A stretch of DNA of 64,000 nucleotides from Sitta carolinensis (taxonomy: Eukaryota; Chordata; Aves; Passeriformes; Sittidae). The stretch lies in the NCBI GenBank assembly GCA_032173965.1, contig CM063298.1, positions 9,423,501 to 9,487,500 on the forward strand, in the 5' to 3' direction. Below are positions 1 to 64,000 of this stretch, piece by piece. Numbering within the stretch: the stretch's first letter is position 1; each line of letters starts with the position of its first letter. The notes beneath the pieces were generated by a model. It ran no database searches and had not been told where the DNA came from. It worked only from the letters and a program-made list of their open reading frames with translations. The translations under genes and the position numbers were made by a program.

Positions 1-3000
1 CAGTGTCTTCCTAAAAGACAGAGAAGAAGAATACCAGGAGAGGAAACAGTCCTTGTGCTGCTTCAATATTGTGACCTGCAGCCTGTCTGAAAGCATAACA
101 AAGCCTTGATTGTGCAAGTGCCCAGCTGATCCAACAAGCAATGAATGAGTGAGCAATGGTCAACAAGGAGGAGTGGATATCACACAGGGCAATTCAAAAA
201 GGTTGTAGTGCTGTGAAGTGAGAGAGGCATGAAATGAAACAGAACTAGAGATAAATAGATTGTCAACCATTTGGATTAGTTCTACTTTTTTTTTTTTTTT
301 TTTTCCTTGAAATGGTCCAGCATAGAGAAAAACGTGACTATAAATGGGAAAGGGCGATGTCTTCTAGTATGGAAGAAAATAATCTCATTCCTTCAGTCTA
401 AATGAATGATAATTTAAACCCAGAATCTGATCTAAATATGAATGAGATCTCCAAGAATCTTCTTGGGTCACATGTCAGGTAGTGCAAGACAAGTTGCGTT
501 AGGGAGGTAAAGGCTGTCAGATTTTCATGTCCATTCAAGCATTTGGGTCCACATAAGGCCCAACCAGACTTGTCAGCCTGAGAGATGATGAGAAAATCTG
601 ACATGTTACAAGAGACCTCCTGCAGTTCTTCTTGGGAGCACAAGATTCAACAGTAGGGACAATTCCCTTTCCTTCAAAGGCTTACACTGGTCATTTACTC
701 TTGAATGGATTCAATTGGATTTTTGATCAGAATTCTGTATGGAAAGCAGAAGATACATAGACAAATATATGACCAAGATAGCAGAATCTAGATTTGATAC
801 TTAGGTACTGCTTCAAGGACTTCTTTAAAAAGCATTAAAAAAAAAGAATTTGGGTGACCATGGCATCTTCTGAAAATATTAGAATCTATTCTGGCTTGAA
901 AGTATTCCTGAGTAAAAGAGCTTCCTGATTTGCTAGTCGTTACTGTTAGTTTTGTTAAATCATTTTAGATCTCATGGTTTGTCACTGTCCTTGGGACTTT
1001 CCAAATTAAAATTTTTTAGCCTCAACAAGGGCTCTTACCACACCTTCAGGCTTTCATGTTGTTTTGTTTTTGTCACTGATCTCACAACAATAAGTTGGCA
1101 GAGTACCATGGATTTGTGTCAATGGATTTTCAGAGTTCCTCATCAACTAAATTCAGCATCATAATACAGACAAATTGTTTTCAGAAGGTCATGCAAGGAA
1201 CTGAGAGAGGGCTTTGACAGAGAACTCAGCTTTTCTTTTCCTCAGTCAACTGCTTAATCAGGGGAGCATCTCTGGTCAGATTTGTTGGCACCTAAATGAG
1301 AGTGTAATGAAGACCTAATGAAGCCATGATAGTCAACACAAGCTTTGAACCAAAGAAAAAGGAAATAAATTTGAGTCTCTTTCAGCAGAGTTTGCAAAAT
1401 GGAGCTTTGGGTTTCTTTTGAGGGTTCTCATTTGAGCTTTGGGTTTCTTTTGAGGAGTTTTCTTGCTTCTGGTGCTGAAAGGGAGGGGTGAAGCAGGGTC
1501 CTTTATCCCCTGCAGATACATCTGCCCTGCAAACACTGCCACAAAGCAGCACAAAGGGCCCTGCTTTGAGGAGCAGCACAGCTCTCATTTCATCCTCAGA
1601 TCCATTGTCTTCCCTTAAGCAAATATGTAATAATGTAGAATTTATGGATTAGTTATACAATCCCTAATCTGCTTTAACCAGAGTTAGTGCTGTTCCTCCC
1701 AGAAGGCTGCTGACAGGATCCTGGGCAGACAGACAGACACACAGACAGACAGACACACAGACAGACTGGGTATCTACACAGAGCCCATTGCATTTTTCTC
1801 TCTGGTAATGCTGCAATATTTGGTAAGACATCACTCATTTCGTGAGTGATTGAATTTAAGAAGGAATAAAAATACTTGTGCTGTTAATAACAACTGGACA
1901 AACCTCGCTGCTCTTTCCCTACAAAAACTGTCATTGAATTTAGGGGTGAAATTTGGCTTGTAAAAACTACTCCATGGGCCAAATCTGCCCCGTGGGAGCT
2001 TGTCAGCTCTCAAAAAATCTCTGTCATCAGATCTGAGGTTGATCTGGTCTCTGAAAAGACCTGCTGTTGAAAATTAAGTGTGAAATTTGAAAATTATTAA
2101 GTTGAATTATTTACCTTGTTACTTCATCATGTCTGCAAAAATATCCTCTCTACTTCTGGTAACCTAGCAATGAATACACAGTGCACAGTTATTTTTTCAC
2201 AATTTGTAGGAGAGTTGCATTAAAATGCATGTCAGTGTCTATTTCTTGACAGGCATGCAGCAAGCAACACTGCAAATGTTTGTTTATTCTGGCAGGGGCT
2301 GGATTTGTTTAGTGTAACTCGCACGAGTTTTGTCCAAATTCTGAAGCAGAAAGGAAAATATATTCTTGTTTTCAGATCAGTGTTACAAATATTCTCTTTG
2401 GCTTTGTTTTTATTAAGAGAAGTGACTGCTAATGGATTTGAACCTGTGTCCTCTGCTGCCTCCATGTCCTGGAAATTGCTGAATACTTTTGAAGAACTGA
2501 TTGCACGGGCTGAGCCTACAGGTTGCAGAGTGGAGACAGGATGGAGGAGCTGAAGAAAATGAAAAATTAAGCCAGCCAAGAGATACGCATCATGATTAAT
2601 ATCAGCTTCACCAGTGGCATAAATTATGTTTCCTAAAACAGGAAATTAATGTTCATTAAGTGGTAGAAATAAACAACTGGTCCTCTTGAAGAGTCCTCAG
2701 ACTAAATGCTGTTTTCTGAGTACTTCTTGGCAGACATTTTAAATACCTAGGTTATTGTGAAATGAAAAGAAAACACTAATTCTCGTGGATGAAATGCACA
2801 GAACTATCCCCAAAACAACAATATGCTGAGGCCTCTTCAGAGGTTTCTGGTTTTGACTTCAGCTTTACCCAGACTCAGGCATGCAAGCAGGAGTTCCTGC
2901 CTGCACCCCAGAGGGGTCTCTGGGCTTAGACACTAAATCCTCTGCCTGGGTCCCCAGTCCTGAGACAGCCTCGCTGTGTGGGATGGGAAGGAGCTGTTTC

Positions 3001-6000
3001 TTAGCCATCTTTTGTTCTTTGTGTTACCTTTTTGATCCTCTCAATAGGCTGCTCGGGTCCAGACATCCTTCCCTTCATGCTTTTGAGTTTGATGTGCAAA
3101 GAGTAAAATGCTAATTCCTGTCTGCACAGGTTGGGTTGCTTAACAGTTCAAGGTGTTGGGAGTGGGGAAATGGTGAGGGAAGGGCACCAAAACCATTGCT
3201 ACCATGATGTTGTGGTCAGTGGCTTGATCCAAACCCAGCTGTGTGGTTTGGGAGACTGGTCCTTGAAATTGCAGAGCCGTGGGTTTAGCACTGTCACAAA
3301 GAGTAGGTTTAATCTTTACTCCACCCTCGACCTCTTGGCCAAAAATACGTCTGGCTCAGCCTCCCCAATCGATGCTTTTGACCTGGCTGAGGTGTTTAAA
3401 TCAGCAGTAGTGCAGCCAGCATGGAGAGGCAGGGATGGCCTGGGCTGAGTTACCCCATCTTCCAGAGGGGCTTTGCCCTGGGGGACAGGGCAGGACAGCT
3501 CACCTGCCCTCCCTGCTCAAAGGCTGGTGTCAGTCCTGGGTCTTCCCCTGCTTCATACCTGGGAGATCAAAACAAAGACCTAGAAGAGAAAGGGAAATGT
3601 AGTATTTTATTAAAAATTAGAAGTTACACATTGGCTGTACTACTGATTTGCCCCAAGTGTTGAAGTATCCTTGGGAAGTGAACCAACCTGCCTACCTGCA
3701 GTGGTTCACCCCTGTTTGCACAGTGCTGTGCAGAGAGGCCTGATAGGCGTGACTCTAGGTACACCTACTGGTTTGGCCACATCACAAGTCTGGGCATCTC
3801 TGCCTTTTTTAATTTTTTTATTTATTTTACTGTTGCATCTTATAAGTAGCCAGTCCAAATAATGATCTTTTTTTATTCCCAAAGTTTTTCTGTTTATCTG
3901 CCAATGAAGTACCTGACAATAACTAAGTAGGTATCTGACAATAAAGTACCTCAGTCTCTCTTCTCATGCCTACAGCAAAGCCCGTTGCTTTGGGTGGGAG
4001 CTGGTTGGGATCCCAATGCAAACATCCAGAGGCGGAAGCTGGATGGTGCGTGCAGCAGGAGCTGCCAGTTCAGTGGGAGCTGTTTGTGTCAGAGCTGCCT
4101 GTGTGTGTCCAAGGCAGAGGGGCAGCTCTGCTCCCCACCCCCTCTTCCAACTCTTCTTTAATGCTGCCTCACTCTTCAAAATGTACTCTTTAAATTAACA
4201 CGGTTTCATCAGAAATAATGCTGTCCTGCAGCTGGATTTCAGGCATGCCCTAACACCAGCTTCTTTTAGGAAAGATTTACTTATTTTTCTTTAAATGTCT
4301 GTTGTTTTCTGTTGCATTCCAAAGGCCAAACTTTTCCCTTCAAAACAAAACAAGAAAAGCAAGATGTGAGTAGTAGTGGTTTAGGCGTAGCAGGAATTGT
4401 GCTCGGATATTAGTGCTAAAGAAATGCTCAGGAATGAGCAGGAGGGTGCAATTATGGATGAGTGTATTTTCTTTACTGATTTTAATTTCATGAGAGCAAG
4501 TAACACAGTCTCCCCTCACCACACACAAAGGTTTCCCACTGTCCATTCAGCTGCTGAACCTCTCCCTGTTTTGTTACTCTGCTCACTCCTGTCTGTCCAC
4601 TGGATTTACCTTACAAATTCTATTTCTTTCCTATTGCTCCTGTATTCATTGTCTATTGTCCTCTCTGTGGCTTGTTTGAATTCTCAGACCACTCTCTTTC
4701 CCTCCTGCTTTGCCATGCATGCTACTTAGCTATGGCTTTGCCTTTCCAGAAAATACCCTGCTTCTCCTCCTTCCCCCTCCTCCTTCAAAGTTTCAGATTT
4801 CCCTTGCTGGCAGGCAGCGAGGGGCTGCACACCAGGCACCAGCCCTTGGGTCTGCTCTGTAACCACAGGACCTGATCCCCCTCCTGCAAACCGAGTAGCG
4901 TGACAATAAATCAGCTGAGAGGGGGCTGCTTGGAAATTGCAAAACAGGGACACGTAGTGAAACCAACACACGGCTGGGCAGTGACCAGCACAGCTCTCCA
5001 GGAGTTCACAGTTCTCCCATATTTATTCCCTCGGGGACAGCAAGGCTGAGTGAGACCTTTCAACAGATTAGCTCTGCCACACTGTTTGAAGCAGCTTTGA
5101 ATGTTCAGCAGAGATGTGCTTAACCCCAAATCCAGCATCTGAAAGTTCCCGTGCCTTCCGGCTGGGTCCCAACTTGGCAGGGGGGGTTTGTCCCTAATAA
5201 TGTTAACACAGCCATGCTTTGAAGAAAATTTGAATCCAGACCTGAGCTTGAGCCCATCTGTAATCACTACTTGATTTTGCTTTCCTCAAATCTGCACTTT
5301 TGAGTACTGAAGAAAATGAGTCATCTCTCCTTCAATAGGTTCTCCTCCTGCAGCCGCCTGCTCTTTAAAATTCTTCAAAGTCCTTTAAAATCGCTGCTGT
5401 TTGTGCCCGGGTTGGTAGCCGTGACAAGCAAATATTTAAAGTGAATTTAGAAGGAAGTGTCTGAAGTGACTGTGTAGAGTCTCATCTTTGAGTTGCTCCT
5501 TGAGGAAGGCAGCAGAGCTTTATTGGGGTTCAAGTGTTTGAGCGTAGGGAGCTGTTTCCAGAACCTGTATCTCCAGTCCTGCCACATTAGCTCAGAGTAG
5601 TTACTCACTGACTTCTGTTTTCAGGGGAGTGTGAAACCTTTGCTGCAGAAGATTTATATTTCCATTCGACATTATACAATATTTTCCTCCCAAGATTTCA
5701 GTGAAGTTCTGCTCTTTCTGAATTGTAAATGAAAAAAAAAAAAAAAAATTACTGTTCAGAATGTTCTCTCTTGAAAAGATGTTTGCTTTTCACAGCTCAA
5801 ACAGAAAACAGCTCAGTGCATCCAAAAGCTGCCTCACCCTTTGAGCGTGTTCCCAGATCTCAGCCAAGAGCACTACTATGGAATAGCTGTGAGTAGCCGG
5901 AAGAGCATTGTAGGGATTGAGATGCAAATGAGCAAACCAAGCAGCCCCTTCGCTGCAGAGGTTCCCTATCTCCTGCTGCCCCTCACTTTTGAACTGGGGG

Positions 6001-7589
6001 AGGCTTAACCTGGGCTTTGCTCGGCAGCCACGATCCCTGGCTCTGCACCCGCAGTCCTTGGCTCTGCAGCCACCAACCGGGCTCTGCTCACTTGTAAGGC
6101 TCAGCAGCTTGGGCAGGATGAAAACTGTGTCAGCATCAGGAAGGCGTGGAGGACAGGAGGGGCTTTCAGAGTCCCCATGTTGCCATTACTTTTCTGAGTC
6201 CCGAGAACTAAATGCCACCGCTTTTTCTGAGTTAAAAGGGGGAGAATAAAAGCCAGAGGTAGTAGCCACTGTAAAATAGCACACTCTGTTCCCTATCTTA
6301 AAAGTTCACAGTTTTCAGGCAGTTTCAAAAGTTCCAGAGTGTAACGCGAACTGCCTGGGCACTTGTTTGTTTTATCAAATGCAGGGAGTTCGAATATTGC
6401 AAAGGAAATCAGATACAGTAGGTTGGGGGGCATGCAGAGGGTTGCACATATAAACACTCTGAGGAATAAAGCAATACGGTGTTTTCTCTGTATGCTTTTC
6501 TTCCCAGTGTGAGGGAAGGAAGCAAAATATTCTAACAAAACATTCTGACAAAACCTCCTTCTAAAGAAATAATCAAGGCACTGAGCCCTAAAGCCTGTAT
6601 CACTGCACATGACTGGGAGAAAATGGCATTTTGCATTATTGCATGTTGTCATCACTTTGCTCAGTGTTGTCCCTCCGTGCTAATTACATGTTTACATGCA
6701 TTGCATCATTGGGCAGAATTACTGTAATTATGTTAATACTTCATAATCAACAGAACACAGTACCTGTAATTTACCAAACAAAAAGGACATGAAAAGCTAA
6801 ACCCACAAATGGAACGGGATACGCTGCAAAGGATTTAATCCTCGGTGCAGCAGCAGGCAGGAAGCTTTCAGAGCTGGAATATCCTGCTTCAGCCATCGGA
6901 TGCTTTCAGACAGCACCAGGGCACTTTGCAAGGTGTTTTAACAGGTACTAAAGAGGCTAACACACCAAACTGTGAACAGGGTGTCAATGTTTAATGCTCA
7001 TTCATGAACTCTCACCCAGAAAAATCTGAGCAGTGCCCTTAATAAAGCTGCGTGGCAGACTCTTGAGGGAACAACAGGAGACTAAGAAACTCGCTGATCT
7101 GGAAATATTTTAACCCCTCTCCTATCTGTGGATGTACAATATCAATCTCAACCCCCTTGTAGCTTCTTTGAAAGAAATTATGTGGCACCTGGCATATCAG
7201 AGCACAGTCTGGTGTGCAGCTGGATCATTTTCCTCCTACCCCCATCCTTGGTTTTTTCCCCATTCATCTTGGCCCGGGTAGTTTGGGCTTTAGGCTGATT
7301 CACCCCCTGCACTTCCCTCACGTCCCGGAAGGTTTCTTAGGGTGTCGGTCAGTAAGAGTTGAGTATCCGAAGCCAACAGCGGAATAACCCGGGACATTAA
7401 ACAACACAAGGAGTTATCCAGAGTGGTCATTAAGTGGTGAAGAGTACCACAAATAAGATCGAGTCCCAAGTGCTTCCTGGTAAGTGGAGACACAAGAAAG
7501 TTGCAGCAAAACCGTCAGCCTTCATCTACCGGGAACCGCGCCTTGGTGGAGATCCTGCTGCCAGCTGAGTCACCTGCTGCAGCGAGGCG
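1..7589. other. Intergenic region upstream of METRNL, no gene seen
   Basis: No reading frame here looks like a protein family member; the open frames are short, overlap on both strands and lack coherent motifs. It contains simple repeats (poly-T near 287-305, a CAGA/CACA tract near 1726-1767), a 22 bp imperfect local duplication near 1402-1455 and otherwise unique AT-rich sequence. A perfect octamer-type motif (ATGCAAAT) sits at 5922-5929, but a single 8-mer is weak evidence of function. Distal regulatory elements of METRNL could lie here, but nothing in the sequence alone proves it. Confidence 0.6.
1726..1767. repeat. CAGA/CACA microsatellite
   Basis: Short tandem runs of CAGA interspersed with CACA. 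It is a simple sequence repeat in intergenic DNA with no coding context. Confidence 0.85.
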
Positions 7590-9110
7590 CAGTGCGGGCA
7601 CCCGGGGCTGCAGCCCGGGGACAGGCTGCGGGCCACTGCGGGCACCCAGGGACAGGGTGCGGGCCACTGCGGGCACCCAGGGACAGGCTGCGGGCCACTG
7701 CGGGCACCCAGGGACAGGGTGCGGGCCACTGCGGGCACCCAGGGACAGGCTGCGGGTCACTGCGGGCACCCAGGGACAGGCTGCGGGTCACAGCGGGTCA
7801 CTGCGGGCACCCAGGGACAGGCTGCGGGCCACTGCGGGCACCCAGGGACAGGGTGCGGGTCACAGCGGGTCACTGCGGGCACCCAGGGACAGGCTGCGGG
7901 CCACTGCGGGCACCCAGGGACAGGCTGCGGGTCACTGCGGGCACCCAGGGACAGGGTGCGGGTCACAGCGGGTCACTGCGGGCACCCAGGGACAGGCTGC
8001 GGGCCACTGCGGGCACCCAGGGACAGGCTGCGGGCCACTGCGGGCACCCAGGGACAGGCTGCGGGTCACAGCGGGTCACTGCGGGCACCCAGGGACAGGG
8101 TGCGGGCCACTGTGGGCACCCAGGGACAGGCTGCGGGTCACTGCGGGCACCCAGGAACAGGGTGCGGGTCACAGCGGTCACTGCGGGCACCCAGGGACAG
8201 GCTGCGGGCCACTGCGGGCACCCAGGGACAGGCTGCGGGCCACTGCGGGCACCCAGGGACAGGCTGCGGGTCACTGCGGGCACCCAGGGACAGGGTGCGG
8301 GTCACTGCGGGCACCCAGGGACAGGCTGCGGGTCACTGCGGGCACCCAGGAACAGGGTGCGGGTCACTGCGGGCACCCAGGAACAGGGTGCGGGTCACAG
8401 CGGGTCACTGCGGGCACCCAGGGACAGGGTGCAGGCCACTGCGGGCACCCAGGGACAGGGTGCGGGTCACAGCGGGTCACTGCGGGCACCCAGGGACAGG
8501 CTGCGGGCCACTGCGGGCACCCAGGGACAGGCTGCGGGCCACTGCAGGTCACTGCGGGCACCCAGGGACAGGGTGCGGGTCACAGCGGGTCACTGCGGGC
8601 ACCCAGGGACAGGCTGCGGGCCACTGCGGGCACCCAGGGACAGGCTGCGGGTCACTGCGGGCACCCAGGGACAGGGTGCGGGTCACAGCGGGTCACTGCG
8701 GGCACCCAGGGACAGGGTGCGGGCCACTGCGGGCACCCAGGGACAGGCTGCGGGTCACAGCGGGTCACTGCGGGCACCCAGGGACAGGGTGCGGGCCACT
8801 GCGGGCACCCAGGGACAGGCTGCGGGTCACAGCGGGTCACTGCGGGCACCCAGGGACAGGGTGCGGGCCACTGCGGGCACCCAGGGACAGGGTGCGGGTC
8901 ACAGCGGGTCACTGCGGGCACCCAGGGACAGGCTGCGGGCCACTGCGGGCACCCAGGGACAGGCTGCGGGCCACTGCAGGTCACTGCGGGCACCCAGGGA
9001 CAGGCTGCGGGCCACTGCGGGCACCCGGGGCTGCAGCCCGGGGACAGGCTGCGGGTCACTGCGGCTCACTGCCGGTCACTGCGGGCACCCCCAGGGACGG
9101 GCTGCGGGTC
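7590..9110 (+). repeat. G-rich minisatellite, 31 bp unit with 41 bp variant
   Basis: About 45 tandem units contain the shared core GGGCACCCAGGGACAGG. The basic period is 31 bp. A longer 41 bp variant carries a 10 bp GGGTCACAGC insertion. Units also differ at two diagnostic positions: CAGGG versus CAGGC, and GGGCCAC versus GGGTCAC. A few units carry single changes, such as GGAACAG near 8153, 8349 and 8380. An aberrant unit with a CCCGGGGCTGCAGCCCGGGG block occurs near both ends (7601-7620 and 9024-9043). The period is not a multiple of three and contains no stop codon, so long open frames appear in every forward frame; I treat these as artefacts. The array ends roughly 530 bp upstream of the METRNL start codon. 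Confidence 0.97.
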
Positions 9111-10400
9111 ACCGCTGCACCCCCAGCGCAGAGGGCGCATCTCAGGAACTTTCCCGGCCAAACGAAACCCTTCGGTCCTGGCCGGCATCAGGCCTTCCCC
9201 AGACAGACAGGGTAGCTTGGCGGGGCCCAAGCAGGGCGGGGCAGGAGCGGAGCGGGCTCTCACCCCGTGCCGGGACATCAGCCACGGGGCAGCGGCGCAG
9301 CCCGGCTCGGGCCGTAGCCGCGGGGCGGCCGCCGCTGCCGATCCGGCGCCGCGTTTTGCCGGCGCAGCAAGTGCCGGCCTTGCCGGAGGAGGAGCGGCGG
9401 GAGGGGGAAGGGGGAGGAGGAGGCGGCCCTCGGCCGAGCCGCTCCCGCCCCTCAGCTGGGAGCCCGCAGCCAGCGGGTGCGAGCCGCAGAGCCGAGCGGC
9501 GCCGCGCCGAGCCGGGATGCGGCAGCCGGGGATGGGGTAGCCGCGCCGCCCTGCCGCGCTGCCCACCATGTAGGCGAGCCCCGGGCGCCGCGCACATCGC
9601 TCCCCGCCGCTGCACCGCGCTCGCACCGGCCCGGGGGACCATGCGGAGCGCTCCGGGCTCCGGGCTCCTGCCGCTGCTCCTGGGGCTGCGGCTGCTGCTG
9701 GGCGGCGGCGCCGCGGCTCAGTACTCCAGCGACCTGTGCAACTGGAAGGGGAGGTGAGGCGGCATCCTGCCCGGCTAGGGGGGAGCGGGGGCTGCCACGG
9801 CCATCGCCATCCCACCGGGGGATGAAGTTGATGCCGAGCACAAAAGGGGGACTCTCCCGCTGCGGTACCCAGCCGGGGCTCGGGGAGCGGGGCGGCGGAG
9901 AGCCGGGGCCGGGGGCGGATCTGCCGCCGTCTCTCCGGGCACATGAGACGCTGGGCAGCGGCCCCGGGCAGGGAGGGATGGAGGGGCCGGGGCGGGCTGG
10001 GCTGCCCTCGGCGGGGTTGAGGGGCCGGGGCGGGCTGGGCTCCCCTCGGCGCTGTTCGCGGGGCTGGGAGAGGGAGGGCGGTGCCAAGTTCTCCGCGGAG
10101 AAGTTTTCTCCCCGCGACCATCTTCGCCGCGGCCCCAGCGCTCGGCGGAGGCGGCGGCCGCGCCCGGGGGAGCAGCGGGGCAGCCCCGGCTCGGGATGCG
10201 CTGCACCTGCGGAGCGCTGCCGCCGCAGCCAGCGCGTCCCTCCCCGGGGCTCTTGCTGCCTTCTGGCCGCTCCCTTCCCTTCCCTTCGTGCGCGTCCCGC
10301 ACTTCGCGCTCAGCCCCGCGGTCGCTCCCGCGTCCCGCGGAGATGATGGGGATGATGATGATGATGGGGATGAGCTCCGGGGCTGGCACAGCGGCCGCGC
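9110..10400 (+). promoter_or_regulatory. METRNL: CpG island and probable METRNL promoter/5' UTR
   Basis: This is a sharply bounded, very GC-rich and CpG-rich block spanning the METRNL first coding exon. GC-box-like sites are visible at 9234-9242 (GGGCGGGGC) and, inverted, at about 9444-9451. I see no convincing TATA box near the start codon, which fits a CpG-island, dispersed-initiation promoter. The transcription start cannot be fixed from sequence; the 5' UTR is presumably the few hundred bases before 9641. Downstream of exon 1 the island continues into intron 1 and ends near a GAT-rich simple repeat at about 10340-10377. Confidence 0.75.
9641..9753 (+). CDS. METRNL: METRNL coding exon 1 (signal peptide and mature N-terminus)
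   Basis: This exon encodes residues 1-37 plus two bases of codon 38 of meteorin-like, a secreted cytokine-like protein. METRNL is known from mammals as an adipose-, muscle- and barrier-tissue-derived factor related to the neurotrophic protein meteorin, and KIT has been reported as one receptor. A leucine-rich hydrophobic core (about residues 9-22) followed by a Gly/Ala run forms a signal peptide, with cleavage likely just before the mature start QYSSDLC at about residue 27. The first conserved cysteine is C34. The ATG is in reasonable context (A at -3). The donor is AG|GTGAGG at 9753/9754, and the split codon completes to Ser with exon 2, matching the family. The frame upstream is open for more than 2 kb through the minisatellite, but homology begins only at this ATG. 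Confidence 0.95.
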
Positions 10401-13194
10401 TCCTGATTTATTCTAATTGCACCGGTTGAGAAACCTCTCCAGTTCTCAAGTGTTTATCTCCCAAATTATCTTTCCTTTAATTGCTTGTAATATGTTTGAC
10501 GCGTGTGGTTGGGTCTGTGACCTCCTCCTCTCTTTATTGGTTTGAAAAAGCAACTCTGCTCAACTAGGCAATGTTGCTGGGTCAGACTTACTCGGAGAGT
10601 ATAATGCTTCAACTCTAATACACTCTTCAGATCTGACTTTATCTAACATAAAAGTTTGGCCGGCCTGTATCAATGGGGTGTTTTGGAGTAGAGAGAATTC
10701 AAGTGGGGAAACAATTGGATTGACTTTCAGCATCATGATTTCTTATCTCTTACTGTCTGAAACATGGTGCTTCGTATTTACTTTTTTTTTTTTTTTTTAA
10801 GTTTTCTTGATAATTGATGTATAGTTAATAGCAGTGAATCCACTTAAAGATGAGTCTACTTGATAGGGATCAAGCCTGTGTCAAACTCGTAATTTGTCGA
10901 TTTCTTTACAAAAAAACCCAGCCCAAACCTAACAACCCCCCCAAAAACAACAGCAATGACAAAAACCCAAACAAAACCCCACAAAACCAAACAAAAAACC
11001 CCCTGAAAATGCTGTACCAAAGCATTCCCAAGCATCCCAGCAGGGTACTTACTGGACCTTAGCCCCTGGTACTGCAGCAAGTATTCTAAAAGAATGGTGA
11101 CAAAGCCCTGCAATTCTGTCCTGTTTTGCTCTTATTTTTGTCCTGTTTTCTTGGAGCAAGCAGTGACCCCTCTTGTCACCTGAGCAGGGTTGGAATAAGC
11201 AATGCCTTGAATATCAGCTTGGAGTGATGCTTGGGATGGGGGAAGTGAAATCTTGTAACTGAGTCTGGGGTGAACCTGGTGATGCCAGCTTGGATTTACT
11301 CACCTGTTGTTGTTCTGGGGAGCTGAAGTGGTGACAGCTTTGTGATGAAGCTGTTGGATGAGCAGGGAAGCAGGAGCAAAGTTTAGTCTGGGTAGTTTCA
11401 CTTGTGGGAGAGTTTTGGAGCTCTGGTGGGCTGGAGTTTTGGGAGGGGATAAAGTAACCCAGGCTGACTGAGGCCTTACTGGGGGCAAACAGGTGTTGTC
11501 AGAAATACTGGCAGTCTTAAGGCCATTCAATATAATCTGATTTGTCCTAAAAACACAGCAGTTAAGAAGAAAAGAAAGTAATTTGACGTACCAGTAAATA
11601 TTAATTAAATCATAATTAATTAACATTAATTAAATATTTCAGTGTCGATACTGAGAGTTACATGGGTTAGAAAAAACATTTTTTAATGCAGAATGTAGTA
11701 TTTTGACATCATATGATGACTTTTACACTGACTGTTAGGAAAAGTTATGAACTTGAATACCAGATACAGCCTTTCTTCCTCACAGTGGAGTCATAGGTTT
11801 GCTTCTGCTGGTGGATTTGAGAGTCATGTCATCTTTAGTAAACCTGAAAGTGTTTTCTCACCTTTATATACATGTCTATATTAAAAGCAACAGTCTTAAA
11901 ACCAAAATGTTCTGGATATGTTTTTTTTCCCATATTAGCTTGTGGAGAAGTGATGAGCTTATACCCCTGAGCAGGATGAAGAGCTTCACTAGGATTCCTC
12001 TGGATATCCCTCATGCTTCCAGGGAAATCTGATGCAATGCACAGCTTGACACCTGCAATTTAAGTACAAGCCATAATAGCATCTTAATAAATAGCTTGGC
12101 AGAGAGCTTCCAGGAAAGCCTTGTCTGGGAGAAAGCAGAAACTTCACTAAGATGTGTCCAGTTATTACTTTTGCTGTAACTTCAGGATTTTGGCTGCAAT
12201 GACCTCTTGATGCTTTGGGCAGAAGTTCCTCAGTGACAGGCTGGGAGAATATGCTGGCCTGACATGTTTGGCTGTAGACTCTTAATATAGAGAATTCAGC
12301 TCCTAAGTGGCTGCTTTTGTCCATCAGTCCTGCCCTCAGTATGCTGGTAGCTCTGAGGAATTCTTAATATTCTCTAGACTGTCATCTCTTATTAAATCCT
12401 CCAGTTCAGGAGCAAAAGTTCCCTGTGTTCATTGCAGGGTGCCAGGGAGGACATGGGTACTTGTAGGGCTCTTCAGCACATCTTTAATAGAATAAACAAA
12501 TAAATAACTGAAGTAGATAGTGTGAATATGTTATTTTCTATAAATGACACCTGTTCCACATTGCAGCATAACAGCTCACTGCAGTGATCCTGTAACAGGT
12601 TTTTCAGGGCAAAACCAAGGGGCTGGCTGAAGCCAGAAAGGGAGAAGAGAAGGATGCAGTGATTCAGGATGTGCTCATGGATTGGCATGAGGAAGTAGCT
12701 TGTCATAGAAATAAGTCCCAATAAACAGCACACATTTAAAACGGGTGATGGGTGGCTCAGCCATCACTGCAACTGAGAAACACCTGCCCTGTGTCCTTAC
12801 CATATAATCAACAAACCAAACTCAGATGAGTTTAGAGATTAAAAAGGCTCCCAGATCTCCACCAGTGTGTGGACATGGTGTGTCTGATGGTGGCTAGTGG
12901 GAGCTCAGCCTGGTGTTGAGCAGCCTCTCAGTGTGAGGACAGGTCATTCTGACTGAAAGCGAAGCGACAGGTTTTACTGGATCTATTAAATAATGTGAAC
13001 ATGTATTTTGAAATCTGCTTAGCTTTTGAGTCATCCTTTATTATAAGGCTTAATGTGTGCAGGTACTTGTGCTTGATGTATCTGTCTAATGGCATCACTC
13101 TTGCCTGTGGGATATAATTGGCTTTCAGAAGATAATTTCAGAGTCCACCCTGTTTTTCGTTTGAACAGTATGAGTGTTTGAACAAAATTAACGC

Positions 13195-13240
<46 letters not shown>

Positions 13241-15387
13241 CCCTCTGGCAGAAAGTCACTGCCTCTGTTGTTGGGATCACTTGCAACAGAAGTTTCACTG
13301 CATGAGTTCAGAGTTTTGCCCCTGGTGTCTTGCTTCTGTTTAAGGACTGCAATGTGCCAGTATAAGTCCTGCAAAACCTCTGCAGCTTGTTTTGATGTCT
13401 TGAGTAGGGACAAGTGATGTGATTTCTGCCCCTTTGCTGAGGGATAACCTTTACACTGTTTAATTTGGTTTGTTTGCAGCTTGCATATAAACAGACTTCT
13501 GTGTTTTCTGTTGAGTGGCATCATGTGTGCGCTGTGGTGAAAACTGATTTTGTGGACCAGATGTGGATTTACAGTCAGCTTGAAATATCCCTTTGCAAGT
13601 AGAGTTTCCTGAATGTGTTAAGTACTACTGAATTTGAGGGCAAGAGACTAAAGGTTAAAAGCTTGTCCCTCTTTCCTCCTCATCCGTGTTCTTGATGTGG
13701 CTTTCAGGATTCTTCAAAAGCACATGTTTGGAGGCTCTGTTGTTATTAAATATGACTTTTTTCTTTCTGAGCTTCCTCATGTAACCTCTATCAAGTGGGT
13801 CACACCGACACTCACAATAATGAGTCACGTCAACAGTAAATGCAAACCATATGGTTTGGGTTTTTTCCCTTTTACACATTGCTTGTAGTTACTTTCTAAG
13901 TGCTGACTTGAATTTAGACCCTGTTCAGTACCCGAATATGTCTTTGGGATGGGGAACTGTGTATTTGGAGGTTTCTGCTGAGGTACCAGGACTCGATGTC
14001 ATCACTTGCACTACACTAAAATAGGGTTTTGCCACTGATTTCCTGTGTAACCTCAGATTTAATCTTTTAAAATTACTTTTTCCCCTATCTTAATTCATCT
14101 GCCTACAAGTGGGAATGTTGTGAAGCTTCCCTAAAGCATCCTGCAAAGCAGACCCACGAGGTGATGAAGGGTAGTCCTCTACAGGCACAGGATAAAAGAT
14201 GCTTGTGCTTGGGAACAAGGTTTTCAGAGCACAGGAGGAGAAATAAGCTTGGTTGTGATTTGCTCATGCTGGCTTAACAGATTTGTGACAGCACAGAGAT
14301 TGGGAGCAAAGGAATTTTCCCTAATAGCCCAAATACTGCAGCCAATAAATAAAGCTTCCCACAGCTTGTTCTTCCAGCTGCACTGTTCTGCTAGGGCTTT
14401 GAGTCACTCTGGGTGAAGAGCTGGTGGGTTTGATCCAGCACCAGTGACAGGCAGCAGGGGTTGTTTGGAGCTGCCCTCAGCTTAGGCTGTGGGCAAACAA
14501 GCCATGGGATTTACTGCTCATTCTGCTTAGCAGCTGGCCCTGGGACCCTGTGCTGCTCTCCATCCCATCCCCGTGGTCTCTGTGGAAAGGTTGTTGGGGT
14601 GTTCATTTTTGGCCAGAGTTAAAGGGCCACATGTTCTCTTTCTTGCTAAGCACAGCTCTGTGTCTGCTCGTAGCCCATCAGTGAAAATGGTAAACTGAGC
14701 TTAAACCTCGTATTGGGCAGCACTGGAGGAACAAGTGCCTACCAAAAAAAGCAGCTCAGTTCAGTGTTTCCCCGGCTATGACAAGGGAGTGAGGTCTCTC
14801 CTCACCTCTCTCCTCCTCTCTCTGCCTCCCAGTGTGGAGATTGGGGCTGCCCCGCTGGGCTGGAGGGTATCGGGAGCACGTAGAGCATTGCTTTGCTGCA
14901 GTTTACAGGGTGAGCTTGGCATCCCTCCCAGTTTCAGATCCATTGGGAATATAGACTTGGAAGGGGAACAAAGTACTTGGAAAAAGGTGGAGTTTGATCT
15001 GTGAAGCTGGAGAACATGCTGGATTGAGCCACCAGGAAGGGAGTTTGAGCATACGTGTTTCACTCAGTATGCACAGCTCAGCTGATGGGCAGTTACTGAG
15101 CCTGTAGTAATTTAATTGCTTTTGATCATCTGCTTATATCCCATTTAATTTTGAAGCCTGTTACAGGTGGTTTGACATTTTCTTCTGGGGGATGATTTAA
15201 AATTGTCCCATAATATTAAGGCTGAAGTGTTGCAAGAGACCTGCTCTGCTGAGCTGGATGGGCCAACACCCCGTGATGTCCTGGGCTTCCTGCATTTCTT
15301 GCCGTGTGTTTTGGGAGGTTTGAGGACTGACATTCATATTATTAGCTCTGTCATTTCTCTAACCTTCTCTTTTCTTTCTTCCTCCAG
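9754..15387 (+). other. METRNL: METRNL intron 1
   Basis: This 5.6 kb phase-2 intron runs from GTGAGG to a pyrimidine-rich TTTCTTCCTCCAG acceptor. Its 5' part is CpG island. The remainder is AT-rich unique sequence with a poly-T run near 10783-10798, a 43-base poly-T tract at 13198-13240 and no coding exon that I can recognise. A GC-rich first intron of this kind often holds regulatory sequence, but no specific element is evident. Confidence 0.9.
13198..13240. repeat. Poly-T homopolymer, 43 bases
   Basis: An uninterrupted run of T in METRNL intron 1. It could be the A-tail of a decayed minus-strand retroposed sequence or a plain slippage tract; no retroposon body is recognisable next to it. 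Length in an assembly is often unreliable for such tracts. Confidence 0.9.
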
Positions 15388-15776
15388 TGGCTTAACCCAC
15401 GAGTCTCACAGGAAGGATGTTGAGCAGGTCTACCTCCGCTGTTCTGAAGGGTCCATAGAGTGGATGTACCCCACGGGAGCACTCATAGTCAACCTGCGAC
15501 CCAATATTTCACCTGCCTCTTACAAACACTTGACTGTTTGCATAAAGCCCTTCAAAGACTCTGCAGGAGCAAATATTTATTTGGAAAAAACTGGAGAACT
15601 GAAACTCTTGGTCCGAGATGGAGACCGCAGCCCCAGCAGAGTGTATTGCTTTGGCTACGACCAGGGGGGGCTCTTTGTGGAGGCCACTCCTCAGCAGGAC
15701 ATTAGCAGGAAGATCACAGGCTTCCAGTACGAATTGATGAGCAGGGGGATAGCAGCTGACTTGCACACAGCTTCTG
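15388..15776 (+). CDS. METRNL: METRNL coding exon 2 (main conserved domain)
   Basis: This 389 bp exon encodes the end of codon 38 through the first base of codon 168. It contains the most conserved part of meteorin-family proteins, including the segments EWMYPTGALIVNLRPN, ANIYLEKTGEL and GGLFVEATPQQD, which I recognise from vertebrate METRNL. Cysteines fall at residues 56, 89 and 125. An N-glycosylation sequon NIS is at residues 77-79. The acceptor ends TTCCTCCAG at 15387 and the donor is G|GTGAGT at 15776/15777. The joined frame is continuous with exons 1 and 3. The length and content match the corresponding exon in other vertebrates as far as I can judge without alignment. Confidence 0.97.
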
Positions 15777-18700
15777 GTGAGTTCTGAGCTGTTGTCAGAT
15801 TTCCACGTTCTGTATTGGATGGACAACAGATGTGAGTGAGTGAGTGGCTGGATGTGAGTTCTGTGTGCTTCTAAGGACAGGTTTTATAGACAGAACTATT
15901 GCAGAGGAATTGATTGGGTTTTTGGTTTGTTGTTGTGTTTTGGAAGCTGGTGGCACAGGCTGAGCTCCAGTGATTTGTTGAGGGCCACAGTGTGAAGGGT
16001 TGTTCCCTTGCAGGGGCAGGGTGTGTTACAGGAGCTGCCTTTACCCTGCACTGCACTCCAGCGTGAGCTGGGCTTCCCAGCCTTGCTGTAACACTTCTCT
16101 AACTACTTTTTAACTCACTTTTTAAGACCCCGCTGCATGTTTTGAATAATAAACATTTGAACAAGGAGGCACTCCTTTTCCTTGGTGGTTTTTTTTTCCC
16201 TTTGCAAGTAATGCTACTTGCTGACCTAATTATTGCTTTTACTGTTTTGGTTTATTTTTTCTTTGTTTGTTTGTTTGTTTTTAATTCAGACAAGGAAAAC
16301 GGTGTGTTCCTTCCTCAGCTCTCCTTATTGCACTCTCCTGAGCATTACTGTGCCATGGCAGAGCTCTTCAACACCGTGACAATAATTTCACAGGACAGTG
16401 CTGTCTTCTCTCTCAACCATTATGAAAAGCAAGTTTTGTAGGGAGGAGATTTACTCCAATGAAAAGCTTATAGGAGAGGAGGAGTGGACAAACTGAAAGA
16501 TCTTACAAGCCTGTAAAGTCCTTCACTAAATAGCATTTGGAACAATGGCTGTAGGTGTGACCTAAGTGTGCTGAGCAATTAGTTTGAGAAGAAAAACTGA
16601 CATTTGTGGAGGATGACAGAGGGAAAGGGGAATTCCCTTTAGATAAGTAGTATCTGGTTCATGCATCTTACCCATTCAGGATTGCCTCTAGCTTTTATCC
16701 CCAAAACCATGGGGAGATTTCCAGAGTAGCCCAAGGAATCGAAGATTTAGGGTAGTTTGTCTCAAATGACTGCAAGGGTTTCAAGGTTTAGGTATTTCAG
16801 GTGGGGAACAGGATTTGTTTCAAGCAGATTTCTCTTTTGAAATGTGGGCTGCCTTCACTCTTTCGGGTGAAGGCAACGAGAGGAGTCCTCAGAGCACACT
16901 TGGGATGACTGAGCCCAGGGCAGACCCGGTGTTCAGTGAGGCTGTGTGGCCCAAGAGCCGGCCAGGCTGTGCTGGTGCCACCTGCTCTGCCCGAGATGCT
17001 GCTGGATAAGCGGAGTGTGGCTAATGAAACTGCAGCTCTATCTCCCAGGGATATCTGCTCTGGGATAAGCGAGTGCAGAACTTGTTCCATCCCCTCCCCT
17101 GGCTCCTTTCCACCTCAGGCTCTGGATTGTCTGTGTGTTTGTGCAGCCCTGCCAGTGTTGAATGTTGTCACGCCAGCTCGGGCTTTATTTTTGTGCAGCA
17201 GTGGACTCAGCTCAGCTGAGCAGGGCTCAGGGCCGATGCAGTAACCCCAGGAACTGACAGGTGGCAGCTTTGCCATTAAAACAAAAAAAAAAAAAATATA
17301 AACACAAATACTCGAAATTTGAAGTCAGTGCCTTTCCTTTTGCCACGCTCACAAGAGGTAGCTTATTATTGGGCATTCTGCATTTTAAGCAGACTGCTCT
17401 GCTACATCTGAAATGTGCTGCTAATGAAGGGGGGCATCTCTGCAGAGCTGCTTTCCCAGTAAGATCATTTGTGCAAAGATGAATACACTGTGCAGAATGT
17501 CAGCTATGTAGTAAAATTCCATTGTAGAAGACATTAAATACATTGTTTAATCAGTTATTTGGAGAATGTTCCCAGATTCAGTGCTGCTTTCTCTGTCAGG
17601 CTGTGAGGATGGAGACACAGACAGGCTAATGAGAAGTCACTTAAACTTACTAAGAAAAGTCCTGTGCTCTTTTCTTCTCCAAAAAAACTTTAAATTGCAT
17701 TTGTATGTAGTAAAATAATATGACAGAAACACTGCTTATCACTGCTGGTTTAGTCTGCACTTAGGTTTCTCCTGAGCTTTGCTAGCATTGAGGGCTTGCT
17801 GCTGACATCCACAAGCCAGCACAAACTGCTCTGTTTTCAGAATTAAATGCTCTTCTTTACACATAAAATCTTGGAGGTTTTTTAAAGCTGATGGGAGTAT
17901 TTTTTCAGGGACGTTCAGAAGTCAAACTGAGGACTGCATCCAATTACAGCCTTCCTTTTTAATAGGCACATTAAATCACTTTTCAGTGACTGCTGTATTT
18001 TCAGCTGTAACAGACACTGGTTGAATTTCAGTGCTGTCTTATGAAACAATGTGGTGGGGAATCTGCTCCATTCTCCAAGTGTCTTCTTTGGCTAGAAGAA
18101 GCTTTTTAATAGTTCATCAGCAAAGCCTTCAGGGCAAACTGGGGGTCCCAATTGTATTTTAAATTATTTCTCTTGCCTTTTTTTTGGATCCCCAGACTCT
18201 GGGGAGGGGCTGTGCAGGGTGAAAACACGATGAAAATGCCATACATGACTCTTTCCACTGCTCACTTAGATGAGCACTTTTATTTTCCTATAAATATCTG
18301 TACGTCTGGGGGAACTGCCAAATAGCTGCCTTGTGAGGCTTCCACAGCGCAATATATTTGAGAATATTTGCAGTTCGTGGATCTCCTTTCTTCTGGAGCT
18401 GCTTCTAGTTTTTCTGTGAAACCTCAGAGGCAAGACAATCACTGAAATCACTGAAGAGTTCTTCACTGGAGAGGAGGCTCAAGTCAGAGGCAAGTGCTGA
18501 CCTTAAAGGAGCTGAAAACTGAGTTTAAGGTTCTGCCATTCCTCCACCCTCACTTCTGTCCCTTGGTCACAAGCGTGCCTCACGTTTTTGGCTGCTGCAC
18601 TCTGGAAAAAGGCGGCTGCTCGTGGCTCAGTTGCATTTTGACAGAGTTCAGGAGGTGTGAGGAGGTGACAGAGATGTGAGATGCTGTTGTAGATGGGCTC

Positions 18701-20792
18701 GGAGATGTGCTGGGCGGAGGAAGCTGCAGTGCTTCTGCTGGCGAAGAGCTGAAAATCGCGAATATTGCATGATTTTCTTGCTGCTTCACAGTGACTATCA
18801 TAAAAGACCCAGGTGTGGGGCTCAGCAGTCCAGCCCTTTCCTTGTGCAATAACTACTTGCTAACAGCTTCTCCCCGCTTTCCCTAAATGCTCTGTTTGTT
18901 TCCTGGTGATAATTGCTGTACTCTGCCCTTGAATTTACTCTCTCTTCCTAACCTGGCATCCCAGCGCTGATTAAAGGGTGTAAGTCATCTGTTTAATACT
19001 TTAATGACCTGTTATGTCCTTAGAGTCCTGACATTGCAGGGTGCATCAACAAATCAACAATGCTTGGCACGGTGCCTGTGGTTTAATTAGAGATCCTCAA
19101 GTTTTATTAGTTTACAGCCATTCTTTCCCACTAAATCAGAGTCTAGCAAATAATTCAGTAGAAAATATGCAGGTTCTGCATTGGCCTTTCCCTTTCTTTG
19201 GAAAGGTTGAATGACACAGGGCAGTCTTAATCTTCTAGATTTTGGGGACTTAACCCTTTTCTTGGCTCTGACTCTGCCTTACCACATTCTCTCAAGATTT
19301 TTCTAAGTGTAGGAAGAATTAATGCTATACTGATCGATTTTAATTCAGGTGGCTGACATCTAGTGTGGAAAGTTTTTTACCGTGATAGTAACAGTCCAAA
19401 AAAATTTGCATTTCTGGGGAATTGTAGTTTCTTAAGATGGGCAGAGCAGTGAAGGCAAATATGCCACAGTGCTTGACATCACTTAATGGGAGTGATCCCT
19501 GAGCAGGGTCACCTTGACAGTTCAGGCATCTTGATGGGTGTGTTCTCTCTTCATATCCAAAGTGATGGTTGACTGAAAGTGCTTTTGATTTCAGATTAGG
19601 CTTTGGGCTGCCCTCCTGTGTCATTCCCATCCACATGATGGGCCATTAACTCCAGCTCATGCTCTGGAGCTGAGGCACTGTGACATTTTGGCCTGAGGCC
19701 ATTGGAGAATCAGCAGAACTTGTTTAAGTTGTTGAATTCTGTTGATTCTAATCTTCTCTGCTTGTGCTGGAAGAAAATACTCAGCTGATTCTCTGTGTAT
19801 CAGCTATGCTGCCTATACTGGTAAGTAGGTGGAGGTTTTGGCAAAATGTTGTTGGGCCATAGAGTCCCTGCAAGTTTTCTGGGGGTGCTGACCCACAGGA
19901 GCTCCTCAGCTGTGCCTGGTTTAGGTCTGCCTTGCCCACAGCTGACTGCTTGCATTAAACTCCTAGGAAAACTGTGAAGGATCCTTGAGAGTAATTTCAT
20001 TTTTGAGTACTTCAGCTTCTGTCCTACTAATCTGTAACAAAAATCTGTAGGTTTGACCAAAAGTTTTGGGGAGGAAGGTGAATCCTCCTCCCTGTCCCAC
20101 CCAAGGAGCTTTATTTTGTTACTTAAAATCTGTATTTCCAGAGTGTCTCATCAAGCTCTGGGTCCAGCTGTGTAGTGTGCTTTGCCCGTTGCACGCTCCT
20201 GGGGATGTCTGTAATTTAGTTGTCAGAGCTCAGAGGGTGTATTGAAAGCCCTTTCATTACCCACCTGCTTTTGTGTAGTAAAGAAGTCAAACTTTAACAA
20301 AAATCCCCCCCTTATCTTGATGGCATCTATAGACTTAGTGCAGATTCTATTAACTGTTTAATATGTTTTCTTTATTAACGCTGGGTACCTGGCTGAGAAT
20401 ATTAATTCATAGGAGGTACAACATTTGTGTGGGTGTCTGAAAAACAAGGCAAAACCAGATAAATCCAGTTAAGTAATTAACAGTATTCAGCTATTTCCTG
20501 TATGCTGTTAATACACTGTCCTGAGGAAACAGATCAGAAATTCAGAAAGCACAGAAGTATTTTGGCTATACCGGTGTTTCTGCTAACAAATGACTTTTTA
20601 AAGCACCCTTCTTAACTTGTGATCTTTAAGGCAGGGGTGGGGCACCAATCTGCCTCAGGTATTCTCCCTATTGTCAGTCCGCCTTGTAGGCTCCCAGTCT
20701 CATGCTTTCCTCTGGTTCATCACAAGTATCCAATATTCAGGGGTTTTTCTTTCTTGGAGGCTGGATGTGCTGCTTAGCTTTGTCACCTGAAG

Positions 20793-21005
20793 CATGGAAT
20801 CATGGAATTACAGAATGGGTTGAATTGGAAGAGCCCTTTCAAGTCCATCCAGTCCAGCAGCGTGCAGGGTCCTTCCACTGCTCCCATTTTTTAGAGCCCC
20901 ATCCAAGCTGGCTTTGAATGTTTCCAAGATTAGGGCATCTACCACCGCTCTGTGCATCCTGTCCCACTATTTCCCCGTCCTCACACTGGTGTATTTTTCA
21001 CTTCT
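20793..21005 (-). mobile_element. CR1 LINE 3' fragment
   Basis: The stretch reads as the reverse complement of a bird CR1 3' end: CATGGAATCATGGAATTACAG at the left, then the characteristic GGGTTGAATTGGAAG and CCCATCCAAGCTGGC blocks. It is a 5'-truncated, diverged, non-coding copy in METRNL intron 2. The right boundary is approximate. Confidence 0.85.
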
Positions 21006-21344
21006 TGTCAGAATGGAAACTTTGTGGTGTTTGTGCCGAGGCTGGCCGTGCCTGCTGTGCCCACTCTTTGCCAGGGCAACCGTGGCTGAGCTCCTGGCTG
21101 CTGTGGGCAGAAGAGGTGATGGAAAGAGGCACTTGGAACACTTAAACTGAAAGTCCCCATGACCTTTATGCCTTGCACAGGTTCTGCCTGAGTAATTGTG
21201 GCCATCTGAGGGGTTGGCAGAGTGGGAGCACCACTGGGTTCTGCATGGGGTCCGTTCCAATACACCCCATCAGATGGGAAAAATACCTTGCTGTGTATTT
21301 CTCCCCTCCCTCTTTGCTGTGCAGGTTAAAACTCTGGTACCTCT

Positions 21345-21417
21345 TGGGGTTGAGGGGGTTAGAGCTGGATGGTTTTTAAGGTCCCTTCCAACTGGAACCA
21401 TCCTGTGACTCTCTGAA
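21345..21417 (+). mobile_element. Short CR1 3'-terminal fragment
   Basis: It contains a CR1-like 3' end: a GAGCTGGATGG block, AAGGTCCCTTCCAACTGGAACC and the terminal CCTGTGACTCT octamer-like tail. It is only about 70 bp, in the orientation opposite to the CR1 350 bp to its left. Confidence 0.7.
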
Positions 21418-24400
21418 GTGCACAGAACAGGTTGATCCTGCATTCCTCTCATTTGGGGTTTGCTGGAGAAACGAATAATAAACAGCAAAGGGATCTGCCC
21501 TCTAAGCCTGAGCACACCTCGCTGGGTGGCTCACCTGGGCGCCTAAAGCTTTGCTGATTTGTTTGACTTTCCTCTAAAAGGTCATAAACGAGTTTTAAGA
21601 GAGAAACATCAGAAAACAGCCTTCATTGCAGTTTCTCAAGATACACTGCAATTAGTGGCTGTCTGAGGGATCCCTCTGACACTTCTGCTCTAGGATACAG
21701 TATTTCAAATGGTTTTGGTTTTTGGTTTGGTTTTTTTGGTTTTTTTTTTTTTTTTGGTGTATACTCCCTTTCCTTGCAGGACTCTGTCCACACTAACTTC
21801 ATCTCTCCCATAGTAATGGCTGATACAAAACTTGGTACAAAGTAACCATGAAAATATAAACAGCATTCCCTCACCCCGACGTGCAAAGAACGCATTTAAA
21901 GCTGGGGTTTGAAGGCGTGTCCCTGAACCGTGTGTCACCGAGCAGCACCTAGCTGGATCAAGCTGGCTGCAGTATAACACTGCCTGGAGTGGGATTCATT
22001 TTGAGAAGCTGGAAACCTGCTCCAAATTATTCATGTGCCTGAAGTGGTCAGGTTTGTGGTGAATTATTGACTGGGTGGGAGAGTTTGAGAACAAAGTTTT
22101 TTACTATTTTTTTTCCTGTGTGGAATGGTTTCCAAGTGCTGTTCTGATGCTCAGGGAATGCACACATGCATCATCTTGAACCAAGCAAGGGTGATGTTTT
22201 GGGGACCTGAGTCTGAAAAATGGTGGACTAAGAAGCCTCCACCAAAATTGGATGGATTCCCTAATTTAATCTCTCCTTTTCCCCAGAAAATGGTTTTGGC
22301 AGCATCTTCTCTGTCCCTGCTTGTCCTTTGATGTCGTGGGCCAAGGAGTTGTTTTTGCAGTGGGCAGAGGAGGTGACAATGGGGCTGCAGTGATAAATAC
22401 ACAGCTGCAGGGGAGAGGGGGATAGAAAATAGCTTATTTTTGCTAGACTGGCCACGAATGCCGTTAGCTTATTTCTCAACTCAGTGGGCAGTCAAAACCA
22501 ATAAGCAGTCAGGTGTATTGTCCAGGCAGCTGGGGCTCCACTCTGCTCTGACCTTTGTGTACCACTAGAGATGGGCCCTCAAACAGAGCTGCAATCCAGC
22601 CCAGTTGCTTGGCAGTCTTTAATAATGCTCTGTGCTTGCTCTGCAAAACTGTTTAGTTTGCTAATTCCTGAGGCTGTAGTTAAAGAAGGGATGAGAGGGT
22701 GGGGAAGCTGCATTCCTCTTCCCACTGACTGAAACGTGGGCCAAATCTTGCCTGTGTTGGAGTCTTGATTTGCAGGACAGAGAATCTCTTTCACCTCAGT
22801 CTGTGCTAGAAGACAGAAAATATTCATTGAAATATTGCACAGATACTTGGAAGGTATCCTGGACCTAAAGCTGTGATGTGTCTGACCTTGGGAGGTTTCA
22901 TACTGGCTCAGAAGAGCTGCTGCCCTGTGACAGCCTTGGTGCTGGTTCAGATCTGTGGAAGGATTTTTGTGGTGTGGGTTGTACAGGCACCTCCTGACTC
23001 TTTATGGGATTTGAACATTAACTCCTGCAATGGGCATCACCTCTGGTGTTTGCCCTTTCTGTCTTGAAGCCCTGGGAGAGCTGTAGTGATCAGAGGGGCT
23101 GGGAAATGCACATGGAGCTTGTCTGGCATTCATTGCCCTGTCTGCCTCCCAGGATCATTCCTCTTTCTACAGGATGCACCTCTGCCAGAAATTAGCATCA
23201 ATTTCTTCTATCTGCAAGTGGATGTCAGAAATTTGAGAGAAAAAAATTGTTCCTATGTAGAACTGGTGAATGAGTTTGATATGCCCAAGCACTAGGAAGA
23301 GGTGATGGATCTCGAAGCTTTTACTGTAACAAATGAAAATTTTAAAGTAGCCTTTTTTTTCAAGGTTAACTGAATAATGTTATGGCATCAAGGACCCTCG
23401 CTGTGTAGGTGTTGCCCCTCCACAGCCCTTCTTGAGAACAGACTGATAAAATAAACATGGTTTTATTATGAAAACTGGTCTTGTTCCTTCAGAGCTCTCC
23501 CACATATATAAAAAAAAATTGATTTCTAGAAAGACGAAGGAGAAGGGCCTGTGTAGAGCTGTGTGCACATATGCTGCTTTTTTTTTTTTTTTTAGGACTC
23601 ACTTAATCTTTGATCTGTCATTATTCCACTCTCAAGGTTTAACTTTAACCAGCCACTTGTTTCTTAATTCTATTCCTCTGCTCCATCAGAGGCATTAATG
23701 GACTGGACCCAAGGGGAGGAGGGAGGGAAGGTTTTTGTGCTCCTGGCAGGTTCCCAGCCTGGTAGTAGGTGCTGGCTCCAGCCTCTCCTACAGCCCTGGC
23801 AGGGCAGGGAGAAACGCTTGGCTGCACAATTTCCCCAGGGCATGGGAGTGAAAAACACCTTACTTGTTCATTTTCTGCTGTGCAAGCACCACCTGACAGC
23901 TGAGTGCTGTGTGAGCTATGGGAGACAGAGCCCAACAAGGCACCCAAAACTTGATAACTTCACTTTCTCCTGGACCTGACCCAGCTCTCACAGGGCTTTG
24001 GCATGACGTCTTCTTTAGAAGAAACATTTTCAGAGTGGATTTCGGGAGGGGATGAGCCAAGCCCTAAGTCTTGGTGGGTTTTGAGTCAGGGGAGGCATTT
24101 CCTCCCCTGTGGCAGGTGGGCAGTGCAGGTGGGCAGCCTGTGCTGGCACGTTCTCCTGGGGTGTCAGTGAGGGACACTCTGCCCCAGCCAGAGGAGCCCC
24201 TCAACCCTCCAGAGCACCTCTGACTCCCAGCAGCTCGTTTCTCCCTGTCCTTCCCACTCCTGATCCCCCTTGGGCAGCAGCAGCAGGTTTGAGGAAGGAG
24301 GGAGGTATTTTCTGTGAGATAGTCAAATAGAGCTGCTTTTTTATGGCTTTATAGTGGTGTCTTGTGCACGTAGAGAAGGAGAAATTCCCAGCAGTTATCT

Positions 24401-25854
24401 TGCTGCCATCTTTTCCCTTTAATTGCAGTTAGAGAGGGAGAAGCGGAAAAAAAAAAAGCAGATGTGTGCAGGTGCTGCTTGCACAGGAACAGGGGCTGGT
24501 TGCAGAGACATTTCTCTTTTGCTGGGCTCTGCTGCTGCAGTGCAGAGAGAGGAGTTTCTCTGGACATCTCATCTGCTGAGTGGGGCTTTTTGGACACGAT
24601 GTCTTGCAGACTTGACGGTAACTGAGGGTTTTTATAGAGCTGTGATGCAATGGGTAAGTGCAGGAGCTGGGCTGTGGCACTGATCCAGTCACCATTCTGT
24701 CTCTGCCCACCCCAGGGCTGGGGTTTGCCCCAGGGGGAAAGAGGAGGGACAGAAAGAAGTGTCTTGGCGCTTCTCACCATTTCTCCTGGGTCTCCAGCTC
24801 ATGCATGGAGGTAGAGTTTAGTAATCTTTAATGCTGCTTAAATAAAAACTGCTCTGTGGGTTTTTCATTCCTTTTGTTTTGTTTTAAATTTTAAACAAAT
24901 AGCTGTGTTTCTAGCTGACCTTTCAGCTCATTTGTTAGAATGGCTGCTGCATCTTGGAACGGCAAAAAGGCATCAATCCCAAAGGATCCTTACGTGCTCT
25001 GTATCTGCTGAGCCAAGTTTCAGTTTGAAAGCTGTTGCAAATGGAGCTTGCCTAGCACCAAATCTCTTCCTCACATTGTTTACATAAATAGTTAATCTTT
25101 GGTACTTAGGGACTTTAATACCCTCTTGGAAGACAGTTCTGTGAAAAGATAAATTTCTGGTTTATGATCTCTTGTCCTAACGTTTCTCAGAACACAAAGG
25201 TCATCACATCTCTGATGGTGAGGTTTTACAATATGCTTTTTTTAATCTTTCTTTGCAGGAAGGAAGTGGTATTAACTCAATTCTCTTGTCACAGTCCATG
25301 CCACAGCCTGCAAAAGTCTGCATTTCATTAAATTTATTTGCAGGTTTAAATTGTTCTTGGCCAGTGTCTATATTTTCCAAGTTAATTCTGGAAACTTGTA
25401 CATATGTGCAAGCTGGACTGAGTGGTGGAAACCAGCTAAGGCAAGGAATGGGAGTTGGCACTTCCTTTTCTGGAGGGGTAAAATCACAGGTATCCCTCCT
25501 TCACACAGAGAGGCCAGGCAAGGATGTCCACTGCAGCATCACGACGTTGTTTCAGCTGCTCCATCACCCCCTTGCCCTGTACCAAATCTTGGCTGGAAGA
25601 AGGGAATCCTTGAGTTTTGTATCTGTGCTCCTGATCCTTGTCCCAAGTTGCCTCTTCTGCTCGGAGCAGGGGCTCAGATTAACTTTCTAGCAAACAGGGG
25701 GATGAGCACTTCAGCCTTCAGAAGAGCACTAAACTCTCTCATCATGTTACTCCTAACATTAATCTTGTATTCATCAAAGCACAGCCTCATCGTGGCCTTC
25801 CAGTGCTTAAATGGGGCTAACAAAAAAAAAGGGAGAGTGTCTTTTTACATGGGC

Positions 25855-26122
25855 AGATAATGACAAGATAAGGGGTGTAACAGTTCTGAGCTAAAAGAGG
25901 AGAGATTTAGATTAGATGTTAGGGAGAAATTCTTTGCTGTGAGGATGGTGAGGGTGCTGGCAGGGTGAAGCTGTGGCTCCCCCATCCCTGGCAGTGCCAA
26001 GGCCACGTTGGATGGGGCTTGGAGCAAGCTGGGCTGGTGGAAGGTGTCCCTGCCCATGGCAGGGGGTGGGAATGAGGTATCTTTAATGTCCCTTCTGTCC
26101 CAAGCTGTTCTGTGATTCTCTG
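25855..26122 (+). mobile_element. CR1 LINE 3' fragment
   Basis: Typical CR1 3' UTR order is visible: GACAAGATAAGGGGTG, a TTTAGATTAGATGTTAGG block, AGAAATTCTTTGCTGTGAGG, CCATGGCAGGGGGTGGGAA and a terminal TTCTGTGATTCTCTG. It is a truncated copy without coding capacity. Confidence 0.9.
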
Positions 26123-28363
26123 GTCCCATGTCTGAGGCATATTGATCCAGGGGGCTGGGAGCAGGACAAGTCCAGCTCTCCTGTTTGTTCCCTGCCTTGC
26201 TGCTTTCCTACGGACAGGCTGGAAAAACTGCAGTGCTTGCAGAAAGCCCTGTAATCCTATCCCATCCAAAGACAGGAAAACCTTGTAAAACAAAGGAGTG
26301 AGGAGAGAGCTCCTCTGTGTGTTGTGACAGGGTGTCAGTAATTTCCAGCCCAGCTGTGCACAGGCTCTGTGTCTCTGTTTTCCCTCGCTGTGTGGCTCAG
26401 GTATTGTGTTCAGTGCAGGTGTGCTGGATGCAGCTCTGCTGGCCTCAGCTCCCAGCCTGTTCCCCTCAAACACGAGGTGCACTGACACTGCAGAAGCACT
26501 GAGGTAGTTCTACGTGGTGTTTTGGTGTGGGGGCTGTGAGGGTTTTGAGGTTCAGTGTTGTTTTGCCTTGCTCAGGAAGAGCTTTCTGAGGTGGTCAGGA
26601 AAGCTGAGGTGTATCAAGAAAGGAAAGGACTAGTCACAGCCTGGTAAACCAGAGTGGTTATCAAATTCTTGTCCACCTCCACTGCAAAGCAGAGCTTTTT
26701 GTTTGGGATATGAGCTGTGAGAGGTTTGCTTCATGGAAGTAATGCTCCTTCGGAGAGAGGAAGCACAGGCATAATTAAGAAGAAATAATTACAAGGATTT
26801 ACTTCTCTTTATAATTAGTTAAAGCAGGGTCAGGGCAAGATTTTTTTTTTTTTCTCTTGCTCATATGATGTTTATCCCTAAACTCTTGTCTCCCAGATAA
26901 ATCACTGATCCAGTAAGCAGCTGAGACATAATCATTTTTGCTTAGGACTTGGAAAAATAACCGAGAAAGCATCATTATTGGAGAAACCACATCTCTATTT
27001 TTGTAACCTGCTCTGGGAAGTCTGCACTCTGTGTTTCCAGGAAGGAGACTCATCCTATGATGCCCTTTCCAGTCGGGGTGCTGCCAGTTACAGGGCTGGC
27101 AGCAAGAATTTGTAAGGTGTGGGTGGGTTTCCTTGTTTGACATGAGCTAATGCTGGTGTCAGGCTCAGGGAGATGGCTCTGTGGCCCCACACGGGTGTGG
27201 CTGGGGGTGCTGCACTACAGGGACTGCAGCAAGACCCATCAGAATGTCTTGAAGAGAAAAGACTCCTTGTTTTTAATCAGAAGATTTAAACCTAAACCGA
27301 ACAGAAAATAACGCTTCAACCTTGCCTTGGTAGCTTTTGATGCTTGAAGAGGTCTGTTTGCTCATCAGAGGCTTGTTCAGAGCACTGAGGTGTGGGTGGT
27401 GTGTGCCATGGAGGGGCAGATAAAGAGCTCTGTGTTTTCCTCCCCCACCATCCACACCTTCACCACACGGCACGCGTGCGCCCGCTGCTTCACGAAACCA
27501 AAGGGTATTCCTCGGTGAAGCGGTTTTCTGCAATTACTCCGAGCTCTACATTTTCACTTCTGCCTGAAACGTGTCTCTTCCTGTGTGTGCACAGGGGGGA
27601 TGCTCAGCCCAGCCTGTCTGGGGCTCAGGAGGTGTCGGTTTGGTGTGCAGGGACCTCGGGGGTCCTCGGAGCCGCGACGCCGCGGAGCGCGTTGAGAAAA
27701 ACCCGCACAGGCAGAGGAAGCTTCTTTCTTGTGGCTTGGGAGCTGGCTTTGGGGTAAGGTCAGGTCAGTCAGACCCAGGGCTGGCTGTTGAAACACAAAT
27801 GTTTCAAAAGCAGCCCAGGCCCCTTCATGTGGTTTCTGTGACGCCTGCAGCCAGAGCCAGCGCGTCTCGGTTGCGTGTGTCCTGCAGGGAGCTCGCCCTC
27901 CGCCACGGCCCCTCCATAACCCCCAGCCCAGGAGAGGAGGGCTGTGTGCACCAGCCAGGGGAGGAAGGAAGGGCTCAGCTGTGTGTGTGAGCTGGGACAG
28001 GCCAGCCACACCTCCCACCACGTCTGGGCAGAGCTGAACTGCAGCACTGCCGTCGAGGCTCAGGCCTGGGGTCCCAGCCAGGCTGGCTCTGAACCCCAGA
28101 AATAAGCTGGACAAGGATAAAAGTGAAAGAGGGGCTTTTTTTTTTTTTTCTCCCAGGAATCACTCAGACCCCGTGGTTTTAATGTAGGAATCAATTCCAG
28201 GGAAGAAAGAGACCCCAGCCTGATGGCAGGGAGAATTTAAACTGAGGATAAGGGGGTGGGGTAGGGGAAATAGAGCCAATGGGAGGCATTTGAGGGGAAG
28301 GGTCAGGATGGGGAGACCCACACCATAAAATTAGAAAGGGGAATATGGAATATACCATATACT

Positions 28364-28479
28364 AAAACTACTAATATGCTAGATATATACATAAAACTGC
28401 TTATATGCTATATATATACACAAAACTGCTTATATGCTATATATATACATAAAACTACTACTATGCTATATATATACAC
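28364..28479. repeat. AT-rich 29 bp tandem repeat, four units
   Basis: Four consecutive units start AAAACT and contain TATGCTA followed by a TATATATACA stretch. They alternate in ending ACAT or ACAC. The sequence is low-complexity and could form hairpins at its TA runs. It lies in METRNL intron 2. Confidence 0.9.
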
Positions 28480-30499
28480 ATATATATTAGTCACCCAGTG
28501 TGAAATTATAACAAAACCAACTATTTAGTGTAATACAACAAAGGGGCACTGGAGTCCATCCACAATATTGGGGAAAATCCTTCCTAGGCAGCCCATCTCC
28601 CTGGTGCTGGCGGAGCTGGGGACCACCTGAGGCTCGTGGCATCTCCTCAGGGCACATCCCTGTCTCTTACCTCTCTCTCCCCGTGGAGGGGTCCAGGAGG
28701 GGACCAGCACGTGTTGGACAGAGCTGTTGTGTTGGCCAACAAGTGCAGTCTATTGTTAGCAGCTCCTCGTCCCCCCAGCACCGCCAGGTTCAGAGGGCAA
28801 ATGGCTGGGAGCAGCTGGGCCGTGCCTGCTGGCTTGTGAGGAACGATGGAATTACATCTCCCTGCCTGCAGAGCCCTTCGGGGGCGCTGGGGCGGTGGAG
28901 GGAGGGGGCTGCCTCAGGTTACTTCAGGTCAGGATGCTGCCAGAATCCATCAGAGGCATTCCCAGGAGGGTGGGCACAATGCAGGCTTTGTGCCACCGCT
29001 GGTGGAGCTGAGTTAGAGGCATCTGGGCTTTAGAGGATGTCAAGAAAATGGTGCTTTTCTATTTTATTTTACTTTTTCCCCACCTTTCTCCTGCTGCTGT
29101 ATGAATGAGGGCCCTTTGGCTCATGGAGTTTAAAGGAATTAGAGCAGCTGACGTTGATATTGTTGTCACAAGTTTATAGGCTTGCTTTTGGATGTGAGAA
29201 CCTGGGCAGCCCTCGAGACATCCCCAGGGAGTCAAGATCTGACAAACACAGCTGCCTTGTTTAGTAGCCAGGCCCAGTTCCCCAGAAAATGAACATCTTC
29301 ACCTGCTGTGCGTGAGAGAAGTGCTTTTCTTGGGGTTGGGGGTTTTTTTGTTTGTTTTTTTTAAAATTTTAATTTTTTTTTTTTTTATAGTTATAAGGGT
29401 GCTTCCTGTTCTAGCCTGAGGTGTGTGTGTTATTTTGACCTGTGGATGGAGCAGAGCACCTGCTGCCCAATCCAAAGGGAATGAGAGCTGAACTGCAGCT
29501 AAAGCCACGAACTCCTGTGTTAAACACACAGATTCCTTCATGGCTGTGATTCAAAAGAAAGTGTAGGCATTGCCACCTCCTAAGGATTTAGTTTCTTTTA
29601 TGAGGCTTTGCAGGAATGAAGCTTTGGTTGTAGCCAGTGGATGTTATTTGCTTTTTAATGGTCCATTTACCTCGGCAGTAATCCCTCACAACTTGCTTTC
29701 CATCTGTGCTTCCATACCTTGTTTTCACTACTTGCAAGATTTATTTGATACCCTGTGAATGCAGATGTGGGAGTTGTCCCACAGAAGAGGATTTTTGGTC
29801 TTCATCTGTCTGGAGTAGCAGAGATGGGTGGTGGAAAATGGCTCTTACAGCAGCTCACATGCCACCACACTGCTGTGAGTCAGCTGGACCTGAAGCAGGG
29901 TTTAAGTAATGATCTAGTGTGAGCAATGCTGGGCATTTTTAATTTCCTTTTGTATTTAAAAAGGCTGCAGGATTTTGCCTAGGGTCCACAATTAAAATTA
30001 TTTGATTCTCTGTACACATGGAGATTTGTTCATTTGATTTATTACTGTGTCAGTCCATTTAAATGGAAGGAACCACTTTTAAAGAATTTTGTTTTTCATC
30101 TTTAATGCTGCTGCTAGTGTTCCACTCCTTTGGAGAACAGATGCCTTGGTCATTTTGGTGTTTTCAATTTTCTGGTGAGGTTGGATGAACTACAGAAATG
30201 TCTGATCTAAACCAAGACCTAAGAAGGCTGAGATGCCTTTTTATTACAAGGTCTTTCCAGAATGAAATATCCGAAATCCAGGTGTGGGTTTAGAGGATGT
30301 CCTTCAGCTGTACTTCGCTTTGGAGCTTGTCTCCATGTGAAAATGCTGTGGGATTTGTCCCAATTCCCTCTTCAGGCCCTCATTTGGCCAGAGGGAGCCT
30401 GGGGAAGAGGGGCTGTTGCCCTGGGTGGGGTTGGGAGGTGCCATGAATAAAAGAACTCCACAGGAGGATGTTCAGTGACTGCCACACCGAGACTTGCCC

Positions 30500-30628
30500 A
30501 GGGAAGTGATGGAAGCACCATTCCTGGAAATGTCCAAAATGTGTGGGGATGTGGGCAGTGCTGGGTTAATGGTTGGACTCGATGGTCTTAGAGGTCTTTA
30601 ACAACCTGAATGATCCTGTGGTTCTGTT
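30500..30628 (+). mobile_element. CR1 LINE 3' fragment
   Basis: It shows CCCAGGGAAGTGATGGA, then GCAGTGCTGGGTTAATGG, TTGGACTCGATGGTCTTAG and a terminal ATGATCCTGTGGTTCTG, the hallmark 3' end of bird CR1 elements. The left boundary is uncertain. Confidence 0.88.
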
Positions 30629-32299
30629 ACAATTTTCTTTGTCAGATGAAGCTTTTAAGTTTGGCCTAGCCACTGATCAAAATCTCTTGCCTCTAAAACT
30701 TGAAGTATCTTTAGCCTGAGCTTATTCTAGTACTCCAGTTCTGTCCAGGCTTCATCTGGTTCTGCATTTCTCATTATATTAAACATTTTCCAAACTTTTC
30801 TGAAAAAGAGAGCTGAAATAATATGTGGGGAAAGAAGGGCAGGGAAAGCTGGCTTGTTTCTGAAAGCTGTGGAGGTATTCAAACTAAACAGAAATGTGAT
30901 TGATCCAGATCCTATTTTGCCTATTCCTTATCTCTTCTTTTGGAGCTTTTTAAGCTCCTTGAATTATTCCTTCCAATATCCCTGCCCAGAAATGTGCATT
31001 TTGCATTGCCTTTAATCCTATTAAACAGCGTGTTACACTGTGTATGAATCATCTGACTGGAGCAAATCTGGTGGATTTGGTTCAATAATCCTTCTTTCTG
31101 GATCACTGCCTTTCTGGGTCTTGGAAAAAGGAGGAGATTTGCCCTGTCTTGTGCTGGAGAGTGGCTGTGCTGCCTGACAGGAGGGTGGCAGAGCATCCCC
31201 ACCAGCTGCCTGTTGTGGGGACGAGCTTAAATCTACTTTTAAGTGCAATGGATAAACTTAGGGAAGCAGGTGTGTGGAGAGGAAGGCTCTGACTGTTTGG
31301 GAAGCTGAACTAAGTGTTTTCAGATGTTGAGGTCCAAAACCCGAATTTTTTTGGGGGTGGGGAGAAGAGGGGTGGCTGCAGTTTGGTGCTGGACTGTGAT
31401 GGAATCTCATCATCCCATCACCTCCAGCAGGAGCCTGCCTGTGCTGATCCAGGGCTTCCATTTTCCTGGACGATGTGTTGAGGTGACAGACAAGGTTCTG
31501 GTCCTCGTGCCACTGTGGCCAGACTCACTGAGCACGGCCAGGCAGGGCAGATCCTGATCATAAGCAAATTCCTGAACTCAACAGGGTGTTATAGAAACAT
31601 CTGTATTGCAACTACAGCACCTTGTCCACCGAAATATCTGGCTGAGTACAAAGAGGAGCCACATTCTTGCATTGATTAGATGAGTGCAGATATCCAAATG
31701 TTTCCAGCAGTACAGGAAATGGTCTTTGTGCTGCTTGAGCTCAAACAGATATGGGCTCGAGTTTCCGCCTTGCCTCAACGCCCTCCAACACATGCATTGG
31801 GGTTTTTCCTCCCCTCTTGGCCTCCCCCACTCTGTAACCTCCTGGATCTTTGATGTGGTGATGACTAAATGGCCCAACAACACTTGATAGAAATTGTAAA
31901 AGAAGAAGCTTTGCCATCAGAGTGTAAAAGACACGTGATCTGAAAGCTTTTTTGTGAATTTACAGCAGAGCGCTCTGCAAATGCACCCAGTACCAAATTG
32001 TATTTGGCATAAATGCAGTTAGCATGTGTTGTGCTTGTTAGACAACATATCCCAGCAGGATTGGTAAAGAGATCTGTGTTCCTGCTTGGGCACAAAAATC
32101 TCATGGAGGCTCTGGGGTTAACTGGGGTTAGCCCCAGTTCTTGCAGTGGCAGAGATGCCAGACAGACCTTTGGAGTGATTGTGCCCATGTTGTGTGCGTT
32201 TGTGAGTCAGGTTTTTGTTTAGTACAAATGGTTTCTTTATTTAAATGTATTTATTTGCTGCTGTCTAGCCCTTTGCTAACTGTGACCCTTCCTGTGCAG

Positions 32300-32359
32300 C
32301 TCCCTGCCGACCCTGCAGTGACACTGAGGTGCTCCTGGCTGTCTGCACTAGTGATTTCG
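32300..32359 (+). CDS. METRNL: METRNL coding exon 3 (60 bp, Cys-rich)
   Basis: This very small exon encodes PCRPCSDTEVLLAVCTSDF, with the Ala168 codon split across exons 2 and 3 and the Val188 codon split across exons 3 and 4. It adds cysteines 170, 173 and 183. The acceptor is CCTGTGCAG|CT and the donor is TTCG|GTGAGT. The CPC-like pair and the LLAVCTSDF segment are conserved in METRNL. The small size makes it easy for gene predictors to miss. Confidence 0.95.
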
Positions 32360-33491
32360 GTGAGTTGCTGTCTCCCCAGTCCCTCCTCCTCCCAGAAACC
32401 CCAACAGACCTGGCAAGAAAAAAAAAAAAAAAAAAACAGCAGGAAATGTGGTCTGAGGGTGCTGGGCACAGGGAGAGTTCTGAGGACCTCTGAACAGAAT
32501 CCCAGAATGCCCAGGTTGGAATCTCAGAATGCCCAGGTTGGAATCTCAGAATGCCCAGGTTGGCAGAGCCCTCCAGGACCATCGAGTGCAGCCCAGCCCC
32601 AGCCCCTCACCCAGCCCCTGGCACCCAGAGCCACAGCCAGGCTGGTTTAAACACACCCAGGGATGGGGAATCCACCACCTCCCCAGGCAGAACATTCCAG
32701 CACTGTATCACTCTGTCCATAAATCCTTTTCCCTGCTCTCAGCCTGTGTTTCCCTGGTGCAGCCCGAGGCTCAGCCCCCTGGCTGTGTCAGTGCTGCTGC
32801 ATTCAGAGCCCACCCCCCTGGGCACAGCCCCCTCTCAGGAGCTGCAGGGAGTGAGGAGGGCACCCCAGAGTCTGCTCTGCTCCAGCTGAGCACCCCCAGC
32901 TCCCCCAGGGGTCCCTCTCAGGGTTTGTGTCCCAGCCCCTCTCCAGCCTTGTTCCCACCTCTGGGACTCTCTGCACCTCCCCAGGGTGGGCAGAGTGACA
33001 CAGCAACCACCACAGAAGATCAAGGATTTGGGTGCATCTAGGAGAGGCCATTACTTGTTGCCCTACAGTGTTGGTCGACTTGACAAAAGACCAAAAGTTT
33101 CACTAATTGTCCATGCTTCCCTTTTTAAAAGGGAAATTAGCATTAGCTGTATCTGTAATGGGTGAAGAACAGAAAGTACATTGTCAGGGAGAATTTAGCA
33201 CATATCTTCTTGTTAGAATTCTTCATGATCAATGCTATTTTTCTGCTGTAATTATTTTTCTGTTTGAATTTAATATGTGCCCTTTGCTGGACAGAATACA
33301 AATATAAACAATAAAAATGCAAATAGATACTGGAGGTTACTGGATAGCCTTAACTCTCAGAATAACAAAGGAGAAAGACTTGAGCTGCTGTAGTGAAGTC
33401 AGTCCCCCTGGTTGCCCAGGCCTGAGTTTGGACCAGGGTCTTCCAAAGCATTTTTGAGTGATTAATCCTTCCAACCTTTTCCTGTTTCCAG
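32360..33491 (+). other. METRNL: METRNL intron 3
   Basis: This 1.1 kb phase-1 intron runs from GTGAGT to a TTTTCCTGTTTCCAG acceptor. Almost half of it is a minus-strand CR1 copy. The rest is a short A-rich tract near 32409-32427 and AT-rich unique sequence. Confidence 0.93.
32495..32985 (-). mobile_element. CR1 LINE fragment in METRNL intron 3
   Basis: This is the reverse complement of a CR1 3' region: near the left end, CCTCCAGGACCATCGAGTGCAG, then the body with CACCCCCAGCTCCCCCAGG further right. The terminal block is expanded; the 24 bp segment around CAGAATGCCCAGGTTGGAAT is present three times in tandem near 32500-32565. A closely similar copy, inverted, is at 51590-51905, so the two belong to the same CR1 subfamily. 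Confidence 0.9.
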
Positions 33492-33808
33492 TGATCAGAG
33501 GCTCCATTCAAAACGTAACGAACGAGGCAGAAGAGCAAGAATCCATCATTCACGTCGGGGTCAGCAAACTGTACAGGCAGAAGAGCAAAGTCTTCCAGCT
33601 GACAGGGGAGAGTGGGAACTGGAGAGGACAAATAAAGACCTTGCTGGAGTGTGGGGTGAAGCCAGGAGATGGAGACTTCCTTTTCACGGGACGTATGCAC
33701 TTTGGGGAGGCCAGGCTGGGCTGTGCCCCTCGTTTCAAAGACTTCCAAAGGATGTACAAAGAGGCAAAAGACAAAGGGCTAAACCCGTGTGAGATTGGCC
33801 CAGATTGA
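33492..33808 (+). CDS. METRNL: METRNL coding exon 4 (C-terminal half and stop)
   Basis: This exon encodes the end of codon 188 to residue 292 and a TGA stop at 33806-33808. Family-conserved segments are SKLYRQKSKVF, TLLECGV, DFLFTGRMHFGEARLGCAP and FKDFQRMY. Cysteines 241, 265 and 287 complete the set of ten in the mature protein. A sequon NVT lies at residues 195-197. The total of 292 residues is slightly shorter than human METRNL (311), and most of the difference is in the signal peptide region. The frame is intact throughout, so the gene appears functional. Confidence 0.97.
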
Positions 33809-34095
33809 ACCCACCTGTCTGGCCGAAGATGGCTTTTAGCATTTGGCCAGGAGTGTTCCCTGGCTGCAGTGGAAACTCTGAACAAACCTGGTCACTGGGG
33901 CTGGACAGAGCTGGAGGCTGAGACCCCCACAGCCTGTGGTGCTCACAGGCTCATGGAAGCAACAGAGGTACGAGCTCAGAGGGCTGCCAAGCAAGAAAGG
34001 CTGGATTTTTAACCAATCTTGTCCTTATGAATTAAGTTATTATATTTTTTTAGTGACTTCCTTAGGAAAACAAACAAAGAAAACTCCCATGTCTT

Positions 34096-34101
34096 AATAA
34101 A
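34096..34101 (+). promoter_or_regulatory. METRNL: Candidate proximal poly(A) signal of METRNL
   Basis: AATAAA about 290 bases after the stop, followed by T-rich sequence around 34139-34160. It is a possible alternative cleavage site. Confidence 0.6.
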
Positions 34102-34414
34102 AGAGAAACCCAAATGAAAGCCAAGATGCCTTTGTATCTTTTTAATACTAATTTTTAAAAATGTCTTAAGCTGATGTAGCATTTGGTATGGCATATTCTG
34201 TATAAATGGCCAAGAATGTGATAGAGCACGGTAAAACATCTTAACATTGATGCTTTGTAAAAAGCTTGGTGTACAATTCAAAGTTGTTTCTTATGACAGA
34301 AATTTATGGAGCCAAACTCTTATGTGTGTGTGTTGTTCTTTTTTATTTGAAAGAATGTACAATTGCTGCCTGCAATTTTTTGTCCAGGATGGCAAATTCT
34401 TTCCATTCCAGAGA

Positions 34415-34420
34415 AATAAA
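34415..34420 (+). promoter_or_regulatory. METRNL: Candidate distal poly(A) signal of METRNL
   Basis: AATAAA followed within 40 bases by a long T-rich tract (34455-34470), a good downstream element. It is the more likely main 3' end. Confidence 0.7.
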
Positions 34421-34440
34421 GGTCCCTGGATTTGACACAT

Positions 34441-37389
34441 GCCGTTTAAAATCTTTTTTTTTTTTTTTCCTTTCTTCTTAAGGCTGATCTCAGCTAGTCC
34501 AGATGTGCTCACAGATCAGTTCTGGGCTGCTCGCTTATTTTGTGGTTCTCTGAGCAAAACCAGAGTTCCTGTGAGGCATTGGGAACCACAGTGTTTTTCA
34601 AAGGGGAAGCAAGAGCTATTTTTGGAGATTTTCAGACATGTGTGCAGGCAAGGCTCTAAGTGTTCTCTCTGATGCCAGCAGCATTATTTTGGGACCAGTT
34701 CCAAGGCAGGCTGCCCCTTCATGTGTAGCTTGAAGCTTTTAAGTGTGCTGGCTGGTAGCCTGGCATGAGGCTCATGCCTGGGAGTCCAGGGGCACGTGAG
34801 CAGCCACCCTATGAAAAATGAACACTTGAATAATCAGGGAGTTTATTATTAATGAATTGGGTGTACCTCCTGTCCTGGAGGAGGTACAGGAGCTCTGCTC
34901 AGTCCTGCTGCTCCCCATAGCCTGCAATGCATCACTCATGGTGCCTTCACAAGCATTTTAATCTCTTGCCCAGGTTCATTTTTCACCATTCTCCACTGCT
35001 CCAACTTTTATTTCAGGCCATCAGGGTCTTTAAGTAAAAAGTTTCTACTCAGCGTTGCTTTCTGCCTGATCCCTCACCTCTCCCTCATCTAACTTGGTTC
35101 TGAGGGCAGCTCAGGGGGTGGGTTTGGGTGGGTAAAGGAAGTCCTGAGATGGATGGTAAGGACCCTTACCAGGGGTGAAAGCCCCAGGGTGGTACCAGAA
35201 CACTGACCTGAAGTGAAACCAAAATCCCTCTGCCAGTGTTTCTGTGAGCTCCTCCAAGCAGCAGCCAGTCTGTGGGCCAGTGGGAGAAGAAAAGTTTCTT
35301 TTAGCTGTGTTAAGGTGATCCTAAGAGGCTCCAGGGCACTGTGACTCTTCTGCAAAGGCCTGTAAACCCCATCCAGCACCCACCTATCTGCTGCTGTCAC
35401 CCCAGCTGCTTTCCAGCCTCCTGTGAGCCAAAGCCCCAAACCCAGCATCCCCCTCTGTGCTGTCCAGGGTTGCCTCCAGCCCACTTGGAAGTTTAATGGT
35501 TCACTCCAACCCCTCTCTGTGGCCTTGCTTCCACTTTGGGGCTCTCAACCCAGCCTTTTTCAGGCTTTTAAAAATGTGATTTAGCCCTGAGGTAACTCCT
35601 GAGCACAGGTGAGTGGGTGTTTCAGAAGCTCTGCACCTCCCCTCTCCACTCCTGGTGTGTTTCATGAGCTTTTTCCAGCACAGAGTGACTGCTGGCAGGA
35701 TAAGAGAAGAACAATGTGTTCCTGGACTGGTCTCCAACCTGCCCACTCTCATCTTCCCCTGCAAGGCAGCGGGAGCAAGAGGAAGAGGCTGAATTAAGTG
35801 TTCAGCCAGTATTTTATGAGGATTGCAAGCAAAATACAAACAGTTGGGGAGGCTTTGGCCCTGGGGCTCCACCTTTGGCTGCAGTTCAATTTTTATGGCA
35901 GCTCAAGTTGTTTGTAGACTTTTTTTTAAAAAAACCCAACCTTTTGCATCCTGTGCTTTGTACAGAGTGGAGTTAACATGGATTTCACCAACTGCCCTAA
36001 AATCCAACTCCCAAATGCTTGAAATTATCTTTGAAAGATAATTATAGCTTGACTTGTCTGGCAGCAGAGTCAGGGATGGAAAGGGTAGATTAAAAATGAC
36101 TGTCTTTGCCCACATGTGCTGACTCCACTCTGTAATGAGGAGCAAATGACTTATTGCTGCAGTGCCAAGTGAGGACATGCTTGTTGCCACCTAATGAAAG
36201 ACCTTGGCTGAAGGTGACTTAGGACAGAGGTGGAGCAGGTGCTTGCAAAGCATTGCTCTTTCTACCACTGCAGCTCTCTGAAGATGAAGGGCTTCCTCTT
36301 GATACCTGATTAGCATAATTGAGTTCCTCTTAAAAGCAGCAGGCTGACTTATCTGTTCCTTAGGAAGCAGAACTAATGAACTTGAATTGCCTCTGTAAGA
36401 GCCCCCTCCAGTTGGGCAACACTCCCCATAAATAGGCACAAGGCATGTGCTGTGTTCTTGTGCCTCAACCCTGGCAAGTGTGTGGTTTGCATTGTTGGTG
36501 AAAACAATTTCCATGATAACCCTGGATTTCTCTGATTTTCCATGAGCCCACTGGTGAACTAAATCACCTCCCAGGTATCAGCCATGCAGAGCTTGCTCTG
36601 GTGACAAACAGGTGGGTTGGGGAATTCCTGTGGGTGTCTGCAGGGTCTGTTTGAGGTTTATCAGATGCTGCTTGACTGGGGGAAAACTTGTCCTGTGGGG
36701 GGACAGGGTCATTTCTTCTCCAAACACCAGGGCGTGTTCAGTGCCTACGGGGAGGGAAGCAGGGTCCCTGTGCTTGCTTGGCTGGCAGCCAGGCCAGAGG
36801 AACATGGTTAGGTCTCCTGTTTGATTCCCTTTCAGGAAGAACAGGCCATTTTCCCCCCCAGCTGTGCTGGGACACTTTCCTGCTTGCATGTGAGGCAGGG
36901 CCAGGGTGCAGGGAGGTGTGATCATCACAGTTTGTCCCCAGTGATGTCCCAGCCCCTCCTCAGGCCAGCTGGCTGTAAGATCAGAGCTGCTTGTAGACAC
37001 CTTGTCACCAAACTCTTTGCTGCTGTGGCCACCTTCCCCCAGCTCTGCTCTCTCTCTCCCAAGGCTGGTCCCACTTTTCCTCCTGGGAAGCATCAGGCAT
37101 TGCTTTAGCTCCAGCCTGCTGCTGGTCTCTTCTCCTGATAAAAAGTTCTTGCCATCAGTGTGGCTCAACCTTCTCTGGAGGAGGACACTGCCCTGATTTA
37201 TCTCTGTGCTGGGGCATGCTGTGGCCTGGCCCTCTGTGGAGCTGAGGACATCATCCAAAGACACAAGTGGGCTCTGGGGGGGACACTGGCTGCATCAAGG
37301 TAAATAACAGCCAAGCTGTTTGCACCTTGAACACCAGCACGGGTGGTTTCTTCAGCACAGACCTTGCTGCAGTGCTGCTCAAGAGGGGA
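34441..37389. other. Intergenic region 3' of METRNL, no gene seen
   Basis: Moderately GC-rich unique sequence with scattered short open frames on both strands. None shows a recognisable domain, splice-consistent exon chain or codon pattern. No clear transposable element was identified. Confidence 0.6.
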
Positions 37390-37895
37390 AAGGCTGGGGT
37401 TGGGAGTGATCACCCTGGCAGGAGGCAGGAGGAAGGCTGGGGTTGGGAGTGATCACCCTGGCAGGAGGCAGGGGAAAGGCTGGGGTTGGGAGTGATCACC
37501 CTGGCAGGAGGCAGAGAAGGCTGGGGTTGGGAGTGATCACCCTGGCAGCAGGCAGAGGAAGGCTGGGGTTGGGAGTGATCACCCTGGCAGCAGGCAGGGA
37601 AAGGCTGGGGTTGGGAGTGATCACCCTGGCAGAGGCAGGAGAAGGCTGGGGTTGGGAGTGATCACCCTGGCAGAGGCAGGAGGAAGGCTGGGGTTGGGAG
37701 TGCTCACCCTGGCAGGAGGCAGGAGAAGGCTGGGGTTGGGAGTGATCACCCTGGCAGCAGGCAGGAGAAAGGCTGGGGTTGGGAGTGATCACCCTGGCAG
37801 CAGGCAGGAGAAAGGCTGGGGTTGGGAGTGCTCACCCTGGCAGCAGGCAGGGGAAAGGCTGGGGTTGGGAGTGATCACCCTGGCAGCAGGCAGGA
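37390..37895 (+). repeat. Minisatellite, about 43 bp unit, 12 copies
   Basis: Twelve tandem units contain GGCTGGGGTTGGGAGTGATC followed by ACCCTGGCAG and a purine-rich GCAGGAGAA-type linker of variable length. Two units carry TGCTCACC in place of TGATCACC (near 37700 and 37829). The apparent open frames in it are repeat artefacts. Confidence 0.95.
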
Positions 37896-40055
37896 GACGT
37901 GATCTGGCTCTTGCATCCAGCTCCTGGGAGCACCCAGGAGTGTTCCTGCCCCGGGAGGACATGGTGCAATGCAGCAGGTGTTTCCTGCAAACCTGGCCTT
38001 TGAAATGTGATAGGGCTTGTCTGAGCTCCAAGCCTGACCAGCTGATGTGGTGCAACACCTCCGAGGCAGGCTGGAGCTCTCCTGCTCATCCCACTCTTCA
38101 TTAGGTGATGCAGCTCTGGAACTGGGAAAGTCTCTGAGTGATACGTGTCAGAGAGGCTGGTTGAGTGGTAAATAAGGTTAGCAATATTGGGACCAGCTGT
38201 TCTGGGAGAGAGCAAATTGAAAACCAAATTGGTTGAGAAGTAAACCAGAAAAACATGAGGAGGGAGCTATGTGTGAGTCTCTGAGAGTGGTGAGAAGTAG
38301 CACAGAGCCAAAACAAAGAAATGTCTTGACAGCAGCAAGATTCAGGCCTGGAGGAGTGGGGCTGCTGGAGAGGGAGAAGAATCAAGTTTCTCCTTTCCAG
38401 CTTGACAGAAGTGATTCCCCTTTCTGCTGCAGGGCAGCCCCCTTCAGCTGGCTCTGACCCTCCTTTCAGTGAGGGCCAGCTGGCCTGACTCTGGGCTGGT
38501 CAATACCGAAGGAGCCTTTTCCAGATAATCCTTTTTCCATCAGTCCTGACCTCAGAGCCTCACTAAGAGACATTGAGGGGACCCAATGAATAACTGTGAG
38601 CACTCACTTCCTCCTCCCTCACCAAAAACGAGATGCCTGGTGACAGTGAAAAAAACCCAGCCCTTTGAAATTCATTTTGGAGTGTCACACCCACCTATCT
38701 CAACATCACCCAAATGCCTTGGTTTTGCCCCAGTCAGCATTTGGCTCTAGCCAAGGCTGAACAGGAAAAAATAGATTTCTGCCTTGTGTCCTTCCTCAGT
38801 GGCTCTCCTGGACTTTGTGCTGGAGCTGAGCAAAGCTGAGGGGCAGACTGGGAACACACCAGCCATCAGCACCCACTGCACCAGTACAGGAGCTGCTGTG
38901 GCCAGCACCTGGCTGCTCACTCACATGGGGCTGGGAGAATCCAGGGAGACCCTCAGCTAGAGCTCTGAGAGTGTTAGAGAAGGGGAAGACAAAAGAAAGG
39001 GCAATTGTCAGTGGTCATTTCTATCTCACCTTGTTTAAAGGAATTTGCCTCATCTTTTTTCCTTTCCCTCTGTCCAGCAAAGAAGGTGCAGAGCTTCCAA
39101 ACACAGGGAGGAAGCTGTGGCAGGCTGGGGGATCTGCAGAGCCTTAGCTGGCCCAGCTCAGAGGGTTCTGGAGGGGCACACAGCCCAGCCCTGGGATGCT
39201 GAGTACCCTGAGCCACAGTAAGGAGGGCACCAGCAGTGACTGCTGCTGCTGCTGGGGCTTCAGCTGGGGCAAGGAGGCAAGTGGGGGCCCCTGCTGAAGG
39301 GTGCTGAGCTGAACTGCTGCAGGACAAGGGTGCTCTGTAGCCCATCCCACAGCTCTCCTCGTAGCCTTGCTTGGGTTGTGTTCTGTGAGGTTTTCCAGAA
39401 GGGTTTGGGTGACCCCGTGGTCCTTGCAGGGAGTGAACTGGCCCTGAGCTGTAGCTGCTCCTGTGTTTGAGGTGTCCAGCTGCAAAGCCTGGCTGGTGTG
39501 CTCTGTGTGTGCAGCTGGGCAGGGCTGCCAGGGCTTGGAGGGGGCTGCCAGCAGTGGGGAGAGGGAGGAGGAGAGGAGGGGAGGAGTGTCCACTTGTGCT
39601 GGAAGCAGAGCTGACTCAGGGCTTTCTCCCCTGGGCTGGGTGCTGACTCAGCTGCTTGGCCTTTTCCTGGCTCCTCTGAAACCCAGAGGCATCTCCCGGG
39701 GCTCAGAGGCCACAGCAGAGCAGCAGGAGTCAGCACGGCTTGGTTTTGGGAGAGTCACGCCTCGACTCTCTTGGGGCAAGAGCCAAGAAGTTCAGTAAGA
39801 GCTGCAGGGTTGCTTCTGGGTGTGTTTTGTACTCCTGCTGGGGAGCACGTGCTGCTCAGCCTGGGCTGGTTCCTGGGGTGGATGTGTGCTTCTGCTGCTG
39901 GGTCCCCCACTGCAGGGCTGGGTTGGGGCAGGGGCTTTTCCTTTGGCCTCCCTGGAGTGTTATTCCATGGCATTACTCATGCCTGTGTCAGAACACACTC
40001 CCTGCTCTGCTGCAGGGTGAGGCTGAGCTTCTGGGGTGGAAAACACACCATGGAG
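37896..40055. other. Intergenic, no gene seen
   Basis: GC-moderate sequence with several unsupported open frames on both strands. I see no conserved protein motif and no clear retroelement. The boundary of the hepadnaviral homology to its right is uncertain by a few tens of bases. Confidence 0.55.
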
Positions 40056-40476
40056 GTTGTGCCAGCAATTTATCACCCTATCAAGTGATGCTTCCTTAAC
40101 CTGAGTATAAACTCTCCAATGTGTCCAAATTCTTGCTAATATAGGATCATCAAGTTTCCATGGAATAATTCTCTCCTCTTGGGATTGAAACAGATCATGC
40201 AAACCTATTTGTTGTGTTTCTTCCACAACTAAATGGCACTTGGGAACTTGTGGTGTATCCTCAGGGATGTGTGGTTTTAGAGCATCAGCTACAGGACACA
40301 TGAGTAGTCTGTCAGAAATCTTCCAATAATTCAATTAAATGATCAGCAAGAATAACATGCTTCTTTATTTTTGAGTCATCCCTGGACAAATAAGGCTCAA
40401 TAGCTTGTTTAGCATCTCTTAATAAGTCATCAATGGTAGGAAAGAAATCATTTGGCGAATAAAAAATATTTGACAG
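40056..40476 (-). pseudogene. Endogenous hepadnavirus core (capsid) gene fragment, 5' and middle part
   Basis: Read on the minus strand, this segment resembles the capsid assembly domain of avian hepadnaviruses. The diagnostic pieces in order are NDFFP (40438-40452), a run of acidic and Lys/His-rich helix residues, an EDF segment before 40315, EERI (40167-40178) and SLDR (40077-40088). The relic is broken in two ways: an in-frame TGA at 40312-40314, where a Trp would be expected, and a net +1 (or -2) frameshift between about 40303 and 40289, after which the homology continues in another frame to about 40056. The C-terminal arginine-rich domain and the polymerase and surface genes are absent. 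It directly abuts the LTR at 40477. It is non-functional. The identification is by recognition of the family pattern, not by a search. Confidence 0.88.
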
Positions 40477-40867
40477 TGTAGTCTGGGTCTTTCAGGCCTG
40501 CAGCTTCAGAGTTTCTGAAGTTGATGTCACTGTGGAGAATAACACACGACACAAATTTCTCCAAAACAGCTTGGAGAGATGATCTGACTCTGTTTATTAC
40601 AAACAATGGCTCCCCTTTTATAGATTTTGGACAGACCACTGTGATTGGTGAACGAGCCACAGAACTCTTCACCCACACTGGACAAACCAGAGGGACATCA
40701 AAAGACAGTCTGTCCCACAGAAAGAATTCCAAACAGGAGTTTTGTTACACAAACAATCATGATGTTTATGTTCAATCTGTGGGAACAAGCTTCAGAAACC
40801 CAAAACATCAGGAAAAACCAGAGCTTTAGAAACTCAGAAGCTGCAGACTTGAAAGACCCAGACTACA
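40477..40867 (-). mobile_element. Solo LTR of an endogenous retrovirus, inserted in the hepadnavirus relic
   Basis: On the minus strand it starts TGTAGTCTGGG and ends CCAGACTACA, the TG...CA ends of a retroviral LTR. It has a CCAAT box (40644-40648), a TATAAAA box (40616-40622) and an AATAAA signal (40593-40598) in the right order and spacing for U3-R-U5. It is flanked by a 6 bp duplication with one mismatch (CTGTCC at 40868-40873, CTGTCA at 40471-40476, minus-strand sense). The outer 44 bases at each end form an imperfect inverted repeat with 40 of 44 matches, longer than is usual for LTR ends. No internal retroviral sequence is adjacent, so it is a solo LTR left by recombination. An ERVL- or ERVK-like family is possible. 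Confidence 0.9.
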
Positions 40868-40935
40868 GGACAGAGCACGAGGTGCATTGGCATCCACCTC
40901 TAGAGATAGATCATAAACAGAGGTGCACACCAAGG
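40868..40935 (-). pseudogene. Endogenous hepadnavirus precore end and core start fragment
   Basis: On the minus strand, upstream of the LTR, the segment LVCTSVYD (40910-40933) followed by DANAPRAL matches the avian hepadnaviral precore-core junction pattern. The codon in the position of the core initiator Met is GTG (40895-40897), so the core start is lost. The reading frame runs up to the target duplication, and if the LTR and one duplication copy are ignored it is in register with the downstream core segment. The frame also continues open to about 41230, but I recognise nothing viral beyond about 40940. Confidence 0.82.
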
Positions 40936-43900
40936 TACAGCAGCCAGCAAGGACAGCAGGGGCTGGGCTCTGCCCCCTGCAGCCCTGGGCACTCCGAAGT
41001 GCTGAGCTGGGGTGAGAGGAGCATCCTGTGCAAGCAATGAGGACTGACCTCAGCCTGGAGCCTGCGGTGGTGGGACCCTGCTGCAGCCAAAGGGATGCTG
41101 AGCCCAGCAGCTGTGCTGCCAATTCCTCGCTGTCCTGAGAGGGGGGTGGCTCTTTGCTGGTGCTTCCAGCAGCCCAGGAGGCTCCTCTCCCTCTGGGAAA
41201 GTGGGGCCTCGAGGCTGAACCCTGTGACAAACACGTTTATCCCACTTGAAATGAGCAGAGGCAGAAGGGCTTTGGGCCAGGCTGGAAGCAGAGCCCTGCT
41301 GCCACAAACAGAGGGGAGGGCACTGCTGACTGCATGGAAACCTGATGAAATTCCTTGCAGAAATGGCAGAGGTGCTGGAGGTGGATGAGGCATAAGGGTG
41401 TCACTGTGGGGCTGGGACATGTGCCCAGCCAAGCACTGGGGTGGCTGTGGAGGGGTTGCCCCATCACCAACCGGTTCCTCTGGTTCCTTGGGCTCTGGAG
41501 GATTCCTGTGCCAGATTGACCTGGAGTCAGACTGGTTTGTGCAGAGCCTGTATTTGCCTGGAGAGGAAAAAATAATAATAGTAATAATAATAATTAAAAA
41601 AACTCAGTTCAGTCACCTCAGCCCAGAGTTGTGTTTTTAAAGGGAGTGGTGTGGGGAAGGTCTTGGGCACCCCCAACTCTGATCTGGTGCTGTGCCTGCC
41701 CCAGGGCTGAACGGCTCCGTGGCTTTCAGGGAGGACAAATGGAACACAAACAAGCACATCTCTCATTGTGATGTGGATGGTGGCTGCTCTTGGCTGGACA
41801 GAGTGCTGGTAACACAGCTTGCCTGTGCATCGCTGGCTGAAGGGAGGAGGAAATTCAGGCATGGACCCATCTCAGGAGCAGATTTATCAGCATGGACACA
41901 AAATCAAAATCATTGAGTGGCTGCAGCTTAAGCCCTGTGTTAGTTGTCTGGGGCAGCTGAGCCAAACTTGCCTTGCCCTTGGGCTTTTTCCTTCTCACTG
42001 TGCAGTGTTACCACCCTTCCTTGGGTTGTTCTTAATCTGCTTATTCCAGAGAAATACTATCTGCCTGTTATTGTGCCCCAAATGTAGAAAGGCTTTCTGC
42101 CTTTCCCAGGGTGGAAAAAAAAGTGTTTTCAGAATCCCCCACAAATGTTGCTGCTCTGTAACAGTTTTCTTCAGTCCCACAGAGGATGTTTTAATCTGAA
42201 TTTTCCTCAGTACTTCAGGGTGTCACAGGAGCATCCCAGCCTGAATGCTGGTGGGCACTGGTGAGTTGGGGATGAATGGTGGGTTTTGGGCAGGGAAGGT
42301 GGAGCTGATTTCAGCCAGTGGGTGCCAGGCTCTGTGGAGATATGCCCCTGTCTGGGTTTGTCTATTCAAGTGCCTTTACTGACCTGTGGCTGCAAATGCC
42401 TCCTTATGCCATGGCTGTAAACACTGAAGGACTGGCTCCTGAGGCTCAGAGGATCTAGTAAATCTATTGATCATGCTTAAAAAAAATCTTTAGAAGTAGC
42501 CAAATTTTAGCCAAACCTCAGCCTTTATTTCCCTTAGATTTCCCCTGTTTCTGAAGCCCTTCAGAAGGGATGGGCTCAGCCCCAGGCCAGCCCACCTTTG
42601 CAGGGTTGTTTTTGCTCCCTGCCTTATCTCCCTTGTGACACCACGTGCCCTTTCCTTCCTCCTTCATGCTCCAGGGCTCTGCCAGGGCAGGAATGGGTGA
42701 TGATGTTAAGCAAGCCCTGTGTGAGCAGCCTGGCTATGGGGAACTGCTGCAGAGGCAGCAGAAGTGAAGCTGGCTGGAAAAACCCCTCCGTGTTTGTTGT
42801 TCAGCTTCCAAACCCCACGTAGTCATGGCTTAGCATTCAAAATTAAATTATCATTTCCTTCAAAGCCAAAGGCACCAGAATGTCTGACACTTGGGTGTGT
42901 CAAGGGGCAAATTTTATCTGCTGTGGCACAGAGATGGTCAGTGACTGCCACAAGGTGCAGAGCTGATGGGTGCCTCTGGTTGGGGCAGCACCCAGTGTTG
43001 GCTCTTTTCCTTCTTTCCACATCTCCAGGCTGGGCTCACTCTGCTGTGGGTGTGAACCCTGGGCTGCTGAGTCCTGCCTGGGCTCCCTGTCCTGCTCACA
43101 CAAGGCTTTTTTGGGACTCCCTTTGGCAGCGTGTCCCTTCTGGGCAGGCTGGGCTGGGCTGGGCTATGAGTGAGCAAAACTCAGGCATTTCATTTTTGCT
43201 TGTCAGGCTCCCTTGGGACAGGTAACCTGGTTCCAAAGCACTGAGAGGGGGTTCAGAGGGTCTGTGCTGTGCAGCCCTTGGCCTCCCCACTGTGGACACA
43301 CTTCATGGTGGGGTGAGCACATCCTTGTCCCTGTGGAGGCTGAGGCTGCTCTTAATGTGCCCTGGCTGGATCCTTCTGGGTGTGCTGGAGAGCTCTGCTG
43401 GTTTCCATGTGCTATGGAGGGAAAAAAAAGTCAGAAAAATCCAGGCTCTTTGATTCTCACTCAGAAATAAGCAACAGCACAAGCAGAGCATGGAAGACAG
43501 GGACACACCACTGGCCCCAGGGAAATGCTCTCTGCACCCAGCCCAGCTTCTTGCTTCTCTTGGGGGCACTAAGGATGAGCACAGGGGCGCTGAGGGCCCC
43601 TGCTCTGGCTCTCTTTTGACACTGGAGATCCAAGCAGATGGTCTGTCCATACAATGTGCTGATGTTTTTAGCTGTGAATGATGACTTAAGGTTTTAGCCT
43701 TTATGTTTTTCAAATCCCGTACTTCATTAGTGCATAACTCTCTATAAAGTGTTAGCTACTGCCTTCACATTTTGGTCAGGCAAAACAATTCCTCTGGGCC
43801 TGGAGCTCAAGGGCACCCTACAGCCTCAAGCCCTGAAAAGTATAAACAAAATAAATTGGGGAGAAGCAAACTGGGGGAGTATGACTTCATTACCTGAAGC

Positions 43901-45195
43901 TGGAATTGGAGGATTAACCCCTGATATGTAAATGGACCAAACTTAAAATTGTCTGAAAAGCTCATGACTGTTGTCCATCTTGGGTGTAGGCTCTGGGAGG
44001 CTTTGCACTGCCCAAGGTGCATCTGTTAAAGGCCTCTAATAAACACCCACTTTATTCTCTTAACCTTGTCCAGCCTCTGCTCTAGGCAGCCACTCCAAGG
44101 CACCAGGAGGAGCTGCAGAGGACTGGGCTGGTGGGGAGCAGAACCTGCAGCTGCTGCCTGTGGGATGACTGAAAATCACTTCTGGGGGTGTTTGATGGCA
44201 ATAACTGGCTGATATGACCACGTACCAAAGAGCTGCTTATCCACCAGACAGGGTGGATATTATCCCAGCCCTGGGAGGGGGGACTTGTGCTGCTCACACC
44301 CCGTGGAAAATCTCCTGGTGTAAATCCTGCAGGTTGCAAACTCGCTGTTGTTTAGATGGATGTGAGAGAGTTCAGCCCTGGGCTCTGCAAGCCTGAGGCA
44401 CACAAATGCTGCTGAAGAGTTAATGGGAAACAGAGTGTGCAGCAAAACAAAGACAGACCTTTGGAGGTCTCAGCTGCTCAGGGTAATATTTAGGTTTGGT
44501 GACTCTCTGTATCTTAGAGATGGGAATGCAGCAAAGCTCTTTCAGTCCAGAGTATACATGGAGCCCAACAAGACTGTGGGCTAATATCAACAAACCTTTT
44601 GGAAAAGCAGATCCTGTCTGCTGCAGCAAAGCCACAGTGTTATTTTTCTTTCAGCAAATGTATTGAGACAATAATAATGCTGTGCAGATTGGTTGTCCCT
44701 GGCCTACATGATTTATTAGGAAGCAGAAACAATTGGAGTTGCTGAGAAAAAACAAGCTTTGGACATGGATCTTTTTCTCCTCTTTTTTATTTTCATCTTT
44801 TCCCCTTGATTTCCTCATGAACTAAAAAAGGGCCACCTAGTCTGGTCCCAGGAGAGAGGTTGCCTTCTTCCTTGCATTTCTTACTGGACCACCAACCCTG
44901 GGCTTGCTGCTTAGACACTTCAGTGCTGGGGAGAAGTGGGGTGAGGCTGTGCTGGGGGGAGGCTGGGAGAAGGTGATACAGCCACACCGCGACATTTCCA
45001 GGCAGGACAGCAGGGCAGGCCTGCAGGAGGAGACCTGCAATCTGTTCCTAGCTGCCCGTGGCTCAGGGACAAGCGGTTTCCTCTCTCTGAGCCTGCCTCG
45101 CCCCACTTTATCCTGTTTATTTACTGCTAAAGCCGTCCAGAGTGGTGGTGCCCCAGGAGCTCAGCCCAGCTCAGACCTCCAGGAGCAATGGAAGC
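40936..45195. other. Intergenic, no gene seen
   Basis: Unique sequence with a small AAT microsatellite near 41570-41597 and numerous overlapping short open frames on both strands. Whether any hepadnaviral sequence extends right of 40940 cannot be decided by eye. There is no host gene. Confidence 0.55.
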
Positions 45196-45660
45196 ACAGG
45201 AGCTGCTTGTGGTGACAGGTCTCACACTGTGTCCTTGAGCTGCTTGTGGTGGCAGGTCCCACACTGTGTCCTTGAGCTGGTGGCAGGTCCCACACTGTGT
45301 CCTTGAGCTGCTTGTGGTGGCAGGTCTCACACTGCTGTCCTTGAGCTGGTGGCAGGTCCCACACTGCTGTCCTTGAGCTGCTTGTGGTGGCAGGTCCACA
45401 CTGCTGTCCTTGAGCTGGTGGCAGGTCCCACACTGCTGTCCTTGAGCTGCTTGTGGTGACAGGTCTCACACTGGTGTCCTTGAGCTGGTGGCAGGTCCCA
45501 CACTGCTGTCCTTGAGCTGCTTGTGGTGACAGGTCTCACACTGGTGTCCTTGAGCTGGTGGCAGGTCCCACACTGGTGTCCTCAAGCTATTAATGGTGGC
45601 AGGTCCTGCTCTGGTGGCCTTGAGCTCATTGTGGTGGCAGGTCCTGCCCTGGTGTCCTCA
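45196..45660. repeat. Minisatellite, alternating about 31 and 37 bp units
   Basis: About a dozen units contain GGCAGGTCCCACACTG and TCCTTGAGCTG. They alternate between a short form (GAGCTGGTGGCAGG) and a long form (GAGCTGCTTGTGGTGGCAGG). The right end decays into diverged units near 45600-45660. Apparent open frames on the minus strand are repeat artefacts. Confidence 0.93.
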
Positions 45661-47817
45661 GCTGCTGCTCCTTGCCTTTAGCAGAGGACATCTTTGGTTT
45701 AGAGTGGTTTATTTGCTGTTTCCTCAGTCAGTGACACCCTGGGGAAGGTGGGCAGGCCAGGCAGCCCCTCTGCCAGCACTCGTCCCCTGGCTGCTCAGGT
45801 GGCCTTGCTGGTTACAGAGTGGAGCCTCACACTGTCTGCAGGAGCTGGCTCTGGTCCCCTGTCCCCCCTGTGCTGTTCCACACCTTCCCCCTGCATGTTT
45901 TGGGGTAAAAGGGCTCTGCTGAAGGCTGGCTCAGGACTGTGGGGGTGGATGCTTCTCCACCCAGGGGCACTGGGATGCAGCCTTTGTGCAGGGTGAGCTT
46001 TCCTGACCCCCTTGACCTGCTGGCTGCCACCCGAAGCTCCTGGGGCTCCTGGGGGTTGTGTCCTCCCTCCACACCCCACTGCTGTGTGTGGCCATGGCCC
46101 CAGCTGCCCAGGGAGGCAGTAGCCAGCCGTGGTCAGGGAGCTGGGGCAGCTGGAGGACAAGGCTGTTCCTCCACCACAAACCCCTGATGAGAGGGGGATT
46201 CTGCTGGGGCTGGGTGGGAGCATCTCCCTGAACACCCCCTGAGGCTGAAGGGGGGTGAGCCTCATGTGCTGGGCTGTGTCAGGTGGTCCTGTTTGCCCTG
46301 CACATCCTGTGAGTTTGGTTAATAAAGTGCAAGGGGCTCCCTGGCAGAGTTGGAGGGGGCAGCACCAGGTGCTCTGGCAGCAAACTGCCGACGGAGTGTC
46401 TGCGGGAGTGAGTGATATCATCAGGGCTTGCTCTGCCTGCAGAAATGACTAAACACATTTTCTCTGGTTTCCAGTTGACCCCGTGGCTCCCTGTCGATGA
46501 TGGGAGCAGGCTGTTTAGGCTTGAGTTAATGGTGCCATGGCCAGCCCAAATCAGCCTCAAAAGCTGGAGATGGATTCTGCAGGTAGAGGGAGGGGGAAGA
46601 GCTGCATGCACTGCACCCAGCCCTTGCTGTTATTAAATCAGGGGTTGCTGAGAATCGTCTCTGATTCATGCTCCAGCTGAGACACCAGCATTTCACATTT
46701 GTCTGAAGGGATTAAGTTTTTAAAGCTCCTGCCCTTCTGGCTGTGTGTTTTCCTCCTACCAGTTAGCCTCAGCTCCCAATTTTTGAGAAAGACTGGAGCA
46801 TTGTGGGGGATTTTCCTTTGTGATCTTTTTCTTCCATGCCTGGAGTCAGCACAAAAAGGAGTCAGTGCAAATTAGCTATATTTGATTATTGCAAGGGGCT
46901 GAGGAGCCTTGGGTAATTGCTACATTTGGTTCCTTTTCTCTTGGGTTTCTCTGACATTTCAGATAGTAAATGAGCAGTTCCTTCCCCCTACAGATGTTTT
47001 CTGTTGGTTATAGTTGGGAAGAGACCATAGGTGATAAATCCATGTGCTTTTGTGTTTTTTCTAGCTGGAAACCAGCTAGATAATTTTTTTTTTTCTTGCT
47101 GAAATCAGAGTGGGCACAGGGCAGCTTTGGATGCTTCTGCCAGCAGGACTTCCCTCCCTTTCTCCCAACCCTGTTTGCATCAGAGAGGAGGAAGAGAAAA
47201 ATTGAATTATGATAGTCTGGCCCTCCCAATATTATTTTGCTTCACCCCTGGATCAATGTTAACACCAGCCTAGCCTGTGTTCCAGACTGAGGGCAGGAAA
47301 ATTTAGCTCTTTTTATTGCCCCATGGCAATTCCTCTCTCAATCCAGGCACATGCTCATGTTTTGGGTACATCACAGCGTATTTCTGGGCTCCTGGTTTTT
47401 TCCTGAGCTTCTGCCAGCTGCCTCCATGAAGCATCCATGGACAAAGTTGGAGCATGGCTTGCGTTTGTGGAGAAATCTCATGTCAAAATTGCCTGCAGGT
47501 TTGTCTTGGCTCCATGGAGCAGGGAGCCAAGGCACCTTTGCTGATGCTCTCTGGAGACAGAGGAACAACCAAAGGCAGATGAAGCATAAATGCTCTCTAA
47601 ATAAGGTCTGGCTTCCTCTGCACCAGAATACAAAGGGAGAGGAGAATCCACAAGATCGTGAACTCTTTAAACACTGAAGTTTTATAGTAAATAAAGGCTA
47701 GATTTTACTGAGCAATCTCAAAGTGATAAAACCTTATTTTGCCTTTGACAACATGATTGGAAGGAAGAGTAGCTGTCAGGCTATGGCAGCAATTGGCTGG
47801 TTTGTCCAAAGGACTCC
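45661..47817. other. Intergenic, no gene seen
   Basis: GC-rich to moderate unique sequence. Long overlapping open frames on both strands (45795-46421 minus, for instance) reflect low stop density in GC-rich DNA and show no domain. Confidence 0.55.
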
Positions 47818-48060
47818 TTGGGTTGTTTTGGGGTTTGAGGCCCCTCCAGTCTGGCTGAGGGTCTCAGAGCTGAACAGCACCCCCAGTTTAGGTCATGGAG
47901 CCTCCCCAGGCTGCTGCCTCCTCATGAAAACTGTGGGTGAGAGTGGGGCTGAGCACGGCTGCAGCCTCAGGAGACTCCATGACCTAAACTGGGGCTGCTG
48001 TTCAGCTCTGAGACCCTCAGCCAGACTGGAGGGGCCTTAAACCCCAGAACAACCCAGTGG
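47818..48060. repeat. Long inverted repeat, arms about 97 bp
   Basis: The left arm (47818-47914) and right arm (about 47961-48058) are reverse complements with about 6 mismatches in 95 positions (roughly 94%). The spacer is about 45 bp. Shared blocks include CCCCTCCAGTCTGGCTGAGG and GTTTAGGTCATGGAG. A transcript through it would form a long hairpin. I do not recognise the arms as a known transposable element. Confidence 0.92.
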
Positions 48061-51000
48061 GGAGACAAGGAGCCTTTGAAGCTCCTCCAATCTGCCCAAG
48101 CTGCAGAGTGGGGTTGTGAACCTTGTCTGTCCTTCTCTATGAGAATGTTGCTTTTACAATTAAAACCCACACAAACCCCCAGCCCTTGCTACTGCTCGTT
48201 ACCCCAGTGAAATATCTGACATTTGAGACATAATGGGAAGTCAAAGAATGCGAGGAATTTGGTGACTCAACATAGAGTTTATTATACCAGCCCCACCGTT
48301 TAAGCCCATGTAATGTAAAATTGTTTTACGGCATGTGGCACAGTTCTGTGGGTTAATTTATAAGCAAACAATTACTATTCAAATAGGGATTTTTTTTCTT
48401 TCTGTGCCTACATAAACTTGTTATCTGTTTGACAGTGGGGGATGCTGCGAAGAAATGCACATTTACATTTTTTGCTTTGATGAGATTTGCTTTTCCTGGA
48501 GCAGCTCAATGGTGCATTGATGACCAGGGCTCACTGCTGAACTTGACCTGGGAGTGGCATGGAGATAAGCCAAATGTTAAGAGAAAAGGAGCCCTTTGTG
48601 TGAAGATGCCAGGATATTAGGTCTCACTTTTAGGTCACACACTTGTTAGGGGTTCCTTCAAAGTGATGGATTCTTCTGCTAAGATTTAATGATGTCCGTT
48701 AAATCACAGGGTCATGAACTAATGCATGTGCTGAAAATGGTTTGCCAAGGGACCATGAAGACAAGGCCTTGTGTCAGGAGCCTTCCAAAGCAAATTGGAT
48801 TTTCCACACAGCAATGGCTGCGTTTGAAGGTCTGTCAGTGGCCTGTAAAATTCCCCACCAGTGATAACAAGACAGAATTGCCAAGCACTGAAGCAGTGCC
48901 ATGAGCATTATAGAACAAATCACTGCCCTCTCAGGACATAAAAGCTTCTTGATCATCAGTCAAAGAAAGAATTATCCCAACCAGCAAGAGGGCTGGAGGA
49001 AGCTGCTCCTGCTCTTCCAGATTATCCCAGAGCTCCTGGGTTAAATCTGCTGCAGAGAGCTTGGGCATTCCTGAGAACATCAGTGTGGAGCTGAGCAGTT
49101 GGGTAGGTGGATTTTGGGCTGGGTGCACAGTAAAGGATGGAACAAGGAGGTGCTGCCTCTGTCCAGCCCCGGGGCAAGCCCTGCCCAGATGTGTCTGTGC
49201 TGAAGGAAGGGTGAACCACTTGGGAGATGCTCTGTTTCTATCCTTGCCTGCACATCACAGGGAAGTTCAAACCATCGATTTAAATTGGTTTTACAGGTAA
49301 TCAAGCTGTTGGGGAAGCAGCCTGAATCCCTCCTACTGAATCCACAGTAGGTGCATTATTGCTGCTGGTCTCAAGGCTGGCTTCTATCCAGCCTCACATG
49401 GGTTTGGCTGAGCTGGTTTAAAAAGCAGTTTGGAGCTAAACTGCCCATGCTGGCAGTGCTCTTCACATGCCCTCCCTGAGCTGCAGCTTGGCTTGCCACC
49501 TCTGAAAGCAGAGGGAAGTTAAACCCCGTGCTCCTCTGGCCTTGGCCATTCAGCTGAGATCACTGTGAGCAGGGGCAGTTGCTGATTTCTGACCAAGGCA
49601 GACAAATATCAGAGAATTCAGACAAATGAATGGCAGCTCTCTCATTCCGATGTGAGGTTTAGAAAAGCCAAGAGCTCCCTCCTGGGCTGTGCAGGGCAGT
49701 GCTGCTCTTGGACCAACGCTGGGCCAGGGAATGCATTGGTCAGGACATGCTGACCACTGGCTTGTCCAGCCTGAGCCTGGATTGAGCCTGGATTGAGTGA
49801 GGGAGGAGGCAGCTCTGGTTCCACCCAGTCTCTGAAGGATTTGGTGTATTGTACTGCCAAAAGAAAACAGCACAGATGATCCTGGAGTGCACAGATGATC
49901 CTGGAGGAAGGAAAGTGCAGGGAGGGTGGAGCAAGAGGACCCGAGGGTGAATGCTACCTTAGACTGGAGTGGTACAAAAATCCCCCCAAGCTGCCTTCAG
50001 AGCTTGAAAGGTGGGTGGCTCTGTCATGGCCACACCAAGTGATATTTTTTTGGAAGAGGGTGTTGCTGGGGTGATGCTGCAGAGAGCCCAGGATGGCCCA
50101 GGGGTTCATCCTGTTTCCAGTGAGATGTGTGTGTGTTTATGAAATCTAACTCCCCGGGTGATGTCATGACATGATGAGAAACTGGGTTATAAATTAAAGG
50201 AAGAAAAAAAGTAGACCCCACTGTGGGTCAGATGATGGCAATAAATTCAGATAACAGCTCATCAGTGCCTTTTCCCTTGTTCTTGTATGTGTTTGCAATA
50301 TTTTTTCCAGTTGGGAGACGATCTGGTGAGAAGCAGCTGTTTTTTATTTGTTCTCCATCCACATCTGATTAGATAGTTCTCCCTCTGCCCACTGAGACGT
50401 GCTCAGGAATGCTCCCAGCCCCTCTGCTCCCTCAGTTTCTGGGGCACCAAGGAGCTGGGGACTGCTGGAACTTTGTTTCACAAGCTCACAGCATTTCAGA
50501 GGTACAAAGGCTCCTTCATGATCCTGGGGCTCTGGTCCCTCTGGGCCAAAGGGCATGGCCAGATCCTGCAGTGGGGCTGTCTGTGGGGTGCTGTGGCTTT
50601 GGGCCCGGGCAGGCACTGGTGGGGATGTGTTTCTCTCCCTGACATTAAGCCATTAATTTGGTTTTAGGCAGTGCTGGGGCTCTGCAGCCCAAGAGGAGAA
50701 CCATCTCTCTGCAGGCTCTGTGAATGCTGCTCATGGGCAGGGAGCTGTGCTGCAAGGAAGAACGGGGGCTCTGGTTTTGGACCAGTGGAGAGGACAACCT
50801 AATGGAGAGGTGGGAATTGTGGGAGCAGGGAGGGACCAAGGGGAAGGTGAGGGCATGCATCTCCCTGAACGTGTGGCTTCCTAAAGGCTAAACAAGAACG
50901 TGGTGACTCCCATGGAAACTCCCATCAGCTCCACTGAACTCCAAGCCAAACCTCTCCAGGCCAAGCCTGTAATGTTTCTTCACCCTCTGCTACAAAGGGC

Positions 51001-51584
51001 TCCCATCAAAGCAATTTGCAGGCAGTTGTCTTCTTTCAGGGATAGGTGTAAGTGTTTCACTCAGGGCAAGGAGATTGTTCTGGTCCTGTCCTGTCCTGCC
51101 TTTGCTTTCCCTTCCCCTCACTGCACAGCTGGTTGGCAAGATTCAGACATCTGGTGCTTCTCTCTCTTCCTTCTCTTGTGTCCAGAGGCTCAGCACAGAC
51201 ACAAACCATCAGCAAGGGTGGTTGGTCATGGGCTGGGAGAGCTCTTCACCAAAACCCTACAGAACCAGAGCTTCTCTGGTCATCATCCCCCCTGAGCACG
51301 GGGGAGCCTGAGAACTCTCCCTGCTCCTCTGCTGGGAGGGAGGGGATGTCCCGTGGCAGCTCTGAGGTGATGTTGAGCTCCCAGTGCCATGCCCGGGCAA
51401 GTCCCAGCCAGGCAGTGAACTGCAGCTCAGGGAACCTGCTCACCCATGGGCTGATGGGCTCTGGGGCTCTGCCTCAGGCTCCCAAGGGAATTTCTGGGTG
51501 AAATTCAGGTGAGCTGGGGATTTCAGATGAGTGGGGAGCCCCCAAAGCTGAGGTTCCTGGAGAAGAAAGGGAGGGAGAAAAGGA
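48061..51584. other. Intergenic, no gene seen
   Basis: It includes an AT-rich, low-CpG block at about 48210-48430 that looks like non-repetitive unique DNA, a candidate conserved non-coding element by composition only. The rest is ordinary intergenic sequence without a supported gene. Confidence 0.5.
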
Positions 51585-51905
51585 GACTCAGGGGGGTGGG
51601 CTCAGTCTGCAGCAGCACTGACAAAACCAGAGGGCTCAGCCTCAGACTGCACCTGGAGAAATATGGGTTGGATATCAGGAAAAAGTTTTTCATGGAAAGA
51701 ATAATAAAGTGCTGGAATGTTCTGCCTGGGGAGGTGGTGCAGTGCCCATCCCTGGGTGTGTTTAAACCAGCCTGGCTGTGGCTCTGGGTGCCAGGGGCTG
51801 GGTGAGGGGCTGGGGCTGGGCTGGACTCGATGGTCCTGGAGGGCTCTGCCAACCTGGGCATTCTGGGATTCCAACCTGGGGATTCCGTGATTCTTTGATT
51901 CTGGG
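51585..51905 (+). mobile_element. CR1 LINE 3' fragment
   Basis: It shows GGATATCAGGAAAAAGTTTT, TGGGGAGGTGGTGCAGTG, GGACTCGATGGTCCTGGAG and a 3' tail with repeated ATTCTGGGATTCC-like units. It belongs to the same subfamily as the inverted copy in METRNL intron 3. Confidence 0.92.
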
Positions 51906-52444
51906 ATGTGACCCTCCTGGACGTCAAACGCAAACATAGAAATAATAGGGTGGGAAATGTTCTTGAACTCATCTCAGAAATCAGTTTTCTGTGGGTCAGC
52001 TTAAATTTCTGGCAAAAATTCACAGCTGATCATATTCCAAACTGGTTTCCCCATTCCCTTTAATCCATGCAGCTCACGTGCTAAAAGCCACAGAGAGAAG
52101 TGGAGCCCAGAGGCTCAGCCCGTGGCCCTGTGCCCCTCGGGGCTGTGCTGGGCCCTGGGCAGGCACAGGGGCACTCACTGAGCCCAGGGGCTGGGGATGA
52201 CACAAACCCTGCCTGTGCTGCTGCTGCTCTGGCCTGCAGTGACCACGTTGATGCAAAACCTCCATCTGACTCCGTATCAACAAGTCCAGCTTCAAAAAGC
52301 AGGAGAACTTGTTTTATTTTACCAAAGCTCTGTGAGATAGGGAGGTTTCCGGATAGGATCTGCAATGCTTGGGCTCAGGTATCAGTTGCATAATTTCCTG
52401 TGTTATTTCAACACTCTTGTCTTTTTCCTTTCCTTTCTTCTTCT

Positions 52445-52475
<31 letters not shown>

Positions 52476-55400
52476 GGTAATGAGGTTCTTTGCATACTGG
52501 AGAGGTCTTATATAAGCATATGTTGAGCTGGAAATTTTTTTTTTTTCTGAGTATTTTTTTTGGCAGGGAGCTCCTGGCACATGATACAGAACTCAGAGCC
52601 ATCAACTGTAGCTGTGATACAGATGTTCATTGCCTGTATAATCTTTCTCATATCAAGCAATTACCCTGAGCCAATTTCTTTATTTTAAGCACCTTGTGGT
52701 GGGAACGGAGCTGTAAATGCATGAATTGCTGAGTTCCCTTTTACCTTTTTACAGTAGACAAACAAAAAATTCAGCACAGGGCCTCAGTGAAAATCAAACA
52801 TGAGGGCTGTTCTAGATAAGAATAGACAGACACTAACTGAGACTTTAAAAAAAAAAATCCCTCTCAAAAGATACTCTGGAGAAGTGCCAATAGCACATAG
52901 CTGCATGGAGACTAAATAAAACCAGGTGAGTTTCCTGCCATTGTGGAGTATCAAATGTGATTTCCATTTGTGATGGACGTGCTGTTTCTGCCAAGATCAT
53001 CTGGAGGTTTTCATTTTAGGACTTATTATTTTTGTTGGCCTAATACAGAGCTACAGCCCAGAGTGCCAAAAGGGAACGTTGCAGCAATGACATTCACAGC
53101 AGATGAGGAAAAATGCCATTATCAGACTGAAAGGATCTTCCTGGGAGAAGATTTTTCTGTCTCAAGTGTAGATTTTACAATTGTTTTGAATGCAGAACAA
53201 ATGGGAGAATATGATGAGAGGAAGCATTAGCACCAATCCTCACTGCAGAGGCACCAGGTAAACATCCTTTCCAATTAAGAATCTGGCTCTCTGCAAAAAT
53301 ATCATTGGAAAACTAGGTGTGAACCAGAGATGTAGATCAGGCTGTTTTGCACTTCTGAAGGGATTACAGGGAGGCTGGCAAGCTGCCCTACAACAACAGC
53401 AGCAGCAACAAAAACCCAGCCAGAGAGGGTTTCAGTGTGCCAGAGCACTGAGCAGGGCTGGGTGGGCACTGGGTGCTGGGACACGGGGCCTGCCCTGGCT
53501 CCAGAGGGGCAGCAGTCCCAACATGCCAATGCTTGGCTCCAGCAGAAGCAGCTCTGACTGTTCCATCCTCTGCTCACCATCTCTGCCTTCTGGGAGTCAC
53601 TCCCTTGGCACCATGACTGCTTCCATTTTCCCCTGTCCCATTCTGGATTCAACTGGAGGAAATTATTAGAAATAAGAAATGATTAAAGCACGTTTTATAT
53701 GGAGAAAGGGGTGATGAGAGAAAGAAGGAGAGATGAGTTGGTGGGGCAGTGATTTCTGGAAGAGGTTGAGGGGAGCACCTACAAAAGTGTGTGTGTCTCT
53801 GGTCTGTGCCTCCAGGTGTTGTTCTATTCCCACTGTTGTGGCTCAGCAGGGGTGAAACCACTTCCTTTGGCAGAGCCTGAGGCCATCTCAGGGCTGCAGA
53901 CCCGTGTGGCTCCCTGGCCCAGGGCAGAGGGAGCTGCTGCAGGGGCAAACACGGCCATGGTGACCATGGGGCCACAGCAGATCAGCTGGGACACTGGTGC
54001 AGGGGTTGGCCAAGGGGAAAGGGATCATTCCAGGAGAGCCATGGCTGCAGCAGTGTGCTCTGGACCCTCCCCAGCACATCTGGGCTCTCAGCACCCTCCC
54101 ACCAGCCTCTTGCTGGGCCCAGGATCAGGAGGGATTATTTAGGCATTTGCTTGCTGTTCTGAAGTGGTTCAATTGTTTCTGGAATAGCTGAGTCTGAGCT
54201 GGGATTTTGTAGGGATTTTGCAAGAGCCTCTGTAATGGACAGAAATTCTCAAATGGTCCAGAGAAAGTTCTTCTGTCAGCCATTGCTGATGGAGTTGGTT
54301 GGCACCACTTCTTCCCTTTGACAGATCGTGCTGCTCTCTTCCAGAACTTCCATTTACAGGAGACTCTGGCAGCCTGCTGCTTCCCAGATAGAAAATCCAA
54401 CAAGCAGCCTGTTCCACCTCCTCACCAGATTCTTAATGTCATTTCTTCAGAGGCAGGATCTCATCTGTTGCTCGATCTTGGAGTAAGCTTGCAGATTTCT
54501 GTCCCCACTTCTTTACCAAACCATTCTTTTTGCACTTATTGTTTAATAATGATTAAATATGTAAAGATTCACTGTGCTTCTTTCCTAATGACATAGATAG
54601 TAGGAAATAGATACTTAGAAATGTGTGTCTGATGGGTCTGATTTTGATTTTGTTTTCTTTCCCCTGAAAGGAAAGAGCCACAAGGCAGGCTCAAACCCAG
54701 AGGCAGGCTCAAAGCAAGCTGAGCCTGCTGGAGACCGAAGGTAAAAACTTCCCTCAGAGGGAGCAAAATTAATTTAAGTAGAGAAATGAATGGACATAGG
54801 GAAAGTATGAATTTGGCTTCTTGTTTCATAGGAATGCAAGAAATCACAGAGCTTAAGAAAGCCAGACAATGCAAACCTCACATAAATCTGGGAAGAAATT
54901 AAACCCAAAATACTTGCTGACCTTCACTGATGCTCCCCTTCATCTCACCAGCATTTTATGCTTCTGAAACCCAGCCCCACCACTGGCAAATCTTCAGAGA
55001 AGTCAGTTCTTGCACAAACAGGAAAGCAGACTCCCTTGCCACTACTTCAGGATCCAGTCCATGGCCAGAGGACACAGGGGCAGGGAGGTGTGTTTGCCTC
55101 CAGGACCAGGCTTGAGGCTGGTCCGGAACAGACTAATTTCTCAGGTGGGCAGATCTAGCCCTTCCTGTGTGTCAAACTCAGAGCCAGAACAGGGGTGAAT
55201 TCAGAAATTTCATCTGGTTGTCCTATGGGGAACTGATTTCTTCACTCCATGCCACATCCAGTGTTGTCCAAGGGCTGGACCCTGCCACTGACCCTCCTGA
55301 TTTTATTTCTCAGAAACTGTCTGGATGTGACTCAATCCCCTTTCAATTTATTGAGGTGAAAATAAACACAATGATTTCTGGGACCCTCCACCTCAACCTT

Positions 55401-58400
55401 CTCCTTCTCTTGTGACTGTCACAACTCCTGCAGCAGCATCTGAGATGATCACAGCTTGGGGATCACCACTGCCATTGATTTTTTTCTTGCACAGCCAAGA
55501 TATAAATTGGTGGAGGCCACACCACGGGCAGGAGGAAAAGGTGAATTTATTTCACTTCTGCAAGATGGATGAGTGGGACAAGAAGGTGATTTTAGGCAAA
55601 TAAGCAACCTGTAGGGATGGGGTGAGGACAAGGCTGGCAGCTGGACTGCAGTGGGATGGTAATGGAGGTGAGAGTGCCTGGGGACCCTTTCCAGAAGCAG
55701 CCAAGGTGCTCCTGATGTGCTCTCTGATGTGCTCCTACAGCGCTTTGCCAAATGGTCCAGAAGGAGCCAAAGCACAAAGGAGAATCTGCTGCCCTGGCAC
55801 TGTCAAGCTGGCAAACCGGGCAAGCTGCTGTGGAAGTCACAGGGGTGTCTTGGGGGCCCATTTTCACCTCAAGCCTGGACAGTTAGACTATGCAATCCCA
55901 TTTCTGTGGAGAGGCAGAAAGCAGAGCTTGGGCCCAGGAAATGGGCTGGAAAAACTGAAAAAGGGACCAGTAGTGCCAGCTGGCTGATCTGAGGTGAGTT
56001 TAATCCAGAGTGGTGAAGGGGGCCTGGCACAGGAGCTGGGGGCTGGGGTAGGGAGCTCACTCCAGAGCAGAGCAGAGTGAGTTCTAATAGGGTGTGGTGG
56101 GAAGGAGCCCTTTCCAATGAGGCTGATCTTGACCAGAGAATGAGCACTGGAATTACAGCAAAGAATTTTTCCTGATGGACCAGAAAAGCCTTTGGACACA
56201 TTTCTTTTCCCATGGAAGGCCAGTTTGTTCCCATTATAACCCACGGTACTTCTGGTAGTTGTAGGGCTTGCTGGTAATGTGCATTATTTCTTTAATAAAA
56301 GCAAATGAACAGAAGGAATGCATCTGTTTAATCTTCAGCTTGTATAACCTGCAGAGAGTGAAACGGAAAAACGCTCAGCTGATGTTCCAGACATCAGACA
56401 ACAGATTTTCTCCACGTGGATCACACACCCAGCCCTGATATGCTTCCAAGAATCCCTGTCTGAGTCCTGGAAAAAAAACAAAACTCAACCACTCTGTGTC
56501 AAGAGAGGCCAATTGCAGACCCAGGGCACGCAGCCTGTGCTGTTCACAGCTCCAGGTTCTGAACAATTTCCTCCTCCACGGGGCCACCTCTCTCCATCTG
56601 GGCCTGTCCAGCTCTCTGCTCCCTTCACGTCCTGAGCCATGCAGGCTTCCAGTGCAGCCCTGGCTGGAGGTGAGTCCTTGGTGGCCTGCCAGCAGAAGCA
56701 TCCCTGGGTTTGGGAGAAGCTGGCTGCCCTGGCTGGATCCCCTGGGGCAGGGCTGGTGGAGGTCTCCAGAGGTGCCACCATGCACAGCCCCACTTGGGAG
56801 AACAGGGAAACCTCTTCCCCCAGTGCTGGGGACTCCTCCAGCTGGGTGTGGAATCTCCCTGACCCTGGGACACCTCTGCCTGCAGCTCCTGGCCCCCTGA
56901 GATGGACGAAGCTCTGGGTGCAGAGATTGGTGGGATGGAGAGAGGTGGGACAAGGTGGTGAATGCCCCAGCAAGGGCTGAGTGCTGGCCTGGCCCTGGAA
57001 ATGGGGCTGTCCCCGCCCCTGCATAGCTGTAAATGCTCTTGCTGTTGGAATTCAGGCCACAAGTGGCTCGGGCTGGGATTTATCTGCTTCCTTCCAAGTC
57101 CTTTCCTCTGCTCACACCCTGGAGAGCTGTGAGGGCAGTACATGCACACATCCTGCAGACCCAAAATACTCTGGCTGATGCATGGAGGAAGAACTATTTT
57201 TTACAACTGATCAGCTGCCAGAAATCCTCTTCAGCTTCTCTGGCTTCCCCCTCTGTTGTCCAACATGCTAGATCTATTTTGGAGCATCTTCATTAGACAT
57301 AAGCAATCAGACCTTTGAGAACTGAGGTATCTCAGGAACCAACCTGTCATTGGTTGAGCAGAAAATGTTTGCACGAGGGAGATTGAAGAACAACTTGTAA
57401 AAAGGTGAAATCACAGCCTTTGGGGAAATTTGTCATTAACATCTTTGGGTTGCCTGGCAGTAAATAAAGTGGCAGAACCACATGGTTGATAGCTCTGCTG
57501 TGTTAAAGGTGAAAAAGGGGCTGGTTGGGGGGAACTGAAGTCCACTCATTCCTTTAAACCCTTGGGTGATGTGTGGAGCAGGAGATGCCCTCTCCCACCT
57601 GGCAGGACCTGCCCTGCCAGGCTTATCACCGTGAGCAGCCCCAGCAGCACCAGTCCGGGCCAAGGGAGATTCTGGCTTGGCCAAAACAAATGGCAGCTTC
57701 CCCTCTCTTTGTGAGTCTTAAAACATAGGTTGTCATGCAAAGGAAATTGTGCACGACGATGATGAATGGTTGTGAAATACCGTTTGCCAGAAATATTTCT
57801 GGATTCTGCAATTTAGTTGCAAATTACAGAACATGGAGCGCAGCCTCATGGAGAGGACAAAACCAACCTTCCCCTGCTGTGCTGGGAGAATATTTATGAG
57901 CACACCCCTCTTTTCCTTCTCCCACCTCACTCCACAAAGACATTTTGAGCTCTGAGGCTTTTTCAGAAGGCAACGTTCAGCCTCCAACAGCACGGCTGGG
58001 TCCTTGCTGGGATGAGCTCTGACAGCTCACATCTGCCTGGCCCCTCCTGAGCTATTTCAAGATGAGCAAAGCAGGTGGTTGGAAATTGTGGGTTTGTTCA
58101 GCAGTCTTGGCTATCATGCTGGATGGTGCTGAAGTAGGCATAGCAACAGGAAAGGAATGTTCCCTGTAAAAAGATAACCGTGCTTTGCCGAGGACGTGGA
58201 ACAGTAAAGTTTGTTAAAGCAATCAGTATGTGTCATAATGTTTATTTAACTGAGAGCAGGGACGATGGAAAAGCCTTGCAGCTGTGGAGGAGCCCAAGAG
58301 TGCCGGGAGGGATGGGGAGCATAGATTTAGTAGCTGTCTTCCCCTGGAAAAAAGAAAACAAGCTGTGCTATCAGGCAATCGATGGGGCAGATAGGGGGAG

Positions 58401-60139
58401 AGCACACAAGGTAGCTCCTGACTGCTGGCTCTTCTGCAGGGGTGAGGTTGGAGTTTTATTATCTGAAGTTCACTTTCAGGTTAACAGCTTTGAGGATGTG
58501 GTTGTAAGTCTGAAGGGAACAAATTTTTAATTCTTTTCTAAACATGAGCTATTTCTGTTCGAGGCAGATAACCTCCTTGGCTGTGTTAGTTGCCAGTGGT
58601 AGATAGAAAGATTGGAGCAGCAGAGTGACGCTTGAATTCTTCCAGCAAATAAAAGGGGAGAACTTGACACCACAGAGTCAACGTGGGGCCAAATTCTGTT
58701 TTAGCCCATTTCCTGGGGAGCTCTTGTAAAGAGCAGCTCTGGTGTGAGTCCTTCTGCAGAAGGCCATGGAGAAACAGGACACTTGGTAATTGGTACAGCA
58801 GTCGATGAAATCAAACACCAGGCCACTGCTCTGGCAGTGGGATCTGTTAAGCTGCAGAGCAGTGCCAGGGGATCTGGCAAACTCACTGGATTTGCTGCAA
58901 GAGAGAGACTTCCCTTGCTCCACCCCAGTTCAAAAAAGAAGCAAACAATTTTTACTCCTTTTTTTCTAAAAAAAAATTAGGATTGCTTTTGGTCAAAATT
59001 GGAAATTACATGAGTTTGGGGGTTTTGTTTTTCTTGCAAAAAATCAAATTGCCCTGTTTTGGGAAACACAAGCCTTTCCTTCACTTTGAAAACTGAATTT
59101 TAATTGAAGGCAACATTTTCTATCAATGAGGGGAAAAGATTGCCTCAGTTGTTCTCAGGCCAACTAAGCCTTAGTGAGCTGAATGCTTGCAAGATGCTGA
59201 GCAGAAATTTGTCTGCACTGGCTTCCCAGGCAGGAGCCACCCTCTTCCCACCCAGCTCTCCCCATCGATGTAAGAATGGAGCCTTGCAGAGACCCCCATT
59301 CCAGAGGCAGGACAGTGGCTCCTTCCAAACCTTCTCTCCCCCTTCCTCAAAACACACAGCCCCTGTGAGAGCCACCACTCAGCTCTGCCTTGGTGGAGCA
59401 GCTGGCACAGATGTGTTTCCTCCAGGGATCTGCTGGAGCAGCTCTGCCCTGTCCACTGTTTCCCTCTGCTCCCCTCTGCTGGCTCCACAACTCTCTCTCT
59501 CTAACAAACTCCAGGCTTCCCGTGTTGCCCAACAGAAAAAAAAAAAAAACAAAAACATAAAATCCATTTCAGAGACCAAATTGCCCATAATTTACATGCC
59601 TCTCCTCACTTTGAAACGCAAGACGGCTGATGATAACATCGGGAGTGACAGAAGTGGTATCTGTTGCTAATTACAAGCTGACATTGTGGTCAAGCAAAGC
59701 CATGGGCCCCATCAAAAGCTTATTCAAAGTTGCTTTTTTCCCACTTCAAACACAGGCTGGACACAATGCCCAGCATTTTCCACCTTTGGAAAGAGCAATC
59801 CCTCTGAATTGGCCTGGCAGCTGCATCTTCAGGAGGAAAACTGCTCAAAGAAGGAGTTAGAACAACCATCCGTGGAGATGAGCCTGAAATCTGTCCATCT
59901 TTCCTGGAGAAAACCAGCGACCACTTTGGTTTCTAAAACACCTTCCCCCTCACAGGCCCTTTGAAGCTGTCCTAAGGGCTCACCTGGAGATGGTCACCAC
60001 ATCCAGGGGATCCTGGGGCAGGAAAGAGCAGTGGGGACCTGAGGCTGCTCCTGTCAGAGCTGGACAGTGAGTCCTGCAGTGATAACCCAGAGGGATGGGC
60101 AGGGAGCTCCAGTTTGTTGTTTTCTTGGGTAAAAAAAGG
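51906..60139. other. Intergenic, no gene seen
   Basis: It contains a pyrimidine tract with 29 T residues at 52447-52475, a CAA/CAG-rich patch near 53391-53416 and many unsupported open frames. A few open frames of 85-120 codons (52970-53230, 58180-58530 plus) lack any recognisable motif. No exon chain or repeat family was identified. Confidence 0.5.
52447..52475. repeat. Poly-T tract
   Basis: Twenty-nine consecutive T after a CTT-rich pyrimidine stretch. A simple repeat. Confidence 0.9.
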
Positions 60140-60406
60140 GACAGAATGACAGAAAGTGGCCTTAAGCTGCACCAGAGGAGGATTAGGTTGGATGTTAGGA
60201 AAAAATTCTTCATGGAAAGAGCTGTCAAGCACTGGAAAAGGCTGCCCAGGGAAGTGGTGGAGTCATTAGCCCTGGAGGGATTTAAAAGTTGGGTAAATGT
60301 GGCACCTGGGGACATGGTTTAGTTGTGGAAACTAAACAGTGCTGGGTCAATGGTTGGACTTGATGATCTTAAGGGTCTTTTCCAGCCTTAATGACTCTAT
60401 GATTCC
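60140..60406 (+). mobile_element. CR1 LINE 3' fragment
   Basis: CR1 landmarks in order: CTTAAGCTGCACCAGAGGAG, AGGTTGGATGTTAGGAAAAA, GCTGCCCAGGGAAGTGGTGG, GCTGGGTCAATGGTTGGACT and the terminal ATGACTCTATGATTC. It is a well-preserved 3' end, 5' truncated. Confidence 0.93.
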
Positions 60407-61774
60407 TCTGCCCTGCAGGACCTGTAGCAAATCCCATTAAAAGTGGTGATTAAACTCTCATTAAATCTCCCCACCGTGCTTTCCAGGCTTTGCCACAGTC
60501 CAAGCTGATATCCTTCTTTCATCCTGAGGACAAACTCACAACTGTCCCACCAGGCTCAGTGGCACTGGTATAATCTTCTATTTTTTTCTTGCAGCCACTG
60601 GCCACAGCTGGATGCTGCTGTGTAGGCAGCAAAAATTCATCCTGACTATTTTTTCACAGAGCCATTACGTGGTGTTTCATGGAGCTCTCCTTTGGGACTT
60701 CCCTGTTCCATACCATGGAAAAAGGGTCTTCACCCCCAGCCTATGGAAAGTGGGTCCAAAACTAAACTTTAGGAGACACAGCAGTCAATGAGCAAACAGA
60801 TCCTGCACTACAAATCTGGTTCTTGTAAAAACTAAAGGAGGTTCCCACCAAAATGTTCCACTGCCCCAAAACCCTCTTGGGGAGCGGGGCAGCACAGAGA
60901 GCTCTCTGCACCTTGCCTGGTCAGGGTGGGTAAAACTCCTCGTGGAAAAACTGATGAATTTTAATGCATTCATCTGCTTCTCAGATTCCTTGAAAACAGA
61001 AGCTGGTACAATTTGCAGAGAACTGCTACAGCCCAGGTTTAGCTGGAGTAATCAAGTTCACTTGGCCTGAGAGCAGCCAGGCCTGGGCGGGACTCTGGGG
61101 CTGCCCTCCTGGAGGGTGCTGGTTTCCAGAGATGCAATTCAATCCATGTGAAAGCTGTCTCTGTGGGGAGGGCCAGAGTGATGCTGGCACCATGGAATAA
61201 CTTCCCTTTGCCTGTAGGCTTGTTTCCCCTGAAGCTGTGGGATGAAAAGGAGAATCCAGGCAGATAAGGACAAAGTAGCTAAGTGCTTTGTTTTGTTTTT
61301 TATGTTTTGTTTACTTGCTGCTTGAACTTGTGACTTGGAAATGCTGGGATTTTCCTAGAACGTGGCCAGTGTGAAGCAATTCTTGCTGTCCTGACTTTCC
61401 CTAACCCAGAGCCCTGCTGTGGGTAATGGGAAGAGGCAGGAGCAGCAAATAAAGGTTCATGGTAATCTCGTGAACCTTGCTTAGGGCTGAAGGCAGTCAG
61501 CTTTGTGAGGGAGCAGCTGCTTTGTCCTTGTCCCCAAGTCCATCAGACAGGGTACAAAGCAAACCTCAGAGGCTGGAGACCTGCAGGGACTGGGGGAGAG
61601 AGCAGCAGTGATCAGTGCTTGCTCCCTTCTGATGCCACTCCTCTGGGTGGTCTCTGGAAGCAAATACCCTCTTTTTCTGCCTCTGAAGCTTTTTTTAGCA
61701 AGTACCAAGCCTGCATTCCCTCTATTCCTTTTGGGAGACCAATGATGAACTGAGACACCTTCAGCAGAGCTTCT
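60407..61774. other. Intergenic, no gene seen
   Basis: Unique sequence between two same-orientation CR1 copies. No coding or RNA gene is supported. Confidence 0.55.
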
Positions 61775-62160
61775 GGAGTGTCTAAAGAAAATGGTGAAGG
61801 CTCTGGAGAACAAATTGTGTGAGGAGCCTCTGAGGCAGCTGGTCTTGTTTACCTTGGAGAATGGGAGGCTGAAAGGTTATAATGAGGTGAGACTGAGGTC
61901 TTTTTCCAGGCAGCAAGCAACAGGACAAGAAGAAAGAGTCTCAAGTTGCTCCAGGGAAGTTTAGGTTGGTTATTAGGGAGAAAGAGCTGTGAGCATTAGA
62001 GCAGGCTGCCCAGCAAGTGATGGAGCCACCATCCATGGAGGGAGTTAAAAAACAGGTAGATGTGGCACTTGGGGCATGGCTTAGTGGTAGGTGGGCAGTG
62101 CTGGGTTAACGGTTGGACTTCATGGTCTTGAGGGTCTTTTCCAGCCTCACTGATTCTAAA
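61775..62160 (+). mobile_element. CR1 LINE 3' fragment
   Basis: A longer CR1 copy that reaches into the upstream body (GGCAGCTGGTCTTGTTTACC, AGGCAGCAAGCAACAGGAC) and ends with GGTTGGACTTCATGGTCTTG and a CACTGATTCTAA tail. A small deletion removes the usual segment just before GAGCATTAGAGCAGGCTG. Confidence 0.92.
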
Positions 62161-62340
62161 GAGAAATACTAATGGTGTTTGCTGTCCTGGGCTTTGGGAG
62201 CTCCCACCCCAAAGCACCCCACTGTCTGTGGAAGAACTGGGGGGTCTTTTATGTTTTATGTACAACAGCTAAGGAGTGATCAGCCCCACAGTGGGAGTGT
62301 TCTGTGCAGGGCTGGGGAGAGCTCAGAAAGAACCACAGGC

Positions 62341-62612
62341 ACAGGGCTGTGCTTGGCTGGAGCCCGGCTCCAGGGGTCCATCCATGGTGGTGCGGTGGCT
62401 GGTGGCTCTGGCTCCAGGTTCATTCCATGGTGTGGGCACAGGGCTGTGCTTGGCTGGAGCTCTGGGGCTCCAGGGGTGCTCATTCCATGGTGTGTGGCAC
62501 AGGGCTGTGCTTGGCTGGAGCTCTGGGGCTCCAGGGGTGCTCATTCCATGGTGTGGGCACAGGGCTGTGCTTGGCTGGAGCTCTGGGGCTCCAGGGGTGC
62601 TCATTCCATGGT
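62341..62612 (+). repeat. Tandem repeat, about 60 bp unit, about four copies
   Basis: Units contain GGGCTGTGCTTGGCTGGAGC, GGGGCTCCAGGGGTGCTC and ATTCCATGGTGTG. The first unit is diverged and the last three are nearly identical. Open frames across it are artefacts of the repeat. Confidence 0.9.
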
Positions 62613-64000
62613 GTGTGCTGCAGCAGGTGCCTTTGGGCTGCCCTGGCTCTGCAGCTGGCTCCAGGGCAGTGCTCTGGGCCAGGGCTCTCCCTCTCTACCA
62701 CCACGAAGGCAGCTCTCAGCCAGCCCTGGCCCCCGTGGCAGCAGACCCTGGTGCACACACGGGTGAGCACATTCTGCACCCCAGAGCAGTGCTGGGAGGG
62801 CTGCAGAGTCCTGTGAGGAGCCAGCTCAGGCTTGAGCTGCTTCTGCAGCAGTGCAGAGCTGCAGCTCCTTGGCAGGGCAAGAGGTGCAAACTGTAACCCC
62901 AGTGACCCCCTGACCGAGGGGGCAGGAGCTGCTCCTCTGCAGCAGGAGACTGGCAGCTGGGAAGAGCTCTTCTCTGCTTTGGGCTCAGTGGCTGAGCCAG
63001 AGGCAGGCTGGGCATTGCTTCGCCTGTGTCTGGAATGGGGGAGATGCCAACAGCCAAAGAAAGTGTCGGTGCCTCTCTTGCAGCTGGGGAGCCTCTGCCT
63101 CAGGATGCTTTGGGAAGGGTGGTGCATCTCACAGGCTCTGGAGTGGGGCTGCTGCAGTGCAGCATGGGTCCCTTCCACTCCAGGTGATTTGAATGGCTCT
63201 GCTTTATGTCCTGAAAGGTATCTCTGGCCGTGGTTTATCCTTACCCTGCCCTAACCCCATCCAGCTTGTCAGGCTGGGAATTTTGCTCTGTGAACATCTC
63301 TCTGCTGGATGTTTGAGAAAGCTGAAATGTCAGATTGACCTTTTGAGGTTTTTCTTTTCTCAAGGAAGAAGGTTTCTATACAATTCATGTCATGAATCAA
63401 TCCAAAGGGTGCATTTTTCTGCACCAGTTAAATAAAAGATCATTAAACTTAACAAATGCTTCCCAGCCTGCCTGCACTTTCACGGAGTGTTCAGCTATAA
63501 ATATGACCTGTGCTTATAACAACATAAACAACATGCTCCTCAAAAGCAGGACAGACTATATACCTCTTCTTTTTATTTTTAAGCTGCTCCAGAAATATAT
63601 ACACACATTCCTAATATGCTTACTTAAGCAGGAAGCAGACGAATAGTTTAAGATAATGTTTCAGCCTATTGTGAGTTATATGTGCCCCAAAGATTGTTTC
63701 CTTTATGTGGTAATTTTTCAAACAAAGAGAGAAAAAGCTGAAAAATCTTGTCAATTCCTTAACTGTAGGCAAGATTTGCAGGAATTTCCACTGCATTTCC
63801 CTCTCAAAGGGATATTTGAGACCACTGATAAGGGGAAAAGGAGATTAAATAGTCCTAATTCTTTTCATGTACTATGGAGACTAATTCCTCTTGCTCTCAC
63901 CACCATGTCCAGAAGACTGGCCAGCTGCTGATTTCCCCTACTTGTGGGCAGATCTGAGGGGTGATACGAATTTCAGGGCCTGGAGAAGGAGGGCATCAGT
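62613..64000. other. Intergenic, no gene seen
   Basis: A GC-rich part (to about 63180) gives way to AT-rich unique sequence. No supported gene, RNA or element up to the window edge. Confidence 0.55.

Follow-up and report, generated by a model that had tools for sequence, protein, structure and literature searches.

The closest described systems are the endogenous hepadnaviruses of the zebra finch and other birds. The fragment table of Gilbert and Feschotte (2010, PMC2946954) lists 15 zebra finch fragments, designated eZHBVa-n, none of which is placed on chromosome 18. The eHBV loci in the main text and Table 1 of Lytras et al. (2021, PMC7955980) are derived from avihepadnaviruses, mostly short and sub-genomic, and several of them are confined to passerines; according to its authors, the screen recovered all elements described before. 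The locus reported here, in the genome of Sitta carolinensis, is of the same kind: as in the tabulated eZHBVa-n fragments (PMC2946954), which are short, mostly broken and located in a passerine genome, and of which eZHBVa includes part of the core gene, it consists of a short and disrupted stretch of viral sequence, and, as in the eHBV loci (PMC7955980), this stretch is sub-genomic and of avihepadnaviral type.

We are confident, close to the point of certainty, that the locus is an endogenous avihepadnavirus fragment on the 3' side of METRNL with an LTR nested in it, for which we propose repair-mediated entry, subsequent decay and the reduction of a class II retrovirus to a solo LTR. The analysed window, that is, the whole stretch of 64,000 nucleotides (G000:C23:9423501-9487500), belongs to a genome of 1.03 Gb; positions without a contig name refer to this window. 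Piece A (40315-40473, minus strand, 53 codons) corresponds to the N-terminal part of the core assembly domain and matches the Pfam family PF00906 (Hepatitis_core) with an E-value of 1e-9 and 38.8 bits over profile positions 17-73 of 273. Piece B (40059-40334, minus strand, 92 codons) corresponds to a later part of the same domain (E = 1.6e-12, 48 bits, profile positions 73-157 of 273). Both scores exceed the curated cut-off of 22.6 bits, and the pieces follow each other on the minus strand in the order of the protein. A six-frame search of the genome with PF00906 separately recovers piece A (E = 1.6e-8) and piece B (E = 3.3e-9). None of 14 control genomes is matched by the same family, which we count as a weak control, since the eight named genomes are all prokaryotes.

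A comparison of piece A with solved structures gives matches to 6ygi (E = 1.4e-14) and 6ygh (E = 1.8e-14), and a much weaker one to an HBV capsid construct (E = 0.0039). Piece B matches 6ygh alone (E = 4.2e-13, query residues 12-88), and the similarity stops near position 40071. The structure 6ygh, whose match carries the label 'Capsid protein', is taken here to be the capsid of the duck virus. The identity to the solved avian capsid is 60% (30/50) for piece A and 45% (34/75) for piece B. By homology above the cut-off, and with the avian-type capsid closer than the mammalian-type one, the two minus-strand pieces are derived from the core gene of an avian-type hepadnavirus. The preliminary description, made from motifs, had placed capsid stretches of this type on the minus strand; the protein matches to hepadnaviral core are significant for both pieces, at the same place, and bear out the core identity as well as the avian type.

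Pieces A and B occupy different frames, and the gene is therefore broken. The lesions seen are this frame change and the insertion of an LTR that separates a further piece, C, from piece A. The two-segment layout proposed earlier was right as to a fragmentary core on the minus strand, and missed both the LTR in the gap and the frame change between A and B.

Piece C (40871-40936, minus strand) probably represents the precore tail followed by the first nine codons of the core. Its 22 residues yield no match that reaches the threshold by itself in Pfam or PDB, and the assignment to the precore end and core start is a probable one, made by frame, position and the motif named in the preliminary description. 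The second residue of piece A aligns with chain residue 11 of 6ygh/6ygi, hence nine residues are due before the serine at the edge of the LTR. Counting from the expected core start, which is without an ATG, piece C supplies nine residues at this place. Its frame runs on into that of piece A across the hexamer that flanks the LTR in duplicate, both copies of which are in the same codon phase. The residues of piece C presumably also resemble the start of avian core proteins, as proposed in the preliminary description. The frame contains no stop and extends, still open, as far upstream as 41236, with 122 codons in total; most of this open frame is probably host DNA that is open by chance. In a search for the hepadnaviral packaging hairpin, the 4227 Rfam families give no match of any kind at the gathering score in the whole window. 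Within 40868-41200, and with E-values up to 10, eight weak matches are obtained, all below the gathering score and none of them hepadnaviral, and the predicted fold of 40891-40960 is no more stable than that of shuffled sequences (z = -0.32).

The interruption between pieces C and A is a solo-LTR-like repeat of 391 bases (40477-40867, minus strand), recognized by its TG...CA ends, its motifs and its genomic family. It is flanked by a near-exact target-site duplication, with TGACAG on the left (40471-40476) and GGACAG on the right (40868-40873), identical in 5 of 6 bases. On the minus strand the element carries the promoter motif TATAAA at element position 246 and the poly-A motif AATAAA at position 270. 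An internal region is absent, and the element is therefore best read as a solo LTR. A genome search, in which 40 of 3183 first-look candidates were scored, gave 76 matches. As many copies are matched twice in this set, and as only the scored candidates contribute, the resulting copy number is a lower bound. The LTR belongs to a large, high-copy family that is present on many contigs. Among 20 fetched copies, including the one described here, seven have an exact six-base duplication beside the TG...CA ends; in a cross-paired control, combining the 5' flank of one copy with the 3' flank of another, this is the case for 3 of 380 pairs. The copy at 40477-40867 is not among the seven exact cases (its hexamers differ at one base). 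A target duplication of six bases is typical for class II (ERVK-like) retroviruses, and the repeat, which lies within the viral core start, is probably a solo LTR of this class.

At the 3' end of this copy, the last 44 bases are an imperfect inverted copy of the first 44 (91% identity). Most scored copies of the family (36 of 40) align no further than position 357. A minority form, with its own first bases in inverted orientation at or after the 3' end, is found in 6 of the 40 scored copies, namely the present one and those at C15:4152626-4153027, C15:2883654-2884041, C29:3788235-3788613, C18:8210057-8210480 and C23:2412215-2412706 of the same genome (G000). The ends of the minority form could fold back on each other.

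As the LTR lies inside the viral sequence, the viral integration is the older of the two events. Between the LTR and the other 19 fetched copies the median K2P distance is 0.121, with 0.079 for the nearest copy, and those copies differ among themselves by 0.125; the sample comprises the best-scoring copies and is biased in this respect. Assuming a single burst, half of 0.121, taken with the two substitution rates given in PMC2946954 (2.0e-9 and 3.9e-9), would date the burst to approximately 30 and 16 million years, respectively. The insertion at this locus could predate or postdate the burst.

The viral fragment is located inside a contig of 12.1 Mb, about 6.2 kb downstream of the METRNL stop and on the opposite strand. 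Exon 2 of METRNL, at about 15383-15739, matches the Meteorin structure 7tl6 (E = 7.4e-19), and a protein search with the exon gives Meteorin-like proteins among the best 120 of 556 matches; the named matches listed include Hirundo (99%), Lamprotornis (98%), Willisornis (98%), Zonotrichia (97%) and Pavo (95%). With passerines at 97-99% among the best named matches, the exon indicates a host that is a passerine or closely related to passerines. A Pfam search of the exon yields no real match and one below the cut-off. From motif stems, we assume further METRNL exons around 32.3 kb and 33.7 kb and a stop codon at roughly 33.8 kb. The position 3' of METRNL, already suggested in the preliminary description, agrees with these structure and protein matches. 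We further assume that METRNL is on chromosome 18 in the zebra finch. The surroundings contain several other repeats. An inverted pair of 305 bases, 89% identical, is formed by 32519-32820, close to a METRNL exon, and 51589-51893. A GC-rich minisatellite (7614-9030, approximately 41 copies of a 31-base unit) precedes METRNL exon 2 by several kb, and additional minisatellites at 37390-37897, 45200-45658 and 62420-62686 have best-fit units of about 43, 70 and 60 bases, respectively.

Searches with the core and polymerase families reveal five other hepadnaviral loci in the genome. A core fragment on C17 (L001, G000:C17:7077657-7077962; PF00906, E = 7.3e-20) contains one in-frame stop, and a locus on contig C14 (L004; PF00906, E = 1.4e-4) corresponds to a later part of the core. 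The N-terminal family of the polymerase is represented at two loci, on C5 (L005 and L007) and C7 (L006), the C-terminal family at one, on C1 (L028). In the window itself neither of the polymerase families PF00242 and PF00336 is found; their loci are those on C5, C7 and C1. Contig C1 also harbors a short COX1-like fragment (L029, G000:C1:92558725-92558967), the sole match in a COX1 search of the genome; it is probably mitochondrial DNA that was copied into the nucleus.

The similarity between the METRNL-side fragment and these other loci raises the question of duplication. The METRNL-side fragment and the C17 fragment cover the same region of the core and share 72% DNA identity over 317 bases, compared to 59% over 157 bases for the METRNL-side and C14 fragments. 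At the protein level, the former pair is closer together (69%, 51/74) than either member is to the solved avian capsid (34/75, or 45%, for the METRNL-side and 34/65 for the C17 fragment). These values would fit a copy of the C17 fragment that never integrated on its own. Such a copy is nevertheless unlikely: the 1.5-kb flanks on each side of the METRNL-side fragment, compared with L001 and L004-L007, give nothing except one 30-base match (E = 0.07) and are thus unlike those of C17, and a divergence of 28% would require very old copying. The two fragments are probably separate integrations of related extinct viruses. We also consider, tentatively and leaning somewhat against it, that both stem from an undescribed group of avihepadnaviruses that infected passerines and entered the germline more than once, with the nested LTR setting a minimum age for one of these entries. 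Scans of viral contigs and word-based protein searches return no relative; this is in part due to the length rule of the searches, which leaves out full-length core proteins for such short queries.

Far less probable than duplication are two readings in which the locus is no decaying relic at all. One is co-option by the host, in which the fragment would serve as a working gene of capsid origin or as a regulatory element, with promoter motifs supplied by the inserted LTR. The absence of in-frame stops from pieces A, B and C together, in 163 codons examined, would be in keeping with this, as would the TATAAA and AATAAA motifs of the LTR. We nonetheless regard co-option as highly improbable, given the break of the frame inside core, the lack of an ATG at the expected start and the interruption of the frame by the LTR. 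Moreover, a stop-free outcome is not a rare event under chance alone: simulations started from the present-day sequence give probabilities of 0.38, 0.14, 0.058 and 0.034 at 5, 10, 15 and 20% neutral change, that is, 14% of simulations at 10% change and 6% at 15%. The lack of stops mildly favours neutral change below about 15-20% and is no evidence of selection. The other reading, a present-day avian hepadnavirus contaminating the assembly, has practically no probability left, and no observation speaks for it. The identity to the solved avian capsid is only 45-60% and is accompanied by the frame break, the nested LTR is from a family found on many contigs, and host DNA flanks the fragment within the 12.1-Mb contig.

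For the endogenous fragment with its nested LTR, we propose the following course of events. DNA of an ancient bird hepadnavirus, comprising the precore end and the core assembly domain, would have been joined to a chromosome of the passerine lineage downstream of METRNL. To our knowledge, hepadnaviruses have no integrase, and the joining therefore most likely took place while a chromosome break was repaired. The fragment would then have decayed as non-coding DNA devoid of function: the core frame is broken, and an ATG is absent from the expected start. A class II (ERVK-like) retrovirus presumably inserted into the core start and was later reduced to a solo LTR, probably through recombination between its two LTRs.

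With respect to published loci, METRNL is not named in the main text or the fragment table of PMC2946954. It is likewise absent from the main text of PMC7955980 and from its Table 1, so that the METRNL-side locus is not among the loci listed there by flanking gene. The main texts of PMC4272516 and PMC4263362 contain no mention of METRNL either, a literature search gave no publication that pairs hepadnaviruses with METRNL, and the titles and abstract openings returned by further searches pointed to no publication on this locus. Absent from these published texts and tables, the METRNL-side locus appears to be an extra site of a well-known type of viral fossil. Should it really be absent from the zebra finch, the integration may be confined to a different lineage of passerines, but the zebra finch screen of PMC2946954 could also have overlooked so short a fragment.

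Each integration site is a datable record of a past virus, and an LTR nested in a viral fragment adds a second event. Because the order of the two events is known, a survey of passerines for the presence or absence of each could set bounds on the time of the infection as well as on that of the subsequent LTR insertion. In the published account of the zebra finch fragments (PMC2946954), eZHBVl*, as well as eZHBVa in the junco, carry a solo LTR accompanied by a six-base target duplication. The hexamers duplicated there are unlike those found here, where the hexamers beside the solo-LTR-like repeat agree in 5 of 6 bases.
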